Of a DNA stretch of 64,000 nucleotides, positions 1 through 64,000 are shown piece by piece. This DNA is from Yoonia sp. SS1-5 (GTDB lineage Bacteria; Pseudomonadota; Alphaproteobacteria; Rhodobacterales; Rhodobacteraceae). Location of the stretch: contig NZ_CP151767.2 in NCBI RefSeq assembly GCF_038443705.2, positions 3,897,501 through 3,961,500 on the forward strand, read 5' to 3'. Each line of letters starts with the position of its first letter. Position 1 is the stretch's first letter. The notes under the pieces are model-generated. The model saw nothing but the letters and a program-made list of their open reading frames with translations. It had not been told where the DNA came from and ran no database searches. Made by a program: the position numbers and the translations under genes.

Positions 1-240
1 AATATTGAAGAACAAGGGCTGGAAGGCGATATGTATATAGCCCAGCAGGGTCACAAACTGGTTGGAACCCAGATCACATTGATCAACGACCGGATAAGAG
101 GCGGCCTGCAACAGCTCCATCGCGGTGAAGTAACCCATTGGCAGCCAATATGCGGCCGGCTTGCCCTTGGCGATCAGGTAGCCTGTCGCCGCAACACCAA
201 GCCCTGACATCGCAAAAGATGCCCCCATACTCCAACACAT
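1..240 (-). CDS. DUF5765-type membrane protein (partial, 3' end outside window)
   Basis: An open frame reads leftwards from ATG at 238-240 to the window edge (80 codons, no stop). It begins [16 protein letters not shown] and continues with hydrophobic stretches (about residues 8-22 and 62-80) separated by a segment with [15 protein letters not shown]. This Met-Cys-Trp-Ser start and helix pattern fits the DUF5765 family of small multi-pass membrane proteins; its function is unknown. It diverges from infA. The rest of the gene lies outside, so length and C-terminus cannot be judged. Confidence 0.6.
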
Positions 241-386
241 CGCCACACCCTTTTGTTATTGCTGTCACGTTGCGGCGAATGACGGATCATTTGAAGGGGA
301 AATGTGTGTTTTCCCTTGATATTCATCCAAGGTGCGCTCATTTAAGCGGCGCGCAGCAATTTGCGCGGAAAAATGTAGGAGACCAC

Positions 387-605
387 ATGGCCAAGGAAGA
401 ACTGCTCGAATTCCCCGGTGTCGTGAAGGAACTGCTGCCAAATGCGACATTTCGGGTCGAGCTGGAAAACGGCCATGAGATCATCGCACATACGGCAGGC
501 AAGATGCGCAAAAACCGCATCCGGGTTCTGGCTGGCGACAAGGTACAGGTCGAGATGACCCCTTACGATCTGACAAAGGGTCGGATCAACTATCGTTTCA
601 AATAG
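387..605 (+). CDS. infA: Translation initiation factor IF-1
   Basis: The 72-residue product is the exact usual length of IF-1, a single S1/OB-fold protein that sits in the ribosomal A site during initiation with IF-2 and IF-3. It begins [19 protein letters not shown], then has the [19 protein letters not shown] core and ends RINYRFK, as in canonical IF-1. The frame stays open upstream to 138, but the ATG at 387 gives the family N-terminus and has GTAGGAG about 6 bases upstream, so it is the start. maf follows after 73 bases on the same strand, an order common in Rhodobacterales. Confidence 0.97.
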
Positions 606-678
606 CGTGATGCGGCGCAGATAGGCATTTGGCGTGACACCGGATGCGACCGCTGACGATGTGCAGGGGGCGGAGAGC

Positions 679-1280
<602 letters not shown>

Positions 1281-1284
<4 letters not shown>

Positions 1285-2315
1285 AGGGCAGGCAAATTGT
1301 GCTCGATCATATCGGACAGGCTGCAGCGGCGGCTTATCTGGTGGATGGGCAATTGGATGATCTGCTGATTGATCATGGCGATGCCCCGCGCCCGGGCGCG
1401 GTGTTCAGGGCGATCTGTGACCGTCCGATCAAGGGGCAGGGCGGCATGATGATGCGCCTCCCGGACGGGGAAACAGCCTTTCTGCGCCACGGCAAGGGGT
1501 TGCGTCCGGGGCAGGCGCTCTTGGTGCAGGTCACCGGCTATTCCGAGCAGGGCAAGGCAGTTCCGGTAACGGACCGTGTGCTGTTCAAAAGCCGCTACGC
1601 GATTGTGACGCCCGGCAAGCCGGGCATCAATGTCTCGCGTCAAATCACCGATGACGACAAACGCGATGAACTGCTTGTTGTCGCGCATGATGTTTTTGAC
1701 AGCCCGCACGGGCTGATCCTGAGATCATCATGTGACGGGGCTGATGAGACCGAAATCGCCGATGATATCCTGGCGATGCAGTCGGTCGCAGATGCAGTTC
1801 TGGCTGATGCGGAAGGCACCACGCCCGAGGCGCTGACCGAAGGCGATGGCGCACATGCGCTGGCGTGGCGGGAATGGACGGGCGCGGCCGATATCGTCAC
1901 TGCACCGGGAAGTTTTGAGACGCTTGGCGTGCTGGATCAGATTACGGGGCTGCGCAGCCCGCTTGTTCCCTTAGGTGAAGGGCATATGTATGTCGAACGC
2001 ACGCGGGCCTTGGTCGCGGTCGATGTGAACACGGGCAATGATACGTCACCCGCAGCTGCGCTAAAAGCCAATCTCGCCGCCTGTCGCACCCTCCCACGGT
2101 CGCTCCGGCTGCGCGGGCTGGCCGGGCAGATCAGTATTGATTTTGTGTCGATGTCCAAGACCCATCGAAAACAGGTTGAACAATCGCTGCGCGCCGCATT
2201 CCGCGCGGACCCGGTCGAAACCTCGCTGGTTGGGTGGACCCCTATGGGCCTGTTCGAACTGCAGCGCAAGCGCGAACGCGCCCCGTTTCCAGCAACCCTG
2301 GTCGGAGACCTCTAG
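1281..2315 (+). CDS. Ribonuclease E/G family protein (short form)
   Basis: A 344-residue protein related to the catalytic half of RNase E/G, endonucleases that cut single-stranded RNA in rRNA and mRNA processing. The key motif [12 protein letters not shown] (residues about 243-254), which supplies a metal-binding Asp, and a later [13 protein letters not shown] with the second acidic site are present. The N-terminal region is a shortened S1-like segment and no C-terminal scaffold or zinc-link region is seen, so it is much smaller than RNase E. The start at 1281 overlaps maf by 4 bases. It overlaps yacG by one base, giving a tight maf-rnase-yacG operon. Confidence 0.85.
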
Positions 2316-2500
2316 TGGCCTGCCCTATCTGCGACAAACCAACCGATCCGACCTACCGGCCATTCTGCTCGCGGCGTTGTGCCGATATTGATTTGGGAAA
2401 ATGGCTATCCGGCAGCTACGCGATCCCGACAAACAGCGCCGAGGATGATGATGATCTGGCAGAGGCGCTACTGGATGCGGCGAAGGACAAACCGCATTAG
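2315..2500 (+). CDS. yacG: DNA gyrase inhibitor YacG (zinc-ribbon)
   Basis: A 61-residue protein with the YacG four-cysteine zinc site: CPICDKP near the start and [15 protein letters not shown] after it. Family members bind GyrB and inhibit gyrase supercoiling. The start is GTG at 2315, overlapping the TAG stop of the RNase gene by one base, with GGAGA 7 bases upstream. The C-terminus is acidic ([14 protein letters not shown]), as is usual. It closes the maf operon; about 160 bases without a supported gene separate it from the tRNA. Confidence 0.9.
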
Positions 2501-2659
2501 CGTCTTCCTTGCGAGGCTGTGGCACATGTCGATTGCGCTATTTTTGAAGGCGACCGATGATGAGGACCGACAGGGCAGGTTTTTTGCCAATATTGGACTG
2601 GACAGCCCTGACGACCTCGCCTAAGAAACGCGAACCCAGCAGCGTTGCTGTTTCCCGAT

Positions 2660-2734
2660 GCCCGGGTAGCTCAGGGGTAGAGCAGTGGATTGAAAATCCT
2701 CGTGTCGGTGGTTCGATTCCGCCCCCGGGCACCA
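2660..2734 (+). tRNA. tRNA-Phe (GAA)
   Basis: A full cloverleaf with encoded CCA: acceptor GCCCGGG (2660-2666) pairs with CCCGGGC (2724-2730), D arm GCTC/GAGC, anticodon loop TTGAAAA giving anticodon GAA, and T loop GGTTCGATTCC. One T-T opposition sits in the anticodon stem. Its 3' end is the attachment site of the island that follows. Confidence 0.96.
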
Positions 2735-2751
2735 CTTAACAAGCTGATATG
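2719..2751 (+). repeat. Island attachment repeat, tRNA side
   Basis: These 33 bases, from the T-arm/acceptor end of tRNA-Phe to just past CCA, recur at 15150-15182 with a single C/T difference (CACCAC versus CATCAC). Direct repeats of a tRNA 3' end beside a tyrosine integrase are the standard signature of site-specific island integration. The tRNA stays intact on this side. Confidence 0.88.
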
Positions 2752-2765
2752 TATGTATTTTCTGC

Positions 2766-3878
2766 TCATGACTGATCCTCGTTTCGGTCAGGTTTGACGC
2801 TTTTTTGCGAAGGTTTGACACTTTCGGCCCGCCTTCGGTTCTCCTCTTCCAATGTCGCCATGGTCTCGCGGTTCTTGTCGGCAAGGTTCGCAGACCGCGA
2901 ATAGTGCCGCGCCATGGACCGTGTTTTCTGTCCCAACAGGTCCGCGATGCGGCGTTCGTCGAGGCCTGCTTCGCGCAAAGTTGTGGCGACCGTGTGCCGC
3001 AAGCCCTTGAGGGTCAGGCCTTTTTCGATAAGGCCTTCATTCTCAAGGGCGGATTTGAAACGGTGCCAGACGGTTGAAAAGCCGTTGTAAGTCCAAGCCT
3101 CTCCTCTGGAGTTGGAAAGCACCGTCTCGGCGTCGTGGTTGGGCATACGGTCCAACGCGACCTGAAGCGTCGGACTGACCGGAATCGCGACTTCTTCACC
3201 GGTCTTGCCGCGCACGCCCCAGATGGTGCCGTCATCGACCTGATCTTTTCGCAATCGAAGAGCGTCGGATGGATCGAGGCCGGTGTTCATCATCAAAGCA
3301 AGCGCAACACGCACATGAGGCTTGGCTTTGCCCAAGACGGTATCGCGTTCTTCGATAGTCCAGGGGCGGTTTGCATAGGCGCGGTCGCGTGGGCGGCGCT
3401 TCGGGATCACGTCCTTGGCGAAGTTCGCGGAGATCAACCCTTTCGGGATGTTGTAGCGAAAAACCTCGCTCAGAAGCGTCCGGACCATATTGGCCCGCCG
3501 CCAGCCTATCTTCTTCGCGGCTTTGTCGTGGATGCCAGCAATCAACGGCGTGTCAATCACATGGATCGGTGTGTCGCGGATCGGCTCAAGGAAATCAGCG
3601 CATTTGCGGTAATCGCGCCGCGTGGCTTCGGCAAGATTCTGATAGTGCTCGTTTTCGAAGTAGGACTGGATCAACCCGCCAAGCGTTCCGGCCTTTGGTG
3701 CCTTGGCCCGTTGAGCCTCAGCGATGGCACGGATCGTCTCACATTCGGCAAAGAACTCGGCGGAACCAATAGGAGCATTGGTCAGGTCAACCTTGTGGCC
3801 AGTCTCGCGATGATAGCATCGCTGCTTACCGTGCCGGTCTTTGAAAATCTTGAAACCTTTGACCCGCACCTGTGTCAT
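2766..3878 (-). CDS. Tyrosine recombinase (island integrase)
   Basis: A 370-residue phage-type integrase: an N-terminal SAM-like core-binding region (about 60-160) and a C-terminal catalytic domain. Box II reads LKGLRHTVATTLREAGL and the tail LLGQKTRSMARHYSR holds the nucleophile Tyr. Two usual residues differ: the first catalytic Arg position reads TGLDPSDAL rather than TGLR, and the box II His is Lys. Similar variants may occur in the family, so activity is not excluded. ATG at 3878 overlaps the preceding gene's TGA by one base (TGATG), so I prefer it over TTG 3881. It presumably recombines the repeats at 2719 and 15150. Confidence 0.9.
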   Translation of the reverse strand: MTQVRVKGFKIFKDRHGKQRCYHRETGHKVDLTNAPIGSAEFFAECETIRAIAEAQRAKAPKAGTLGGLIQSYFENEHYQNLAEATRRDYRKCADFLEPIRDTPIHVIDTPLIAGIHDKAAKKIGWRRANMVRTLLSEVFRYNIPKGLISANFAKDVIPKRRPRDRAYANRPWTIEERDTVLGKAKPHVRVALALMMNTGLDPSDALRLRKDQVDDGTIWGVRGKTGEEVAIPVSPTLQVALDRMPNHDAETVLSNSRGEAWTYNGFSTVWHRFKSALENEGLIEKGLTLKGLRHTVATTLREAGLDERRIADLLGQKTRSMARHYSRSANLADKNRETMATLEEENRRRAESVKPSQKSVKPDRNEDQS

Positions 3879-4114
3879 CAAAGGCGGTCCAGAATGGTTT
3901 CGCGCGTGTCGGTCACGGACCCAGACTTTACATCATCAATCCAGAGATCGAGGTCACGACGATCCCAAAGCAGCGTGCCTTGCTTCAACTCAACGGGCCT
4001 AACCGGGCAGGCCGACTTGAAGTGCTTCACAGGCAATCCGGAATAGCTCGCGGGCTCGGACTGCTTGAGCATGCGTTTGTCGAACACGCTGATATTGAGA
4101 TTGGTCGTCGCCAT
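3878..4114 (-). CDS. Small excisionase-like DNA-binding protein
   Basis: A 78-residue protein directly upstream of and coupled to the integrase. The segment LKQSEPASYSGLPVKHFKSA followed by LLWDRRDLDLWIDD has the form of MerR/Xis-type winged-helix proteins, where a short helix-turn-helix is followed by a basic wing and a D-x-W-I helix. Such proteins usually act as recombination directionality factors or regulators of the integrase. The assignment rests on this pattern and on position only. Confidence 0.6.
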   Translation of the reverse strand: MATTNLNISVFDKRMLKQSEPASYSGLPVKHFKSACPVRPVELKQGTLLWDRRDLDLWIDDVKSGSVTDTRETILDRL

Positions 4115-4129
4115 GGCCTGACACCCCCA

Positions 4130-4336
4130 TCAATTTGCTGCCATGCCCTCGGCCCCTTTGACCTCGGTAGCGTTCTTCTGAAACCGCTCCCAACCGCTCG
4201 TCGTCAGCATCTTGGTCTTCGATGATATCTCCACGAACTCCAGCATCCCGGTGTTCATGAGTGCGCTAATTTGCGCAGGGCTTAACCCGACAATCTCGCT
4301 GAGTTGTTTGGGAGAGAGAAGACGTTTCTGGGTCAA
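4130..4336 (-). CDS. Small helix-turn-helix protein of the integrase operon
   Basis: A 68-residue protein starting MTQKRLLSPKQLSEIVGLS; the SPKQLSEIVGLSPAQISALM segment has the spacing of a MerR/AlpA-type helix-turn-helix. The start is TTG at 4336, supported by a strong GGAGG six bases upstream on the minus strand. It precedes the excisionase-like gene by 15 bases, so three genes run as an operon towards the tRNA. Its role (transcriptional control or excision) is inferred from place and size. Confidence 0.55.
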   Translation of the reverse strand: MTQKRLLSPKQLSEIVGLSPAQISALMNTGMLEFVEISSKTKMLTTSGWERFQKNATEVKGAEGMAAN

Positions 4337-4386
4337 TTTCAGCCTCCACTGCTGGATATGAATGGAATCGCTTGTTCCGCACCTTT

Positions 4387-4460
4387 TGACATGCTCAGAT
4401 GTCAGTAAGATAGGAGTAACGTCATTTTGTGCAGTTTTGCTCGTTATGACGGTTACGTCA
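4387..4460. promoter_or_regulatory. Operator-like inverted repeats between divergent island promoters
   Basis: The 137-bp gap between the integrase operon and the XRE gene holds two perfect inverted repeats: TGACAT-N6-ATGTCA (4387-4404) and TGACG-N4-CGTCA (4447-4460), plus a half site TAACGTCA at 4417-4424. Placement between divergent genes, one a Cro/CI-like protein, suggests repressor operators controlling excision. Binding is inferred. Confidence 0.45.
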
Positions 4461-4473
4461 ATGGGAACCTCGC

Positions 4474-4896
4474 ATGCCGCAGGACAATAGGTCGGTTTTC
4501 GCTTCTATGGGCGCGCGGCTCGCAATCGCGCGAAATGAAGTTGGCCTAACACAAACAGCCATGGCAGAGGCAATTGGCGTCTCCCATCGTGCCTATCACA
4601 GCTATGAAAAGGGCCAGCGGGGTTTGCCGGTCGAGGCCCTTGTGGCGATAGCGGATCGGTTTGAAGTGGACGCGGCGTGGATATTGCTTGGAACCAAAGC
4701 TGTCCGCGTGGCGCATGACTTCGAGGCTCTGAAGCAGATCGAGACTTCGCTCGATCAACACCTGAATGAAGAAGACATCAAAATAAAGAGTGAAAAGCGC
4801 GGCGCAATCGTCGCGCGTTGGTACCAGTCGCATGTCGAGGGACGGGAAGTTACGGATGATGACGTTCACACTTGGATCGAACTCGTAAGGGAGTAA
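4474..4896 (+). CDS. XRE-family transcriptional regulator
   Basis: A 140-residue protein with a Cro/CI helix-turn-helix at about residues 12-66: GARLAIARNEVGLTQTAMAEA, then IGVSHRAYHSYEKGQRGLP and VEALVAIADRFEVDAAWIL. The C-terminal half is charged and carries no recognised peptidase or sensor domain. It is divergent from the excisionase-integrase operon, the typical place of an island repressor, and is followed after 4 bases by a small membrane gene now split by an IS. The start ATG 4474 lacks a strong ribosome-binding site. Confidence 0.8.
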   Translation: MPQDNRSVFASMGARLAIARNEVGLTQTAMAEAIGVSHRAYHSYEKGQRGLPVEALVAIADRFEVDAAWILLGTKAVRVAHDFEALKQIETSLDQHLNEEDIKIKSEKRGAIVARWYQSHVEGREVTDDDVHTWIELVRE

Positions 4897-4985
4897 GCAA
4901 ATGCAAAAACCTAGTGAAAGTTGGCAGAAGCTACAACGTGCGACCGCTGAACGAGCTTATCGCACTGTGATCGAGCCACTTAAGC

Positions 4986-6165
4986 TGTAAAACACACGAC
5001 TTGATCTGACATTTCTGCTCTTCTGGAGCGCAATCAAGGAGTGTCGATCAATGACAAGTATTCAAGAGAAGATCATCAAGCCGAAGCTGGGGCTGTTGGA
5101 ACTGGCCAAACAGCTCGGAAGCGTGTCGCAGGCCTGCAAAGTGATGGGTTATTCGCGGGACAGCTTTTACCGGTTCAGAGAACTTTACGATCAGGGTGGC
5201 GAAGAAGCCCTGATGGATCTCAGCCGCCGCAAGCCGGTGATGAAAAACCGCGTGCCAGAACATGTCGAGAAGGCGGTCATCGAACTGGCCATCGACAACC
5301 CGGCTCTGGGTCAGAAACGGGCGTCGTGGGAGCTGCAGCAGAAAGGCATCATGGTGTCATCGTCGGGCGTCCGGTCGATCTGGCTGCGTAATGATCTGGA
5401 AACCATGAAAAAGCGCCTCAAGGCCCTGGAGGCCCGTGCCGCCCAAGAGGGTATCTTGCTCACCGAGGATCAGTTGGCCGCGCTGGAAAAAGCCAAGGCC
5501 AAGAAAGAAGCCCATGGCGAGATCGAGAGCCACCACCCTGGCTATCTGGGCAGCCAGGACACCTATTATGTGGGCACAATGAAGGGCGTCGGACGCATTT
5601 ATCAACAGACCTTTGTCGATACCTATGCCCGCGTGGCGATCTGCAAGCTCTACACTGAAAAGACGGCAATCACCGCGGCCGACTTGCTGAACGACCGCGT
5701 GATCCCGTTCTTTGCAGAGCATGAGATCAGCCTGCTGCGCGTCCTGACAGACCGGGGCACGGAATACTGTGGCAAGGTCGAGAACCACGCCTACCAGCTT
5801 TATCTGGCCGTCGAGGACGTGGACCACACCCGAACCAAGGCCAATTCTCCGCAAACAAACGGCATCTGCGAGCGGTTCCATCGCACCATCAAGGATGAGT
5901 TCTACGACATCGCATTCCGCAAGAAACTGTATCGGTCAGTCGAAGAGTTGCAGGCCGATCTGGATGCGTGGCTGGCAAAGTACAACGAACAGCGGCCACA
6001 TTCGGGACGTCACTGCTATGGCAAAACACCTATGCAGACCTTCCGCGAAACGCTACACATCGCTGTCGAGAAGACGATCAAAACGCACGACCAATCGGAC
6101 AGTGCGCAACCCGTTCTCAGCGTCGCAAGCTGAGATGTCCGTCAGATCAAGTCTGAAGTTTTACA
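4986..6165 (+). mobile_element. IS481-type insertion sequence, copy 1
   Basis: A 1180-bp element with ends starting TGTAAAAC; the inner parts of both ends share ACTTGATCTGAC. It is flanked by a 7-bp target duplication CTTAAGC (4979-4985 and 6166-6172). It carries one transposase gene and is identical in length and protein sequence to copies 2 and 3, so spread was recent. The single DDE reading frame, TGT...ACA ends and size fit the IS481 family. Confidence 0.92.
5051..6133 (+). CDS. IS481-family transposase (copy 1)
   Basis: A 360-residue DDE transposase. The N-terminal helix-turn-helix (LAKQLGSVSQACKVMGYSRD) recognises the ends; the rve-type integrase core has the first Asp in the GSQDTYYVGTMKG region, the second in LTDRGTEYCG and the Glu in SPQTNGICERFHRTIKDEF, followed by the KYNEQRPHSGRHCYGKTP box common to this family. 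The start at 5051 follows AGGAG by 12 bases. Long open frames on the opposite strand inside the element are coding shadows. Confidence 0.93.
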   Translation: MTSIQEKIIKPKLGLLELAKQLGSVSQACKVMGYSRDSFYRFRELYDQGGEEALMDLSRRKPVMKNRVPEHVEKAVIELAIDNPALGQKRASWELQQKGIMVSSSGVRSIWLRNDLETMKKRLKALEARAAQEGILLTEDQLAALEKAKAKKEAHGEIESHHPGYLGSQDTYYVGTMKGVGRIYQQTFVDTYARVAICKLYTEKTAITAADLLNDRVIPFFAEHEISLLRVLTDRGTEYCGKVENHAYQLYLAVEDVDHTRTKANSPQTNGICERFHRTIKDEFYDIAFRKKLYRSVEELQADLDAWLAKYNEQRPHSGRHCYGKTPMQTFRETLHIAVEKTIKTHDQSDSAQPVLSVAS

Positions 6166-6456
6166 CTTAAGCTGATCGAAATGACCTTCTTTGCAGCATG
6201 CATCTTATATTTGATTGGCTTTTCCCAGCTCCAGTTCTTTGACTTTAGGGACGGAGTGACCTGGCTCACGGGAGCCCAAATCTTGCTAGTGGCAATCGCT
6301 GGGTTGCTGGTGCCAATCTTGATCGGTTCTTTCGTTACAATCCATCTAACGAAGCGGCGTCTCGAGAGCTCCTTGTTGCAGTCTGGCTGATTGAGAAACA
6401 AGGCGCTTGGTGTCACAGACCATTTCATGCTTTAAATCACTAAAAAACAGGCGAGA

Positions 6457-7605
6457 ATGTTCGATAGTAACCAAATGGGACAACGGCCAACGGCCGTCGA
6501 CTTGTTCGCTGGCGCGGGTGGGTTCTCTCTTGGTGCAATCAGATCAGGTTTCGAGGTTAAGTTCGCTGTCGAGAACGATAAATTCGCTGTTCAAACTTAT
6601 AAACGGAACATTTTCAATGAGTCCGGCGTGAGCAATCCTGTTGTACTCGACGGCAGTATACTTGAGTACGATCCCACAGAAGTTGCGGACTTTCACTTCC
6701 AAGATCGTTCATGCGATTTGGTGCTGGGCGGTCCTCCGTGTCAGGGATTTTCTACACACAGAATTCTGAATGCTGGCGTAAACGACCCACGCAATGAGCT
6801 AGTTCTTGCATACTTTGATTTCGTCAAAGCACTAAAGCCTAAAGTTTTCCTAATGGAGAACGTTCCTGGTATTTTGTGGGACCGTCACAGGCCTTACTTG
6901 GACAAGTTTTATGCCGAAGGCGCAAGGGCTGGCTATGATGTGCGTCAGCCAATTGTCCTCGATGCGCGTGATTTCGGTGTGCCACAAAGGAGAAAACGCG
7001 TTTTCGTGCTGGGTGTTCGATGCGATGTGAATGTCCCACAAGAGTTTTCTTGGCCGTCACGGCAAACGCACTGCGATCCGGCGAAAGTGATCGATAGTTC
7101 TGAGCCTTGGGTATCTTGTAGCCACGTGTTCGATCCGACGTCTGAAAACGATACAAACAACATACACATGAACCATGGGGCCGAGCTTATCCAAGCCTTC
7201 AAAAACACACCCATTAATGGTGGTAGCAGAAAAGACTCTGGGAGGCTGCTAGCATGTCACAAGGGCCATGATGGTCATAAAGACGTCTACGGTCGAATAG
7301 ATCCTAGCAAACCTGCGCCCACGATGACCACCGCGTGCATCAACCCGTCGAAGGGCCGATTTGTCCATCCAACTGAGCATCATGGAATCACCGTAAGGCA
7401 GGCCGCGAGAATCCAAACGTTTCCTGATCACTTTGTGTTTGAAGGCGGCCTGACTGCCGCAGGGCGTCAAATTGGCAACGCCGTACCCATCGAACTGGGC
7501 AGAGTTCTGACCAGTGAAATCATGAAAAATCTGATTGTGAGCGATTCAAGAAGGCTGGGTGTTGCAGGAACAGATTTCGAGCCAGCTCAAAGAAACGAAT
7601 TTTAA
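6457..7605 (+). CDS. DNA (cytosine-5)-methyltransferase
   Basis: A complete 382-residue C5 methyltransferase that transfers a methyl group from S-adenosylmethionine to cytosine in a specific DNA site. All main motifs are visible: I DLFAGAGGFSLG (15-26), II ENDKFAVQTY, IV GGPPCQGFS with catalytic Cys95, VI MENVPG (133-138), VIII QRRKRVFVLG (177-186), IX RQAARIQTFPDHF and X QIGNAVP (338-344). The region about 195-310 is the target-recognition part; the site recognised cannot be read. Its TAA overlaps the ATPase start (TAATG), so the two are coupled. Base use is more A/T-rich than the chromosome. No restriction endonuclease gene is adjacent. Confidence 0.95.
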   Translation: MFDSNQMGQRPTAVDLFAGAGGFSLGAIRSGFEVKFAVENDKFAVQTYKRNIFNESGVSNPVVLDGSILEYDPTEVADFHFQDRSCDLVLGGPPCQGFSTHRILNAGVNDPRNELVLAYFDFVKALKPKVFLMENVPGILWDRHRPYLDKFYAEGARAGYDVRQPIVLDARDFGVPQRRKRVFVLGVRCDVNVPQEFSWPSRQTHCDPAKVIDSSEPWVSCSHVFDPTSENDTNNIHMNHGAELIQAFKNTPINGGSRKDSGRLLACHKGHDGHKDVYGRIDPSKPAPTMTTACINPSKGRFVHPTEHHGITVRQAARIQTFPDHFVFEGGLTAAGRQIGNAVPIELGRVLTSEIMKNLIVSDSRRLGVAGTDFEPAQRNEF

Positions 7606-10055
7606 TGATCGAAACACAAGCATTCAGAACCCAAGCACGGACAGTCGACCATTTGGGGCGAGAGCAGATTGCGGATTGCCCCACCGCTGTTTCGGAGTTG
7701 TGGAAGAATGCCTATGATGCATATGCTCGGAACGTAAGTCTCCATATATTTGATGACGCTGAACCTGTGGCGGCTATCTTCGATGATGGCCACGGAATGA
7801 GCTACGAAGAGTTTCTCGACCGGTGGCTAGTGATTGGCACCGACTCGAAGTTTGAGAAAGAGGTGTCTGACGAGAAAGACAGGGACGGCCTAAAAAAACG
7901 CTCGAAACAGGGACAGAAAGGCATCGGGCGTTTGTCTTCAGCCAATCTTGGGCCTTTGCTGCTGGTTGTAAGCAAACGGAAAGGCGAGAGCTTTGTCGCA
8001 GCGCTTCTAGATTGGAGGATCTTTGAGAACCCGTACTTGGTCCTGTCAGACATTCAAATTCCAGTAACACGGTTCGAAAAAAAGAGCGAACTTGGTCAAT
8101 TGCTTCCTGGGCTGTTTGATAGCCTTACAGACAACCTATGGGGGTCGCCTGCTGAGCCTGAGCGAGCAAAGCGCTTGAAGGTCGCTTGGGAAACATATGA
8201 CCGGATTATGCAGGAGTCTGATCCAGAAATTGAGGCTCCATCCAACCGAATAGCCGGTACGATCATCAACGCGGTATTCGAAGATAAGCATTTTGAACCT
8301 TGGTCGGTTTGGAAAGGTGAAAAGGAGCACGGAACTGCACTTATCGTCTCTGAGATCAACTACGATCTTAGAGCTCAGTTGCCTTCGATCGAGCCTGATG
8401 GAAATGTTGACAAAATAAGAGAGGCCTTTTTCTCGACGTTGTCTGCCTTTACCGACCCCTATGTTGATCCAGATTCCAATGAACACAATGCTTTCGACCC
8501 TGATTTTACCTATGAGGTGAAAACTTGGGTTGGTGAAATCGCAAAGCCCGTCGTCGAGGACGAACGAGATGTCATAAACCGGGCGGTTACCGAAGAACTA
8601 GAGCATGTCTTATCGGGAAATGTTGATGCTGATGGCGTCTTTCGTGGGCAGGTGAAAGCCTTTGGGGAATGGCGCAAACTCGGTTCCGACTATGTCATCT
8701 ACCCACCGAAAGACTTCAAGCTGCCTAAGGGTCCTACAACTTATGTGGGACCATTTAGCATTCACGTCGCAACATATGAACGGATCAGAAAGAACTCGAA
8801 TTTGTCCGATGCGGACTGGGCTCAGTTCGAGTCGCTTGCAGATCAACACGGTGGATTCCTGCTGTTTCGAAATGGCCTCAGGGTGCTACCCTACGGTCGC
8901 GTCGACAATGATTTCTTTCAAATCGAAACCAATCGCAGCATCAACGCTGGCCGGGAATACTGGAACGCACGCCGGATGTTTGGTCGGGTGGCGATTTCTA
9001 GAGAAAAGAACCCAAACCTTCGAGACAAGGCTGGCCGAGAAGGGTTTATTGACAACCGCAGTGCGAAAGCGCTGCGAGCTTTGGTAATGAATATTCTCAA
9101 GCGTGCGGCCTATGAATATTTCGGGAGCAACTCAAGCCTACGCAAGGAGATATTGCCAGAGATACAAGCGAGAAACCTCGCTGAAAAAGCCGAGGCCGAG
9201 CGGCGAGAGCTTGCGAAGAAGAACGCCCAGAAGTTTCGTGGCCGGCTAAAGAAGGCCTTGCCGGCTCTCATGGACTTGTATGAGAGCACAAGCCAGGTTG
9301 TGACGGAAACATCGATTGAGAGCCAACAACAGCTTGAGGATGCACAAGCAACAATTGACAGGTTGAGCGAGCGCTTGAGCGATCTTAGGGTAACGGGAGC
9401 TCCATCTAGGCTTGGGTCGGCAGAAGAGGACTATCGACGTTTCAGAACTTTGTTTGCCGAAATGCAGGAACGTCTCAAACTGTTAGAGGACAAGCGGGCG
9501 ACGGCTATTGAGAAAATCAATCCTGCAAAGCCCGAAGAGCTTGCGCAAAAGCAGTTGAACAGTCATGCGAGCCGGCTTCAATCGCGACTTAGAAGCTGGC
9601 GCAAATCTATAGACGAGCTGCAAGGTTCAGAACGAGATCGTGTGAACGCTCTCTTCGACGAGCGCAACAAAATCTTTCATTCGCTGGCAATGCCACTTGT
9701 TGAGCAAGTTCGATTGAAACGCCTCGGTCTAGACGAAGCGCTCGAACAAATGAAGCTGTTGCAGGCGAAGCTGAACACGGAGAACGAAGACACCTTTCAA
9801 TCCTATTTGGACACACTCGAGGTCATGAGCGAGAACATCAACATTGAGCTCGTTGCACGACAAGGTATAGCGGACAACGCGGCCCTGCGCGACGACCTCA
9901 ATCAGTTAAATCAGGTAGCACAGTTGGGCGTAACGGTCGAAATTTTGGGGCATGAATTCAGTAGCAATGAGCGCATGGTCCGGGAAGGCATTCGACAAAT
10001 CAAAGCAGCTGGAGAAGTACCTGGAACTCACTTAGTTGTAAAACTTCAGACTTGA
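7605..10055 (+). CDS. GHKL-fold ATPase with kinase-like dimerisation segment, 3'-truncated by IS
   Basis: About 810 native residues remain; the final VKLQT comes from the IS end. The N-terminus is an HSP90/MutL/histidine-kinase-type ATP site: N box ELWKNAYDA (31-39), G1 DDGHGM (60-65) and G2 GQKGIGRLSS (103-112). Long coiled-coil-like segments follow (about 520-760), then QLGVTVEILGHEF with His783, which looks like the H-box of a histidine-kinase dimerisation domain. A second catalytic ATP domain would be expected next, but the sequence is cut at 10036 by IS copy 2. It is coupled to the cytosine methyltransferase. GHKL ATPases are known partners of restriction-modification systems; that role here is inference. 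Confidence 0.8.
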   Translation: MIETQAFRTQARTVDHLGREQIADCPTAVSELWKNAYDAYARNVSLHIFDDAEPVAAIFDDGHGMSYEEFLDRWLVIGTDSKFEKEVSDEKDRDGLKKRSKQGQKGIGRLSSANLGPLLLVVSKRKGESFVAALLDWRIFENPYLVLSDIQIPVTRFEKKSELGQLLPGLFDSLTDNLWGSPAEPERAKRLKVAWETYDRIMQESDPEIEAPSNRIAGTIINAVFEDKHFEPWSVWKGEKEHGTALIVSEINYDLRAQLPSIEPDGNVDKIREAFFSTLSAFTDPYVDPDSNEHNAFDPDFTYEVKTWVGEIAKPVVEDERDVINRAVTEELEHVLSGNVDADGVFRGQVKAFGEWRKLGSDYVIYPPKDFKLPKGPTTYVGPFSIHVATYERIRKNSNLSDADWAQFESLADQHGGFLLFRNGLRVLPYGRVDNDFFQIETNRSINAGREYWNARRMFGRVAISREKNPNLRDKAGREGFIDNRSAKALRALVMNILKRAAYEYFGSNSSLRKEILPEIQARNLAEKAEAERRELAKKNAQKFRGRLKKALPALMDLYESTSQVVTETSIESQQQLEDAQATIDRLSERLSDLRVTGAPSRLGSAEEDYRRFRTLFAEMQERLKLLEDKRATAIEKINPAKPEELAQKQLNSHASRLQSRLRSWRKSIDELQGSERDRVNALFDERNKIFHSLAMPLVEQVRLKRLGLDEALEQMKLLQAKLNTENEDTFQSYLDTLEVMSENINIELVARQGIADNAALRDDLNQLNQVAQLGVTVEILGHEFSSNERMVREGIRQIKAAGEVPGTHLVVKLQT

Positions 10056-11216
10056 TCTGACGGACATCTCAGCTTGCGACGCTGAGAACGGGTTGCGCAC
10101 TGTCCGATTGGTCGTGCGTTTTGATCGTCTTCTCGACAGCGATGTGTAGCGTTTCGCGGAAGGTCTGCATAGGTGTTTTGCCATAGCAGTGACGTCCCGA
10201 ATGTGGCCGCTGTTCGTTGTACTTTGCCAGCCACGCATCCAGATCGGCCTGCAACTCTTCGACTGACCGATACAGTTTCTTGCGGAATGCGATGTCGTAG
10301 AACTCATCCTTGATGGTGCGATGGAACCGCTCGCAGATGCCGTTTGTTTGCGGAGAATTGGCCTTGGTTCGGGTGTGGTCCACGTCCTCGACGGCCAGAT
10401 AAAGCTGGTAGGCGTGGTTCTCGACCTTGCCACAGTATTCCGTGCCCCGGTCTGTCAGGACGCGCAGCAGGCTGATCTCATGCTCTGCAAAGAACGGGAT
10501 CACGCGGTCGTTCAGCAAGTCGGCCGCGGTGATTGCCGTCTTTTCAGTGTAGAGCTTGCAGATCGCCACGCGGGCATAGGTATCGACAAAGGTCTGTTGA
10601 TAAATGCGTCCGACGCCCTTCATTGTGCCCACATAATAGGTGTCCTGGCTGCCCAGATAGCCAGGGTGGTGGCTCTCGATCTCGCCATGGGCTTCTTTCT
10701 TGGCCTTGGCTTTTTCCAGCGCGGCCAACTGATCCTCGGTGAGCAAGATACCCTCTTGGGCGGCACGGGCCTCCAGGGCCTTGAGGCGCTTTTTCATGGT
10801 TTCCAGATCATTACGCAGCCAGATCGACCGGACGCCCGACGATGACACCATGATGCCTTTCTGCTGCAGCTCCCACGACGCCCGTTTCTGACCCAGAGCC
10901 GGGTTGTCGATGGCCAGTTCGATGACCGCCTTCTCGACATGTTCTGGCACGCGGTTTTTCATCACCGGCTTGCGGCGGCTGAGATCCATCAGGGCTTCTT
11001 CGCCACCCTGATCGTAAAGTTCTCTGAACCGGTAAAAGCTGTCCCGCGAATAACCCATCACTTTGCAGGCCTGCGACACGCTTCCGAGCTGTTTGGCCAG
11101 TTCCAACAGCCCCAGCTTCGGCTTGATGATCTTCTCTTGAATACTTGTCATTGATCGACACTCCTTGATTGCGCTCCAGAAGAGCAGAAATGTCAGATCA
11201 AGTCGTGTGTTTTACA
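10037..11216 (-). mobile_element. IS481-type insertion sequence, copy 2, without target duplication
   Basis: Same 1180-bp element in reverse orientation. Its flanks do not match: ACTTAGT (10030-10036) on the left and TCTGAAG (11217-11223) on the right, whereas copies 1 and 3 each have perfect 7-bp duplications. Loss of the duplication is expected when two copies recombine or an IS makes an adjacent deletion. The ATPase gene ends at the left border and no continuation is found on the right. Confidence 0.92.
10069..11151 (-). CDS. IS481-family transposase (copy 2)
   Basis: A 360-residue protein identical in sequence to the transposases at 5051 and 14002, with the same DDE core (QDTYYVG, LTDRGTEYCG, NGICERFHRT). 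It is read against the direction of the ATPase gene that the element truncates. Confidence 0.93.
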   Translation of the reverse strand: MTSIQEKIIKPKLGLLELAKQLGSVSQACKVMGYSRDSFYRFRELYDQGGEEALMDLSRRKPVMKNRVPEHVEKAVIELAIDNPALGQKRASWELQQKGIMVSSSGVRSIWLRNDLETMKKRLKALEARAAQEGILLTEDQLAALEKAKAKKEAHGEIESHHPGYLGSQDTYYVGTMKGVGRIYQQTFVDTYARVAICKLYTEKTAITAADLLNDRVIPFFAEHEISLLRVLTDRGTEYCGKVENHAYQLYLAVEDVDHTRTKANSPQTNGICERFHRTIKDEFYDIAFRKKLYRSVEELQADLDAWLAKYNEQRPHSGRHCYGKTPMQTFRETLHIAVEKTIKTHDQSDSAQPVLSVAS

Positions 11217-11249
11217 TCTGAAGAATAGCAACGTGGGACCTGCAATCCT

Positions 11250-11612
11250 GTGAAACGCTTTCTTGTTCCGAAGACAATATTTTTTGCCTTGGCCTTCGGG
11301 GCGCTCTTCTCGCTGGTGATTGCTGCCATCGGGGAAATGGCCGTGGGCCTGTGGGGGCGGCCCAGAGGTGTCGCCTATGGAATCCTGGGGTACGATTACT
11401 GGCTCGGCCTCAGCATTTATGGTCTTGCGATGGTCTTTGTCTTTCGGGCGATCTCACTCCCCTACGCGCTGATCACGTCGCTGACCATCATCACAGTTCC
11501 AACGTTTCTACTGTTGCCAGAGAGGGGAGAGTGGCCATTCCTGCGCATGTATGGTGCCGCGATCATGATGTGCGTCGCCTTGGCCGCTTGGGAGCGTTAT
11601 CGGACCAAATGA
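11250..11612 (+). CDS. Small multi-pass membrane protein, unknown
   Basis: A 120-residue hydrophobic protein with about four membrane segments, for example IFFALAFGALFSLVIAAIG near the start and LITSLTIITVPTFLLL further on. No family recognised. The start is GTG at 11250 with GTGGGACC further upstream, so initiation is uncertain. It lies 33 bases after IS copy 2; its original neighbours on that side were probably lost with the deletion. A second frame on the same strand (11351-11629) has no support. Confidence 0.5.
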   Translation: MKRFLVPKTIFFALAFGALFSLVIAAIGEMAVGLWGRPRGVAYGILGYDYWLGLSIYGLAMVFVFRAISLPYALITSLTIITVPTFLLLPERGEWPFLRMYGAAIMMCVALAAWERYRTK

Positions 11613-11662
11613 GGCGAAAGGACCACTAAATGAGCCACCACAATAAGGCGCTACCCGGCTTG

Positions 11663-12175
11663 TCACTCAACCGTCCAACCACGCCCGTAGCCCTTCCAGA
11701 CCATCCCCATCGCGGTCATCCGCTCATAAAGTGAACCGCCATACGTGTACCTTGCGGGTTCCGGTCGGCACTCCAGTTTATCAACAACTTCGCCATTGCG
11801 CGTCACCGTGATCCACCCGAAGTGCGTCACAGACGGAATGCCGTCGTCGAACGGCTGGGTCACAAACAGACTGGCCACCTCGTAGGCATAGTCGCCACTG
11901 CGAAATGTGATCGAACCCGATGTCGGAGCAGGTGCGTCCCAGGGATGATAGTCCGCGTCCGCAATCGGTTCAGAAAGAAAAAGCTGCGGCGTTTCCCCCG
12001 GCACCCCATAGCTATAGGTCAAGTTGAAATCATCAAAGCACACCCGCAAAACCGTGTTCCTGCCTGCGATGTCGCAAAACGTGAATGGATCGGACGCAGG
12101 TGCACAATCAGCGGTGGCTGTGCTGGCCCAAGGCCCCAGCACGATGGAGGTCACAACCTTTTTGTTAAATTGCAT
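11663..12175 (-). CDS. Secreted Cys-containing protein, short paralogue
   Basis: About 170 residues with a signal peptide (MQFNKKVVTSIVLGPWASTA, then TA and DCAP). ATG 12175 is chosen because AAGGA lies 8 bases upstream; ATG 12184 would overlap that site. The mature part shares a clear pattern with the gene at 12225: Cys-x7-F-x-x-C, GR-x-T, a C-F-D-D motif, Y-x-Y-G-x3-GETP, S-E-x-I-A, D-Y-x-P-W, then FGWI and L-E-C. Four conserved Cys suggest disulfides in the periplasm or outside. No known family recognised. It sits 49 bases downstream of its paralogue on the same strand. Confidence 0.65.
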   Translation of the reverse strand: MQFNKKVVTSIVLGPWASTATADCAPASDPFTFCDIAGRNTVLRVCFDDFNLTYSYGVPGETPQLFLSEPIADADYHPWDAPAPTSGSITFRSGDYAYEVASLFVTQPFDDGIPSVTHFGWITVTRNGEVVDKLECRPEPARYTYGGSLYERMTAMGMVWKGYGRGWTVE

Positions 12176-12224
12176 CAAGTACATCCTTGGATCAGTTCGG
12201 CCTACAGATACCGCAGGTCCGAAG

Positions 12225-13199
12225 TTACGGCGAAATACTGACAAACTGAATGCTCTCCACACGCTTGTCGGGCCCAAAGGAAATCATCGCCTCCCAATTT
12301 GCAAAGTCTCGTGGTGCTTCGGTGCAGACGGGGATGTTGAAGTCACCCACGTCAGGCGAAGCACCGCCAGGCACATCTCCCAGGATCGCGATGACTTCGC
12401 CCCGTGTCAGGCCGACGCGCAGCCCCGACGGCATGTCCCACATCGGGTTTATGGAGGTCATCCGAACCACGAGGCCATCAAGGACATCAATGTCCAGGCC
12501 ATCTGCCGTCACACGGTCAATCTCGCGACCATCGGGTAAGACCACGCCACTAGCTTCGGGTGATCCAAGTTTATGCAGCGTTGCCACTCGGTCCGCCATC
12601 CCGACACCGCCCAGCATAAATTCGGGGCCCACCAAGCACCCGCCATTGGGGTCGGGATACAGGGCCGGGGTTTGGGCTGCGACATTCCCCACCCAAGTTT
12701 TGGAATTGTCGTCCCAGTCAAAGCCTTCCGCGACTTTTACATCATGAATCCCACCGCCAAACCCATAGCCCACGGTGTCGGGGATACATTCAAGCCTGCT
12801 GAGGCTTTGCCCGTTCTGGGCCACGTCGATCCAGCCGAAGCGTCGCGGACCAAGTTCCATTTCTTCCTCAGAAAAGGGCCGTTCAAATCCGTCGCCGACC
12901 TCATAGCTGAACTCGCCGTTGTAGAACGTGATGGTCTCACTGATCGCCGTGCCCAAACCATTCCATGGCTCATAGTCCACTTGTGCAATCGTCTCTGATA
13001 TGGTCAGGTCTGGCGTTTCACCAATCGGTCCGTAGTGATAAGTTGCAACCGCATCGTCAAAGCAGAGAAAGACCTCGGTGCTCCGCCCTTCGATTTGGCA
13101 AGACGTGAAAGCTTCCTGTCCCGCAGGACAACCCGCTTGCGCTATGGTCCCGAAAAGGATGCCGCACGTGGCAAAGAAAGCCCCCAGGGTTCGTTTCAA
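12225..13199 (-). CDS. Secreted Cys-containing protein, long paralogue with extra C-terminal domain
   Basis: About 324 residues. The start is TTG at 13199, supported by AAGGGA six bases upstream; a TTG at 13220 has no ribosome site. A signal peptide ends near GTIAQA-GCP. Residues about 25-165 match the short paralogue (CFDD, YHYGPIGETP, SETIAQVDYEPW, FGWIDV, RLEC). The remaining ~150 residues form a second domain with GLRVGLTRGEVIAILGDVPG, a pattern loosely like the helix-loop of small outer-membrane BamE/SmpA-type folds, plus two Cys. Function unknown; the pair looks like a duplication with domain gain or loss. Confidence 0.65.
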   Translation of the reverse strand: MKRTLGAFFATCGILFGTIAQAGCPAGQEAFTSCQIEGRSTEVFLCFDDAVATYHYGPIGETPDLTISETIAQVDYEPWNGLGTAISETITFYNGEFSYEVGDGFERPFSEEEMELGPRRFGWIDVAQNGQSLSRLECIPDTVGYGFGGGIHDVKVAEGFDWDDNSKTWVGNVAAQTPALYPDPNGGCLVGPEFMLGGVGMADRVATLHKLGSPEASGVVLPDGREIDRVTADGLDIDVLDGLVVRMTSINPMWDMPSGLRVGLTRGEVIAILGDVPGGASPDVGDFNIPVCTEAPRDFANWEAMISFGPDKRVESIQFVSISP

Positions 13200-13281
13200 A
13201 TCAATGTCCCTTCCGTCCAAAAAGTTATCTTATCAGGCCAACTTTGTGATGACCTAAGTGTTGCAGTCCTTGCGGGCTGGT

Positions 13282-13728
13282 CTAGCCATCCAACAAACCA
13301 AGTTCGATTGCAGCTTGCCGCATCGCATCAACGGCTTGCCACGACGGATTTGCCGCACAGATGCCCGAAATCCTATAGTAGAAATCCGTATCTTGCAGAC
13401 GCGCTGACGATGAGCTTGCCGCAATGTCCGCGTCATTGATGTTGTTGTCGCGCATGAACCTCTTCATCAAAACGGGATAGGGCACAACGTCTTCGGACGG
13501 CAAACCAAGATCATCATGGAACGCACCCGTCCGCCTTTTGTGGGCGATCTCAGCATCATGGTAGGCAATGATTACGTCTTCGTGCCGTTCCCCAAGTTCT
13601 TCGCATGTCAATTCTGAAAGTTCGTCGGCTGAATAGTGCCTGATTTCGGACGGACCTGTCCATACCACCACACCCAGCGCAGCAGCGGTAACACATAGGA
13701 TCGAAGCCAGAACACGTGATTTCATCAT
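13282..13728 (-). CDS. Membrane-anchored hypothetical protein
   Basis: About 148 residues from the double ATG at 13728/13725 (a further upstream start at 13785 is possible). One N-terminal membrane segment or signal (VLASILCVTAAALGVVVW), then a soluble part with LSELTCEELGERHEDVIIAYHD and a C-terminal ISGICAANPSWQAVDAMRQA. The two Cys residues might pair in the periplasm. No family recognised. It lies upstream of the paralogous secreted pair on the same strand, so the three could form one transcription unit of the island. Confidence 0.5.
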   Translation of the reverse strand: MMKSRVLASILCVTAAALGVVVWTGPSEIRHYSADELSELTCEELGERHEDVIIAYHDAEIAHKRRTGAFHDDLGLPSEDVVPYPVLMKRFMRDNNINDADIAASSSSARLQDTDFYYRISGICAANPSWQAVDAMRQAAIELGLLDG

Positions 13729-13936
13729 GCGGCCAATAAGACCGTAGCAAACCAAGTTGTCAAAGCGCCGACGAGTGCGTGACATGGGGATGACAAGTCA
13801 GCCGTGCCGAGATAAGAAAGAGCACGGCAAAAATCACAATTTTTTGCTATTTGATGCCACGCGACATCTGTGGGTCAGGAGTGGGACAATTTGGGCCTAA
13901 AAGTGGTGTCCCGCAGTGTCCCATTTTAAGCTAATA

Positions 13937-15116
13937 TGTAAAACACACGACTTGATCTGACATTTCTGCTCTTCTGGAGCGCAATCAAGGAGTGTCGATC
14001 AATGACAAGTATTCAAGAGAAGATCATCAAGCCGAAGCTGGGGCTGTTGGAACTGGCCAAACAGCTCGGAAGCGTGTCGCAGGCCTGCAAAGTGATGGGT
14101 TATTCGCGGGACAGCTTTTACCGGTTCAGAGAACTTTACGATCAGGGTGGCGAAGAAGCCCTGATGGATCTCAGCCGCCGCAAGCCGGTGATGAAAAACC
14201 GCGTGCCAGAACATGTCGAGAAGGCGGTCATCGAACTGGCCATCGACAACCCGGCTCTGGGTCAGAAACGGGCGTCGTGGGAGCTGCAGCAGAAAGGCAT
14301 CATGGTGTCATCGTCGGGCGTCCGGTCGATCTGGCTGCGTAATGATCTGGAAACCATGAAAAAGCGCCTCAAGGCCCTGGAGGCCCGTGCCGCCCAAGAG
14401 GGTATCTTGCTCACCGAGGATCAGTTGGCCGCGCTGGAAAAAGCCAAGGCCAAGAAAGAAGCCCATGGCGAGATCGAGAGCCACCACCCTGGCTATCTGG
14501 GCAGCCAGGACACCTATTATGTGGGCACAATGAAGGGCGTCGGACGCATTTATCAACAGACCTTTGTCGATACCTATGCCCGCGTGGCGATCTGCAAGCT
14601 CTACACTGAAAAGACGGCAATCACCGCGGCCGACTTGCTGAACGACCGCGTGATCCCGTTCTTTGCAGAGCATGAGATCAGCCTGCTGCGCGTCCTGACA
14701 GACCGGGGCACGGAATACTGTGGCAAGGTCGAGAACCACGCCTACCAGCTTTATCTGGCCGTCGAGGACGTGGACCACACCCGAACCAAGGCCAATTCTC
14801 CGCAAACAAACGGCATCTGCGAGCGGTTCCATCGCACCATCAAGGATGAGTTCTACGACATCGCATTCCGCAAGAAACTGTATCGGTCAGTCGAAGAGTT
14901 GCAGGCCGATCTGGATGCGTGGCTGGCAAAGTACAACGAACAGCGGCCACATTCGGGACGTCACTGCTATGGCAAAACACCTATGCAGACCTTCCGCGAA
15001 ACGCTACACATCGCTGTCGAGAAGACGATCAAAACGCACGACCAATCGGACAGTGCGCAACCCGTTCTCAGCGTCGCAAGCTGAGATGTCCGTCAGATCA
15101 AGTCTGAAGTTTTACA
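13937..15116 (+). mobile_element. IS481-type insertion sequence, copy 3
   Basis: The 1180-bp element again, with a perfect 7-bp target duplication GCTAATA (13930-13936 and 15117-15123). It sits about 35 bp inside the right attachment repeat, in non-coding DNA. Confidence 0.93.
14002..15084 (+). CDS. IS481-family transposase (copy 3)
   Basis: A 360-residue DDE transposase identical to those at 5051 and 10069. Identity of all three proteins and of element length implies recent transposition within or into the island. Confidence 0.93.
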   Translation: MTSIQEKIIKPKLGLLELAKQLGSVSQACKVMGYSRDSFYRFRELYDQGGEEALMDLSRRKPVMKNRVPEHVEKAVIELAIDNPALGQKRASWELQQKGIMVSSSGVRSIWLRNDLETMKKRLKALEARAAQEGILLTEDQLAALEKAKAKKEAHGEIESHHPGYLGSQDTYYVGTMKGVGRIYQQTFVDTYARVAICKLYTEKTAITAADLLNDRVIPFFAEHEISLLRVLTDRGTEYCGKVENHAYQLYLAVEDVDHTRTKANSPQTNGICERFHRTIKDEFYDIAFRKKLYRSVEELQADLDAWLAKYNEQRPHSGRHCYGKTPMQTFRETLHIAVEKTIKTHDQSDSAQPVLSVAS

Positions 15117-15149
15117 GCTAATATATTGATATTTATGTACAGTTAAATC

Positions 15150-15182
15150 CCGCCCCCGGGCATCACTTAACAAGCTGATATG
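15150..15182 (+). repeat. Island attachment repeat, distal side
   Basis: The second copy of the 33-bp tRNA-Phe 3'-end repeat (32 of 33 bases match 2719-2751). Similarity to the left border continues beyond it into the tail of an integrase remnant, so this may be the attachment site left by an earlier related island in tandem. Confidence 0.85.
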
Positions 15183-15199
15183 ATTTTGTTTTCCGCTCA

Positions 15200-15530
15200 T
15201 GGCTGATCTTTGTTTAGGTCAGCTTTGTTGCTTTTGGGCGAAGGTTTGACAATCGTCGCGCGGCTTTCGTTCGCTTTTTCCAATACCGCCGTGATTTTGC
15301 GGTTCTTTTCGGCCAGGATTTGCGGATCGTGAATAATACCGCGCCAAGAATGGTGCCATCTGTCCTGGAAGGTCAGCGATGCGGCGTTCAGCGAGCCCAG
15401 CTTCGCGAAGTGTGGTGGCTACCGTGTGGCCCAATCCATTGAGCGTCAGGCCTAGTGCGAACAGTCCTTCTTTCTCAAGCTTGACCTTGAAACGCTGCCA
15501 AACCGTTGTAAGCCTATGCTTCACCGACGC
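15200..15530 (-). pseudogene. Decayed integrase C-terminus of an older island
   Basis: The minus-strand translation is clearly related to the last third of the island integrase: TVWQRFKVKLEKEGLF, LTLNGLGHTVATTLREAGLA, ERRIADLPGQ and RYYSRSAN correspond to its segments. The N-terminal two thirds are missing. The key Arg of the RHT box is Gly (NGLGHT), and there is a short deletion relative to the intact gene. No convincing start remains. It lies next to its own att copy, as the intact gene does next to the tRNA. The following ~165 bases to the SDR gene hold nothing recognisable. Confidence 0.85.
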
Positions 15531-15694
15531 TGCCGGGCAACGGCCCACCCCCGGCACCCCGCAGGCTCAAACCATCAAGATGTGAGCAAACCCTTTCTTT
15601 GTTTGCGCCGCTATTGGTCCTAAAAACTTTGACGAGAGAGCCCGCATTTGCGGGTTAAGCGGGTGCGCTTTTGCTACGCGGTCAGAACGGCGGA

Positions 15695-16462
15695 TCACTT
15701 TGCCTGCATCTTTCGTACCATGCCCAACACGGATTTTCGTGGCAGCAAGGGGATCATCCAGTTCAGCATGAAGCGTAGTTTGGGATCATTGATTGCGCGC
15801 AAACTCCCCTGACGCATCGCCTGATAACCGAAACTTGCAACAGATGCGGGGCTGGCGCCGGATTTGACCAGATTGGTGCCCTCCAGATTGGCCGTCGCTG
15901 CGAATTCCGTTTCCACATAGCCGGGTTCGAGCGCGGTGACGGTGACGTTTTTGTCTTTGAGTTCCTCGGCAAGGGCTTGCGAGAAACTGGACACAAACGC
16001 TTTGGTTGCAAAATAGGTCGCCTGAAGCGGACCGGGCATGTAGCTGGCGGTCGAGCTGACATTGAGTATCTTGCCGCCACCGCGGGCGGCCATGTCCCGC
16101 CCGATCAGATGGCACAGGGCCACGAGTGATTTCACATTCAGGTCGATCATGGCCAGGTCGGCATCAAGCGGGCGGTCGATAAAATTGCCGTGGCCGCCGA
16201 AACCGGCATTGTTAATCAATATATCAACGCGCTGGCCCTGGATTGCCTCATAGAGCCGTTGTGGCCCGTCCGTGGCGCCCAGATCAAGCGGGATCGTTGT
16301 GACGTTGACTTGATGGGCTGCCTCAAGCTCTGACTTGAGTGTATCGAGCGCGTCCGCCCGGCGTGCTGTGATAATCAGGTCGCCGCCCTTTGCGGCGTGA
16401 AGTCGGGCAAATTCGCGGCCAATGCCGGCGGACGCGCCGGTGATGAGGGCAATGTTTGGCAT
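15695..16462 (-). CDS. Short-chain dehydrogenase/reductase
   Basis: A 255-residue classical SDR with a Rossmann NAD(P) site TGASAGIGREFARLHA (8-23), the NNAG segment ILINNAGFGG, catalytic Ser in LNVSSTASYMPG and the Y-x3-K pair in ATYFATKAF. The C-terminal region is basic and hydrophobic, as in the DltE/YqjQ-like subgroup. Substrate unknown. It is the last gene of a minus-strand run after arsR, AHSA1 and yciI-like genes, and lies 64 bases after the last of these. Confidence 0.88.
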   Translation of the reverse strand: MPNIALITGASAGIGREFARLHAAKGGDLIITARRADALDTLKSELEAAHQVNVTTIPLDLGATDGPQRLYEAIQGQRVDILINNAGFGGHGNFIDRPLDADLAMIDLNVKSLVALCHLIGRDMAARGGGKILNVSSTASYMPGPLQATYFATKAFVSSFSQALAEELKDKNVTVTALEPGYVETEFAATANLEGTNLVKSGASPASVASFGYQAMRQGSLRAINDPKLRFMLNWMIPLLPRKSVLGMVRKMQAK

Positions 16463-16526
16463 GGAGGTCTCCGTTTGCAGCGGTGTTGCTGTGGATATGG
16501 TCCCTCCATGCGGTTTTCCAAGTGGT

Positions 16527-16823
16527 CTAGCCGGGCATCTGTGCCAATTCGCTGAGTTGCATTGCGCTGTTATCCATTTCCAGGAAAGGGCAGGCTTTTG
16601 CGATCTCGCGGGCGGCGTCCATATCAGGGGCGTTGATAATGCTGTAGCCCATCATGGTGGTGATGTCCTTGTCGCCAAGGACTTCGGTGCCTTTCAATGG
16701 CTGTTGCGCCACAACCGCATCGAGGCTGCCGATCCATTGCATATAGCGTTCCATATGTGCCTTGCCCTCTTCGGGCGTTTTGGGCTGGCTGCCCCCCTCA
16801 TAGGTCAGAATGAATTGTGGCAT
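16527..16823 (-). CDS. YciI-like (YCII-related) protein
   Basis: A 98-residue protein of the YCII-related ferredoxin-like fold: MPQFILTYEGG at the start, the charged helix EEGKAHMERYMQWIGSL and a later GYSIINAPDMDAAREIAKACP. Relatives in the DGPF subgroup often lie beside ECF sigma factors or ArsR/AHSA1 genes. The biochemical role is unknown. It follows the AHSA1 gene by 12 bases. Confidence 0.85.
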   Translation of the reverse strand: MPQFILTYEGGSQPKTPEEGKAHMERYMQWIGSLDAVVAQQPLKGTEVLGDKDITTMMGYSIINAPDMDAAREIAKACPFLEMDNSAMQLSELAQMPG

Positions 16824-16835
16824 GGGTGATCCTTT

Positions 16836-17273
16836 CTAGGGTTGTGTCAAAAGTTCTGCGAGCCGTCCAAGCGCGCTGTTCCAGCCCTTGTCGCGCATAT
16901 CGGCGATATGTGCAGGGTCGAGGCCGGATTGACGCAGCGTGAGTTCGGTGTCGCCGGAGGCCGTGGTTGTCAGGCTGAAACTGATGATGGATTCAGGGCC
17001 CCGTTGGCCATCTTCATGCTGAAAGCTGAGGGTCAGTTCGACCAGATCAGGGGGGCGGACCTGCCGCACTTCGCCGCCGACAATGGCTGCATCCCCCTGC
17101 GGTCCGATCATCGTGGCCGACCAGGGGCCGGGTTTGGCAAAGCTCAGAGCATGCGCACGGATCCTGGTGCCTTCGGGCCCCCACCAGTTCAACAGAAAGT
17201 CTGTTTGCGTCAAATGCGCAAAAACCTTGGCCTGCGGCGCGGCGAAGATCCGTGACATCTGCAGCGTTGCCAT
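16836..17273 (-). CDS. SRPBCC (AHSA1-type) domain protein
   Basis: A 145-residue START/Bet v 1-like protein: ATLQMSRIFAAPQAKVFAHL at the N-terminus, the LLNWWGPEG motif typical of AHSA1 proteins, and a C-terminal helix MRDKGWNSALGRLAELL. Such proteins bind small hydrophobic ligands. Its ATG overlaps the TGA of the ArsR gene (TGATG), so the two are translationally coupled, the well-known ArsR-SRPBCC pair. Confidence 0.9.
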   Translation of the reverse strand: MATLQMSRIFAAPQAKVFAHLTQTDFLLNWWGPEGTRIRAHALSFAKPGPWSATMIGPQGDAAIVGGEVRQVRPPDLVELTLSFQHEDGQRGPESIISFSLTTTASGDTELTLRQSGLDPAHIADMRDKGWNSALGRLAELLTQP

Positions 17274-17596
17274 CAGTTGTCATCCCGCAAGGATGCGTCA
17301 AGCCGGTCCAGGCTTTTGGTCCAGAATGCCCGGTAACTGATCGCCCAGTCGTTGATGGCGTGGATGGCTTGCGGTTCAACCGCATAGAGCCTGCGTTGTT
17401 TGTCGATCCGCTGGCGGATCACCCCGGCGTTGCGCAGCACCTTGAGATGGCGGGACATGGCCGGGGCGGACAGGGCGGCGACCTTGTGGAGCGTACCTGC
17501 GGACAACTCGCCATCGCGCAGCAGCTTTTCCACGATCGCAAAACGTGTGGGGTCACCCAAGGCGGCAAAGGTTTCAGGCAAGGCCTGCATCGGCAC
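17273..17596 (-). CDS. ArsR-family transcriptional repressor
   Basis: A roughly 107-residue winged-helix regulator: FAALGDPTRFAIVEKLLRDG, then LSAPAMSRHLKVLRNAGVI, the recognition helix and wing of ArsR proteins. No metal-binding CxC motif is visible, so it is of the non-metal type that usually pairs with AHSA1 proteins. The start is GTG 17596 or ATG 17590; neither has a clear ribosome site. Long inverted repeats directly upstream suggest autoregulation of this four-gene operon. Confidence 0.88.
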   Translation of the reverse strand: MPMQALPETFAALGDPTRFAIVEKLLRDGELSAGTLHKVAALSAPAMSRHLKVLRNAGVIRQRIDKQRRLYAVEPQAIHAINDWAISYRAFWTKSLDRLDASLRDDN

Positions 17597-17597
17597 A

Positions 17598-17643
17598 CTT
17601 TCATTTTCTATTTTTGTTAATTAATAGAAGTGCAAAATGAAAG
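17598..17643. promoter_or_regulatory. Nested inverted repeats upstream of the ArsR gene
   Basis: CTTTCATTTT (17598-17607) pairs perfectly with AAAATGAAAG (17634-17643), and inside it TTCTAT (17606-17611) pairs with ATAGAA (17624-17629). The AT-rich palindromes abut the arsR start and resemble the operator layout of dimeric ArsR repressors. The assignment is by position and symmetry. Confidence 0.5.
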
Positions 17644-17658
17644 CAACCCCGGAATAAA

Positions 17659-17685
17659 AAAGCCGCCCGGTGCAGGGGCGGCTTT
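17659..17685 (-). terminator. Rho-independent terminator of gcrA
   Basis: AAAGCCGCCC and GGGCGGCTTT form a perfect 10-bp stem with a 7-base loop. On the minus strand the stem runs into a TTTTTTATT tract. It follows gcrA by about 38 bases. Confidence 0.85.
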
Positions 17686-17691
17686 GGCGTA

Positions 17692-17709
17692 GATGGATCA
17701 AGATCCATC
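17692..17709. repeat. Short palindrome, GGATC variant
   Basis: GATGGATC-AA-GATCCATC followed by CTACG, between the gcrA terminator and the gcrA stop. It shares the layout (8-bp arms, AA centre, CCTACG tail) with the palindrome at 37972 and is a variant of the GGGTC family. Confidence 0.5.
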
Positions 17710-17723
17710 CTACGATGACGGTA

Positions 17724-18311
17724 TCAGCGGCGACGGTCCCGCCGGGATGACATCGGCTGAAACGCAACGCCCACATGGGCCTCGCAATAGGGTTTGCCCT
17801 GTTTTACGGCCAGACCACAGAACCAGAAATCCTCGGTCGCGGGATCGCCGACGGGCCATTTGCAGGTTTTTTCGGTCAATTCCATCAGGCTGATCTTTTT
17901 GGCAGTTTTTTCCACCTCATTCACCTTGGCCAGCGCTTCGGGGCTGATCTCGTTGGCGGATGGTTGCGGCGGCAGGGGCTGACCTGCTGGAATGATCGCC
18001 CGGCGCGCGGCGGAAATGGGGATCCCGTTTTCGTCCAGCTCCGGTTCTTCCTTGACTGCAGGTACAGGCGCTGGCTTGGCCTTGGGCGTGGGTTTTGGCG
18101 CTGGCTTGGCTGCCGCCGCCGGTTTTTCCTTTGGCGCGGCTTTTGCGGTGGCCCCGCCAGAGCCTGCCCGGTTTGACAGGCCAAGCCGGTGTACTTTGCC
18201 GATGACCGCATTGCGGGTCACCCCACCCAGTTCCTTGGCAATCTGACTTGCTGACTGGCCTTCGCCCCACATCTTTTTGAGCGTCTCGACGCGCTCGTCT
18301 GTCCAAGACAT
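17724..18311 (-). CDS. gcrA: GcrA cell-cycle transcriptional regulator
   Basis: A 195-residue GcrA homologue. GcrA binds sigma-70 RNA polymerase and acts at promoters carrying methylated GANTC sites. The DNA-binding N-terminus MSWTDERVETLKKMWGEGQS, ASQIAKELGGVTRNAVIGK and HRLGL is canonical. A long Ala/Pro/Lys linker (about 50-90) precedes the C-terminal sigma-binding region with CKWPVGDP and FWFCGLAVKQGKPYC. The ATG at 18311 has AAGGA 6 bases upstream; the open frame beyond it is not coding. It is divergent from the ABC permease. Confidence 0.94.
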   Translation of the reverse strand: MSWTDERVETLKKMWGEGQSASQIAKELGGVTRNAVIGKVHRLGLSNRAGSGGATAKAAPKEKPAAAAKPAPKPTPKAKPAPVPAVKEEPELDENGIPISAARRAIIPAGQPLPPQPSANEISPEALAKVNEVEKTAKKISLMELTEKTCKWPVGDPATEDFWFCGLAVKQGKPYCEAHVGVAFQPMSSRRDRRR

Positions 18312-18581
18312 ATCTGATCCTTCGGTTCGGAAAGGCCGCTGGGCGTCAGGAACGCGCCGGCCAACAATTTCGTCAGCTGACATATTAGTCATTGCGCGCG
18401 GGGATGTGAAGGCAGCAGCCCCCGATTTCCGCCCCATGGCCCAAAGGCGCTTGGGACAGCGCCCGGATCGGCATTGTCGCCGGTCTGGTGCATGCCATGG
18501 CAAATGCAGCTGATCCCTGCTGGCAAATCAGGCCGTGTGGGTTATGTGGGGCAGGGGATGCAAACAAGGACCGGCAGAGAG

Positions 18582-19385
18582 ATGGCAGAACAGACAGGCA
18601 TGGGGGTCCGCCGCTTTGGTCGGGTGAATTGGCTGGGCACCTGGACATTGATGCGCCGTGAAGTGCGCCGGTTCATGAATGTGTGGTCGCAGACGGTCAT
18701 GGCCCCCTTGATCAATGCGGGCTTGTTTCTGATGATTTTCACCATCGCTATCGGCCCGCAACGCGGGGACGTCATGGGTGTCCCGTTCATGACGTTTCTG
18801 GCACCCGGCATCCTGACGATGACCGTGATCCAGAACGCCTTTGCAAACACCTCGTCCAGTCTTGCATCGGCCAAGGTGCAGGGCAATATCGTTGATACCT
18901 TGATGCCGCCCCTGTCCGCGACAGAGCTTGTTGCGGGTTATGTTGCGGGTGCGGTTGCGCGCGGGTTTCTGGTGGCGCTGGTCATAGCGATCGGGTCAGC
19001 GTTGTTTCTGGGTGTGGGGATGCAACAGCCGCTTTGGGTGATGACCTTTGTGTTGCTGGGCTCTGTGTTGATGGGGGGGCTGGGCATGATCGCCGGGATA
19101 TTTGCCAACAAGTTCGACCAGTTATCCGCGATTTCGAACTTTCTGGTGACCCCTTTGGCGTTTTTGTCCGGAACGTTCTATTCCATTGATGCGCTGCCGC
19201 CCCTTTTGCAAAAGCTGAGCCATGCGAACCCGTTTTTCTATATCATCGACGGTGTTCGGCATGGGATGATCGGGGTGAGCGACAGCAGTCCGTGGATTGG
19301 TCTGGCGGTTGTGGGTGCTGCTTGTATTCTTGTGCTTGTCATCTGCTGGCGCTGGATGAAAACCGGTTACCGGCTGAAATCCTAG
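18582..19385 (+). CDS. ABC-2 type transporter permease
   Basis: About 267 residues with six membrane segments, of the ABC2/YadH type: NWLGTWTLMRREVRRFMNV precedes the first helix, then a long FLAPGILTMTVIQNAFANT region and a C-terminal YSIDALPPLLQKLSHANPF and IDGVRHGMIG, typical of NodJ/YadH-like exporters. The cognate ATPase gene is not adjacent. Upstream in-frame ATGs at 18474 and 18558 exist; 18582 is the first that gives the usual family N-terminus. Its TAG stop is formed at the tip of the inverted-repeat element that follows. Confidence 0.85.
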   Translation: MAEQTGMGVRRFGRVNWLGTWTLMRREVRRFMNVWSQTVMAPLINAGLFLMIFTIAIGPQRGDVMGVPFMTFLAPGILTMTVIQNAFANTSSSLASAKVQGNIVDTLMPPLSATELVAGYVAGAVARGFLVALVIAIGSALFLGVGMQQPLWVMTFVLLGSVLMGGLGMIAGIFANKFDQLSAISNFLVTPLAFLSGTFYSIDALPPLLQKLSHANPFFYIIDGVRHGMIGVSDSSPWIGLAVVGAACILVLVICWRWMKTGYRLKS

Positions 19386-19647
19386 GGTCAGGACCCCTTA
19401 ATTCCACGCCACCAGTTTTACTGATTTTGGTCGTGACGAGGCGCAGCCCCACCGTAATAGTGGTTCTATTTCAAGGGGATGCAACGATGATCACGGCCAA
19501 AATCAGCCAAACCCTTCGGGCGCGGATTTCACTTCATCTCAGCGGAGTGGGCCGCTTGACCGTAGAACAACTATGGCCTGCGCGTCCCACACCGCTGATA
19601 TTTCGCGAAATCTGCGCTGGCGGCGTGGAATTACTGGGTCCTGACCC
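19385..19647. mobile_element. 263-bp inverted-repeat (MITE-like) element
   Basis: The 31-bp ends 19385-19415 and 19617-19647 are inverted repeats matching at 28 positions; each begins GGGTCAGGACCC and includes AATTCCACGCC. TA flanks both sides, compatible with a TA target duplication. The inside has no credible transposase frame. The element separates the ABC permease from a convergent membrane gene, and its tips complete the TAG stop of both. It may be a non-autonomous transposon; the parent family is not recognised. Confidence 0.6.
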
Positions 19648-20060
19648 TAGTAATTGTCGCGCAGCGGAATGCCGCGTTCGGCCATCACCTCGGACAATTC
19701 GTCAATATCAGGCATATCGCCTGCAAAAGTCGCCTCTTGCTGGCCGTCCTTGTAGACAATTGTGATGCGGCTTTCGGCGCTGACATCTGTCACCAGCAGA
19801 TAGGCGATACGATCAAGCGGGATCGGGCGTGGTTTGCGCCAGGCGGCCAGCACCAGATAATCATCGTCAATCCGGATGCCGGAAATCGGCTTGGGCAACA
19901 GCATGCAGACAACCAGAACTGCTGTCAGGCCCCAGATCACGCTCATCAGGTGATGTGCCTGCGTGAGAACGACAAGGGTCGTCAGCAGAACAAGTGCAAT
20001 GCCAAAAAGCCGAATCACCCATGGGTTGGGCGCTCTGCGATACTCGTAAACCTCGTTCAT
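19647..20060 (-). CDS. Membrane protein with two helices, unknown
   Basis: A 137-residue protein with two adjacent membrane segments, VIRLFGIALVLLTTLVVL and VIWGLTAVLVVCMLLPKPI, then a soluble domain with GIRIDDDYLVLAAWRKPRPI and ITIVYKDGQQEATF, which looks like a small PH-like beta domain. The C-terminus is LSEVMAERGIPLRDNY. No specific family recognised. The stop TAG lies at the right tip of the inverted-repeat element. Confidence 0.65.
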   Translation of the reverse strand: MNEVYEYRRAPNPWVIRLFGIALVLLTTLVVLTQAHHLMSVIWGLTAVLVVCMLLPKPISGIRIDDDYLVLAAWRKPRPIPLDRIAYLLVTDVSAESRITIVYKDGQQEATFAGDMPDIDELSEVMAERGIPLRDNY

Positions 20061-20369
20061 AGGGCGCTGTTAGCTTATGATGATGGCTTCAATTTGACTA
20101 CCTAAGTCGCTTGTTTGCCACAATAATGCGCGATTTTCCCGCATGGCGCGTATCGAACCTGAAACCGCGCGCCGCTCAGCCCAAATCCGCCGATCCGGCC
20201 CCGGAACGGGATGCGGCGACGCGCAGGCCTGATTGCGCCGGGATCGCATTGTCAAAATGCCGATCAGGCAGGCTCGCCCGGCGCCGAGGCGCCTGTTAAC
20301 CCTGCCACCAAGGCGGCCGTGTCGGTCATGCCGTCGGCCGCTGCACCCCGCTTTTCGCCCGCGCCGCCT
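20061..20369. other. 309-bp gap without a supported gene
   Basis: Between the start of the membrane protein and the 3' end of argF. The short open frames here have low-complexity, GC-skewed products and no ribosome site. GC-rich inverted stretches such as GGCGCCGAGGCGCC are present, but no terminator with a T-tract is clear. Confidence 0.5.
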
Positions 20370-21275
20370 CTATTTTCCCAGGCAATAGCGCATGATCGCC
20401 TTTTGCGCATGTAGCCTGTTTTCGGCCTCATCAAAGATCACGGAATGCGGGCCGTCCATCACGCTGCTTGTGGCTTCATCGTCGCGATGCGCGGGCAGGC
20501 AGTGCATGAACAGCGCGTCATCATTCGCCTGCGCCATCAGCGCATCATTCACCTGATAGCCGCGCAGCTGGTTGTGCCGTCTTTCGCGGGCGGATTGGGG
20601 ATCATGCATCGACACCCAGGTATCGGTCACAACCAGATCGGCGCCGACAACGGCCTCGTGCGGGTCGCGCGTGATTGTATAAAGCCCGTCAAGCGCCGGT
20701 TCGGGGTCAAGCGGGGGCGGGCCGGTGAAGACCAGATCGAAATCGAATTGCTTGGCCGCGTGGGCGAAGCTGGCAAAGACATTGTTGCCATCGCCCGACC
20801 ACACGACTTTTTTGCCCTTGATGGGGCCGTTATGTTCCTCGAAGGTCATGATATCTGCCATGATCTGGCAGGGATGGGTCCGGTTCGTCAGCCCGTTGAT
20901 GACGGGTACGGTGGCGTATTCAGCCATATCCAGCAGGGTTTGTTCCTCAAACGTCCGGATCATGATCAGATCGACATATCGTGACAGCACACGGGCGGTA
21001 TCGGCGATGGTCTCGCCATGGCCAAGTTGCATATCCGTGCCTGACAGGACCATCGTTTGCCCACCCATCTGGCGCACCCCAACGTCAAATGACACGCGGG
21101 TCCGGGTCGAGGGTTTTTCGAAGATCAGTGCAACCATGTGACCGGCCAAAGGCTGATCCGCATCTGGCATGCCCTTGGGCTGCCCCTTGCGCGCGTCTTT
21201 CATGGCCTGGGCTGTGCCGATGATCCGGTGCAGCGCTGCCGCCGGGGTCTGATCAATGTCGAGAAAGTGGTTCAT
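20370..21275 (-). CDS. argF: Ornithine carbamoyltransferase
   Basis: A 301-residue enzyme that makes citrulline from ornithine and carbamoyl phosphate in arginine synthesis. The carbamoyl-phosphate motif [15 protein letters not shown], the [12 protein letters not shown] block with the HPCQ signature, DTWVSMHD in the SMG-type loop and the ornithine-binding [11 protein letters not shown] are all present. It is the last gene of an argD-GNAT-argF minus-strand operon, 39 bases after the GNAT gene. The length is normal. Confidence 0.96.
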
Positions 21276-21314
21276 AGTGTATCGCTCTTGTTGGGCCGGT
21301 CCCGGCCAGAGAAT

Positions 21315-21797
21315 TTACAGATGGGTCATCACCTGCACCAGTTTGCCGTCGCGGGTCGAGGCCAGTCGCCTTTTGCGAAATCCGGCCTGCGCGTAGATCG
21401 CGATGGTGCGCGTGTCAGTCGTCGATGGGGCCACGGCAGCCATTGGATAGCTGAGCCGCAAGTCCCGCAGTCGCGCGTCGATATAACCGGCCGCATGCCC
21501 CTGGCCCTGATAGGCCACATCCCCGACAAACGTATCCACGGCCCTTGTGCCGGGCGGCAGATCCGCAAAATGCGGCATCTGGAACGCATGTACATCATGG
21601 TCGTGAATGTAGGCAAAGGGGCGGCCGACCAACTCAACCAGCCGCATATCTATCTGATCATTGTTCATATCTTGCTTTATCAGTGCGAGCTGCCGGTCCG
21701 CGTCGCCCCACCACGCCCGGACATGCGCCAGGTTCAACCAATTGCTGAGCAAGGGCAGGTCGTCTGCGGTGATGGGGCGAAAGCCGTAGTTACGCAT
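21315..21797 (-). CDS. GNAT-family acetyltransferase
   Basis: A 160-residue acetyl-CoA-dependent N-acyltransferase. It begins MRNYGFRPITADDLPLLSNW and continues AHVRAWWGD, a start seen in the RimJ/AacA4/siderophore-type subgroup, with the acetyl-CoA loop near VAYQGQGHAAGYID. ATG 21797 overlaps the end of argD by 8 bases, so I choose it over an upstream frame extension. It lies between argD and argF; whether it acts on an arginine-pathway amine is unknown. Confidence 0.82.
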   Translation of the reverse strand: MRNYGFRPITADDLPLLSNWLNLAHVRAWWGDADRQLALIKQDMNNDQIDMRLVELVGRPFAYIHDHDVHAFQMPHFADLPPGTRAVDTFVGDVAYQGQGHAAGYIDARLRDLRLSYPMAAVAPSTTDTRTIAIYAQAGFRKRRLASTRDGKLVQVMTHL

Positions 21798-22971
21798 TTG
21801 CCCCTTGAACCTGGCGCGCGGCGGCCTCAAGCCGATCAACCGCGGCGCCGATATCGTCATCGGAGATATTCAGCGCAGGCAGCAGCCGGACCACATTGTC
21901 AGCCGCAGGCACGGTCAGGACCCCTGCGTCAAACCCGGCCTGAACCACATCGCTGTTGGTTGCCTTGCATTTCAGGCCCAGCATCAGCCCCGCGCCGCGT
22001 ACGGTTTCAAACACGTCCGGATAGGCCGCGACAAGGCCTTCCAGTTTTTGGCGGAACAGGCCGGCCTTGCGGTTGACCTCTGCCAGAAACGCGTCGTCTG
22101 CGACGATGTCCATCACCTTGGCACCGACAGCGCAGGCCAAGGGGTTCCCGCCATAGGTAGACCCATGGGTGCCTGCCGTCATCCCAGAGGCAGCATCTGC
22201 CGTCGCAAGGACCGCACCCAATGGAAACCCGCCGCCAATGCCTTTGGCAACCATCATGATATCCGGCGTGATCCCGGCCCATTCATGCGCAAACAGCCTG
22301 CCGGTCCGGCCCATGCCGCATTGCACCTCATCCAGGATCAACAGGATACCGTGGGTGTCGCAAAGATCGCGCAGCCCTTTCAGGCAGGCATCGGGCAGGG
22401 GGCGGATGCCGCCTTCGCCCTGAACGGGTTCGACCAGAATAGCCGCGATTTTGTCGCTTGCCGCCTCTTGCAGCGCTTCGTGATCCCCAAAGGCAAGATG
22501 GGTGAACCCGCCAAGAAGCGGGCCGAAACCCTTGGTCATTTTCTCGGACCCGGCAGCGGCGATCCCGGCGCTGGATCTGCCGTGAAAAGAGCCATCAAAG
22601 GTGATGATCTCGGTGCGGTCAGGCTGACCTTTGTCGAACCAGTATTTGCGGGCCATCTTGACCGCCAGTTCGCAGGCCTCGGTGCCGGAATTGGTGAAGA
22701 ACACTGTGTCGGCGAATGTCTGCGCGACAAGTTGATCGGCCAGCTTTTGCTGGGCGGGGATATGATACAGATTTGACACATGCCACAGCGCGCCTGCCTG
22801 CGTCGTCAGCGCCTCAACCAGTGCGGGGTGAGCGTGTCCAAGCGCATTCACTGCGATCCCCGCGCCCAGATCCAGAAAGCGTCGGCCATCCGCCTCTGTC
22901 AGCCAGGAACCGGCACCTGATGAAAAACTCAGCGGCGCACGTGAATAGGTCGGCAAAACAGATGGGATCAT
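21790..22971 (-). CDS. argD: Acetylornithine/succinyldiaminopimelate aminotransferase
   Basis: A 393-residue class III PLP aminotransferase converting N-acetylglutamate semialdehyde to N-acetylornithine. It starts MIPSVLPTYSRAPLSFSSG, with AAGGA 8 bases before ATG 22971; earlier in-frame starts lack this. PLP marks are NSGTEACELAVKMAR, the LVEPVQGEGG strand, ILDEVQCGMGRTG and the Schiff-base Lys in MMVAKGIGGGFPLGA. It heads the argD-GNAT-argF operon. Confidence 0.94.
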   Translation of the reverse strand: MIPSVLPTYSRAPLSFSSGAGSWLTEADGRRFLDLGAGIAVNALGHAHPALVEALTTQAGALWHVSNLYHIPAQQKLADQLVAQTFADTVFFTNSGTEACELAVKMARKYWFDKGQPDRTEIITFDGSFHGRSSAGIAAAGSEKMTKGFGPLLGGFTHLAFGDHEALQEAASDKIAAILVEPVQGEGGIRPLPDACLKGLRDLCDTHGILLILDEVQCGMGRTGRLFAHEWAGITPDIMMVAKGIGGGFPLGAVLATADAASGMTAGTHGSTYGGNPLACAVGAKVMDIVADDAFLAEVNRKAGLFRQKLEGLVAAYPDVFETVRGAGLMLGLKCKATNSDVVQAGFDAGVLTVPAADNVVRLLPALNISDDDIGAAVDRLEAAARQVQGANA

Positions 22972-23032
22972 GGTGATCATCCTTCGGAAAGTCACCCGAT
23001 TGGTGCAGAACCGCACGGGGGGTGTCAACAAT

Positions 23033-23158
23033 ATTGGGGGGTTATAACGAACGGTGACGGAAAACGGCGCATTCAGCGTCGGCGTCGGCTTTCATATGTC
23101 GCAGCATTCATCATGCGGCATGCATAACGCGACTGATCCAGGATCGGAACCCCCCAAT
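23033..23158. repeat. 126-bp segment bounded by 11-bp perfect inverted repeats
   Basis: ATTGGGGGGTT (23033-23043) is the exact reverse complement of AACCCCCCAAT (23148-23158). The interior is GC-rich and also has CATGCGGCATG. It lies upstream of argD in a 263-bp gap. It could be a folded leader, a small mobile element or chance. Confidence 0.3.
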
Positions 23159-23234
23159 TTTTGAGGGCGCAATTGGTTATCGTCCAACGGTTGAGCACCG
23201 GTATTTCCAAAACCTGCCCGTTGTCATGGGGGGG

Positions 23235-23699
23235 CTATGTCGGGCGGAAATTACGCAGCAGCCGGGCCAGCCCGTCCTGCGACACCATTTTTGCGGCCGT
23301 GTCCAATGTAACCCACCGTACCTGTCGTCTGTCGGATTCCGGGAAATCCGACACCATCGCGGTGACCGCGATTTCGAACACTTTCGTCTCGCATGGCACG
23401 ATGGCGCCATTCTTGAATTCCTTGGTCGACAGGAATGACCCGATTGGCTGTTCGACCAGGTCGCCGTCTTTCACGCCTGCTTCTTCCCACGCCTCCTGCT
23501 TTGCGGCCTCGGCGTCGCTGCGATCATCCATGGGCCAGCCCTTTGGCAAGATCCAGCGGCCCGCAGAACTGTTGATCAGCAACACCTCGATCCCGTCATC
23601 ACCCGCGCGCCAGCACAGGGCCGCGACCTGTAAGACAGAGTCGCGATGGAAAAGCGGGCGAAGCGTGCCCGCCCAGAAGGTTTGGAACATGTTTGACAT
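23235..23699 (-). CDS. Nudix hydrolase (diphosphoinositol/diadenosine polyphosphate type)
   Basis: A 154-residue protein with a Nudix box of the form G-x5-E-x7-REUXEEXGU, seen as GWPMDDRSDAEAAKQEAWEE followed by AGV (the first Glu position reads Asp/Ser-rich, as in some DIPP-like members). It is preceded by the SSAGRWILPKGWPM segment common to the DIPP/Aps subgroup. Substrate not determined. Monocistronic, convergent with nothing near. Confidence 0.85.
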   Translation of the reverse strand: MSNMFQTFWAGTLRPLFHRDSVLQVAALCWRAGDDGIEVLLINSSAGRWILPKGWPMDDRSDAEAAKQEAWEEAGVKDGDLVEQPIGSFLSTKEFKNGAIVPCETKVFEIAVTAMVSDFPESDRRQVRWVTLDTAAKMVSQDGLARLLRNFRPT

Positions 23700-23839
23700 G
23701 ACCGAAAGAATTGCCTCGTTTTATTAACAAGTACCTAACATATCACGATTCGTTCTGCAATTTTTCACGTTCAAGTTGTTGCGAGCATGGGGTATTTCTG
23801 CCGATTTTGTGGCAACCCGATGCGACCTGATGCCGGGTT

Positions 23840-26245
23840 TCAGGTGCCGCGTGGCTTGGCGCGCAAGGTCGGATCGGCCTGCGTTGGATCCTCGGGCCAG
23901 GGGTGGCGGGGGTACCGGCCACGCATGTCGCGGCGCACATCGGCATAAGAGGATGACCAGAATGTCACGATGTCCTGGGTGACCTGAACGGGCTTTTGGC
24001 CGGGCGAAAGCAGCGTGATCCGCAGCGGCGTTCGCCCCACATGCGGATGTGTCGTCACACCGAACATTTCCTGCAAGCGCAGGGTGATTTGCGGCACCGC
24101 ATCCTCGTAGTCGATAGGAATTTTCCGCCCCAGAGGCGTTTCGAAATGCGCCGGCGCCGCCTGATCAAGCCGTTGCATCTGCGACCAGTCCAGCATCGCG
24201 CGCAGGGCGGGCAGCAGATCAAACTGACGCCACTGGGCCGCCGTGCGAACATCTGTCAGATGTGGCAACAGCCATGTATCAAGATCGGCCAGAAGGGACG
24301 CATCATCCATCGCAGGCATCCCCTCGACAAGTGCGACGCGCGCACGGAACCGATTGGCCGCATCTGATGGGTGCAGCCCCAATTCGCGCACACCGTCCAG
24401 CATGGCCGCGGCAATCGCCGTCGGGGGCGCGTCTGGCCAGTGCCGGTCTTCCAGGATCAACGCGCCGTAACGCTCTTGCCGGCGGGCGATGACTTGTTTG
24501 TCCCTGCGCGACCACTGACAGATGTCGTCCCATTTGATCAGATTGCTATGGATGTGGCGGAGTTCGGCCTCGGTCATGGCGGCGGCCTGTCTGATCCGGG
24601 CCTCGCGCGGGTTGCCGTCAAGGTCGCTCGCCACGATCAGGCGCTGCCCGGCCAGCGGGTCGCTTGCATCAAGGATGGCCCCTTTTCCGCCCGACAAAAG
24701 ATAGCGCGGGTCCGATCCTTTGCGGCGCAGGCCCACCCTGTCTGGATAGGCCAGCGACAATTGTTGTGCCAGCGACAGTTTCGGCCCGTGTTTCAGCCCT
24801 TTTGCCAGTCGGGACGCCTCGGCCTTGATTTGCGACAGGGCGGGTTGATGCAGCTGTCCGGGGCCATCATAGCGCCCTGTTAAGGCGCGCAGACGCAGGG
24901 CGACATCGCTGGGGGCACCGCGTAACGGGTCGCGTGCGGCAAGCAATGCGGCAAGTGGTGCGGCCTGCGCGCCCGCGATTTGCAACATATGCCCCAAACG
25001 CGGATGCAGTGGCAGTTTTGCAAGCGCCTTTCCGTGTGGTGTGATCCGCATGTCTGTGTCCAGCGCGCCCAGATTTTGCAGCAGGTTGCGCGCTTCGGCG
25101 AGCGCCCCGTCCGGCGGTGGCGTCAGAAAGTTCAACCCGTCGCTGCCCCAGACAGCCAGTTCAAGCGCCAGCCCCGTCAGGTCGGCGGCCTCGATCTCGG
25201 CCGGTGGATAGGCGGGCAGGGCGCCATCCTCGCCCTTGGTCCACAGCTTGTAGGCCTGCCCCGGGGCCACCCGCCCGGCCCGACCTGCCCGCTGGGTGGC
25301 TTCGGCCCGGCTGACCTTTTCGGTGACCAGCCGTGACATGCCCGAGCCCGGATCAAACCGGGCTCGTCGGGATCGCCCGCAATCAACCACGACCCGGATA
25401 TCCGAGATGGTCAGTGAGGTTTCTGCGATAGAGGTCGACAAGACGATCTTGCGCCCATCGCTGGCCGGCGCAATGGCTGCGCGCTGTGCTGCAAAGGGAA
25501 GCGCGCCATAAAGCGGGTGCAAATGGCAGGCCTTGGGCAGGCGGCCCTCAAGGGCTGCCGCAACCCTGCGAATTTCGCCCTCGCCAGGTAGAAAGGCAAG
25601 GACACCCCCTTCGGTCTTGGCGATGGCGCTGCTGATGAGTTCGGCGGCGGCCTGCTCAAATCGCACATCCTTGCGGATGGGCTGTTCCAGGAAATGCGTG
25701 GTGACAGGAAATGATTGCCCCTGCGATGTGATCACCGGGGCGTCGTCCAGCATCTGTGCTGCGGGGCCTGCGTCGAGCGTGGCTGACATGACAAGAAGGA
25801 TAAGATCGGGCCGCAGGATCTGCCGGATTTCCCATGCAAGCGCCAGGCCAAGGTCGCTGTTGAGGGACCGTTCGTGGAATTCGTCAAAGATGATCGCCCC
25901 GACACCGTCCAGCCCTGGGTCCGACTGGATCATGCGGGTCAGGATGCCTTCGGTAACGACCTCGATCCGGGTGCCCGGTTTGGTGGCCCCCCGCATCCGG
26001 TAGCCGACAGTTTTACCAACCGGTTCAGACAGGTTTTCTGCCAGCCGTTCGGCGGCAGCCCGGGCCGCAAGGCGGCGGGGTTCGAGCATGATGATCTTTT
26101 GTGCCGTCAACCCGGCCTGCAACAGTGCAAGCGGCACTTGCGTCGTCTTGCCCGCACCAGGTGGCGCTTGCAGGACGGCCCGAGCGTCTGCCGCCAAAAC
26201 GGTCATGAGTTCTGGCAGGACGTGGTCGATTGGCAGGCCGGTCAT
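23840..26245 (-). CDS. hrpB: ATP-dependent RNA helicase HrpB
   Basis: An 801-residue DEAH-box helicase. Motifs in order: Walker A APPGAGKTTQVPLALL (27-42), Ia EPRRLAARAAAERLAE, DEFH in IIFDEFHERSLNSDLGLALA, SAT in VMSATLD, and motif VI region TQRAGRAGRVAPGQAYKLW. A helicase-associated domain and the HrpB C-terminal region (PVQVTQDIVTFWSSSYADVR, then RGRYPRHPWPEDP) follow. The length is typical. The role of HrpB in most bacteria is not well defined; it is an RNA helicase family member. Confidence 0.95.
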   Translation of the reverse strand: MTGLPIDHVLPELMTVLAADARAVLQAPPGAGKTTQVPLALLQAGLTAQKIIMLEPRRLAARAAAERLAENLSEPVGKTVGYRMRGATKPGTRIEVVTEGILTRMIQSDPGLDGVGAIIFDEFHERSLNSDLGLALAWEIRQILRPDLILLVMSATLDAGPAAQMLDDAPVITSQGQSFPVTTHFLEQPIRKDVRFEQAAAELISSAIAKTEGGVLAFLPGEGEIRRVAAALEGRLPKACHLHPLYGALPFAAQRAAIAPASDGRKIVLSTSIAETSLTISDIRVVVDCGRSRRARFDPGSGMSRLVTEKVSRAEATQRAGRAGRVAPGQAYKLWTKGEDGALPAYPPAEIEAADLTGLALELAVWGSDGLNFLTPPPDGALAEARNLLQNLGALDTDMRITPHGKALAKLPLHPRLGHMLQIAGAQAAPLAALLAARDPLRGAPSDVALRLRALTGRYDGPGQLHQPALSQIKAEASRLAKGLKHGPKLSLAQQLSLAYPDRVGLRRKGSDPRYLLSGGKGAILDASDPLAGQRLIVASDLDGNPREARIRQAAAMTEAELRHIHSNLIKWDDICQWSRRDKQVIARRQERYGALILEDRHWPDAPPTAIAAAMLDGVRELGLHPSDAANRFRARVALVEGMPAMDDASLLADLDTWLLPHLTDVRTAAQWRQFDLLPALRAMLDWSQMQRLDQAAPAHFETPLGRKIPIDYEDAVPQITLRLQEMFGVTTHPHVGRTPLRITLLSPGQKPVQVTQDIVTFWSSSYADVRRDMRGRYPRHPWPEDPTQADPTLRAKPRGT

Positions 26246-26270
26246 GGGTTACGTGTCGACCAAAGCGGGG

Positions 26271-26290
26271 GCATGGGTCAAGACCCATGC
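26271..26290. repeat. Perfect 20-bp palindrome of the GGGTC family
   Basis: GCATGGGTCAAGACCCATGC lies between the hrpB start and the rpmB terminator. It shares the GGGTC-AA-GACCC core with the palindrome at 63449 and others in the window. There is no T-tract. Confidence 0.7.
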
Positions 26291-26343
26291 AACGCCGTTG
26301 CGACCAATCGCAAGGCGTTGTATGACCATGTGGCCAAACGAAA

Positions 26344-26374
26344 AGAACCCGGGCGCGTGTCGCATCCGGGTTCT
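26344..26374 (-). terminator. Rho-independent terminator of rpmB
   Basis: AGAACCCGG (26344-26352) pairs with CCGGGTTCT (26366-26374); on the minus strand the stem is followed by TTTTCG. It is 23 bases past the rpmB stop. Confidence 0.75.
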
Positions 26375-26396
26375 GAATATCATGTCTAAAAGAAGC

Positions 26397-26681
26397 TTAG
26401 GCTGCTGTCGCGCCAGCAATCTCTTTCTTGACTTTCAACGCTGCAGCGGAAAGTTCTGCATCCTTTGCCTTGGCCATGAATGCATCCAGCCCACCGCGGT
26501 GATCAACTGTCCGCAGGGCCGCATTGGAGATCTTGAACTTGAATGACCGACCCAGCACGTCAGACTGAAGCGTCACATCCTGCAGGTTCGGCAGGAACCG
26601 ACGGCGGGTGCGGTTTTTGGCGTGGCTGACATTGTTGCCAGACATCGGCCCTTTTCCGGTGAATTCGCAACGACGCGACAT
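26397..26681 (-). CDS. rpmB: 50S ribosomal protein L28
   Basis: A 94-residue L28. It begins [20 protein letters not shown], then [14 protein letters not shown], the canonical start, and has [20 protein letters not shown] in the core. ATG 26681 is used because AAGGA lies about 9 bases upstream and it gives the family start; an in-frame ATG 6 bases earlier would sit against that site. It is a component of the large ribosomal subunit. Confidence 0.96.
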
Positions 26682-26927
26682 GGGCATTTTCCTTGTTTTC
26701 GGCGATATCAGCGCGCCAGTGACGGCGGGACATCGTATTTTCAGAAGGGTTCAGCCCCGCCAAAGGCAAGGCCGTGCATGAGATCAGCGCCAGATAGGAG
26801 GATTCCGCTATTCAGTCAACCCGATTTGGCAGCGATGTGTCACCAAATCCATCGCGATTAAGTCAATGGCAACAATCTTGCGCCTAACCTGACCTATCTT
26901 GTTCCAAACATCCATGTGGGAGTTGGC

Positions 26928-27581
26928 ATGACGTCGTTGGTTTTCGCCATTTTGGGCGCGGTCTTGTTGCTGACGTTGCGTCTTCGGTTTTTGATACGAA
27001 ACAGGTACATGCCGCCGCCCTTGCCGCGCCCGGGTCTGAAGGCGATCCCTGATGCCGGATGGGAAACCCACGAACTGACCACCGAGGCCAAGATGCCCGA
27101 ACTTGTGACCTGGTTGCGCAACAATCGTGATCCGGGGCTGTGGCACGCGGTGGCAGAGGGTTTAAATTACGATCTGGACAGCTCATTCGAGGTGCTGAAA
27201 TGGATGCTGTGGCAAAAGGATTGTCCCAATGCCGTGGCGGTTGCGATCTTTGCCCAGATTGGCTGGCCCGAAGTTCACGGCATGGCGGACCCGCCCGACT
27301 GGAATAACCATGTCCTTGAGTTGTTGGAGATTATATCCGCCCGCGATGCCTTTGCACGCTTCCCGGTCGATACCTTGTCGGACCCGCGCGGATTTGATCG
27401 CAACGCGCTGACGCAGGCCTGCGCCCGCGCGGCCTATGATGCACATGGGGCCGGGATCAAACCCCGCATCGCCGTGCCCTTGCGGACCCTGCGTGCCCAG
27501 CCGGTGGGTCCACTGCCGCAGACTGATTACGTGATTGATGAGGATGGCGTGCTGCAATGGGTGCCTGCACAGGCGAGTTGA
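26928..27581 (+). CDS. DUF4274-like protein with N-terminal membrane anchor
   Basis: A 217-residue protein. One N-terminal membrane helix (SLVFAILGAVLLLTLRLRF) with a positive flank, then a soluble domain with MPELVTWLRNNRDPGLWHAV, NYDLDSSFEVLKWMLWQKDC and AVAVAIFAQIGWPE, the pattern of the DUF4274 helical repeat. The start ATG 26928 has GGAG 5 bases upstream. Function unknown. It ends close to, and converges on, meaB. Confidence 0.65.
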   Translation: MTSLVFAILGAVLLLTLRLRFLIRNRYMPPPLPRPGLKAIPDAGWETHELTTEAKMPELVTWLRNNRDPGLWHAVAEGLNYDLDSSFEVLKWMLWQKDCPNAVAVAIFAQIGWPEVHGMADPPDWNNHVLELLEIISARDAFARFPVDTLSDPRGFDRNALTQACARAAYDAHGAGIKPRIAVPLRTLRAQPVGPLPQTDYVIDEDGVLQWVPAQAS

Positions 27582-27646
27582 TTGCTCGCCAAACCCTGCC
27601 CCATGAGCAACAGCGCTATCGTTGGCGCGTCCGCGTCCGCGGACCC

Positions 27647-28636
27647 TTACGCGCCTTTCCACATCGCCAGCACTTGTGCCGCCGCCGCCGAGGGGGTGAG
27701 CGCGCCCGCTTTCACCGCCGCCTCTGCCGTCGCGATCTGTGCTGCGATGTTGGGATCGGCCTGCAGGTGATCCAGAACCCCGTTTTTGACGTCCTCGGCA
27801 AACCAATAGCTGGCCTGCGCGCGCCGTGTCGCTTCCCAGACGCCCTGTTCACGCCGCCAGGCGGCCAGCGATTGCATATCCGCCCAGGCATCGGCGAGCC
27901 CCTCGGTTTCGAGCGCAGAGACGGGACGCGCCTTGGGAAATTCCGCAGGATCCTGCGGGCGCTTGCGCAACAATCGCAACGCCCCTGCATAATCGGCGCA
28001 TGTGCGCAGCGCCTGTTCTTTCAGCCCCCCATCGGCCTTGTTGACCAGGATCAGATCGGCCATTTCCATAATACCGCGCTTGACCCCTTGCAATTCATCC
28101 CCGCCTGCGGGGGCCAACAGCAACACGAACAGATCGGCCATATGCCCGACCACGGTTTCGGATTGCCCGACGCCCACGGTTTCGATCAGAACGATATCGA
28201 AACCGGCAGCTTCGCAAAGTGCGACCGCCTCGCGCGATCTGCGGGCCACGCCGCCAAGCTGGGTCTGGCTGGGCGAGGGGCGGATGAAGGCATTCGGATC
28301 CCGGGCCAGATGTTCCATCCGGGTTTTGTCACCCAGAATGGAACCGCCAGACCGGGCAGAGGATGGATCAACCGCCAAAACAGCAACCCGCTTGCCCGCG
28401 GCCGTCAACATCAATCCAAAGCTTTCGATAAACGTGGATTTGCCAACACCGGGCGTCCCCGACAGACCGATGCGCATCGCCGAGCGCGCAGTGCCGAGCG
28501 TGTCCAGCAAGGAGAGCGCGTCGGCCCGGTGATCGGCCCGCCCGCTTTCCACCAATGTGATTGCACGGGCAAGGGCGCGCCTGTCACCGCTCTGAACCCC
28601 TTGGGCCAATGTCTGTATATCAGTGACCTTGCGCAT
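27647..28636 (-). CDS. meaB: Methylmalonyl-CoA mutase-associated GTPase MeaB
   Basis: A 329-residue G3E-family GTPase (ArgK/MeaB). The P-loop IGLSGTPGVGKSTFIESFG, switch region VDPSSARSGGSILGDKTRME, G3 ETVGVGQSE and the NKAD base motif (LILVNKADGG) are clear. MeaB proteins load and protect the B12-dependent methylmalonyl-CoA mutase in propionyl-CoA breakdown; the mutase gene is not in the window. ATG 28636 follows AAGGGG; the upstream extension is not used. It lies 48 bases downstream of cobB on the same strand. Confidence 0.92.
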   Translation of the reverse strand: MRKVTDIQTLAQGVQSGDRRALARAITLVESGRADHRADALSLLDTLGTARSAMRIGLSGTPGVGKSTFIESFGLMLTAAGKRVAVLAVDPSSARSGGSILGDKTRMEHLARDPNAFIRPSPSQTQLGGVARRSREAVALCEAAGFDIVLIETVGVGQSETVVGHMADLFVLLLAPAGGDELQGVKRGIMEMADLILVNKADGGLKEQALRTCADYAGALRLLRKRPQDPAEFPKARPVSALETEGLADAWADMQSLAAWRREQGVWEATRRAQASYWFAEDVKNGVLDHLQADPNIAAQIATAEAAVKAGALTPSAAAAQVLAMWKGA

Positions 28637-28684
28637 GGACCCCTTCTTATCTTGCGACGGCGCGCTGTCCAGCCTTGGCGGCAA

Positions 28685-29365
28685 TCACGCCCCGGTCAAT
28701 TCAGCCACCCAGGCGGGCACGGTTTGCGTCGCTGGGCCGATGCGCCTGCTATCAAAGACATGCGCCCGGGTTGAGGGTTCAAGATTGATTTCCAGGGTTT
28801 CGCCCTGCGCGATTTCGACGAGGCCGGCGGCGGGATAAACCTCGGCGCTGGTGCCGATGGCGACAAACAGATCTGCGGCGCGCACCTGTTCCAAAATCCG
28901 ATCCATATGATAGGGGATTTCGCCGAACCAGACGACATCGGGGCGGGTTGCGTTATGGCCGCAATGGGGGCAGGGGTCGTCTGCATCCATGACTGGCGGC
29001 GCGTCCCAGCGCGCGTCACACCGGGCGCAAAGGGCGCGCATCAGTTCGCCATGCATGTGGATCACATCGGGCGATCCCGCGCGTTCATGCAGATCGTCGA
29101 TATTCTGCGTGATCAGGGTGATGTCATGGTCAGATTGCAATTCAAGCCGGGCGAGTGCTGTATGCGCGGCATTGGGGGCAGCGCTGATACAATTCGCGCG
29201 CCTGGCGTTGTAGAAACCCTGCACCAGGGCCGGATCGCGTGCGAACCCGTCGGGGGTCGCAACATCGTTCAGGTCATATTGCGTCCACAGCCCGTCCTTG
29301 TCGCGAAACGTACCCAGCCCGCTTTCAGCCGAGGTGCCGGCGCCGGTCAAGATTGCAATATGCAT
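28685..29365 (-). CDS. cobB: NAD-dependent protein deacylase (sirtuin)
   Basis: A 226-residue SIR2-type deacylase. NAD-binding TGAGTSAESGLGTFRDKDGL, the NIDDLHERAGS motif (QNIDDLHE), catalytic HMHGEL and a zinc site with CARCDAR and CPHCG pairs are present. Class III sirtuins of this type remove acetyl or succinyl groups from lysines using NAD. The length is typical of bacterial CobB. Confidence 0.93.
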   Translation of the reverse strand: MHIAILTGAGTSAESGLGTFRDKDGLWTQYDLNDVATPDGFARDPALVQGFYNARRANCISAAPNAAHTALARLELQSDHDITLITQNIDDLHERAGSPDVIHMHGELMRALCARCDARWDAPPVMDADDPCPHCGHNATRPDVVWFGEIPYHMDRILEQVRAADLFVAIGTSAEVYPAAGLVEIAQGETLEINLEPSTRAHVFDSRRIGPATQTVPAWVAELTGA

Positions 29366-29468
29366 GATTGGATCCCTGGTCTGTCTGCGGCCCCGAGGCG
29401 GGCGTCACTGGCCTGATCCTGTCGGATTTGATAGGGTTTGTGCAACATCCATTGTGGGGGAGGGCCCA

Positions 29469-29900
29469 ATGACCAAAACACCAATTCATCTGTGGATCGT
29501 CGGCGTGCTGAGCCTTTTGTGGAATGCGGGCGGCGCATTTGACTATATCATGTCGCAGACCGAAAACGCGGATTACCTCTCTGCGCTGACCGAGGATCAA
29601 CTGCGTTTTCTGAATGATGCGCCGGTCTGGTTCGAAGCATCTTGGGCTGTTGGCGTATGGTTTTCGGTTCTGGGATCGCTTTTGCTGTTGTTCCGGTCAC
29701 GCTTTGCCGCGACGGCGTTTGCGCTGTCGCTTGTGGGGCTGATCGTCTCGTCGGTCTATACATATGTGATTTCTGACGCGGGCAATGCGCTGGCTTTCTC
29801 GGGGACTGTTGCGCTGGTGTTCACGTTTGCGATCCCGGTTATCTTGATCCTGCTGTGGATTTATGCGCGCGCGATGACAAAACGTGGCGTGCTGCGTTGA
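29469..29900 (+). CDS. Four-helix membrane protein, unknown
   Basis: A 143-residue protein with four membrane segments: WIVGVLSLLWNAGGAFDYIM, a second around WAVGVWFSVLGSLLLLF, FALSLVGLIVSSVYTYVI and FTFAIPVILILLWIYA. This arrangement with an acidic first loop is common in uncharacterised alphaproteobacterial proteins. ATG 29469 is preceded by GGGGGAGGG. Its stop overlaps the start of the phosphatase gene, so they are coupled. Confidence 0.65.
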   Translation: MTKTPIHLWIVGVLSLLWNAGGAFDYIMSQTENADYLSALTEDQLRFLNDAPVWFEASWAVGVWFSVLGSLLLLFRSRFAATAFALSLVGLIVSSVYTYVISDAGNALAFSGTVALVFTFAIPVILILLWIYARAMTKRGVLR

Positions 29901-30328
29901 CCAGGATCCTTTTTGTTTGCCTTGGAAATATCTGCAGATCACCTGCGGCCGAGGGGGTGATGCGCAAACTGGCCCCCACAATGACCATTGATAGTGCCGG
30001 GACCGGTGGGTGGCATGTGGGCGACCCGCCTTACGGCCCCATGCAGGACGCGGCCCGGCAGCGTGACATTGATTTGGGCGCGTTGCGGGCGCGGCAGTTT
30101 CAGATTGCGGATTTTGACCGGTTCGACCTGATCGTCGCGATGGATCGCCAGAACCTTGCCGATATCGAACGCCAGCGCCCTGCGGGGCATCCGGCGCATG
30201 TCAGGCTATTAGCAGATCAGGATGTGCCTGACCCTTATTATACACGCGATTTCGACGGTGCGCTTGACATGATCGAGGCCGCCTGCGCTAGGCTACGGGC
30301 CGACATATCGTCCGGGCCCGATCCGTAA
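29897..30328 (+). CDS. Low-molecular-weight protein-tyrosine phosphatase
   Basis: A 143-residue LMW-PTP: the P-loop ILFVCLGNICRSPAAEG has the C-x5-R-S signature at the N-terminus, and the C-terminal catalytic acid motif reads DVPDPYYTRDF (D-P-Y/Y). It dephosphorylates tyrosine residues or small phosphates. The start is TTG 29897 overlapping the previous stop (TTGA); it gives exactly the family N-terminus. The last 41 bases overlap the convergent lipoprotein gene. Confidence 0.88.
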   Translation: MTRILFVCLGNICRSPAAEGVMRKLAPTMTIDSAGTGGWHVGDPPYGPMQDAARQRDIDLGALRARQFQIADFDRFDLIVAMDRQNLADIERQRPAGHPAHVRLLADQDVPDPYYTRDFDGALDMIEAACARLRADISSGPDP

Positions 30329-30599
30329 AGGTCTTGTAGCGCCGCCAGAACGCTTCGGAGCCTGCATTGTCGGATTGCCGCGTATCTTGCGCCAGCTGTG
30401 GCTGGGCAAAGAACGCCGCTGCGCGCTGCTGATCCCGATTTGACAATGTCTGATCCGCGACCTGCTGCACACAGGAACACAAGGCGGGGGATGCCGCGCG
30501 GCGGTCCGCGTCGATGCAGGCCTCGCCAATTGTGCCGCTGACGCCACCACCACAGGCGGCCACTGCAACCAACGCCCCCATTAGAAACAAAATGCGCAT
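30288..30599 (-). CDS. Small lipoprotein
   Basis: A 103-residue protein with a lipoprotein signal: MRILFLMGALVAVAACGGG, where Cys16 follows a V-A-A lipobox. The mature part has CIDADRRAASPALCSCVQQV and ends with TDRARTICRPVA, so several Cys may pair in the periplasm. Similar proteins are frequent in Rhodobacterales without known function. Its 3' end overlaps the phosphatase gene on the opposite strand by 41 bases. Confidence 0.7.
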   Translation of the reverse strand: MRILFLMGALVAVAACGGGVSGTIGEACIDADRRAASPALCSCVQQVADQTLSNRDQQRAAAFFAQPQLAQDTRQSDNAGSEAFWRRYKTFTDRARTICRPVA

Positions 30600-30749
30600 T
30601 CAATCTACCTCTGCCCGGCCCCTGTCTTTGCAGGTGGTCCATACGGTTTTGCCCCACATGGTGGAATATGACGGGGCGCGTCCACCGATGCAATTGAGGA
30701 TTGCGCCGATCAGGGATGTTCTTTGGTCGCAGGCAGGGATCGGCGCGAT

Positions 30750-31538
30750 TTAGCTGGCCATGCGGGCGGCCATGATTGCAATGGCCTTTTGATAGACGCC
30801 TGCTGCGTTCCATTCCTGAATGACTGCAAAGTTTGGCTGCCCTTCCTGATATCCGGCCCCCGTCTGCCAGCCCTTCTGGCGCAGAAAGTTTGCCGTTGAT
30901 GCAAGGCTGTCGGTCATGTTGGTCAGATCAATCACGCCATTGCCATCGCCGTCATAGCCATAGGCAATCACGTTGCCGGGCAGAAACTGGGTATGCCCCA
31001 GCTCTCCGTGCATGGCGCCTACGGTATTGGCCGAAAGTGCGCCCTGATCAACAAGCTTCAGCGCCGCCAACGCGTGCCCGGTAAAGAATTCGGACCGGCG
31101 GCAATCGTAAGCCAGCGTTGTAATGGCCGAGACGACATTGGCGTCGCCCATGAAATTCCCAAACCCGGTTTCCATGCCATGAATGGCGACCACGACTTCG
31201 GCGGGAACACCAAACACCCGCTCGATTGAGGCGTAAAAGGATGGGTTCGCAGCAATCCGGCGCTTGCCCTGGGCAACAATCGTGTCAGCACCGCGAATGC
31301 GCATGAAATCGGCAAGCTCGTAGCGGAACGATTTCTGGTTGCGGTCTGCATTGATCGTCCGGGTGGCGTAGCTTGTCTGCGCCAATGCGGCCAGGCCCCG
31401 GGCGCCAACACCTGCTTGCGCAGCTTCCTGGGCAAAGGCCGCTTTCCAGTTGGCAAAGCCACTGGCATCATTCCCGCAAGGTGCACCGATGGCTGGTGAC
31501 GCTAGACATACGCATAGCGCAAACGCTGTTCTGAACAT
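30750..31538 (-). CDS. Lytic murein transglycosylase (MltB-like)
   Basis: A 262-residue secreted protein: signal peptide MFRTAFALCVCLASPAIGA, then an SLT_2/MltB catalytic domain. The catalytic Glu lies in VVVAIHGMETGFGNFMGD, and MHGELGHTQFLPGNVIAYGY and NMTDSLASTANFLRQKGW are family blocks. It cleaves the MurNAc-GlcNAc bond of peptidoglycan to form 1,6-anhydro ends. ATG 31538 is chosen for its signal peptide and GGAGG 10 bases upstream; the frame extends back to 31751 without support. No peptidoglycan-binding repeat is attached. Confidence 0.9.
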   Translation of the reverse strand: MFRTAFALCVCLASPAIGAPCGNDASGFANWKAAFAQEAAQAGVGARGLAALAQTSYATRTINADRNQKSFRYELADFMRIRGADTIVAQGKRRIAANPSFYASIERVFGVPAEVVVAIHGMETGFGNFMGDANVVSAITTLAYDCRRSEFFTGHALAALKLVDQGALSANTVGAMHGELGHTQFLPGNVIAYGYDGDGNGVIDLTNMTDSLASTANFLRQKGWQTGAGYQEGQPNFAVIQEWNAAGVYQKAIAIMAARMAS

Positions 31539-31611
31539 TGGGCTGTGGCCTCCGTGCTGCATTCTGGCGGCGATGTTAGCAGACCTGACCGGCCTGCCAA
31601 GCCGGGCGGGA

Positions 31612-32136
31612 CTACTCGGCCTCTTCGGCTGGAATGGGCGCATCACCATAAAGCAGCTCGGCCAGGCGTTTCCGGCCGCGATTGATACGGCTTTTGATCG
31701 TTCCCATGGCCACACCGCATGTCTCGGCAGCCTCGTCATAAGACATGCCAATGGCGGCCACGAGGATCAGCGCTTCGCGCTGTTCGGTCGGCAGTAAGCC
31801 CAAGGCCTTTTCAAAGTCGATCAGGGCGATTTGCGCATCCTGCCCGTGCATGATGCTGGCCAGTTCGTCGAGGTCCTGACCATTCTCGCCAAAATCATTC
31901 TTGTTCTTGCGGATTTCGGAATAAAATGTGTTCCGTAAAATCGTAAAGAGCCAGGCGCGCAAATTGGTGCCAGCCTGAAACTGATGAAACTTCCGCCAGG
32001 CTTTGACAAGCGCGTCCTGAACCAGGTCATCGGCAAGCGTGGGATTCCGGGTCAGGTTCAGCGCAAAGGCCCGCATATCGGGGATGTGCTCGACGATCTC
32101 GTCACGCGGATCAGTTTGGTTATTTGAGGATCCCAT
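31612..32136 (-). CDS. ecfG: ECF sigma factor of the general stress response
   Basis: A 174-residue EcfG-type (ECF15) sigma factor: region 2 FALNLTRNPTLADDLVQDAL with VKAWRKFHQF and LRAWLFTILRNTFYSEIRK, region 4 LPTEQREALILVAAIGMSYD and VAMGTIKSRINRGRKRL. It directs RNA polymerase to general-stress genes and is held inactive by NepR. It starts 2 bases after the nepR stop, in one operon, and phyR is divergent. This arrangement is the hallmark of the alphaproteobacterial stress module. Confidence 0.93.
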   Translation of the reverse strand: MGSSNNQTDPRDEIVEHIPDMRAFALNLTRNPTLADDLVQDALVKAWRKFHQFQAGTNLRAWLFTILRNTFYSEIRKNKNDFGENGQDLDELASIMHGQDAQIALIDFEKALGLLPTEQREALILVAAIGMSYDEAAETCGVAMGTIKSRINRGRKRLAELLYGDAPIPAEEAE

Positions 32137-32138
32137 TG

Positions 32139-32318
32139 TCAGGCCTTACTGCTCGGGTCTTCATCGTCGCGGGTGGGGGGCAGATTGCCATCACGCAGCT
32201 GGTCCAGCAGGTTCAGAAACCTTTCAGGCACCTTTTCATCGACCATTTTTTCGTAGGCGCGGCGGAGATTTTCATCTATCGCGCGCTCTACGTCCGGCTT
32301 TTTTGGTGCTTGGGCCAT
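32139..32318 (-). CDS. nepR: Anti-sigma factor NepR
   Basis: A 59-residue protein, short enough to be missed by length cut-offs. It begins MAQAPKKPDVERAIDENLRR and continues AYEKMVDEKVPERFLNLLDQ, the two-helix NepR motif that clamps EcfG and also binds phosphorylated PhyR. The tail is acidic and flexible. ATG at 32316-32318 and TGA at 32139-32141 put it immediately before ecfG with a 2-base gap. The divergent phyR promoter lies in the 95-bp gap on its other side. Confidence 0.92.
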   Translation of the reverse strand: MAQAPKKPDVERAIDENLRRAYEKMVDEKVPERFLNLLDQLRDGNLPPTRDDEDPSSKA

Positions 32319-32413
32319 GACATTTCTCTTAAAAAAGTTGCCCTAGGGGCTGTTCACCGGTCGCCATAAGATTGTATTAGGTCGGCTAGCGCACTCATAA
32401 GGTTTGGTTGGTT

Positions 32414-33226
32414 ATGCCAGAAGACAAGTCGGTTGACCATATTTCTGCGGAACTTGTACGGGAATTGCCCTTTTTACGCCGTCATGCTAGGGCGATGAGC
32501 GGCAATCAGACCAGCGGTGACGACCTGGCCCATGCAACCCTGCAAAAGGTTGCGCGCAATCTGAGCCTGCTGAATTTGTCATCTTCGATCCGTGTCGGCT
32601 TTTATCGGGCCTTCTTTCAAATCTGGAGCGAGTCAATCGTCGGTGCGGAAATGGCCGAACGGGGCCTGGCCGCAACGGCCCAATCGCATTTGCGCGATCT
32701 GACACCGGATTCGCGCCACGCATTGCTGTTATATGCCATTGCCGATTTCGCGGTCGAACAGATTGCCGAGATCATGGATGTTGCTGTCTCGCATGTAAAC
32801 GACCTGATCAGCGAGGCCCGCGAAGAGATCAAGGCTAATATTTCCGGCCGCGTGATGGTGATCGAGGATGAGGCGATGATTGCGATGGATCTGCATGATC
32901 TTGTCATCGGCATGGGCCATGACGTCACAGGCGCCGCCGCGACCCATGCGCAGGCCGTGATGCTGGCGGCTGCGGAAAAACCTGATCTGATCCTGTCGGA
33001 TATTCAGCTTGCTGACGGATCCTCAGGGATTGAAGCGGTTGACGAAATTCTGGAGGCCGCAGCAGGCACCCCGGTAATCTTTGTCACCGCATTCCCTGAA
33101 AGATTGCTGACGGGCGACCGTGCGGAACCCGCATTTGTGATAACCAAACCCTACTCCGAAGAGCAGATCAAATCAGCGGTCGGCCAGGCCATGTTTTTCA
33201 GAAGCAGCCAGGCCTTGCTAGACTAG
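32414..33226 (+). CDS. phyR: PhyR response regulator (sigma-like domain plus receiver)
   Basis: A 270-residue anti-anti-sigma regulator. The N-terminal half is an EcfG-like sigma domain (ELPFLRRHARAMSGNQTSGD, later AIADFAVEQIAEIMDVAVSH). The C-terminal half is a receiver with the acidic pair in MVIEDEAMIAMDL, phospho-Asp in LILSDIQLADG and the conserved Lys in VITKPYS. On phosphorylation the sigma-like domain sequesters NepR and frees EcfG. ATG 32414 is preferred to a TTG 6 bases upstream. It ends at a TAG inside a GGGTC-type palindrome. Confidence 0.95.
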   Translation: MPEDKSVDHISAELVRELPFLRRHARAMSGNQTSGDDLAHATLQKVARNLSLLNLSSSIRVGFYRAFFQIWSESIVGAEMAERGLAATAQSHLRDLTPDSRHALLLYAIADFAVEQIAEIMDVAVSHVNDLISEAREEIKANISGRVMVIEDEAMIAMDLHDLVIGMGHDVTGAAATHAQAVMLAAAEKPDLILSDIQLADGSSGIEAVDEILEAAAGTPVIFVTAFPERLLTGDRAEPAFVITKPYSEEQIKSAVGQAMFFRSSQALLD

Positions 33227-33237
33227 GTTCAGGACCC
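33224..33237. repeat. GGGTC-family palindrome at the phyR stop (imperfect)
   Basis: TAGGTTCAGGACCC: the TAG is the phyR stop; the arms pair imperfectly. It lies between the convergent phyR and metG. Confidence 0.45.
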
Positions 33238-33244
33238 AAACGCA

Positions 33245-34957
33245 TTATTCGCGCGTTCCGGCGAACCGTGCTTCCCAATCGCTCCGCTCTTCATCGGTGA
33301 TTTTCCGGAACAGATTGTCAGGCACGGTAAATGCATGCCCGGCGGGGAGCATATCAAGTGCTGCGGCGACATCGGTGGGCCATGTGTCATCAGTCGTTTG
33401 CATGGCTGAAATCATCTTGGCGGATGCATCGGGAATGAATGCCGCTGACAAGACCGCATAGATGCGGATCAGGTTCAGCGCCAGCCGGACCTGCATGGCG
33501 GCGGTTTCGGGATCTGTCTTGAAGGTTGTCCAGGGCGCGTTGGCCTGCAGATATTCATTGCCCAAGACCCAGATGGCCCGCAATTCGGCAGCTGCCTTGC
33601 GTACCTCGATTGCATCCATATGTCCCTCATAGGCGCGGATACGGGTTGTCAGATCAGCGATCAGTTGCGTCTCAGCAGGGCCATGGGCGCCGCCGTCCGG
33701 GACGGCCTCGCTGAATTTGGATCGGCAAAACTTGGTAATCCGGCTGACAAAATTACCCAGCACATCGGCCAGATCCTTGTTCACATCCGTCTGGAAGTTT
33801 TCCCAGGTGAACTCGGCATCCGACGATTCCGGCGCATGGGACAAAAGCCACCAGCGCCAATAATCTGCGGGAAGGATTTCAAGCGCCTGATCCATAAACA
33901 CCCCGCGCCCGCGCGAGGTGCTGAATTGGCCGCCATCATAGTTAAGATAGTTGAACGACTTGATGTAATCGACCAGCTTCCAGGGTTCCTGCGTGCCCAT
34001 GATCGTGGCGGGGAAAGACAGGGTGTGGAACGGCACGTTATCCTTGCCCATGAACTGGGTGTAGGTCACATCATCGGCGCCCTTGTCCGTGCGCCACCAG
34101 CGTTCCCAATCGGTCCCTTTGCTCGCGTCTTCCCATTCCTGCGCGCAGGCGATGTATTCAATGGGGGCGTCGAACCAGACGTAGAAAACCTTGCCTTCCA
34201 TGCCCGGCCATGTCTGGTCGCCCTGTTTGACCGGAATGCCCCAATCCAGATCGCGGGTGATGCCGCGATCCTGCAGCCCGTCCCCATCGTTGAGCCATTT
34301 TTTGGCGATGGAGGTGGTCAGGATCGGCCAGTCGGTCTTGCTGTCGATCCACTGGGCCAGATCATCCTTCAGGTCGGACTGGCGCAGGTAAAGATGTTTG
34401 GTCTCGCGGACTTCCAATGCGGTCGCCCCCGAGATTGTCGAATGCGCGTCAATCAGATCGGTCGGGTCTAGCTGCTTGGTGCAATTGTCGCATTGGTCGC
34501 CCCGCGCGCTGTCAAAACCGCAATTGGGGCAGGTCCCTTCGATATAGCGATCAGGCAGAAAGCGGCCATCGGCGACGGAATAGACCTGTTCCTCGGTCAC
34601 TTCCTTGATCAGCCCGACCTCGGCCAGACGGGTTGCAAATGCCTGGGTCAGCGCATGGTTCTGCGGGCTGGACGACCGGCCAAAGTGATCAAATGACAGC
34701 CCGAAACCCTCTGCGATCTCGGCCTGTAAGCCGTGCATCTCGGCGCAGTAGTCGGCGACGGGTTTGCCGGCTTTGGCGGCGGCCAGTTCGGCAGGCGTGC
34801 CGTGTTCGTCAGTGGCGCAGAGGAACAATACCTCATGCCCGCGCTGGCGCAGGTAGCGGGCATAAAGGTCAGCCGGAAGCTGGCTACCGACGAGGTTTCC
34901 CAGATGCTTGATCCCGTTGATGTAGGGAATTGCAGAGGTGATCAGATGACGGGCCAT
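33245..34957 (-). CDS. metG: Methionine-tRNA ligase
   Basis: A 570-residue class I synthetase that charges tRNA-Met. The HIGH region reads [20 protein letters not shown], a CP domain carries zinc-binding [17 protein letters not shown], and the KMSKS loop appears as [11 protein letters not shown], the variant seen in this subgroup. An anticodon-binding helical domain follows (FVSRITKFC region). No C-terminal EMAP-like extension is present. ATG 34957 is the family start. Confidence 0.95.
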
Positions 34958-35125
34958 GGATTTCCTGAGATGGGTGTTGTGATGCGATCAACCCTCTAGC
35001 CTTCCTTGGCGGCTAGATCAAATGGGATGCGGTTTTCTTTCGGACAGTCACGGCGGCGCTATGGCGTTCGGGGCAGGAAGAGCGTAGGATTTCGCCCATA
35101 AAAACACCACAAAATGAGGAAGAGC

Positions 35126-35581
35126 ATGAAAAAGATCATAAGTATCGTTGCGGCCGGCCTGATTGGCAGCGCTGCAAATGCGCAGGACATCTACGCAGGT
35201 GCGGCACTGGATTACGGATATCCGCATTCCGGTGACACACAGACAGTTGCGTCGCTGATTGCGGGGATCGGTCTTGGGCCCTGGTACGGGGCCGAGGTTG
35301 AGATCGGGGGCCGTATCGCGGGCGACGCTGATTACGGCACGCAGCGCCTGCGCGCCTGGGGTACCTACGATCTGGGTGCGGTCAAGGCACGCTTTGCCGG
35401 TGGCCTGACATCCTACGATCTGGGCGATAGCGAGGCTGATGGCTATAATCTGGGTGTGGGCGTCGAACGCAACTTTTCCGACAAGGTCACGTTGCGCGGC
35501 GAGTTCATCCGCGATTTCATGGACGACACCTTTACCGCAGCCGTCACCACGACGCGGGTGGCAGTTCTTTATAACTTCTAG
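35126..35581 (+). CDS. Small outer-membrane beta-barrel protein
   Basis: A 151-residue protein with a signal peptide (MKKIISIVAAGLIGSAANAQ). The mature part alternates polar and hydrophobic residues as in an 8-strand barrel, for example YGAEVEIGGRIAGDADYGTQ and GVERNFSDKVTLRGEFIRDF, and ends with an aromatic strand VAVLYNF, the usual BAM recognition end. ATG 35126 follows GAGGAAGAG. It could be an OmpA-like or porin-family small barrel. The gene converges on the MFS gene, sharing the CTAG at 35578-35581. Confidence 0.75.
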   Translation: MKKIISIVAAGLIGSAANAQDIYAGAALDYGYPHSGDTQTVASLIAGIGLGPWYGAEVEIGGRIAGDADYGTQRLRAWGTYDLGAVKARFAGGLTSYDLGDSEADGYNLGVGVERNFSDKVTLRGEFIRDFMDDTFTAAVTTTRVAVLYNF

Positions 35582-36801
35582 CGGTCGCGTTTGCGCCGCA
35601 GCAGCTTGCCCACGGAAAAACTTGTGCGGGGGGCGTAGATATAGCGTGTGCGCGCCTCGGGCGCGCGCCGCACCCGCATTCGGCTGAGACCAAAGAGGAT
35701 CAGCACGACATGCCCTGCCGAAATCAGGTAGAACATCGCGGCGGGGCCAAAGCCCGCAATCAGCGCCGAGGCGACATAGGGGGCCGCAATGGCCCCCAGC
35801 GCAAAGAAGAACATCAGCGCGGCGGAAAGTTCGACCCGCTGATCATCGCGGGCAAAATCATGGGCATGGGCGGCTGCGACCGAATAGATCGGGAAGGTGG
35901 TCAGCCCGAAAAAGCCTGATGCCAGCATGATGCCCGCCGATCCGGTTCCTGCCGCACCAACCGTGATCAGGGATGACAGCACCGCCGCAACGGACAGCCC
36001 GATCATCACCCAGCGCCGGTCATATTTGTCCGCCAGCCAACCGACCGGATATTGTGCCACTGCCCCGCCTGCAACAAAGGCTGCCAGAAAGTAGCCGATC
36101 TGGCTGGGATCCAGCCCGACCTCTTGTCCGTAGATCGGCCCGACCATCCGGAATGACGCACTGGATAGTGCCGCGACCAGCACGGCGGCCACCCCAAGCG
36201 GCGAACAGCGCCAGGCCAGCGAAGGGCGCAGACGCGTGGCTTTGGGCGTTTCAGGCTGGGTGAGTTTGGTAATTGTCAGCGGCAAAAGGGATGCACAGCA
36301 CAGGATCGTCAGGACGTTATAGGCGATATATGTTTCAAGATTGGCCAGCGCGCCGATCATGAACTGCGCCAGAAAGGATGCACTGATATCGACGATCCGG
36401 TAGCTGCCCATGGCGCGGCCACGGGTTTCGTTGGTGACCTTTGCCTGCAGCCATGCCTCGATCACTGTGTAGCAGCCCGCGATGCAAATCCCCGAGGCCA
36501 CCCGGAACAGCGCCCATAGCAAAGGGTCCTGAATGATCACATGTGCGGCAAGCCCGATCGCCCCCATGGCCGTAAAGGTCGCAAATGCCCGTGAATGCCC
36601 CACACTGCCCATCAGGCGCGGTGCCCACCAGCACCCGATAAAGAAGCCAAAGAAATGCGCCGAGCCGAGAAAACCCACCTCGGCCGGGCTGAACCCTGCA
36701 TTGAGGCCTGTCAGCGCGTCCAGCGGCCCAACCCCGCCGGACGAGAGCTGTAGCAGCGTGACCGACACAAAGAGTGCCGCAAAGGAAATCAGCATGCGCA
36801 T
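35578..36801 (-). CDS. MFS transporter
   Basis: About 407 residues with twelve predicted membrane helices. The first loop has GFSPAEVGFLGSAHFFGFFI, and the cytosolic loop 2-3 reads APRLMGSVGHSRAFATF. A later central loop precedes the second half with YPVGWLADKYDRRWVMIG, the MFS motif A. It resembles the YcaD-type sugar/drug family without clear substrate. Initiation at ATG 36801 or 36795 is uncertain; TTG at 36819 is also possible. Confidence 0.85.
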   Translation of the reverse strand: MRMLISFAALFVSVTLLQLSSGGVGPLDALTGLNAGFSPAEVGFLGSAHFFGFFIGCWWAPRLMGSVGHSRAFATFTAMGAIGLAAHVIIQDPLLWALFRVASGICIAGCYTVIEAWLQAKVTNETRGRAMGSYRIVDISASFLAQFMIGALANLETYIAYNVLTILCCASLLPLTITKLTQPETPKATRLRPSLAWRCSPLGVAAVLVAALSSASFRMVGPIYGQEVGLDPSQIGYFLAAFVAGGAVAQYPVGWLADKYDRRWVMIGLSVAAVLSSLITVGAAGTGSAGIMLASGFFGLTTFPIYSVAAAHAHDFARDDQRVELSAALMFFFALGAIAAPYVASALIAGFGPAAMFYLISAGHVVLILFGLSRMRVRRAPEARTRYIYAPRTSFSVGKLLRRKRDR

Positions 36802-36925
36802 TTGCAAGCTATGCCGCAAATCGGCCCGGTGAAGCCAGCGAAATCACCGATGTGCTGTCCCGCTTATGCCTTGCCACCGCCGCCGCACCAGCTAGTGTCC
36901 GCCAAAACAGATGACGAGGCCCGCT

Positions 36926-37969
36926 ATGGAAAAAATCTCTCTTGGTCGCAGCGATATCATGGTCAGCGATTGGTGCCTGGGCACGATGACTTTCGGCAAT
37001 CAGACGCCCGAAGATGACGCGCATCGGCAGATCGACATGTCCGTGGATGCAGGCCTCAATTTTCTGGATACCGCAGAGATGTATCCGGTCAATCCGATCC
37101 GGGCGGAAACCGTGGGCCTGTCCGAGCAGGTGATCGGCAATTGGCTTGCCAAGACCGGCCGCCGCGATGACGTTGTGATCGCCACGAAAGTGTCGGGCAA
37201 TAACCCGGGTTGGGTGCGTGAAGGCCGTGGCTATGACAGCGCGGTGATCCGCGAGGCTGTTGATGCGGCCCTTGTGCGTTTGCAGACCGATGTGATTGAT
37301 CTTTACCAGATGCATTGGCCAATCCGTGGCTCATACATGTTCCGCCAGAACTGGGACTATGATCCGTCCGGCCAGAACCGCCAGCAGACCATGGACCATA
37401 TGATGGATGTGCTGGGCGCATTGGGCGAGGCCGTGCGTGCCGGAAAGATCCGCACCATCGGTATGTCTAACGAAAGCGCCTGGGGCATGACCAAATGGAT
37501 TGATCTGGCCGAGGATGCGGGCCTGCCTCGCATGGTGTCCGTGCAGAATGAGTATTCGCTGCTATGTCGTCTTTATGACACCGACATGGCCGAGATGGCG
37601 GTGAATGAGGATGTGACCTTGCTGTCCTTTTCGCCACTGGCATGTGGTCTTTTGACCGGGAAGTACCAGGGGGGCGCCGTACCGGATGGCAGCCGCATGT
37701 CGATCAATGCCGATCTTGGCGGGCGCATGACCGACAGGACCTTGCCCGCAGCGCAGGCCTATCTGGATATTGCGACTAAACATGGTCTGGATCCGGTGCA
37801 TATGGCCCTCGTCTGGCAGCGTTGTCGGCCATTCCCGATTTCGGCGATTTTTGGGGCCACGACATCAGCGCAACTGGTGCAGATCCTCGCGGGTAAGGAT
37901 CTGCGCCTGTCCGATGAGGTCGTGGCCGAGATTGAAGCGGCCCATAAGGCGCATCCGATGCCTTACTGA
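36926..37969 (+). CDS. Aldo/keto reductase (Tas-like)
   Basis: A 347-residue NADP(H)-dependent reductase. Catalytic residues of the AKR barrel are visible: Asp and Tyr in LNFLDTAEMYPVNPIRAET, Lys in VVIATKVSGNN and His in VIDLYQMHWPIR. The length and the insertion around MFRQNWDYDPSGQNRQQTMD match the Tas/AKR11-like subgroup. Substrate unknown. ATG 36926 follows GACGAGG. It ends just before a palindrome and converges on a GNAT gene. Confidence 0.9.
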   Translation: MEKISLGRSDIMVSDWCLGTMTFGNQTPEDDAHRQIDMSVDAGLNFLDTAEMYPVNPIRAETVGLSEQVIGNWLAKTGRRDDVVIATKVSGNNPGWVREGRGYDSAVIREAVDAALVRLQTDVIDLYQMHWPIRGSYMFRQNWDYDPSGQNRQQTMDHMMDVLGALGEAVRAGKIRTIGMSNESAWGMTKWIDLAEDAGLPRMVSVQNEYSLLCRLYDTDMAEMAVNEDVTLLSFSPLACGLLTGKYQGGAVPDGSRMSINADLGGRMTDRTLPAAQAYLDIATKHGLDPVHMALVWQRCRPFPISAIFGATTSAQLVQILAGKDLRLSDEVVAEIEAAHKAHPMPY

Positions 37970-37971
37970 CA

Positions 37972-37993
37972 AGGATGGGTTGAAACCCATCCT
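37972..37993. repeat. Palindrome between convergent genes
   Basis: AGGATGGGT-TGAA-ACCCATCCT, 9-bp perfect arms, between the aldo/keto reductase stop (37969) and the GNAT stop. The GNAT TAG (37992-37994) lies in its right edge. It may serve as a bidirectional terminator but has no T-tract. Confidence 0.6.
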
Positions 37994-38447
37994 ACGACGC
38001 TTCGATCCAGAACCGCGGTCCTGTATCTGTGATTTCTTCCAGCCCCATGGCCCTATAGGCCGCTTGCGCCGTCATGTTCTGTGCGTCAGTCCCGATTGTC
38101 AGCCCGCGCGCGCCGCGGGTGCCCGCATAGCGCGCGGCCGCCGCGATCAGGGCCCGGCCGATCCCCTTGTTGCGCTGTGTTTCGACCACATGCAGATGGT
38201 GAATATCAAATCGCGGTAATGCCGAATGCACGGCGATTGTTTCCAGAACCCCCGCATAGCCTGTGACGGCGCCATTTTCCCGTGCCACAAAAGCGATCCC
38301 CTTGGGATGTGAGCCAAAGAAGATATCCTGCAGCTGTTCCAGCGTGACCTGCGCCGTGTCCCCGTGAAAGGCCGAGAGTTCCCGGATCAGAGCCTGTATC
38401 TGCGCCAAATCGCGGCGTGTTGCGATGTCGATTGATATGTCAGTCAT
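37992..38447 (-). CDS. GNAT-family acetyltransferase
   Basis: A 151-residue acyltransferase: MTDISIDIATRRDLAQIQAL at the start, then the core DIHHLHVVETQRNKGIGRAL, where RNKGIG is the acetyl-CoA pyrophosphate loop, and ARGLTIGTDAQNMTAQAAYR. ATG 38447 has AAGGACATCAC before it. Substrate unknown. The 255-bp gap after it, up to the carnitine operon, holds no supported gene. Confidence 0.85.
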   Translation of the reverse strand: MTDISIDIATRRDLAQIQALIRELSAFHGDTAQVTLEQLQDIFFGSHPKGIAFVARENGAVTGYAGVLETIAVHSALPRFDIHHLHVVETQRNKGIGRALIAAAARYAGTRGARGLTIGTDAQNMTAQAAYRAMGLEEITDTGPRFWIEAS

Positions 38448-38702
38448 GTGATGTCCTTGCGATGATGTCCCGCAAGGGCGCAAACAACATCGGACCCATG
38501 CGGGCGGCTGTTGTGTTCAAGTATCGGAAATGGGCCAGCCGCCGTTATATGGCGTTGGTAAAATAGACGACCGTGATATGTGCCAAGTCTGTCATGCAAA
38601 CCACCTGGCAGAGCTGCCCCCGATCTGTCAAGGATTGCGGCTTGTGCGGCCTGCCAATTTCAGGGAGTGTCGCGGAAATTGATATCGGAAGGGAGTAGAC
38701 GG

Positions 38703-39611
38703 ATGCCTTTGCAGATGAACCGCGACGTATTTATCACCTGTGCGGTGACAGGATCCGGATCTACCCAAGACCGCAGCCCGCATGTCCCGCGATCCCCCAA
38801 GCAGATTGCCGATAGCGCCATTGATGCGGCCAAGGCGGGCGCGGCGGTTGTTCATTGTCATGTGCGCGATCCTGAAACGGGGGTGCCATCGCGCGATCTG
38901 GCATTGTATCGCGAAGTCACCGACCGCATCCGCGCTGCCGAGGTCGATGTTGTCCTGAACCTGACGGCCGGCATGGGGGGCGACATGGTCTTTGGCGGGG
39001 TCGAGCAACCGCTGCCGACTGTCGCCGGGACGGATATGGTGGGCGCGACAGAGCGTGTGGCCCATATTGCCGCCTGCCGGCCCGAGATCTGTACGCTTGA
39101 TTGCGGAACGATGAATTTCGCCGAAGCTGATTATGTAATGACCAATACGCCGGGCATGTTGACGGCGATGGGCCGGATGATGACGCAGCTTGGCGTCAAG
39201 CCCGAGATCGAAGCGTTTGATACAGGCCATCTATGGTATGCCAAGCAGCTGGTGGCGGATGGCGTATTGGATGCGCCTGCGCTGGTGCAGCTGTGCATGG
39301 GGGTGCCATGGGGCGCGCCGGATGACCTCAATACGTTTATGGCCATGGTCAATAACGTCCCGCCTGACTGGACATTCTCGGCCTTTGGGCTGGGAAGATC
39401 GCAGATGCCTTATGTTGCTGCCGCTGTTCTTGCAGGCGGCAATGTGCGGGTCGGGCTGGAAGACAACCTGATGCTGGACCGGGGTGTGCTGGCCACAAAT
39501 GCCCAACTGGTGACCCGGGCGGTCGGCATTATCGAGGGGCTTGGCGCCACGGTCATCGGCCCCGCGGAGGTCCGTGCCAAGCTGGGCCTGACCAAGCAGT
39601 CCCCGGCATGA
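38703..39611 (+). CDS. BKACE enzyme (dehydrocarnitine cleavage)
   Basis: A 302-residue beta-keto acid cleavage enzyme (DUF849). Zinc and substrate motifs are visible: ITCAVTGSGST at the start, AAVVHCHVRDPETG with the zinc His pair, LNLTAGMGG and EAFDTGHLWYAKQL. BKACE enzymes transfer a keto acid's acyl part to acetyl-CoA; the member linked with carnitine dehydrogenase turns 3-dehydrocarnitine plus acetyl-CoA into glycine-betainyl-CoA and acetoacetate. The fused dehydrogenase downstream supports that substrate. GGGAG precedes ATG 38703. It overlaps the lipocalin gene by 4 bases (ATGA). Confidence 0.9.
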   Translation: MPLQMNRDVFITCAVTGSGSTQDRSPHVPRSPKQIADSAIDAAKAGAAVVHCHVRDPETGVPSRDLALYREVTDRIRAAEVDVVLNLTAGMGGDMVFGGVEQPLPTVAGTDMVGATERVAHIAACRPEICTLDCGTMNFAEADYVMTNTPGMLTAMGRMMTQLGVKPEIEAFDTGHLWYAKQLVADGVLDAPALVQLCMGVPWGAPDDLNTFMAMVNNVPPDWTFSAFGLGRSQMPYVAAAVLAGGNVRVGLEDNLMLDRGVLATNAQLVTRAVGIIEGLGATVIGPAEVRAKLGLTKQSPA

Positions 39612-40147
39612 GGGCGCTTGCACTTTGTCTGGGCCTTGCGGCCTGTGGTTTGCCCGGCGAAGATGTCGGCGGCCTGTTAGAGGTCTATCGCGACACCGAG
39701 GTGCCAATATCTTCGCAAGCGGTCTTTGACCCCGCACGCTATACCGGGCTGTGGTACGAGGTTGCCCGCTTTCCGGTCCCGTTCGAAGCCGGATGTGTCG
39801 GGGTGACCGCCGAATATGGCTTGCGGTCGGATGGGACGGTCTCGGTGCTGAACACCTGCCGCAATCCCGATGGCAGCATCAAATCAACCATTGCCGGCAG
39901 CGCCGAAATCGTGGGTCCCGGCCGTTTGAAGGTCAGTTTCCCGACGGTACCTTTCGGCGCCGCGGATTACTGGGTTCTTTGGGTGGATGCGGACTACCGG
40001 ACGGCTGTCGTTGGCGCACCAAATGGCCGGTCCGGCTGGATTTTGAACCGTGATCCGGAGATCCCGCCCGACCGGTTGGCCGCGGCCCGTAGCGTTTTGG
40101 CTTTCAACGGGTATAAGCTGGATCGACTGATGGAGGTGGCGCAATGA
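39608..40147 (+). CDS. Lipocalin-family lipoprotein
   Basis: A 179-residue Blc-type lipocalin. The start MRALALCLGLAACGLPGEDV contains an L-A-A-C lipobox. The lipocalin signature GLWYEVARFPVPFEAGC (about 53-69) holds the G-x-W motif, and a later YWVLWVDADYRTAVVG is the second structural block. It is expected on the periplasmic side of the outer membrane, binding a lipid or hydrophobic ligand. It is coupled to BKACE upstream and overlaps the next lipoprotein by 4 bases; why it sits in a carnitine operon is not clear. Confidence 0.88.
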   Translation: MRALALCLGLAACGLPGEDVGGLLEVYRDTEVPISSQAVFDPARYTGLWYEVARFPVPFEAGCVGVTAEYGLRSDGTVSVLNTCRNPDGSIKSTIAGSAEIVGPGRLKVSFPTVPFGAADYWVLWVDADYRTAVVGAPNGRSGWILNRDPEIPPDRLAAARSVLAFNGYKLDRLMEVAQ

Positions 40148-40419
40148 AACGTCTGGTTGTGGGCTTTGTGATTTTGCTTGCCGGTTGCGATGGGGTTCCC
40201 CTTGGCGGCGGTGGCGGGCTTGGTGTTGGGTCGGACGGCGGCAGACAGGAATTCATGGTCATCGGCAACCGCATGACGTTCGAGCAATGTCGCGCCCGGG
40301 GTGGGCTGATTATTCGCGATGCGGCCACCAGAATGATTGCCTGCGATCCCACAATCCGGCGCGAGCCTGTGCCAGCGGACGAGTTTGACAATCCGGCCAA
40401 CCCGCCAGCCGCAACCTGA
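40144..40419 (+). CDS. Small Gly-rich lipoprotein
   Basis: A 91-residue protein: signal MKRLVVGFVILLAGC with lipobox L-A-G-C, then a Gly-rich stretch (GVPLGGGGGLGVGSDGG) and FMVIGNRMTFEQCRARGGLI. Two further Cys may pair. No family recognised. It lies inside the carnitine operon (overlap of 4 bases upstream, 1-base gap to the next gene), so it is co-transcribed. Confidence 0.7.
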   Translation: MKRLVVGFVILLAGCDGVPLGGGGGLGVGSDGGRQEFMVIGNRMTFEQCRARGGLIIRDAATRMIACDPTIRREPVPADEFDNPANPPAAT

Positions 40420-40420
40420 C

Positions 40421-41878
40421 ATGACGCAAGTGGCAGCGATCATCGGCGGCGGCGTCATCGGTGGCGGTTGGGCGGCGCGTTTCTTGCTGATGGGTTGGGA
40501 TGTTCGCGTCTTTGATCCTGATCCGGAGGCACAGCGCAAAATCGGCGAGGTGATCGACAATGCGCGCCGATCATTGCCCGGGCTGTCGGATGTGGCGCTG
40601 CCCCCCGAGGGGACCCTGCAGTTTCACGACACGATTTCTGACGCGGTCGCAGATGCGACATGGATCCAGGAAAGCGTGCCAGAGCGGCTGGAGCTCAAGC
40701 GCAAGGTGTTTCAGACCGTGCAGTCCCATTGCGCCCATGATGCGGTGATCGGGTCATCGACCAGCGGGTTCAAGCCGTCGCAATTGCAGGGATGCGCCAC
40801 CCGTCCCGATCAGATTATCGTCACCCATCCTTTTAACCCGGTCTATCTGCTGCCCTTGGTCGAACTGGTCGGCACGTCGCAAAACCCGGATGCGTTTCTG
40901 GATCGGGCCAAGGCCGTCTTGACCGGTCTGGGGATGTATCCATTGCAGGTTCGGGCCGAAATTGATGCCCATATCGCGGATCGCTTTCTCGAAGCTGTCT
41001 GGCGCGAGGCGTTATGGCTGATCAAGGACGGGATTGCCACCACGCAAGAGATTGACGACGCGATCCGCTATGGTTTCGGCCTGCGCTGGGCGCAGATGGG
41101 GCTGTTCGAAACCTACCGGATTGCCGGTGGTGAGGCGGGCATGCGCCACTTCATCGAACAATTTGGACCAGCCCTAGCCTGGCCGTGGACCAAGTTGATG
41201 GATGTACCCGAGCTGACCGAAGACCTGATCGCCCAGATTGCCGGACAGTCCGATGCGCAATCAGGGCAGTATTCAATCCGCGATCTGGAGCGGGCGAGGG
41301 ATGACAACCTGGTGACCATCCTGCGTGGATTGAAGGCGCAGAATTGGGGGGCGGGCGCGCTGCTTAACCGCCATGACGCGGCGGTAGAAGGCGCGATCGT
41401 ACTGCCCGATGATCTGTCACACCCGATCGTCACGGTGAAACGGGCCATCCCGCTCGACTGGACGGACTATAATGGCCATATGAACGAGGCGCGGTATTTG
41501 CAGGCTTTTGGCGACGCGACCGACCGGATGATGATCCTTGTTGGCTGTGACGCAGATTATATCGCCGCCGGGCAAAGCTATTTCACCGCCGAGACCCATA
41601 TTCGCCATCTGGGCGAGGCCAAGGCGGGCGCGGTCATCCGGATTACAACGCAGGTCCTGCAGGGGCAGGGTAAGAAGATGCACTTGTTCCACCAGATGTT
41701 TGCGGGCGACCAGCTGATTGCGACAGGTGAACATATGATGATCCATGTCAGCTTGCAGACGCGACGGGCCTGCCTGCCCAGTACGTCACTCGCGCAGACG
41801 CTGGGCCGGATCGCCGCGGCCCATGCGGCACTGCCCCGACCCGCGGGCGTGGGCAAGGCGGTTGGTGTAAAAGGGTGA
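40421..41878 (+). CDS. Carnitine 3-dehydrogenase fused to a hot-dog thioesterase
   Basis: A 485-residue fusion. Residues 1 to about 320 are a 3-hydroxyacyl-CoA-dehydrogenase-like L-carnitine dehydrogenase: Rossmann motif AAIIGGGVIGGGWAARFLLM, SSTSGFKPSQLQ and the HPFNPVYLLPLVELV catalytic block. Residues about 345-470 are a 4-hydroxybenzoyl-CoA-type thioesterase with LDWTDYNGHMNEARYLQAFG. Together they oxidise L-carnitine to dehydrocarnitine with NAD and hydrolyse glycine-betainyl-CoA to glycine betaine, flanking the BKACE step. Such CdhA-CdhB fusions are known in Rhodobacterales. ATG 40421 is one base after the lipoprotein stop. Confidence 0.92.
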   Translation: MTQVAAIIGGGVIGGGWAARFLLMGWDVRVFDPDPEAQRKIGEVIDNARRSLPGLSDVALPPEGTLQFHDTISDAVADATWIQESVPERLELKRKVFQTVQSHCAHDAVIGSSTSGFKPSQLQGCATRPDQIIVTHPFNPVYLLPLVELVGTSQNPDAFLDRAKAVLTGLGMYPLQVRAEIDAHIADRFLEAVWREALWLIKDGIATTQEIDDAIRYGFGLRWAQMGLFETYRIAGGEAGMRHFIEQFGPALAWPWTKLMDVPELTEDLIAQIAGQSDAQSGQYSIRDLERARDDNLVTILRGLKAQNWGAGALLNRHDAAVEGAIVLPDDLSHPIVTVKRAIPLDWTDYNGHMNEARYLQAFGDATDRMMILVGCDADYIAAGQSYFTAETHIRHLGEAKAGAVIRITTQVLQGQGKKMHLFHQMFAGDQLIATGEHMMIHVSLQTRRACLPSTSLAQTLGRIAAAHAALPRPAGVGKAVGVKG

Positions 41879-41925
41879 TCGGCCGCCGGCGCACGTGGCC
41901 CGACAAGAACCGGGTGACATAGATC

Positions 41926-42828
41926 ATGGAACTCTGGATCCCGATCACACTTGGCGCTGCATTTGCGCAGACACTGCGTTTCATGCTGCAAAAACACTTG
42001 AAGTCCACGCAGCTGTCCACCGCTGGCGCGACCTTTGCGAGATTTGTGTATTCGGCCCCCTTGGTTGCCGTCATCGCAGTGGTCTATGCGCGCAGCAGCG
42101 GGCAGGGCAGCCCGCAGATCCCGGTTGCCTTTTGGCCCTATATGCTTGCCGGCGGGATTTCGCAGATTGTCGCAACCATGTGCGTGGTTGCGTTATTTGC
42201 CCATCGCAATTTCGCGGTCGGGATCACGTTCAAAAAGACCGAGGTCCTGCTCAGCGCGCTGGTTGGATTTGTTGTCCTGGGCGATGTCTTCACCCTGCCG
42301 GCGCTGGGAGCGATGGTCCTGGGGCTGGCAGGGGTCTTGCTGCTGTCTGATCCGCCGGGCGGTTCGGGACCATTGCATCAACGTATCTTCAACCGGGCCA
42401 CGGCACTGGGGTTGGGGGCAGGGCTATTGTTCGGGGTCTCCGGCAACGGCTATCGAGGGGCGGCGCTGGCGCTGGAACATGGTGATTTCTTTTACCGGGC
42501 CATTGTCACACTGGCGTTTGTGACGGCCTTTCAAAGTCTGGCCATGGCGTTGTGGCTGGTCTGGCGCGAACGGGGGCAAATCACGGCCGTACTGGTCGCA
42601 TGGCGGATCGCCGGGCTGGTCGGGCTGACCAGCATGATCGGGTCCATCTGCTGGTTTGCGGCCTTTACCCTGCAAAACGTGGCTTATGTAAATGCGCTTG
42701 GGCAGGTTGAGTTGTTGTTTTCAATTGTGATCGGCGCCGTCGTTTTCGGGGAACGTATCTCGGCCCGGGAATGGCAGGGGCTGTCACTGCTGACCCTCAG
42801 CGTCATTGCTTTGGTGCTGGCGATCTAG
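41926..42828 (+). CDS. DMT-superfamily transporter (EamA)
   Basis: A 300-residue protein with ten membrane helices and two EamA repeats; for example FAVGITFKKTEVLLSALVGF in the first repeat and LGQVELLFSIVIGAVVFGER in the second. It starts 47 bases after the carnitine fusion gene and may belong to the same unit, but the substrate (a quaternary amine or any other metabolite) cannot be told. Its TAG stop opens a GGGTT/GACCC palindrome. Confidence 0.85.
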   Translation: MELWIPITLGAAFAQTLRFMLQKHLKSTQLSTAGATFARFVYSAPLVAVIAVVYARSSGQGSPQIPVAFWPYMLAGGISQIVATMCVVALFAHRNFAVGITFKKTEVLLSALVGFVVLGDVFTLPALGAMVLGLAGVLLLSDPPGGSGPLHQRIFNRATALGLGAGLLFGVSGNGYRGAALALEHGDFFYRAIVTLAFVTAFQSLAMALWLVWRERGQITAVLVAWRIAGLVGLTSMIGSICWFAAFTLQNVAYVNALGQVELLFSIVIGAVVFGERISAREWQGLSLLTLSVIALVLAI

Positions 42829-42840
42829 GGTTAAGACCCA
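42826..42840. repeat. GGGTC-family palindrome at the DMT stop
   Basis: TAGGGTTAAGACCCA; the TAG is the stop of the DMT gene. The arms have one G-T opposition. Confidence 0.55.
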
Positions 42841-42849
42841 TTGGCCGGC

Positions 42850-43527
42850 TTACAACAGTTGTTTGCCGCCCAGCCTGCTGATCAGATGCGCCTCGTCATC
42901 GTTGCGAAAGAACGGGACGCTGGGCACCGGACCGCCGCGGGCGACATGGGTCATAAGCTCACCCAGAACAACCTGCGTAATAAAGGGCAGATCGAAATTG
43001 CGGGCGTCAGCCAGACGGATCCACTGCAGATGCGACAGCTCGTCCTCGGCGCCGCTGAAATCGTCAGGGTCCGTGGTCAGCTTGTCTGCATCGGCCAGAA
43101 AAAAGCGGGCGTCAAAGCGGCGGGGCCGGCCCTTTGGGGTGACGGCCCGAAAGAAGAATTCCAATGCCTGCCCATGTGGCCTGTGCCCGGTGGCGGCAAA
43201 GCCGCGCCAGCCCGGGGGGGCGTCGGGCCAATTGTCAGGTTGGCCAAGGATCTGGCCGGTTTCCTCCCAAAGCTCGCGGATGGCGGCGGCCACCAGCGCC
43301 TGCGCGGGCAAAGCGCTGTCGAGGGCCAGACGGGTTTCGCTGACAGCATCAAGACGACCAACGGGAATGGTGGCATCATTGACGTCTACCGCGCCACCCG
43401 GAAAGACGAATTTGCCGGGCATGAACGCAGCCGTTGCACCGCGCTGTCCCATCAACACGGCAGGATCGGTCCCCTGATCGCGGATGATGATCAGTGTCGC
43501 GGCGTCCCGAATGGCGGTTTTGTTCAT
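42850..43527 (-). CDS. Nudix hydrolase (NUDT19-like)
   Basis: A 225-residue protein with FMPGKFVFPGGAVDVNDATI before the box and ALVAAAIRELWEETGQILGQ in it (R-E-x-x-E-E-T-G). The long insertion between the PGG and the Nudix box is typical of the NUDT19/coenzyme-A-type subgroup. The likely substrate is a CoA derivative or other nucleoside diphosphate, by family. It lies 21 bases downstream of DUF983 on the same strand. Confidence 0.87.
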   Translation of the reverse strand: MNKTAIRDAATLIIIRDQGTDPAVLMGQRGATAAFMPGKFVFPGGAVDVNDATIPVGRLDAVSETRLALDSALPAQALVAAAIRELWEETGQILGQPDNWPDAPPGWRGFAATGHRPHGQALEFFFRAVTPKGRPRRFDARFFLADADKLTTDPDDFSGAEDELSHLQWIRLADARNFDLPFITQVVLGELMTHVARGGPVPSVPFFRNDDEAHLISRLGGKQLL

Positions 43528-43548
43528 CCCCTTACCCTTTTTCGCGGG

Positions 43549-43938
43549 TCAGGCAGAATGACCGAACCCATGCATGCGTCGGGCCCACTGAATGCCCACA
43601 ACCATACCTTTCAACCTTGGCAGAAGATAAAGCGACAACGCAACCGCGCCAATTGCAAGGATCGTCGCCATTACCAGCGGATCAGGGCGCAGGTGAACCC
43701 ACATGATATGCATCGCAAAACCAAGGATATGGGCAACCAGTAGGATCGTCAGATAGGCAGGGCCGTCATCTGCGCGGTGATGGTGCAGCGCCTCTTGGCA
43801 TACCGGGCATTGGTCTGTGACCTTCAGGTAGCCTTCGAACATGGCGCCATCACCGCAATTGGGGCAGCGACGGCAAACGCCGTGCCACATGGCGGGTTTC
43901 ATTGGCCGGTCGTCGCCTATTGTCTGTGCGTCGGACAT
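43549..43938 (-). CDS. DUF983 family membrane protein
   Basis: A 129-residue protein: a zinc-ribbon (CRRCPNCGDGAMFEGYLKVT and CPVCQEAL) followed by two membrane helices, YLTILLVAHILGFAMHIMW and VMATILAIGAVALSLYLL. This fixed layout is DUF983, often near cox or nudix genes. The function is not established. ATG 43938 is the start. The next 209 bp, up to the EF-hand gene, hold no gene. Confidence 0.88.
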   Translation of the reverse strand: MSDAQTIGDDRPMKPAMWHGVCRRCPNCGDGAMFEGYLKVTDQCPVCQEALHHHRADDGPAYLTILLVAHILGFAMHIMWVHLRPDPLVMATILAIGAVALSLYLLPRLKGMVVGIQWARRMHGFGHSA

Positions 43939-44147
43939 TCGTAAGCTCCATTCTGTTAGAGGTCACATGGCCCAATGGGCACAATATTAAAAGGGTGGTG
44001 TGGCACTTTGCGCCAGCCTTGGGCTGATTTTTGTCATCCGTCTCAACTTTTTTGCGACATTCGCGACGGAATACCGACAGTGCGACGTTGAAGGAGGGTC
44101 AGCGCGGCAAAACTGGCTGCGCGATTGATCACAAATGAGGAAAGCAG

Positions 44148-44591
44148 ATGAAAAAGACAGCAATGATGACAATGTTCGTATTGGCACTAAGCGGGGTTGC
44201 GGGTGCCGCATCCGCCGATGACCGACCTGACTTCGCTACACTCGACAGCAATGGCGACGGCGCGTTGAGCCTGGCCGAGATACAGGCACGCGGTCAGATG
44301 CGGTTTGACGAGGCTGACAGCAACGCAGATGGCGCATTGTCGGCGGAAGAGCTTGCAGCCGCTAGCGCACGCAACGCAACAGAGCGCAGCGCGCGCATGC
44401 TGGAACGGCTGGACGCCAATGGCGACGGTTTGCTGCAGCGCGATGAAATGCAGCCGCGCGGTGGCGACAGGGCCGCAAAGATGTTCGAAAGGGTGGATGC
44501 AGATGGTGACGGCCAGCTGAGCGAGGCGGAATTTGATGCAGCCAAAGCCCGATGGGGCAATCGGCGTGGTGGCCCGCGCGGGCGTGGGTAA
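44148..44591 (+). CDS. Secreted EF-hand protein
   Basis: A 147-residue protein with a signal peptide (MTMFVLALSGVAGAASA) and four EF-hand-like loops: LDSNGDGALSLAEI, ADSNADGALSAEEL, LDANGDGLLQRDEM and VDADGDGQLSEAEF, each with the D-x-N/D-x-D-G pattern of calcium binding. The tail is Arg/Gly-rich. ATG 44148 follows AGGAAAGCAG. It heads a unit with an ECF sigma gene, an anti-sigma-like gene and a Spy-like protein, suggesting a role in periplasmic metal sensing or envelope stress. Confidence 0.85.
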   Translation: MKKTAMMTMFVLALSGVAGAASADDRPDFATLDSNGDGALSLAEIQARGQMRFDEADSNADGALSAEELAAASARNATERSARMLERLDANGDGLLQRDEMQPRGGDRAAKMFERVDADGDGQLSEAEFDAAKARWGNRRGGPRGRG

Positions 44592-44665
44592 GGATGCATC
44601 TGGTGGCGGCCATCCCGGCTGCCACCGATTGCACGGCGGCCACCGGCGAGGTAGCAGAACTGCGC

Positions 44666-45253
44666 ATGATCACAGCGTCGTCCCCTGATGCGCAGGTCTC
44701 TGACGAGGCTTTGCTGGTTGCCTTCGCGCTTGGCGATGGGCAAGCCGCACGCGACTTGTCCGTGCGGCTTTTGCCACGGGTGCTGGCGCAGGCCTATCGG
44801 ATGTTAGGCGATCAGGCAGCGGCCCAGGATGTGTCGCAAGAGGCGATGATGCGTCTTTGGAAAATTGCGCCTGACTGGCGGCAGGGTGAGGCGCAGGTCA
44901 GCACCTGGCTTTACCGGGTCGTGGCCAATCTGTGTACCGACCATCTGCGCAAGCGGCGCCCGATATCGGCATTGGATGATGTGGCCGAACCTGCCGATCC
45001 GGCCCCCGGTGCAGTGGCTGGCTTGCAGCACAAGGCGCGCATGCAGGCCCTTGCCGATGGGCTGGCCGCCTTGCCACCCCGACAGGCCCAGGCCGTATCG
45101 TTACGGCATCTGGAGGGGTTGTCGAATGCTGAAATCGCACAGATCATGCAGATCAGTCTGCGGTCTGTTGAAAGCCTGACAGCGCGGGGCAAACGCGCGC
45201 TCGCCGCCGCAATGGCAAACCGGAAAGAAGAGTTGGGATATCAAGATGACTGA
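44666..45253 (+). CDS. ECF-family RNA polymerase sigma factor
   Basis: About 195 residues. Region 2: RVLAQAYRMLGDQAAAQDVS and QEAMMRLWKIAPDWR, with VSTWLYRVVANLCTDHLRKR. Region 4: LPPRQAQAVSLRHLEGLSNA and EIAQIMQISLRSVESLTARG. ATG 44666 gives a normal N-terminus; ATG 44594, a few bases after the EF-hand stop, is possible. The stop overlaps the next gene by 8 bases, the usual coupling of an ECF sigma with its membrane anti-sigma factor. Confidence 0.87.
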   Translation: MITASSPDAQVSDEALLVAFALGDGQAARDLSVRLLPRVLAQAYRMLGDQAAAQDVSQEAMMRLWKIAPDWRQGEAQVSTWLYRVVANLCTDHLRKRRPISALDDVAEPADPAPGAVAGLQHKARMQALADGLAALPPRQAQAVSLRHLEGLSNAEIAQIMQISLRSVESLTARGKRALAAAMANRKEELGYQDD

Positions 45254-45602
45254 CCCAAATGACAAATGGCTTGATGCAATCCTGGACGATGCGCGTGATG
45301 CCCGCCCACAGGTGCCTGACGCCTTGATGGCGCGTGTTCTTGCGGATGCGGCTGCAGCGCATGCGCCCCCCGAACCGGTCATGTCAAACGCGCCGCGCGG
45401 TTGGGCCGCAATTGCACAGCTGCTGGGCGGCATGCCTGCCTTGGGTGGTCTTGCCACGGCTGCGGTGGCCGGGCTCTGGCTGGGCATCGCACCCCCGCCC
45501 GTGATCGAGACATTCTCGGCCGGCCTTTTTGGGGATACCGTGTCGGTCAACATACTTGAGGTTGATGACTTCATTCTGGCGGGGGATATCGCAGATGGCT
45601 GA
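45246..45602 (+). CDS. Putative membrane anti-sigma factor
   Basis: A 118-residue protein: a short N-terminal cytosolic helical part (KWLDAILDDARDARPQVPDA and LMARVLADAAAAHA), one membrane segment near LGGLATAAVAGLWLGIA, and a small periplasmic tail. Family membership is not recognised; the role is inferred from its 8-base overlap with an ECF sigma gene, its topology and the Spy-like gene that follows, also overlapping by 8 bases. Confidence 0.6.
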   Translation: MTDPNDKWLDAILDDARDARPQVPDALMARVLADAAAAHAPPEPVMSNAPRGWAAIAQLLGGMPALGGLATAAVAGLWLGIAPPPVIETFSAGLFGDTVSVNILEVDDFILAGDIADG

Positions 45603-46077
45603 TCCGAAGGTTGCAAAACCCGCGCGCATGTTGCGGGTCGCGCTGGTGATTTCGCTGGCATTGAACCTGCTGATCGTGGGTATCGTTGTCGGGGCGGCGG
45701 CCAGCGGCAAATTTGCCAATGGCCCGCCGCGCGCCTTCGATCTTGGATTTGGGCCCGTTGGTCGGGCGCTGGACCGGGATGAGCGGCGGGCAATCGGGAC
45801 CGCGATGCGACGCGATGCGGATCTGCGCGCCATGAATCCGCGCGCGCATGTGGCCCAGATGGTTGATGTGCTGCGCCAGGTTCCGTTTGATCCCGATGCG
45901 CTGACTGCGGTGATGCAGACCCGGCAGGCGCAGATGTCGCAGATACAGTCCAAGGCACAGGCAAATCTGGTCGCGCAGATCACGGCCATGTCGCCAGAGC
46001 GGCGCCAGATTTTCGCAGATCGGTTGGCGCAGGAACTGCAGCGCCCGCGGAATGACCGAAAATCGTCAGGCGGCTGA
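45595..46077 (+). CDS. Spy/CpxP-like periplasmic protein (heavy-metal-resistance type)
   Basis: A 160-residue protein: one N-terminal membrane helix (MLRVALVISLALNLLIVGIV), then a helical periplasmic part with LDRDERRAIGTAMRRDADLR, MVDVLRQVPFDPDALTAVMQ and LVAQITAMSPERRQIFADRL, the LTxxQ-like pattern of the CpxP/CnrX/Spy fold. Relatives act as periplasmic chaperones or metal sensors beside ECF sigma factors. ATG 45595 overlaps the anti-sigma gene. The 3' end overlaps the convergent PleD-like gene by 12 bases. Confidence 0.78.
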   Translation: MADPKVAKPARMLRVALVISLALNLLIVGIVVGAAASGKFANGPPRAFDLGFGPVGRALDRDERRAIGTAMRRDADLRAMNPRAHVAQMVDVLRQVPFDPDALTAVMQTRQAQMSQIQSKAQANLVAQITAMSPERRQIFADRLAQELQRPRNDRKSSGG

Positions 46078-47469
46078 GCGGCTGGCCGCGCGGCTGATCG
46101 CCACCTGATCCCGCCCGGCCGATTTTGCGGCGTATAGTGCGGTATCGGCTTCATCGCACATTTGTTTGGCGGCCTTTTCGGTCAATTCCGAATGCGGCCG
46201 CACGGCCACGCCGACCGAAACGGTGACGTTCAGCGGCGGATGGGCCTTGCCCACATCAAAGGGTGCCCGGTTGACGATCCGGCGCAGCCTGTCGGCAGCC
46301 GCATGTGCTTGCGCTGCGCTGGTACGGGGCATCGCGATCAGAAATTCCTCGCCGCCGACCCGGGCGACCAGATCAATCGCGCGCAGGTTTTCGCGCAGCC
46401 GATCAGCCAGTTGCACAAGCACGCTATCGCCTGCCGGATGGCCAAAACGGTCATTGATGGATTTGAAATGATCAATATCCAGCATCATGATCGCAAGGGC
46501 TTGGCCCGACAGGCGCGATTGCTCGACCAGACGGCCCAGATGCGGGTCGACATAACGCCGATTATAGAGGCCCGTCAGCGGATCGGTCAGTGCGGCCTGT
46601 AGCCCGTTGCGAACGGTTGTGCGCAGATGATCATGCGTTCGTTTACGCCGGATCAGCGCCTTGGCCCGCAGGGTAATCTCGGCGGTGGCCAGACATTCGG
46701 GCACCGCATCATCGGCGCCAAGATCAAGGAACATCGCCGCGATATCAGGGCTGGCATCCGGCGTAATGACCAAAAGACCCGATTGGCGTGTGGCCGCGCG
46801 CGACCGCAAGTCCGACACCAGTCCAAATAATTGCCGGTCATCCCCGTGCTGTCGTGTCCCGTCGATCACAAACAGATCGGGGGCGGGCCGGGTGCTGTTG
46901 TTCTTCAGCACCTCTGGCGTCCTGATCTGTTTCACAGGCAGCGCCAGCCCGTACCGCAGCATATCCAGCAACCCACTTGCATCTGTATCGTCCGGGGTCA
47001 ACAAAGCCACTTTCGCGGGCGGCTGGAATTGCGCCGGTGCTTCCTCGAACCCAAGCGCGCGGCTTGTCGTATCGCGCATCAGCAGGTCTTCCCATGCACT
47101 GCTGACGCGCAAAAGGCTCCGGATACGGGCCATCAACAACACGTCATTCATCGGATTGGGCAAAACGTCATCCGCGCCCGCATCCAATGCAGCAAGCCGG
47201 GCCCGGGCCGTATCGGCCACGCCGACGGCAATCACCGCGATATTGGCGGTTTCCCTTTCCGATTTGAGTGTTTTACAAAAGGCATGCCGATCTTCCACCG
47301 GATCAGAGAGGTTAATGAGGATAAGGTCCGGCCGGTTTGTGGAAATGATGGCCTCGGCCTCGATTCTGCTACCGCAGGCATCTACCTGAAATTGCGCAGC
47401 AATCATCTTTACCTTCAACACAATGCGATTGGTTGCGACGGTATCAACAATCAGAATTCGGCCGGGCAT
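46066..47469 (-). CDS. PleD-like diguanylate cyclase with degenerate receivers
   Basis: A 467-residue REC-REC-GGDEF protein. The C-terminal domain has DPLTGLYNRRYVDPHLGRL and active-site RVGGEEF, with a RAID inhibitory I-site five residues earlier, so synthesis of c-di-GMP and product feedback are likely. In the first receiver the position of the phospho-Asp of Caulobacter PleD (D53) is Asn53 (LILINLSDP), the conserved Lys is also Asn (VLPNPM), and the acidic pair is reduced (IVDT). Phosphorylation control is therefore probably lost or changed. ATG 47469 follows GGAGAGACGAA. divK is not adjacent. Confidence 0.9.
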   Translation of the reverse strand: MPGRILIVDTVATNRIVLKVKMIAAQFQVDACGSRIEAEAIISTNRPDLILINLSDPVEDRHAFCKTLKSERETANIAVIAVGVADTARARLAALDAGADDVLPNPMNDVLLMARIRSLLRVSSAWEDLLMRDTTSRALGFEEAPAQFQPPAKVALLTPDDTDASGLLDMLRYGLALPVKQIRTPEVLKNNSTRPAPDLFVIDGTRQHGDDRQLFGLVSDLRSRAATRQSGLLVITPDASPDIAAMFLDLGADDAVPECLATAEITLRAKALIRRKRTHDHLRTTVRNGLQAALTDPLTGLYNRRYVDPHLGRLVEQSRLSGQALAIMMLDIDHFKSINDRFGHPAGDSVLVQLADRLRENLRAIDLVARVGGEEFLIAMPRTSAAQAHAAADRLRRIVNRAPFDVGKAHPPLNVTVSVGVAVRPHSELTEKAAKQMCDEADTALYAAKSAGRDQVAISRAASRSAA

Positions 47470-47561
47470 TTCGTCTCTCCTCAAGAGCGGATCGCGTCAA
47501 AGTTGGCCCAATTTCTGCCCAAAAAGTTAAGAAACGGTTGCCGAAAAAATGAGGATTGTAA

Positions 47562-47840
47562 ATGAACCCTGAACAGGCCCAGACGATCGCTATTCAGGCC
47601 CTTGGCTGGTTGGCCGGGAATGATGAACTTTGCCCTGTTTTTCTAGGATCAACCGGCGGGTCGGTTGATGATATGCGCCAAAAAGCGGCTGATCCGGCGT
47701 TCCAAACGGCAGTGCTGGATTTCCTGACCATGGATGATGCATGGGTCATCGCTTTTTGTGACAGCGCAGGGCTGGCCTATGATATGCCGATGCGCGCCCG
47801 CGCCTGCCTGCCCGGGGCAGAGCAGGTTCATTGGACCTGA
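47562..47840 (+). CDS. DUF3572 family protein
   Basis: A 92-residue protein typical of DUF3572 in alphaproteobacteria: MNPEQAQTIAIQALGWLAGN, then a helical core with QTAVLDFLTMDDAWVIAFCD. The function is not known. It is divergent from the PleD-like gene, a conserved link, and its stop is 2 bases before the start of the HAD gene, so these two are co-transcribed. Confidence 0.88.
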   Translation: MNPEQAQTIAIQALGWLAGNDELCPVFLGSTGGSVDDMRQKAADPAFQTAVLDFLTMDDAWVIAFCDSAGLAYDMPMRARACLPGAEQVHWT

Positions 47841-47842
47841 CC

Positions 47843-48556
47843 ATGGGGCAGGGGACAAAAGGGGCTCCCATTCGGGGCATGATCTTTGACAAGGATGGCA
47901 CGCTTTTCGATTTTGATGCGACCTGGGCCGCCTGGACCAAGGCAATGCTGCAACGCGAGTTGGACGGCGACGCAGACAGGATCGCCGCCATGGCGGATGC
48001 CATGGGCTTTGATCTTGGGTCGGAACGGTTTCGCAATGGCAGCCCGGTTGTGGCCGGTACTGCAGGCGAGATCGCCGATATCATGCTGGAATTTCTGCCC
48101 GATGCGGATCGCGACCAGCTATTGCATCGGATGAACACGCTGGCCGGTGACGTGGCACAGGTCGCGGCGGCCCCACTGCGCCCGCTCCTGGCTGATCTTC
48201 GGTCCCGCGGGTTGCGCCTTGGTGTTGCGACCAATGATGCAGAGGCGCCTGCGCTTGTACATCTGGACCGGGCGGGCATACGCGCCCAGTTCGATTTCGT
48301 GGCCGGCTATGACAGCGGGCATGGGGGCAAACCTGCGCCCGGGCAATTGCATGCCTTCTGCGATCAGACCGGCCTTGTGCCGGAATGCTGCGTGATGGTG
48401 GGCGACAGCTTGCATGATCTGCATGCCGGGCAGGCCGCGGGGATGATCACAATCGGGGTGCTGACCGGTCCAGCCCCGGCGGAGGAGCTGGCCCCATTTG
48501 CAGCGGTGGTTTTGCCCAGCATCGCGGCGATCCCCGACTGGCTGGACCGCCGCTAG
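47843..48556 (+). CDS. HAD-family phosphatase (phosphoglycolate phosphatase-like)
   Basis: A 237-residue HAD hydrolase: motif I IFDKDGTLFDFDATW, motif II in LRLGVATNDAEAP (Thr), motif III Lys in GHGGKPAPGQLHAF and motif IV MVGDSLHDLHAGQAAG. The alpha-helical cap between motifs I and II fits the Gph-like subgroup; substrate uncertain. ATG 47843 is used; a TTG at 47831 would overlap DUF3572. A perfect terminator follows. Confidence 0.88.
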   Translation: MGQGTKGAPIRGMIFDKDGTLFDFDATWAAWTKAMLQRELDGDADRIAAMADAMGFDLGSERFRNGSPVVAGTAGEIADIMLEFLPDADRDQLLHRMNTLAGDVAQVAAAPLRPLLADLRSRGLRLGVATNDAEAPALVHLDRAGIRAQFDFVAGYDSGHGGKPAPGQLHAFCDQTGLVPECCVMVGDSLHDLHAGQAAGMITIGVLTGPAPAEELAPFAAVVLPSIAAIPDWLDRR

Positions 48557-48564
48557 GGGCCATT

Positions 48565-48585
48565 TCCGACACTCGGTGTCGGTTT
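48565..48585 (+). terminator. Rho-independent terminator after the HAD gene
   Basis: CCGACAC-TCG-GTGTCGG followed by TTTT: a 7-bp perfect stem with a 3-base loop, 9 bases after the HAD stop. Confidence 0.85.
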
Positions 48586-48642
48586 TCACGGACACACGGA
48601 CCATCCGCCCTGCCAGTCTGGTGCCTGACCGGAGGGACACAG

Positions 48643-50202
48643 ATGGCGGATCGCAGCAAGACTAGACGACGTGGCGGCGGGCGTGCGGGCAATGCGGCAC
48701 GGCGCATGACCGCAAGCATTGATCAGATGCCCTGGAACCCCCCGATCAATCATGACCGACCCACCGAACCGCTGGGGCCTGAAGGGGTGCAGGCGATCCA
48801 TGATGGGGCAATGCGCATCCTGGAGGATATCGGGATCGAGTTCCTGAACGAAGAGGCATTAGGACTTTTCAAACAGGCCGGATGCAAGGTGACGGGGACC
48901 AATGTGCGGATGGGCCGCGACTGGGTGATGGAAATGCTGGGACATGCGCCAGCGCAGTTTGACATCACCCCCCGCAACCCTGATCGCAAGATCACGATTG
49001 GCGGAAAACATATCCTGTTTGGCAATGTCTCATCCCCGCCGAATTATTTCGACCTTGAGATCGGCAAGAAGGTCGCCGGCAGCCGGGCACAATGTGCGGA
49101 TCTGCTGCGCCTGACCCAATTCTTCAACTGCATTCATTTTGCCGGCGGCTATCCGGTTGAACCGGTGGATATCCATGCCTCGGTCCGGCATCTGGATGTG
49201 GTCTACGACAAGATGACCCTGACCGACAAAGTTGCGCATGCCTATTCGCTGGGCAAAGAGCGGGTCGAAGACGTGATGGAGATGGTCAAGATCGCCAGCG
49301 GGCTGACCGAGGAGGCGTTTGCCGCAAAGCCGCACATGTATACCAACATCAACTCGACCTCGCCGCTCAAGCATGATGTGCCGATGATTGACGGCTGTTT
49401 GCGATGCGTGCGGCGCGGGCAGGCTGTGGTTGTCACCCCGTTCACGCTGGCCGGGGCCATGGCGCCGGTCACAATGTCCGGCGCTGTGACCTTGTCGATT
49501 GCAGAAGCGCTGAGCGCGATTGCCTTATTCCAATATGTTGCACCGGGCGCTGCATGTGTGATCGGCACGTTCACCAGTAATGTTGATATGAAATCGGGCG
49601 CCCCCGCCTTTGGCACGCCCGAATATATGCGGGCGACACAGATGACCGGGCAGATGGCCCGCTTTTACGGGTTGCCGATGCGCGCCTCGGGGGTGTGTGC
49701 AGCGAATGTGCCTGACGGGCAAGCCATGTGGGAGACCTCAAATTCGCTTTGGTCTGCTGTCCAGTCTGGCACGAATGTCGTCTATCACGCCGCAGGCTGG
49801 CTGGAAGGCGGGCTGATCGCCAGCCCCGAGAAATTCGTCATGGATTGCGAAGTGCTGCAAATGATCCAGCGTTACATGGAGCCTGCTGTGATTGCCACGA
49901 CCCCCGACGACATCGCGGTCGCGGCAATCAAGGAGGTTGGGCCAAACGGGCATTTCTTTGGGATAGATCACACGCAGGAACGCTATGAGACCGCGTTCTA
50001 TCAACCCTTCGCCTCGGACTGGCGCAACTTCGAAGCATGGGAGGCGGCAGGCGGCGTTTGGACGGCGGAACGGGCGCATCGGATATTCAACGACATCATC
50101 CACAATTTCGAGGCGCCGCCGATGGATGTCGCGGTCAAGGACGCGCTTGCCGATTTTGTGGCACGCCGCAAGGCAGAGGGCGGCGCACCAACTGATTTCT
50201 AG
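48643..50202 (+). CDS. MttB-superfamily trimethylamine/betaine methyltransferase
   Basis: A 519-residue non-pyrrolysine MttB homologue. Family blocks include AMRILEDIGIEFLNEEALGL, VSSPPNYFDLEIGKKV and FGTPEYMRATQMTGQMARFY; there is no in-frame TAG, so it is of the MtgB-like class. Known members demethylate glycine betaine or related quaternary amines to a corrinoid protein, but many in Rhodobacterales are uncharacterised. No corrinoid protein gene is next to it. It starts with a strong GGAGGG 7 bases before ATG 48643. Betaine from the carnitine operon 8 kb away is a possible substrate. Confidence 0.87.
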   Translation: MADRSKTRRRGGGRAGNAARRMTASIDQMPWNPPINHDRPTEPLGPEGVQAIHDGAMRILEDIGIEFLNEEALGLFKQAGCKVTGTNVRMGRDWVMEMLGHAPAQFDITPRNPDRKITIGGKHILFGNVSSPPNYFDLEIGKKVAGSRAQCADLLRLTQFFNCIHFAGGYPVEPVDIHASVRHLDVVYDKMTLTDKVAHAYSLGKERVEDVMEMVKIASGLTEEAFAAKPHMYTNINSTSPLKHDVPMIDGCLRCVRRGQAVVVTPFTLAGAMAPVTMSGAVTLSIAEALSAIALFQYVAPGAACVIGTFTSNVDMKSGAPAFGTPEYMRATQMTGQMARFYGLPMRASGVCAANVPDGQAMWETSNSLWSAVQSGTNVVYHAAGWLEGGLIASPEKFVMDCEVLQMIQRYMEPAVIATTPDDIAVAAIKEVGPNGHFFGIDHTQERYETAFYQPFASDWRNFEAWEAAGGVWTAERAHRIFNDIIHNFEAPPMDVAVKDALADFVARRKAEGGAPTDF

Positions 50203-50207
50203 AAAGC

Positions 50208-50221
50208 GGGTCCTGACCCTA
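50208..50221. repeat. GGGTC-family palindrome at the znuA stop
   Basis: GGGTC-CT-GACCC followed by TA. On the minus strand the znuA TAG stop (50219-50221) opens it. It lies 6 bases after the MttB stop, between convergent genes. Confidence 0.65.
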
Positions 50222-51088
50222 GCTGGCAGGCGTCACACAGTCGGTGAATGTATCAGCCATCCGGCGGATCAGTTCCGGATAGAGGTCCGGGCCGGGTGTC
50301 AGATTGGCGCCAGTGCCATCAATCATCGCGGTCTGAACATCTGTCCCGTCAATCAGAACCGATACCCAGTTTTCACCGATTTCTGCGTCGCTGAAGACGC
50401 AGGTGACATCGCCGCTGAGCACCAGATCACGCAATTCACCCATATGGGACGGGCCGGGATCATGCGCATGCATGTCGGCAATCACGCCTGCCTTGGACAG
50501 ATCGTGGAAATCCTCGAAATAGCGATACCCATCATGCGGCATGATGAAACCGGCCTCGGAATACGGCGCGAGCTTGTCGCTGATCTCGACGTTCAATTGC
50601 CCAAGTGCCTCGGCGGCTGCATTGGCATTGGCCATGTAGGTGCTTTCGTTTGCCGGATCGGCGGCGGAGAGTGCCATGCCGATCTCAATAGCCCAGTTGC
50701 GGGCGACAAAGGGTGCCAGCCAGCCATGCGGGTCAATTGCGCCGTCTTCGGTGTCGCCTTCCCGAATTGGGGTCCACAGGACGCTTTCGGTCAATGCCGT
50801 TTTGTCAGCGGTCGGGGCAAGCGCGTTAAGCGGGTCTTCCAGCCACGGGGTCAGTTCTGGCCCCACCCAGATGATCAGGTCGCTATTGGCAAGCTTGTCC
50901 GCATCGCTGGGGCGGAGCGCAAAGTCGTGCGGGTCCGCACCGGGTGGCAGCAACAGATCAGGGCTGCCCAGATCGCCCATGACCTGAGCCACCAGACTAT
51001 GAATAGGCGCGATATCGGTCATGACCCGCGGCGAATCTGCAAACGCCGCCGCCGGCAAAAGACATAAACAACTAATCAATCGACGCAT
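50219..51088 (-). CDS. znuA: Zinc ABC transporter substrate-binding protein
   Basis: A 289-residue periplasmic protein with signal MRRLISCLCLLPAAAFA. Zinc ligands of the cluster A-I fold are seen: IAPIHSLVAQV, GADPHDFALRPSD, PHGWLAPFVARN and MPHDGYRYFEDF. The His/Asp-rich loop usual in ZnuA is short or absent. It feeds the ZnuCB transporter. ATG 51088 follows AAGGA. It is divergent from zur-znuC-znuB with a palindromic site between. Confidence 0.92.
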   Translation of the reverse strand: MRRLISCLCLLPAAAFADSPRVMTDIAPIHSLVAQVMGDLGSPDLLLPPGADPHDFALRPSDADKLANSDLIIWVGPELTPWLEDPLNALAPTADKTALTESVLWTPIREGDTEDGAIDPHGWLAPFVARNWAIEIGMALSAADPANESTYMANANAAAEALGQLNVEISDKLAPYSEAGFIMPHDGYRYFEDFHDLSKAGVIADMHAHDPGPSHMGELRDLVLSGDVTCVFSDAEIGENWVSVLIDGTDVQTAMIDGTGANLTPGPDLYPELIRRMADTFTDCVTPAS

Positions 51089-51131
51089 GGGCAATATCCT
51101 TGTGATTTCATTCCGGCTTTCCTATAGGAGG

Positions 51132-51145
51132 TATGTTATAACATA
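51132..51145. promoter_or_regulatory. Zur-box-like palindrome
   Basis: TATGTTATAACATA is a perfect 14-bp palindrome in the 70-bp gap between znuA and zur. Fur-family Zur repressors in alphaproteobacteria use AT-rich palindromes with TGTTATAACA cores at znu promoters, so this is a good Zur operator for both directions. It would overlap the promoter elements. Confidence 0.8.
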
Positions 51146-51158
51146 ACAAGGTGTTCTT

Positions 51159-51635
51159 ATGCCCGATACAAAAGGCTTTTCCAGCCACGATCACAGCACC
51201 TGCGTGCAAGCTGCGCTGACGGCTGCAGACACAGCCTGCCGGACACGTGATGTGCAACTGACGCCGGTGCGCAGGCGGGTGCTTGAGATCCTGCTGGAAA
51301 GTCACGCGGCAATGGGGGCCTATGATGTGCTGGCGCGGCTGGACGCCGAGGGGCTGGGGTCAAAACCGCCTGTTGTCTATCGGGCGTTGAGCTTTCTGGT
51401 CGAGAACGGGTTCGTTCACCGCATCGAACGGCTGAACGCATTTATTGCCTGCGCGCATCCTGGTGCGCATCATGATCCGGCTTTCATGATCTGCCGGTCC
51501 TGCGGAAAGGTCGCCGAAGCCCTGGCAAGCGCAACCGCACTTGGACAGCAGGCCGCAGATAGCGGGTTTCAGGTGGAACAAACGGTCATAGAAGCCGAAG
51601 GGCTGTGCCCGGACTGCCAGACGGAGGGCGCATAA
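51159..51635 (+). CDS. zur: Zinc uptake regulator (Fur family)
   Basis: A 158-residue Fur-family repressor. The N-terminal winged helix has LTPVRRRVLEILLESHAAMG and GSKPPVVYRALSFLVENGFV; the metal part has FIACAHPGAHHDPAF and two CxxC pairs, CRSCGKV and CPDCQ, the structural zinc site. With zinc it represses znu genes. The stop overlaps znuC (TAATG), giving a zur-znuC-znuB operon. Confidence 0.93.
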   Translation: MPDTKGFSSHDHSTCVQAALTAADTACRTRDVQLTPVRRRVLEILLESHAAMGAYDVLARLDAEGLGSKPPVVYRALSFLVENGFVHRIERLNAFIACAHPGAHHDPAFMICRSCGKVAEALASATALGQQAADSGFQVEQTVIEAEGLCPDCQTEGA

Positions 51636-52384
51636 TGCCATTGATTGACGCGCGCCATCTGGGGTTCGGGCAGGGGGGGCAACAGATATTGCAGGATGTC
51701 AGCCTCGCCCTAGAGCCGGGCGAGATCGTGACCATTGTCGGCCCGAACGGGTCGGGGAAATCCACGCTGCTGCGGTTGCTGATCGGGGCCATCAAGCCGC
51801 AGAAAGGACGTGTTGACCATGCGCCCGGCCTGCGGATCGGCTATGTGCCGCAAAAGCTGCATATCGACCCGACCCTGCCCATCACCGTCAACCGCTTCCT
51901 GCGCCTGCCCGTCCCGGTCGGAAAGCAAGAGATTGCTGACGCGCTGCATGTCGCGGGTGTGCCACATGTCGGTGACCGGCAAATGGCGGATCTGTCAGGC
52001 GGGCAGTTTCAACGGGTATTGCTGGCGCGGGCCGTGCTGGGCCGCCCCGATGTGTTGATGCTTGATGAGGCCACGCAGGGGTTGGATCAACCGGGCTCGG
52101 CTGCGTTTTATCAGCAGATTGATGCGGTGCGCCGCGATATTGGCTGCGCGATCCTGATGGTCAGTCACGAGCTGCACGTGGTGATGAGCGCCTCTGACAG
52201 GGTGATCTGCCTTAACGGCCATATCTGCTGCGAAGGCGCGCCCGAGGTGGTGACCGCGACTGCAGAGTATCGCGAACTCTTTGGGACGGGCACGGGCGGC
52301 GCGCTCGCGCTCTACCGGCACGAGCATGATCACGGGCATGATCATGGGCACGACCATCACCATCACAACGAGGCTGCGGAATAG
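51635..52384 (+). CDS. znuC: Zinc ABC transporter ATP-binding protein with His-rich tail
   Basis: A 249-residue ATPase: Walker A IVGPNGSGKSTLLRL, signature LSGGQFQRVLLARAVL, Walker B VLMLDEATQGLD and the H-loop VSHELH. The C-terminus has a run of His and Asp (about residues 229-243), a likely zinc-binding tail, in contrast with the His-poor ZnuA. It powers ZnuB. It overlaps zur by one base and abuts znuB. Confidence 0.93.
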   Translation: MPLIDARHLGFGQGGQQILQDVSLALEPGEIVTIVGPNGSGKSTLLRLLIGAIKPQKGRVDHAPGLRIGYVPQKLHIDPTLPITVNRFLRLPVPVGKQEIADALHVAGVPHVGDRQMADLSGGQFQRVLLARAVLGRPDVLMLDEATQGLDQPGSAAFYQQIDAVRRDIGCAILMVSHELHVVMSASDRVICLNGHICCEGAPEVVTATAEYRELFGTGTGGALALYRHEHDHGHDHGHDHHHHNEAAE

Positions 52385-53182
52385 ATGTTGGATGACTTTC
52401 TGATCCGGGCAGCGCTTGCAGGTGTGGGGACTGCGATCATTGCGGGCCTTTTGGGGTGTTTCGTCGTGTGGCGGCGGATGGCCTATTTCGGCGATGCGAC
52501 CGCGCATGCGGCTGTTCTGGGGGTCGCATTGGCGCTGGCGTTCAAGGTCAGCATCATCGCAGGTGTGGGGCTGGTCGCCGTGGTCATGGCGCTGATCATC
52601 CATTGGCTTAGTGACAAGGGGCATGCGGTTGATACGCTTTTGGGGGTGCTGGCACATGCGGCTTTGGCGCTGGGACTGGTGGCTGTCACCCTTATCCCCG
52701 GGCAGCGCGTTGACCTTGATGCCTATCTGTTTGGTGACGTGCTGACGGTCACGCAGGGCGATCTGGGCGTGATCTGGGGCGGGGTGCTGATTGTCGGCTT
52801 TATCCTTTGGCGGCGCTGGGCGGCAATGCTGACCGCCACGCTTAGCCCTGATCTGGCCCATGCGGCAGGCATTGATCCGCGCCGGGAACAACTGATCCTG
52901 ACATTGATGCTGGCGGGTGTTGTCGCGGTGTCGATCAAGGTCGTGGGCGCGCTGCTGATCACCGCATTGCTGATCATCCCCGCGGCAACGGCGCGACGAT
53001 TCGTACACACACCCGAGCGGATGGCCCTGCTATCCGTCTGCATCGGGGCGATGGCCGCACTGGGGGGACTGCAGATGGCGCTTGCGCTTGATACGCCGAT
53101 TGGGCCGTCCATCATCTGCATTGCAGCCCTTATGTTCCTATTGTCGTTAATTAGTGAACAATTGCGTCGGATTGGCGCTTAA
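52385..53182 (+). CDS. znuB: Zinc ABC transporter permease
   Basis: A 265-residue ABC-3 permease with about eight helices: LLGCFVVWRRMAYFGDATAH and AAVLGVALALAFKVSII are typical ZnuB/MntB segments, and the EAA-like loop lies near SPDLAHAAGIDPRREQLILT. It begins directly after the znuC stop. Confidence 0.93.
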   Translation: MLDDFLIRAALAGVGTAIIAGLLGCFVVWRRMAYFGDATAHAAVLGVALALAFKVSIIAGVGLVAVVMALIIHWLSDKGHAVDTLLGVLAHAALALGLVAVTLIPGQRVDLDAYLFGDVLTVTQGDLGVIWGGVLIVGFILWRRWAAMLTATLSPDLAHAAGIDPRREQLILTLMLAGVVAVSIKVVGALLITALLIIPAATARRFVHTPERMALLSVCIGAMAALGGLQMALALDTPIGPSIICIAALMFLLSLISEQLRRIGA

Positions 53183-53271
53183 TTGCCGTTCTGACGTCCT
53201 AGAGCTGCCTTAGCATTGCCTCGTTCTTTGTTCATCTCTTATCCCTAGAAGTGGGACAAGAGGACAAATCT

Positions 53272-53748
53272 ATGAAACGCATCGTGACCCTTATTGCGGG
53301 CATGCTGATGGCTGTCATCGGCAGCCAGGCGGCAGCTGCCAATTGCGGGACCCCCGCCAATGTGAATACGCTGGCTTCGGAGATTGCGGCGGGCCTGAAT
53401 GCAAGCCGACGGGCCAATGGTCAATCCGAACTGGTTTTCAACCGCCAGCTTGGTCGCGCTGCCATGGTGCATGCTTGCGACATGACTGTGAACAACTTCT
53501 TTGATCACCGCGGATCGGATGGTTCGAACTCGCAGGCGCGGGTCCAGAAGACCGGCTACAACGACTGTATCGTGGCTGAAAACCTTGCCTGGGGCTATCC
53601 GCAGTCCGAGCAGATTATCAATGGCTGGATGAAATCCCCCGGACACCGCCGCAACATGCTGCACCCTCGGATCGAGGAATTCGGTATTGGGATTACGGAA
53701 GGCCCCAAAGGTCCTTATTGGGTGCTGGTCGTCGGCAAAAGCTGCTGA
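53272..53748 (+). CDS. Secreted CAP/SCP-domain protein
   Basis: A 158-residue protein with a signal peptide (MKRIVTLIAGMLMAVIGSQA then AAA). The CAP domain (YkwD-like) has LNASRRANGQSELVFNRQLG, HACDMTVNNFFDHRGSDG, ENLAWGY and SPGHRRNMLHPRIEEFGIGI, with the conserved His and Glu of the cavity. Function of bacterial members is mostly unknown. ATG 53272 is preceded by AGAGGA. A terminator follows. Confidence 0.9.
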   Translation: MKRIVTLIAGMLMAVIGSQAAAANCGTPANVNTLASEIAAGLNASRRANGQSELVFNRQLGRAAMVHACDMTVNNFFDHRGSDGSNSQARVQKTGYNDCIVAENLAWGYPQSEQIINGWMKSPGHRRNMLHPRIEEFGIGITEGPKGPYWVLVVGKSC

Positions 53749-53770
53749 TCCAAAACAAGATTTTTGATTG

Positions 53771-53798
53771 CGCCCATCGTTTTACGTTGGGCGTTTTT
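53771..53798 (+). terminator. Rho-independent terminator after the CAP gene
   Basis: CGCCCATCGT-TTT-ACGTTGGGCG: 10-bp stem with one mismatch, then TTTTTG. It lies 23 bases past the stop. Confidence 0.8.
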
Positions 53799-53829
53799 GT
53801 TTGCGCCACATCCCTGCGCTGCCCGCGCC

Positions 53830-54228
53830 TTATGCGGCCGTATCCATCCAGATGGTCACCGGCCCGTCATTGACAAGGCTCACCGCCATATCCGCCCCAA
53901 AGGCACCTGTCGCGGTGTGAATGCCAAGCTGTGGTGTGGCAGCGGTCGAAAAGCCGGGCCTGTTGCCGCGGGATGTATCAGCGGCAAGTATAAATTGGCT
54001 GACAATCAACGCGCTGCCACCCGTATCAACAAGTGATTTGTTCATCTTCCCGGCCTCGTCTGCGAATATGCGCAGCTTGCTGATCTTCCGGGCCAGTTGT
54101 CCGGGTTGGGTGGCATCATCGCCGTCCATCGCGCACACCAGAATAAGCAGCCCCGGACCGATTTCACCGATAACCTGACCGTCAACACGCACAGCAGCTT
54201 CGGTGACCCGTTGCAGCAATGCCCTCAC
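53830..54228 (-). CDS. dtd: D-aminoacyl-tRNA deacylase
   Basis: A 132-residue [23 protein letters not shown], the [20 protein letters not shown] block with the SQFTL-like motif, and the C-terminal [17 protein letters not shown] (GP-x-T motif) form the active site. It removes D-amino acids mischarged onto tRNA. The start is GTG 54228, overlapping the kinase stop by 4 bases. It is the last gene of a nearly unbroken minus-strand run that begins with terC. Confidence 0.94.
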
Positions 54229-55133
54229 AATTCGTGCGCCCAGGGTGGATTTGCACCCGCGCGGCTGACGGTAATGGCGGCAACTTTTGCGCCGAATGCT
54301 GTGGCTGCTTGCAGATCGTCGAGGCTGGTTTGTGCGAAATTATCCTTTGTCAGATGCCCGCTGCGCTGCAGATGGGCGAGGAAGCCGGCACTGAATGTGT
54401 CGCCCGCCCCGACCGTGTCGACCACCGTGGCCTTTTCAGCCGCAACATCGGCCTGATCGTCACGGGTCAGAACGGTGACGCCATCGGCCCCGCGTGTCAG
54501 CAAAATGACAGCCGCCTTTGCGCCGCCATCGAACAACGCCCGTGCATCGGTACCGCCGGTGATCCATGCAAGATCCTCGTCAGATGTCTTGATGATGTCT
54601 GCCATGCCCAGCATACTATTCAGCCGCTGGCGATAGGCGGCTTCATCGGTGATGAAGGACGGTCTGATATTGGGGTCGATCATTGTCACCTTTGTCGGCG
54701 CCTCGCGCTGCATCAGGTGCTGATAGACCGCGCCGCAAGGTTCAACCACAAGGCTGATGCCACCGAAAAACAACGCGTCGGCCTGCACCGGTGGCAGGTC
54801 ATCGTCCGACAGCATGCGCCCGGCGGTATTTTCATCATAAAACGCGTAAGAGGCATGCCCGTCAGTCAGGGTCACAAATGCCAGCGTCGTGGGCCGGTCG
54901 CTGATGGCGACGGGGCTGCTATCAACCCCGGATGCGGTCAGTTCGTGGCGCAGGATGTCCCCGAACAGATCAGATGAGAGGCCGGAAAAGAATTGCACCG
55001 GTGCGCCCAGCCGGCCCAATGCGATGGCCGTGTTGAACACCGCACCCCCGGCATGCGGGGCAAAGGCGTTGCCGCCGTCGGTGGTCTGCCGGGGCAACAT
55101 GTCGATCAGGGCTTCGCCGCAACACAGTATCAT
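54225..55133 (-). CDS. PfkB-family sugar kinase (fructokinase-like)
   Basis: A 302-residue kinase: [15 protein letters not shown] at the start, [20 protein letters not shown] (G-G-x-x-x-N sugar site) and the C-terminal [20 protein letters not shown] with the D-T-V-G-A-G-D anion-hole/catalytic Asp. The probable substrate is fructose or a related sugar. It overlaps dtd by 4 bases. Confidence 0.9.
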
Positions 55134-55150
55134 CGCCTATCTCCGCTGTT

Positions 55151-56239
55151 TTATTGGCTGTTAGCGATAACAAATCCTGCGATCAATGCAATAATCAGTC
55201 CGACAATCACCGCAAAGGCGATCTTCCAGGCCGAATAGGGGCGTTCGCCCTGGACCCGGCCCGTGCGTCCGTTGACCACAAACCGGTAGGTTTGTCCCCG
55301 ATATTTATAAGCCGCCAGCCAGACGGGAAGCAGGATATGTTTGAACGTCACATCGCTGATGGCGGTATCAACATCCTGAACCCGCTGCTTGTCGCCGCCG
55401 ATATCGTATTTGACGTCACGCAGGATCATCCGGTCCATATAGGCGCGGGCTTCGGTGAAACCTTCGGTCAGTTCAACCTGATACCCTTCGGCACGAAATC
55501 CGGCCAGATATGCAGGCTCGTAGGGTTCCAATGCGGACAGGTCCCACGGTTCCAGCCCGTCGGTGTATTTCTTGGGCAAGGATCGTGAGGCAAGCACAAG
55601 CACGTCGTCAAAGAAACGCGCGACCCGCCCCGAGGCGGACCGCCATTTTGTCTTGCGTACGCGCACCTTCTTTTTCTTGCCATCGCGCATGACGGTCTTG
55701 GTTTCGTAGTAATATGTGCCGCGCTGGCCGCGATAGCTGCTTTTGGTATCGGCATCAAAAGTCCAGTAGGGAACATAGATGCCGTTCATCTTGCGACCCT
55801 TGCGCGCGTATTCGGTCAACCCGTTTGGCGCAAACCACAAGCTGCCCAGCCAGTCGGTTAAGGCCCCACGGGCGGTTTTCTCGTCAAGTTCAAATGGCAG
55901 CAATCCACGTGGCTTGATATGCCGATGCGTCCCGGTATCCGTGACCACCGGTGTTGCGCAGAACGGGCATTCAGCCGCATGGGTATCGGCATCAAATTCC
56001 GTGCTGGCCCCGCAATTGGGGCAGTTGATGACGCGGGTTTCCTCGATCTCCTCGTCAGCCAGCCGATCATTGACGGCTGTTCGAAAATCAAGCTCCTTGA
56101 TGCCGCCGGTGGTGGCGTGTGTCCCGTCGATTGGTTCCACATTGCCGCAGTGATCGCAGACAAGCTGGTCATCGCCCGGGTCAAACCGCAGGTCTGATCC
56201 GCATGTATCGCAGGGAAAACGGTGTTCTGCCTGTGCCAT
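55151..56239 (-). CDS. Zinc-ribbon membrane-anchored protein of the TelA cluster
   Basis: A 362-residue protein. Two N-terminal zinc ribbons, CDTCGSDLRF...CDHCG and CPNCGASTEF...CPFCATPV, are followed by a long beta-rich middle (YVPYWTFDADTKSSYRGQRG) and one C-terminal membrane helix IAFAVIVGLIIALIAGFVI. This is the family often mislabelled as a primosomal/helicase-like protein; it has no helicase motifs. It precedes the sugar kinase by 17 bases and abuts a cytochrome-b561-like gene. Confidence 0.8.
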   Translation of the reverse strand: MAQAEHRFPCDTCGSDLRFDPGDDQLVCDHCGNVEPIDGTHATTGGIKELDFRTAVNDRLADEEIEETRVINCPNCGASTEFDADTHAAECPFCATPVVTDTGTHRHIKPRGLLPFELDEKTARGALTDWLGSLWFAPNGLTEYARKGRKMNGIYVPYWTFDADTKSSYRGQRGTYYYETKTVMRDGKKKKVRVRKTKWRSASGRVARFFDDVLVLASRSLPKKYTDGLEPWDLSALEPYEPAYLAGFRAEGYQVELTEGFTEARAYMDRMILRDVKYDIGGDKQRVQDVDTAISDVTFKHILLPVWLAAYKYRGQTYRFVVNGRTGRVQGERPYSAWKIAFAVIVGLIIALIAGFVIANSQ

Positions 56240-56661
56240 CAGAGTATCTTATGCATGAAACGGGGACTCATCTTGCGTAATGCCCCGTCAAAAAGAACAT
56301 TGTGCCGCCAAAAATGAAAGAGCCCATGTAGCGTGCCCGCCCCAAGCAGGATCAGAAGCGGGGTCCAGCCGGTATCATGTGGAACAAGACCCAGCAGCGC
56401 AGCCGCATTGGCAACAACTGCAATGGCCAGTGCCAGATACATGCCCCGGTGCATCCAAGGGTAGGCCGCTCGCAACCGCCCCTGCAGCTTTGGGCCGGGT
56501 TTGCACAACATGCCGCGGGTCAGCATGGTGCCGATCCAGATCAGCCCAGCCGCGACAAAGGCCCATCGCAGACCGGCGGCGGCCGAACCGCCCTTGACCA
56601 TGGCAAGGACGATGATCAGCACGGACCAGTGCAGGATGATGATCAGCCGACGCTGTGTCAT
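56239..56661 (-). CDS. Cytochrome-b561-like small membrane protein
   Basis: About 140 residues with four membrane segments. It begins MTQRRLIIILHWSVLIIVLA with the His-Trp of b561-type proteins, and has MHRGMYLALAIAVVANAAAL and GTLHGLFHFWRHNVLFDGAL with further His residues that could bind haem. A GTG at 56685 is an alternative start. The membership in a b561 family is likely but not proved; a haem role is inferred. Confidence 0.6.
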   Translation of the reverse strand: MTQRRLIIILHWSVLIIVLAMVKGGSAAAGLRWAFVAAGLIWIGTMLTRGMLCKPGPKLQGRLRAAYPWMHRGMYLALAIAVVANAAALLGLVPHDTGWTPLLILLGAGTLHGLFHFWRHNVLFDGALRKMSPRFMHKIL

Positions 56662-56743
56662 ATCAGACAGCTTATTGCGCGACACCCGGTGAGCCCCGTA
56701 TCGGGGCCGGTATACCGCAACGATTGACCGGCAGCCTTGTTCA

Positions 56744-57865
56744 CTATGCGCCCGGCGGTGGTGGTGGCATCACCGTGAACAGATTGGCCAGTTCGGTGAC
56801 ATCTTCTGCCTTCATCCAGCCATCCTGCCCCTGGGTCCAGACCATGCTGTCACGCGACAAGGCGCCTTCGGTCACCTTGCGACCCATGGCCGCCTTGGAA
56901 AACGGCCCCGAGACTTCGCCATCCGTTGCGATATGCCAGACATGTTCGACCGGCGGCGGCGGAGGGGGTGGCGGCGCGGCCACGGCTGGCGCCGGGGCCG
57001 GTGCGCCACCCCACGGCCCCGCATTCATGGTCATATTGCCCATCTGCATGCCGAGCCCCGCACCCATGCCCATGCCCATCGCATTGCCGGCGGCTGACCC
57101 TTCCATCGTCATGGATTCAGCAGCTTTCCATTTCATGTGATCATCAAGATTACCCGCAATCCCCCGGGATGTCCGATCATCAAGCGCCTTTTCAACGGCC
57201 GCGGGCAGGCTGATATTCTCGATATAGAGTTCGGGAATGGTCAGCCCGTATTGCTGCATAGTGCCGTCAATGGCCTCGGCCACCAACTTGCCCACATCGC
57301 CTGTATTGGCGGCCATATCCAGCACGGGGATCCCTGAGGATGCAATCGCGCGCGAGAATTCCTGCACGATGATGTTGCGGATCTGGAAACTGATCTCGTC
57401 GCGGGTGAATTCGCCATCTGTCCCGACGATTTCACGCATGAAGACTGCCGGATCGGACACTTTGATCGTATAGGTCCCAAAGGCGCGCAGGCGTGTGGGC
57501 CCGAATTCCGGGTCGCGCAGCATGATCGGGTTCTTGGTTCCCCATTTCAGATCAGAGAACCGGGTTGTGTTGACAAAATATATCTCGGACTTGAACGGGC
57601 TTTGGAACCCGTGATCCCAATGCTGCAGCGTGGTCATGATCGGCATGTTGTTGGTTTCCAACATGTAAAGTCCGGGCGTGAACACATCGGCAAGCTGACC
57701 TTCATGCACGAAGACGGCGGCCTGCCCCTCGCGGACGGTCAGTTTGGCCCCGTATTTGATTTCATGCCCTTCGCGCTGAAACCGCCAGACCATGGTGTCG
57801 CGTGTGTCGTCAGTCCAATGGATGACGTCGATAAACTCGCCCTTGAGAAAGTCAAAAATACCCAT
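56744..57865 (-). CDS. SPFH-domain protein with GYF_2 tail
   Basis: A 373-residue protein of the YdjI/virion-core-like SPFH group: MGIFDFLKGEFIDVIHWTDD at the start, an SPFH core through SFQIRNIIVQEFSRAIASSG, then a Gly/Met-rich linker (AMGMGMGAGLGMQMGNMTMN), a Pro-rich stretch and a C-terminal GYF_2-like part (HVWHIATDGEVSGPFSKAAM and WTQGQDGWMKAEDV). Such proteins form membrane-linked scaffolds and are recurrent in TelA/phage-shock-type clusters. Confidence 0.85.
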   Translation of the reverse strand: MGIFDFLKGEFIDVIHWTDDTRDTMVWRFQREGHEIKYGAKLTVREGQAAVFVHEGQLADVFTPGLYMLETNNMPIMTTLQHWDHGFQSPFKSEIYFVNTTRFSDLKWGTKNPIMLRDPEFGPTRLRAFGTYTIKVSDPAVFMREIVGTDGEFTRDEISFQIRNIIVQEFSRAIASSGIPVLDMAANTGDVGKLVAEAIDGTMQQYGLTIPELYIENISLPAAVEKALDDRTSRGIAGNLDDHMKWKAAESMTMEGSAAGNAMGMGMGAGLGMQMGNMTMNAGPWGGAPAPAPAVAAPPPPPPPPVEHVWHIATDGEVSGPFSKAAMGRKVTEGALSRDSMVWTQGQDGWMKAEDVTELANLFTVMPPPPPGA

Positions 57866-57897
57866 GTGGATGTTCTCCTTGATATATATCCGGCCCG

Positions 57898-58866
57898 CTA
57901 ACTATTGGTCGGGGCCAGTAATTCGCGCGCGATCCGTCGTGCAATCGGGGCCGCTTGATTGGGGCGCATGCCTGTTTCGAACCGTGGGTCGTAGAGCATA
58001 CGCAAAAGCAGTTCGTCATGTGTGGTCAGCAGCCCGAATTCTTCGTCATCGTTAAAGATGGATGGCCGGGCTTGCGGGCTGTCATTTGCCAGGCCCATGC
58101 CCTGGGCCAGTTCCTCGTGAATGCATGCGCTGCGCATCAGGTTGGGATGCTCGGCCCGGATCAGCGCAATCGCCTTGCGGTAGCTTTGTGCGCCGGGTTC
58201 GAACGTGCCAATGACAACGCAAAGCTGATTGCGGGGCAGATCGACAAAGGTGCGCAATGTCGCCTCGGAGATACCGGGGATCAGGGCGCGCAGCTGATCA
58301 CCATAGGCCCGCCGGTCATCTTCGCCAAGAAACAGCACATGGTAGTTCGGGTTCTCGTCCGTGATCGTGATCGGCACGCCCGAGATGCGCGACAGCCGGG
58401 CGGCATAGGCGCTGACACTGGCCAGATCCAGATCGCGCTGGCGCAGTGGCACGGTGCTGCCGAATTCGACACTCATCCTGATGGGTTGGGTCCAGCGGCG
58501 CAGCTTGGACACGGTCGATTGCGGGCGGGTGAAATCGCTGTCGTCGCGGTATTCGTTGAAGAGCGCGATCCGGACAAAGTTGCGGGCCAGTTGCGTGTCG
58601 GTAAACGGCGTATCCGGCCCGCCGCCATCACCGCGCAGCAGGCCCTGGGTCAGAAGGTCGGTTTGCAGACGCTCATAATACCGCGCCAGATCACGGCTTG
58701 CGGGGCTGGGTTCGGTGACCTGCGGGGGCGTGGGCGCGGGCGGTGCAACCACCGGTGCGGGTGCAGGCGGCGGTTCTGGCGGGGTGGCGAACAGATCGTC
58801 ACATCCCGCCAGGCCAACCAGCGCCACAAGCGGCAGCAGGCGCCCACATGTCAACATTCCCCGCAT
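57898..58866 (-). CDS. DUF2927 lipoprotein
   Basis: A 322-residue lipoprotein: signal with lipobox L-A-G-C (VALVGLAGCDD), a Pro/Ala-rich linker, then a DUF2927 domain with LRRWTQPIRMSVEFGSTVPL, ITDENPNYHVLFLGEDDRRA and an H-E-x-x-Q segment in SACIHEELAQGMGLANDSP, which looks like a metallopeptidase-type HExxH remnant (HEELAQ). Known only as an uncharacterised family of Rhodobacterales. It lies between telA and the SPFH gene. Confidence 0.85.
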   Translation of the reverse strand: MRGMLTCGRLLPLVALVGLAGCDDLFATPPEPPPAPAPVVAPPAPTPPQVTEPSPASRDLARYYERLQTDLLTQGLLRGDGGGPDTPFTDTQLARNFVRIALFNEYRDDSDFTRPQSTVSKLRRWTQPIRMSVEFGSTVPLRQRDLDLASVSAYAARLSRISGVPITITDENPNYHVLFLGEDDRRAYGDQLRALIPGISEATLRTFVDLPRNQLCVVIGTFEPGAQSYRKAIALIRAEHPNLMRSACIHEELAQGMGLANDSPQARPSIFNDDEEFGLLTTHDELLLRMLYDPRFETGMRPNQAAPIARRIARELLAPTNS

Positions 58867-58872
58867 TTGGCG

Positions 58873-60057
58873 TCAGATATCGCTGTCGCCAGGGGCCGCG
58901 CTTGGGGTGGACTTGGCTTTTGCTGCGGCAAGCGTCTGCTTTAGCTCTGCTTCCATCTTGACCATTTCGGCCTCGGCCTCGGCGCGTTTGCGTTTGCCTT
59001 CGTCGGCGATCTCGAGGCTTTCATTGATCGTGGCGATCAGGTGTTCATTGGCCTGCTTGACCGCGTTGATATCAAACACCCCGCGTTCCATTTCGGTGCG
59101 GATGGTCGCATTGGCCTGGCGCAGGTTTTCTGCATTCGCAGTCAGCAACTCGTTTGTCAGATCATTGGCACCGCGCACGGCCTCGGCGGCCTCGGATGAA
59201 CGTTGGATCGTCACCGCCTGGGCCAGTTGGGTTTCCCAAAGCGGGACAGTGTTCACCAAGGTCGAGTTGATCTTGGTCACAAGGGATTTGTCATTCTCCT
59301 GCACCAGCCGGATCGAGGGCAGGGATTGCATTGTCACCTGCCGGGTCAGTTTCAGGTCGTGAACGCGGCGTTCAAGATCGTCGCGGGCGGCGCGCATGTC
59401 GCGCAATTCTTGCGCTTTCATCACGGCCTGATCTTCGGGGGCTGCGTTGACCTCTGCCTCTTTGGCGGGGATCGTCGTGCTGTCCAACTCGGCGATCTTG
59501 GCTTCGCCTGCGGCAATATAGAGGGCCAGTTCGTCGTAGAAATTCAGTGTCTTGTCATACAGCACATCAAGGCTTTCGATGTCCTTGAGCAGAACATGTT
59601 CATGCTTGAGCAGATCATCGGTGATGCGGTCAATCTGGCCCTGGACCTCTTCGAAGCGGGCGGCGAATTTGGCCATCGGTGCGGCGCGGCCCAACAGTTT
59701 TTCCCAAAAGCTGCGTTTGCGGCGGACATCAAGTTCCGAGATCGAAAAGCCGCGGATCGTTGTGACGATATTGCGCAGGCTGTCGCCGGCGGGGCCGACA
59801 TCCTTGTTGCGGACACCGGCCAGCATGGATTGGCTGATCTCTTGCAATTCCGATTGCGCGGATGATCCAAAGGCCACGATGGAATTGGTGTCGCTGATAT
59901 CAATCTCGGCCATCCGCGTGGTGATCTCGGTGCTGGTCGGGGCGTCTGCCGCCTCGAGCGAGACAAGCTCGCCTTTGGGTTCGGGCAAGACGACGGCGGT
60001 GACTTTTTCCACATCGGCGAGGGCGGCCTCGGCTTGTTGGCGGATCGTTTCGGACAT
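58873..60057 (-). CDS. telA: TelA-family toxic anion resistance protein
   Basis: A 394-residue TelA/KlaA protein, rich in helices and probable coiled coils: RRKRSFWEKLLGRAAPMAKF, HEHVLLKDIESLDVLYDKTL and QVTMQSLPSIRLVQENDKSL are characteristic. Members are linked with tellurite and other envelope stress resistance; biochemistry is unclear. It starts 1 base after the XpaC stop, so they form a pair, and continues to DUF2927. Confidence 0.92.
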   Translation of the reverse strand: MSETIRQQAEAALADVEKVTAVVLPEPKGELVSLEAADAPTSTEITTRMAEIDISDTNSIVAFGSSAQSELQEISQSMLAGVRNKDVGPAGDSLRNIVTTIRGFSISELDVRRKRSFWEKLLGRAAPMAKFAARFEEVQGQIDRITDDLLKHEHVLLKDIESLDVLYDKTLNFYDELALYIAAGEAKIAELDSTTIPAKEAEVNAAPEDQAVMKAQELRDMRAARDDLERRVHDLKLTRQVTMQSLPSIRLVQENDKSLVTKINSTLVNTVPLWETQLAQAVTIQRSSEAAEAVRGANDLTNELLTANAENLRQANATIRTEMERGVFDINAVKQANEHLIATINESLEIADEGKRKRAEAEAEMVKMEAELKQTLAAAKAKSTPSAAPGDSDI

Positions 60058-60058
60058 G

Positions 60059-60943
60059 TTAGCTCCCTTTTGAATTCAGGCTGACGCCTTCGCGCTGCAG
60101 GCGATCGCGCAGAACGTTGATTTCGATATCCATGTCGATGCGATCATCCAGCAACATCTTGTCGGTACGGGCGGCAAAATTCTGTTCCAGATCGTCAAGC
60201 AGCGCTTCGTAATTGGCGCGTGCATCCGCGTCCTGCTTGCGGCCATAGAGATCGACAAACTTGATTGTCGCGTCACGTGCGCCCATCAGATAGACGCCCA
60301 GAAACTTGCGCGCGCCGGTCAGGTCGCGCGGGTCTTCTTCGACCGTCCGGATCATTTTGGCCGCCACATCGCGAAAATCGGCCACGCGAGCGGTCAGCCG
60401 GCGATCATTCAGTCCTTCGATCTGCGATTGCATCACATCAAGATAATTCTGCGCCTCATCCACGACACGGGCGACACGATCCTGTTGGTGGGTGTCGATC
60501 CCCTCCATCCGTTTGTCTGCAAGCGGGTCAATGCCAAACGCGGCCAAATGTAAACCGGCGGCGGCCACCCCGTAAAGAAGGGACCCGATCAGGCCGGTAT
60601 CGCCCGTATAGGCGGCCAGTGCGGCACCAATGCCGGTCAAAGCAGAGGCAATCATTTTGCGGGGCATTGCGGGGCGGCGGGCCACTTTGCGTGCGTTATA
60701 GGCGGCCTCGGCCTTAAGCCCCTCACGCAGCAGCCATGCGGCCAGCGTCAGGACCGCAGCCCCGATCAACCCGATCACCAGTGTTTGCGGTGCCTCGTTC
60801 AACGAGGTGAAAACAAGGATGACCGCTGGTACAAACAGCAGGTTCGAATGCGCACCGGGTGCAACAACAACCGGTGCAGCAGATGCTGACGATCCAGATG
60901 CCTGACCGTCGGGGCTGTATTTGCCGCCAAAACGTTTGGCCAT
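60059..60943 (-). CDS. XpaC-family (5-bromo-4-chloroindolyl phosphate hydrolysis) protein
   Basis: A 294-residue protein with two pairs of membrane helices (LLFVPAVILVFTSLNEAP, LVIGLIGAAVLTLAAWLL and others) and a C-terminal helical region with MEGIDTHQQDRVARVVDEAQ and DKMLLDDRIDMDIEINVLRD. XpaC proteins are the regular partner of TelA. The old name comes from an indirect assay; no hydrolase motif is seen. It is 2 bases after the small membrane gene and coupled with telA. Confidence 0.85.
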   Translation of the reverse strand: MAKRFGGKYSPDGQASGSSASAAPVVVAPGAHSNLLFVPAVILVFTSLNEAPQTLVIGLIGAAVLTLAAWLLREGLKAEAAYNARKVARRPAMPRKMIASALTGIGAALAAYTGDTGLIGSLLYGVAAAGLHLAAFGIDPLADKRMEGIDTHQQDRVARVVDEAQNYLDVMQSQIEGLNDRRLTARVADFRDVAAKMIRTVEEDPRDLTGARKFLGVYLMGARDATIKFVDLYGRKQDADARANYEALLDDLEQNFAARTDKMLLDDRIDMDIEINVLRDRLQREGVSLNSKGS

Positions 60944-60945
60944 CT

Positions 60946-61149
60946 CTACAGGCCCCCAAGCCAGCCGATGCTTAGCCCAAAGAGCAGGATGACCAAAGCG
61001 ACGTAAGCCACCCGCTGGAATGTCTTTGGCATATCTTCCTCACTTTTCGATCGGCCAAGAAGGGCAAATGAGGCCACCACCGATAGCACCACAACCCCTG
61101 CCACCAGCATCGCAGCTACGAACAGAATCAACAAGATCAGGCGAAACAT
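60946..61149 (-). CDS. Small two-helix membrane protein of the TelA cluster
   Basis: A 67-residue protein: helix 1 LILLILFVAAMLVAGVVVLS and helix 2 VAYVALVILLFGLSIGWLGG with a charged loop RSKSEEDMPK between. It lies between terC and xpaC on the same strand, 2 bases before xpaC. No family recognised. Confidence 0.7.
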   Translation of the reverse strand: MFRLILLILFVAAMLVAGVVVLSVVASFALLGRSKSEEDMPKTFQRVAYVALVILLFGLSIGWLGGL

Positions 61150-61202
61150 CTATCCCTCGGCTCATCCCAACACCTTTCACAGATATGTGCGCCGGCGCTG
61201 CA

Positions 61203-62048
61203 TTACGAGTGTTTTTGCAGCGCCGCACGTTCCGCGTTCAGCTTGCGCGTGTATCCAGACTGAATGATTTCAACCGCAAACAGCACCACAACCGAGAAGT
61301 AGAAGGTCGATTTCGACATCGGCACGATCTCTTTACCAAAGATGCGCAGGGCCAGATCCTTGGCTTCTTCATGGGGTACACCCATGCTTTCCACACCGTG
61401 GACCGCCGCCTGTCCAGCTTCACCCAATAAAACAACGCCCACAATCAGCAGGATGAAGAGGCCAAGCACCTCGTACATCCTGTTCTTTTCCAGAAAGCGG
61501 GTGACCCCGTCTGCAAGCAATAGCATTGCCAGACCGGACAGGATGATTGCAGTTGCAAGGATCGGAAAGACATCCGTGATGGCAATCGCGGACAGGACCG
61601 AGTCAAAGGAAAAGATCAGGTTCATCAGCACGATCAGAAAAATCACCTGCCCGGCGGATTTGCCTGATTTGCCTTCTACATCGTGGCCCAGATGCTCCAT
61701 CGACAACATATGCGAGATTTCCTTGACCGCGGTATACATGATGAATGCCCCGCCAAGGATGAAGACAAGCGTAGCAAAGTTCACCCCACCGGTGATCACC
61801 CCTTCCCATTCCAGAATGAAGAACGGCTCTGACAGCGCATCAAGAAGCTGGATCATTGTAAAAAGCAGTACGACACGCAGTGCAACCGCAATCAGGATGC
61901 CCCATGTGCGGACAGCCTGTTGCTGTGCGACCGGTGCGCGTTTGCTTTCAATTGATATGTAGAGAAGATTATCAAAACCCAGAACAGCCTGCAAAAAGCA
62001 CAGCATGATCAGGTTGGTAGCATTTTCCAGCGTCAGCAGATCGGCCAA
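61203..62048 (-). CDS. terC: TerC-family integral membrane protein
   Basis: A 281-residue protein with about eight helices. Acidic motifs of TerC are in place: FLQAVLGFDNLLYISIESKR (F-D-N) and LMNLIFSFDSVLSAIAITDV (F-D-S). TerC proteins are linked with tellurite resistance and metal (manganese) export during membrane protein metallation. The start is TTG 62048 with GGGGGA 7 bases upstream. It begins the TelA cluster run; the gap to the next gene is 53 bases. Confidence 0.9.
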   Translation of the reverse strand: MADLLTLENATNLIMLCFLQAVLGFDNLLYISIESKRAPVAQQQAVRTWGILIAVALRVVLLFTMIQLLDALSEPFFILEWEGVITGGVNFATLVFILGGAFIMYTAVKEISHMLSMEHLGHDVEGKSGKSAGQVIFLIVLMNLIFSFDSVLSAIAITDVFPILATAIILSGLAMLLLADGVTRFLEKNRMYEVLGLFILLIVGVVLLGEAGQAAVHGVESMGVPHEEAKDLALRIFGKEIVPMSKSTFYFSVVVLFAVEIIQSGYTRKLNAERAALQKHS

Positions 62049-62127
62049 AACGAAGTCCCCCGTCTAATTTTCTTTTATCAACACAATGCATAACGCATCT
62101 GGCAGGGCAAGGGTTCAACCCAAGCCC

Positions 62128-62928
62128 TTATTCCCCTTTTGCACGTCGCGTCTTTGGGCGGTTCACCGGTTTGCGCGTGCGGGTGGGCTTGGGTTTGTCC
62201 GACAGCCCCAATTGATCACGCACCACGCGCTGCCTGACCTCTTCGACCTCGCCCTGACCAAGCTGGCCAAGTTGGAACGGCCCGTAACTGACCCTGAGCA
62301 GCCTGTTTACGGTCACCCCAAGCGCGCCCAACGCGCGCCGGATTTCCCGGTTTTTGCCTTCGCGCAATGAAATGGTCAGCCAGGCATTGGCCCCTTGCTG
62401 GCGATCAAAGGTCACAGTCATGGGCTGGTAGCGGATCCCGTCCACCGCAATGCCGTCGCGCAACTGGTCCAGCTTTGCCTCACTGACGGATCCGTTGATT
62501 CGAACCCGGTAGCGGCGCAGCCATCCGGTGCTGGGCAGTTCCAGCCGGCGCTTGACCTCGCCGTCATTGGTCAGCAGCAACAGCCCCTCGGAATTGAGGT
62601 CGAGCCTGCCGACAGACATCACCCGTGGCAGCGTCTCGGGCAGGGAGGCAAAGACCGTTGGCCGGTCCTGTTCGTCGCGTTCAGTGGTCACCAGCCCCGC
62701 GGGCTTGTGATAGAGCCACAGGCGCGGCACGTCAGGTGCGCCGACCTGCTTGCCATCCGCGACGATCTTGTCAGCAGGGGTGACATTCAGGGCAGGGCTG
62801 TCAATCACCTTGCCATTCACGCTGACCCGTCCGGCCGCAATCATGCGTTCGGCCTCGCGGCGGCTTGCGATGCCTGCGCGGGACAGGACTTTGGCGATCC
62901 GGTCGCCGGGAGGTGGGGTATCAGTCAT
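62128..62928 (-). CDS. rluB: 23S rRNA pseudouridine synthase (RluB type)
   Basis: A 266-residue RsuA/RluB-family enzyme. An N-terminal S4 domain (IAKVLSRAGIASRREAERMI) precedes the catalytic domain with Asp in MSVGRLDLNSEGLLLLTND, followed by LREGKNREIRRALGALGV. The C-terminus is basic (KPKPTRTRKPVNRPKTRRAK). RluB isomerises U2605 of 23S rRNA; RluB/RluF/RsuA cannot be separated with full certainty by eye. Confidence 0.88.
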   Translation of the reverse strand: MTDTPPPGDRIAKVLSRAGIASRREAERMIAAGRVSVNGKVIDSPALNVTPADKIVADGKQVGAPDVPRLWLYHKPAGLVTTERDEQDRPTVFASLPETLPRVMSVGRLDLNSEGLLLLTNDGEVKRRLELPSTGWLRRYRVRINGSVSEAKLDQLRDGIAVDGIRYQPMTVTFDRQQGANAWLTISLREGKNREIRRALGALGVTVNRLLRVSYGPFQLGQLGQGEVEEVRQRVVRDQLGLSDKPKPTRTRKPVNRPKTRRAKGE

Positions 62929-63004
62929 GTGATGCCTCTAAGGTGCAAACAAGCGCATTGCAATTCCCGCTTGTTTTGCAGGATGCAGCGCGGCATCAAG
63001 CAGC

Positions 63005-63451
63005 ATGGTGTTCCGGTCACATATGGATGCAGCACTGGCGCAGGCAAAAGCCGCCGCTGCCCGTGGGGAAGTGCCGGTTGGCGCAGTGATTGCGGGGCCA
63101 GACGGGGTTGTGGCGCAGGCCGGAAACCGGACGCGAGAGTTGAACGACCCCACGGCCCATGCCGAAATTCTGGCCATACGTGCCGCCTCTGCGGCCCTTG
63201 GGCAGGAAAGGCTGACGGGCTATGATCTTTATGTGACGCTGGAACCATGCCCGATGTGTGCGACGGCCATCAGTCACGCACGCATCGCCCGGCTTTACTA
63301 CGGCGCCGCAGATCCGAAATCTGGGGGGGTTGCGCAAGGGCCGCGCATATTCAGCCATGATCAATGTCACCATGTGCCCGAGATCTACGATGGTATCGGT
63401 GGGTCCGCTGCCGCTGATCTCTTGCGGGATTTCTTCGCGGCCCGGCGCTAG
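63005..63451 (+). CDS. tadA: tRNA adenosine(34) deaminase
   Basis: A 148-residue zinc deaminase making inosine at the wobble position. The active site is HAEI (DPTAHAEILAIRAAS) and PCPMCATA (VTLEPCPMC). The segment GAADPKSGGVAQGPRIF and the C-terminal HHVPEIYDGIGGS fit TadA. ATG 63005 gives the SHMDAAL start; ATG 63023 is possible. Its TAG stop is the left edge of a perfect palindrome shared with the convergent gene. It is divergent from rluB. Confidence 0.9.
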   Translation: MVFRSHMDAALAQAKAAAARGEVPVGAVIAGPDGVVAQAGNRTRELNDPTAHAEILAIRAASAALGQERLTGYDLYVTLEPCPMCATAISHARIARLYYGAADPKSGGVAQGPRIFSHDQCHHVPEIYDGIGGSAAADLLRDFFAARR

Positions 63452-63464
63452 GGTCAAGACCCTA
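63449..63464. repeat. Perfect palindrome carrying both convergent stop codons
   Basis: TAGGGTCAAGACCCTA: TAG at 63449-63451 ends tadA on the plus strand, and CTA at 63462-63464 is the TAG stop of the MBL gene on the minus strand. It is the clearest member of the GGGTC-NN-GACCC palindromes in the window. Confidence 0.8.
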
Positions 63465-64000
63465 AAGCGTCACCTCTTCCATCACCGCAGGCGTCAGAAC
63501 ATTGACGTCGGGCAGCGCGTCGATCAGCGCTTGGGCCGTCTGTTCGAGCAGCGGGAAGGTTTTGTAATGGCAGGGGATCACGGTTTTGAAATCGAAATAG
63601 CGTCTTGCGGCATAAGCGGCCCCCGCCATTCCCATCGTGTAATGCCCACCCGCGCAGAGGATGCCGATATCGGGTTTGTAGAAATCCGCCATCCAATCCA
63701 TATCGGCCATGATGTCCGTATCGCCCGACACATAGATCGTGTGACCATCGCCCGCGATCATGAAGCCTGCCTCGGTCCCCGCATAGGCCGCGCCCACCGA
63801 GGATGAATGTGTTGCCTGCACCATAGAAACCTTGGCGCCATTCAGATCAACCGTGCCCCCTTTGTTGAAATCAATGCTCTCTACACCATCGAAGAACGCG
63901 CATAATTCGGGAATACCGACGATGATGGCACCGGTTTCGGCGGCAATTTCAGCAACCTCAGAGCTGTGATCGAAATGTCCGTGGGTCAACAGGATGTGGG
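63462..64000 (-). CDS. MBL-fold metal-dependent hydrolase (UPF0173-like), partial
   Basis: Open from the window edge to TAG at 63462-63464 (about 179 residues visible). The metallo-beta-lactamase motif HILLTHGHFDHSSEVAEIA is at the edge, later GDGHTIYVSGDTDIMADMDW, and the final His in VIPCHYKTFPLLEQTAQAL. This matches the UPF0173/YtkL group; substrate unknown. The N-terminus lies outside the window. Confidence 0.88.
   Translation of the reverse strand, partial: HILLTHGHFDHSSEVAEIAAETGAIIVGIPELCAFFDGVESIDFNKGGTVDLNGAKVSMVQATHSSSVGAAYAGTEAGFMIAGDGHTIYVSGDTDIMADMDWMADFYKPDIGILCAGGHYTMGMAGAAYAARRYFDFKTVIPCHYKTFPLLEQTAQALIDALPDVNVLTPAVMEEVTL

Follow-up and report, generated by a model that had tools for sequence, protein, structure and literature searches.

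A probable remnant of a C5 methyltransferase, HEF_HK sensor kinase and receiver unit in a tRNA-Phe island of Yoonia sp. SS1-5

Genomic context

Yoonia sp. SS1-5 carries a C5-cytosine DNA methyltransferase gene that overlaps a gene for a large GHKL ATPase, and this pair raises the question of whether it represents a poorly described anti-phage system that has lost a response-regulator or nuclease partner, as proposed in an earlier note made from the sequence alone. We analyzed the pair in the window, i.e., a stretch of 64,000 nucleotides of contig NZ_CP151767.2 (positions 3,897,501 to 3,961,500). The island that holds the pair spans from tRNA-Phe and a tyrosine integrase to a repeated tRNA 3' end, and its features in window coordinates are as follows:

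2660..2734, +, tRNA-Phe(gaa), attachment site of the island (ARAGORN)
2711..2751, +, left attachment-type repeat, formed by the tRNA 3' end and the bases after it
2766..3881, -, tyrosine integrase of the island (PF00589, E 2.4e-16)
4986..6165, +, IS481-family element, copy 1, flanked on both sides by the 7-bp duplication CTTAAGC
6457..7605, +, C5-cytosine DNA methyltransferase, full-length ORF of 382 aa (PF00145, E 1.9e-60)
7605..10036, +, paraMORC-type ATPase/histidine-kinase-like protein, native residues 1-810
7683..8024, +, N-terminal GHKL ATPase domain, residues 27-140 (PF13589, HATPase_c_3, E 7.3e-16)
9921..10007, +, start of the HEF_HK dimerisation domain, residues 773-801 (PF19191, E 1.6e-6)
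9951-9953, +, histidine H783 of the phospho-acceptor type
10037..11216, -, IS481-family element, copy 2, with unequal flanks and no duplication
13937..15116, +, IS481-family element, copy 3, with the duplication GCTAATA on both sides
15142..15182, +, right attachment-type repeat, identical to the left one at 37 of 41 bases
15219..15557, -, remnant of a second integrase adjoining the right repeat (15147-15511 matches 2716-3079 with 76% identity over 365 bp)

The integrase-bearing tRNA island described in the note is thus readily recognized, as is the A/T-rich composition of the pair, with a GC content of 0.49-0.51 vs. 0.55-0.64 in most 1-kb blocks of the window.

Domain architecture of the methylase and the ATPase

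The methylase possesses the motifs PCQ, ENV, QRRKR, and GNAVP together with the signature GHKDVYGR, and its ORF overlaps that of the ATPase by one base in TAATG. In PADLOC it is matched by 63 families, the best 25 of which all belong to methylase models (MTase_II, Dru, and Drm). In the ATPase, the HSP90/MutL-type motifs on which the note had relied are all present (ELWKNAYDA at residue 31, DDGHGM at 60, and GQKGIGR at 103), and E31, N35, D38, G103, G106, and G108 are invariant across 52 sequences. The GHKL domain is joined to an S5-type transducer domain with a MORC-like fold, the combination that characterizes paraMORC ATPases.

The kinase-like H-box (LGHEF, residue 781) marks the start of the HEF_HK domain, and its H783 is likewise invariant in 52 sequences. 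The HEF_HK match scores 28.9 bits, above its cut-off of 24.1, but is confined to positions 1-29 of the 67 in the profile. A two-component-like arrangement of HEF_HK (PF19191) and Response_reg_2 (PF19192) proteins was described in silico in a 2021 study (Bellieny-Rabelo et al., PMC8011034). The window has no Response_reg_2 gene beside the ATPase, and by Pfam the ATPase has no C-terminal HATPase_c domain, which in the ATPase of the relative L011 occupies residues 878-968; because this domain is missing, we classify the locus as a remnant and not as a working member. Pfam revealed no nuclease domain in either protein, in agreement with the absence of a standard endonuclease claimed before.

Loss of the kinase end at an IS481-family copy

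The pair is bracketed by two opposite copies of one insertion sequence (4986-6165 and 10037-11216). DNA similarity of the ATPase gene to L011 stops at 10038; the native coding sequence ends at 10036, just past the codon for H783, and the final residues of the ORF (to 10055) are IS sequence. The predicted methylase is whole, and comparison of sequences and models indicates that the putative kinase lost its catalytic (CA) domain, and the locus its receiver gene, at copy 2. The missing ATPase end and receiver gene of the window were not found elsewhere in the genome. The flank ACTAAGT of copy 2 was not found at any of the 24 other IS copies detected (40 of 65 candidate places scored), and since no reciprocal junction carrying it exists among those 24, deletion or loss is preferred over inversion.

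The same genome contains a second copy of the system, the site of its only PF19192 match, in which the kinase gene is likewise broken by the same IS. The element has at least 25 copies in the genome, so that its association with kinase loss may reflect chance rather than relief from toxicity. Low dN/dS ratios vs. L011 in both window genes (0.097 and 0.084) give no date for the break.

That the truncated ATPase still functions alone appears extremely improbable to us. Its reading frame is intact as far as the IS, and PMC8011034 reports 11 of 222 proteins that combine HATPase_c_3 and HEF_HK with no HATPase_c; however, the cut leaves 29 of 67 HEF_HK positions, no receiver gene remains, and the breakpoint coincides exactly with an IS whose flanks are unequal. 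Without the CA domain and a receiver, signalling of the kind predicted for the relatives is impossible here. The window copy is a dead remnant of an already known kind, produced by ordinary decay.

Intact relatives form a three-gene operon

We collected 63 related loci through the ATPase alone. In an intact relative with 95% identity and a length of 989 aa, the dimerisation domain is followed by a second, kinase-type ATPase domain, and a receiver protein of about 600 aa is encoded downstream. The receiver gene is the next downstream gene in 62 of 63 loci, and a C5 methylase occurs in the flanking stretch examined in 61 of 63, so the coupling of methylase and ATPase recurs and homologues are not mostly devoid of a methyltransferase. 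A lost response regulator, as anticipated by the note, is supported, but its alternative suggestion of a lost nuclease is not, as no nuclease is constant among the relatives. Kinase and receiver co-diverge (r=0.97). The system is rare in related genomes, with PF19192 in 4 of the 295 examined from the family, the source genome included; among 50,697 phage records the receiver had no match, and among 72,556 plasmid records it had three.

The signature GHxDVYGR is common to the upstream methylases in 52 of 53 loci, the exception being L009, while 10 of 14 ORFs for downstream methylases lack it (four of these ten have GFxDVYGR); thus, some operon variants apparently use another methylase. A scan of 299 genomes for GHxDVYGR retrieved six methylases outside the source genome, five of them in a kinase/receiver operon (one already in the relatives set) and the sixth, L184, with no such ATPase.

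The gene neighborhoods also bear on a role in repair, in which a MutL-like ATPase and Vsr would fix T:G mismatches that arise from deamination of methylase-made 5-methylcytosine. Vsr repairs a lesion favored by a C5 methylase, a Vsr gene is present in the stretch examined in 22 of 63 loci (directly behind the receiver in 13), and the GHKL domain shows weak sequence matches to MutL. This role is nevertheless very unlikely, given that Vsr is missing from the stretch examined in 41 of 63 loci, repair needs no phosphorelay, and the N-terminal half finds its best structural match in MORC3, with MutL absent among the best 50 matches listed, which in itself does not exclude a likeness to MutL.

A further possibility is that kinase and receiver form a regulatory two-component system that times or controls expression of a restriction-modification system, with the C-terminal module of the receiver as a regulator and not an effector; this role is also put forward as a speculation in PMC8011034. 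It would agree with the conserved receiver residues, the co-divergence of the two proteins, and the HNH_2 or Vsr genes near some copies. Against it, there is no constant nuclease to regulate (the HNH_2 family was identified in 7 of 67 loci, and Vsr adjoins the receiver in the minority noted above), and no DNA-binding output domain was recognized in the receiver. We regard it as unlikely, and slightly favor a putative effector role for the module.

The receiver protein

The receiver residues of the phospho-acceptor type (DD, D, T/S, K) are kept in 66, 65, 66, 64 (plus two with S), and 64 of 66 relatives, respectively, and the last strand of the receiver fold is placed beyond a helical insertion. 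In the C-terminal module (residues 336-639), C489, R624, and G626 are invariant and N453 and D490 nearly so. Beyond Response_reg_2, nothing convincing was found in Pfam, NCBIfam, or PADLOC, and the L011 receiver has no PADLOC match. The 15 Pfam families matching the C-terminal part at E<=1 over 52 members were read as chance, the best being DUF749 (one member, E 0.0038) and zf_CopZ (five members, best E 0.0083). Sequence searches of the PDB gave no match or, at most, three weak hits to designed or helical proteins, and Foldseek gave no match in PDB or BFVD at E<=0.001, an absence that, for a search with the whole receiver model, does not imply a new fold. A profile search with the module retrieved 22 proteins of 112-389 aa devoid of Pfam domains, which may be fragments of these receivers.

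The arrangement of strands, along with a weak Foldseek match to a viral protein (rank 16, E 0.39), suggested a PemK/MazF-like barrel. This barrel is unsupported, though not excluded, by hhalign, where the probability vs. a thin profile of five PemK proteins was 0.05 (per cent) and five column-shuffled controls scored 0.05-0.24.

The receiver itself might be a restriction nuclease of an unrecognized fold, switched by phosphorylation, so that a type II-like enzyme would be split into sensor and cutter. The operon has just three near-constant genes with no known nuclease among them, and the module displays the invariant and near-invariant residues listed above, both of which fit this explanation. 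By eye, however, those invariant residues include no PD-(D/E)xK, HNH, or other metal-binding set, and the PDB, Foldseek, and scattered Pfam results lend it no match. We consider a nuclease receiver quite improbable and retain the phosphorelay with an effector module as the preferred reading.

Relation to known systems and proposed mechanism

The HEF_HK/Response_reg_2 system (PMC8011034, sections used) shares with the present family the domains and their order, the upstream C5 methylase, the downstream receiver in relatives, and Vsr or HNH_2 at some copies; the window copy differs in that HEF_HK is incomplete at its end and both HATPase_c and the receiver gene are missing. The receiver-fold insertion, the C-terminal module, and the methylase signature are not described in those sections and, together with the kinase/receiver co-divergence and the absence of a constant nuclease, are what we add to them. 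Contrary to the suggestion of a poorly described system, the arrangement is already on record, the copy is truncated and has no kinase catalytic domain, and no demonstration of defence was found; what stands from the earlier interpretation is the coupling, the H-box, the missing endonuclease, and the lost regulator.

The paraMORC families (Iyer et al., 2008, PMC2292703) similarly combine an N-terminal GHKL and transducer unit of MORC-like fold with a restriction-modification context, but the present ATPase family carries a C-terminal histidine-kinase half, which is not described for paraMORC1-5 in the sections used. In GHKL-Shedu VcSduA (PMC12137116, sections used), a GHKL ATPase is also tied to a defence output, which there is a fused DUF4263 nuclease domain, whereas neither the window ATPase nor that of L011 has a Pfam match to DUF4263 and no nuclease domain was found here. 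BbrUII/HgiDII-family restriction enzymes match locally (NF050001, ATPase residues 12-135, E 2.6e-17; PADLOC REase_II PDLC03419, residues 10-128, E 5.1e-13), yet the NF050001 score is 62.6 bits vs. a cut-off of 550 and covers about 119 of 659 profile positions (8-126). Compared with type II restriction-modification, the pair has the methyltransferase and no detected nuclease domain, and its relatives show no constant nuclease neighbor, but the ATPase domain by itself matches REase_II models of GHKL-type restriction enzymes, with both PADLOC REase_II matches lying over it. The residues of a canonical two-component receiver are found in relatives only.

On balance, we slightly favor the view that the window locus is the remnant of a unit of C5 methyltransferase, paraMORC/HEF_HK sensor kinase, and Response_reg_2 protein, the intact relatives of which would work by a phosphorelay. 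In these relatives, the methylase would mark a fixed class of host-DNA site, and the N-terminal MORC/Hsp90-like ATPase of the kinase would close on unmarked DNA or on an unmarked DNA state. The coiled coil would relay the signal to the dimerisation domain, where the C-terminal CA domain would phosphorylate H783, and the phosphate would pass to receiver residue D128. Output would then come from the C-terminal module of the receiver, most likely as an effector acting against the invader or arresting the cell; the source strain has lost this output.

The three-gene set of the intact relatives resembles a restriction system under the control of a phosphorylation signal, which others have predicted. 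We know of no restriction system that reads methylation state through a histidine-to-aspartate phosphorelay. The literature search, with most subscription papers and preprints outside it, retrieved no experimental test of the HEF_HK/Response_reg_2 system (defence, kinase activity, or phosphotransfer). More tentatively, and with considerable doubt, the relatives could provide restriction-type immunity, in which a MORC-like clamp reads the absence of one fixed cytosine mark as the sign of non-self and a His-Asp phosphorelay switches on the receiver effector module, i.e., methylation-licensed phospho-signalling and not direct cutting, and the window and its sister locus could represent a decay route in which the kinase is broken and the methylase kept. 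The analysis singles out H783 and D128 as the predicted phosphorelay residues and 336-639 as the likely output part of the receiver, and provides GHxDVYGR as a methylase signature usable for finding further copies. In Yoonia sp. SS1-5, the window methylase has probably been left as an orphan.

The Methylase-ATPase Pair and Its Island

The window carries a C5 methylase gene followed by an ATPase gene, the positions of which are listed below together with the adjoining island features.

2660-2734, tRNA-Phe gene
2766-3881, minus strand, integrase gene after tRNA-Phe
6457-7605, C5 methylase ORF (PF00145, E 1.9e-60)
7605-10055, ATPase ORF (HATPase_c_3 and partial HEF_HK)

The earlier note had described the two genes as overlapping, A/T-rich and located in an integrase-bearing tRNA island, and all three points were confirmed. 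The ORFs share one base in TAATG, and their GC content is 0.49-0.51, lower than in the window at large, where the 1-kb blocks mostly have 0.55-0.64. The 3' end of the tRNA gene and the next bases (2711-2751) are repeated at 15142-15182 in 37 of 41 bases, where the repeat adjoins an integrase remnant. Pieces of both the upstream and downstream flanks are present in all 12 same-genus genomes searched, in some of these genomes on different contigs. The exact tRNA-Phe end was recovered in three of the five relatives whose tRNA-Phe region was compared; it is followed in one of them (L165) by a sequence that by eye resembles the end of the window integrase, and in the other two by different sequences. 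Given these flanks and the varied sequence behind the tRNA, we read the tRNA-Phe site as a putative insertion hotspot. The island also encodes an HTH_3 regulator (4474-4893, plus strand) upstream of the first insertion sequence (IS) copy, and two adjacent minus-strand ORFs (11663-12277 and 12225-13220) that match no Pfam family and by eye look like paralogs with a common FDD...GETP...PW pattern.

The methylase contains the motifs GGPPCQG (residue 91), ENVPG (134), QRRKR (177), and GNAVP (340). In the window ATPase, Pfam domains HATPase_c_3 and HEF_HK were found at residues 27-140 (E 7.3e-16) and 773-801 (E 1.6e-6), respectively, the latter covering only positions 1-29 of the 67-position profile. 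The closest relative, L011 from an uncultured Roseicyclus, encodes a 989-aa ATPase with HATPase_c_3 (27-140), HEF_HK (773-829), and HATPase_c (878-968); its DNA is 88.3% similar to the window over 3789 bp, and the similarity ends at 10038, the start of an IS.

Gene Order in Intact Relatives

Six peptide patterns derived from the window ATPase, searched against one genome per species (84,980 species), identified 63 loci, which by their record titles belong to Proteobacteria, Acidobacteria, and Myxococcota, a set ascertained by the ATPase alone and with genes called as longest ORFs. A receiver gene lies next downstream on the same strand in 62 of the 63 loci, the only exception being L069, whose ATPase is partial and lies at the end of a contig. 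A C5 methylase gene is present in the surrounding stretch of 61 loci, upstream on the same strand in 51 of these; it is absent from the stretches of L020, where the contig starts inside the ATPase, and L047. Thus, the response-regulator partner that the earlier note thought might have been lost does recur in the relatives, and the homologs occur neither mostly alone nor mostly without methylases; the observations of that note were right, and its inference was largely so. A Vsr gene directly follows the receiver gene in 13 loci, and a Vsr-like gene occurs anywhere in the stretch in 22 of the 63. Some relatives look broken as well, for instance in the ATPase (L064, L072) or in the methylase (L054). 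Of 295 genomes of the family to which the studied organism belongs, 4, among them its own, have a match to the receiver family PF19192.

Across 46 loci, pairwise identities correlate at 0.965 for kinase/receiver, 0.757 for kinase/methylase, and 0.717 for receiver/methylase, these being raw values that include shared ancestry, with methylases from the same loci serving as the comparison. Since the latter correlate less, the kinase and receiver apparently move together as a pair, whereas the methylase would be exchanged more freely; the synonymous divergence between the window and L011 (0.91 for methylase vs. 0.28 for ATPase) agrees with this.

Among the neighboring genes (110 of 122 long ORFs scanned; raw counts), the 25 Pfam families listed include integrases (8 members), HNH_2 (7), AspBHI-type (3), Fic (3), and HipA_C (3), and PADLOC reported 115 families, mostly with one or two members each among those listed. 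After setting aside the three system genes and Vsr, no BLAST cluster of neighbors exceeded 7 of 67 loci; the biggest cluster, an HNH_2 family, varies in strand and distance.

A Signature of the Associated Methylases

The sequence GHxDVYGR, located just before methylase motif IX, is present in 52 of 53 loci (among L007-L073) with an upstream same-strand methylase; L009 lacks it, and L054, one of the 52, carries it in one of two methylase fragments. It occurs in 4 of 14 downstream-placed methylase ORFs. Among 29 further high-scoring PF00145 loci sampled from the class, a single one has it (L158/L170), and there the methylase shares an operon with the ATPase (990 codons open) and the receiver protein (527). 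A DNA pattern for the signature, scanned against 299 genomes of the phylum, matched eight sites in seven genomes besides the window, six in methylase ORFs and two outside; the backwards-read control pattern matched two genomes. Five of these six methylases are followed by the ATPase, and four of the five by the receiver too, the fifth lying on a 5.2-kb contig. One of the five (L183) is on the same contig as the known locus L058, and for the other four the set contains nothing closely similar in DNA. The window methylase is thus part of a recognizable group tied to the kinase-receiver system, and we infer that one target site may be common to all of them. The remaining methylase (L184, 4484-5716) adjoins an AAA_15 gene instead of the ATPase, possibly having another partner or being a leftover.

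Loss of the ATPase End and Receiver

The IS481-family element has at least 25 copies in the genome, a lower bound from 40 of 65 candidate places scored, each 100% identical over 1180 bp. Their 7-bp flanks are identical in 16 copies, differ in the last base in two, and do not match in seven, which together with the copy identity points to a recent expansion and several rearrangements. In the window, copies 1 (4986-6165) and 3 (13937-15116) are clean insertions; copy 2 (10037-11216), at the ATPase end, has two unlike flanks, CTTCAGA and ACTAAGT. Its left flank, CTTCAGA, is also the left flank of the copy at C2:1032818, probably reflecting target preference. Queried with the L011 ATPase, the genome yielded window residues 1-812, a divergent second system, and, for the kinase part, other kinase-like places; the remainder of the window ATPase did not turn up at any other genomic position. 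The PF19192 search of the genome returned one gene, within the second system, and no second receiver gene. Because both are absent, the ATPase 3' part was most likely lost through rearrangement at the IS. The window copy of the system is dead.

The second system (L007, C2:78000-97000), likewise of the HEF_HK/Response_reg_2 kind, comprises a kinase, a 573-aa receiver, and an opposite-strand methylase whose length, 354 aa, equals that in the relative L008. The same IS481-family element interrupts the kinase gene with a clean duplication, CTTTAGT (kinase pieces around 5900-10000 of the locus), and the N-terminal part of the kinase is spread over two frames with a stop; the methylase and receiver ORFs are of normal length. 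Hence the kinase is broken and the methylase ORF whole-looking in both systems, as would be expected if kinase and receiver were the costly, restriction-like half, a tentative suggestion from two events with one common IS. A third C5 methylase is encoded on the other contig (C1:131078-132106); in the surrounding 11 kb (L171), tblastn with the L011 and L055 ATPase and receiver found neither protein.

Status of the Three-Gene Unit

The three-gene HEF_HK/Response_reg_2 kind has already been described (PMC8011034). Searches combining kinase/regulator, anti-phage, and methylation terms gave no match in a literature covering few subscription papers and preprints, and the listed matches for MORC/HATPase_c_3, from similarly sparse coverage, included no experimental test. 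For the intact unit the mechanism is testable, first and foremost what the receiver protein does as its output.
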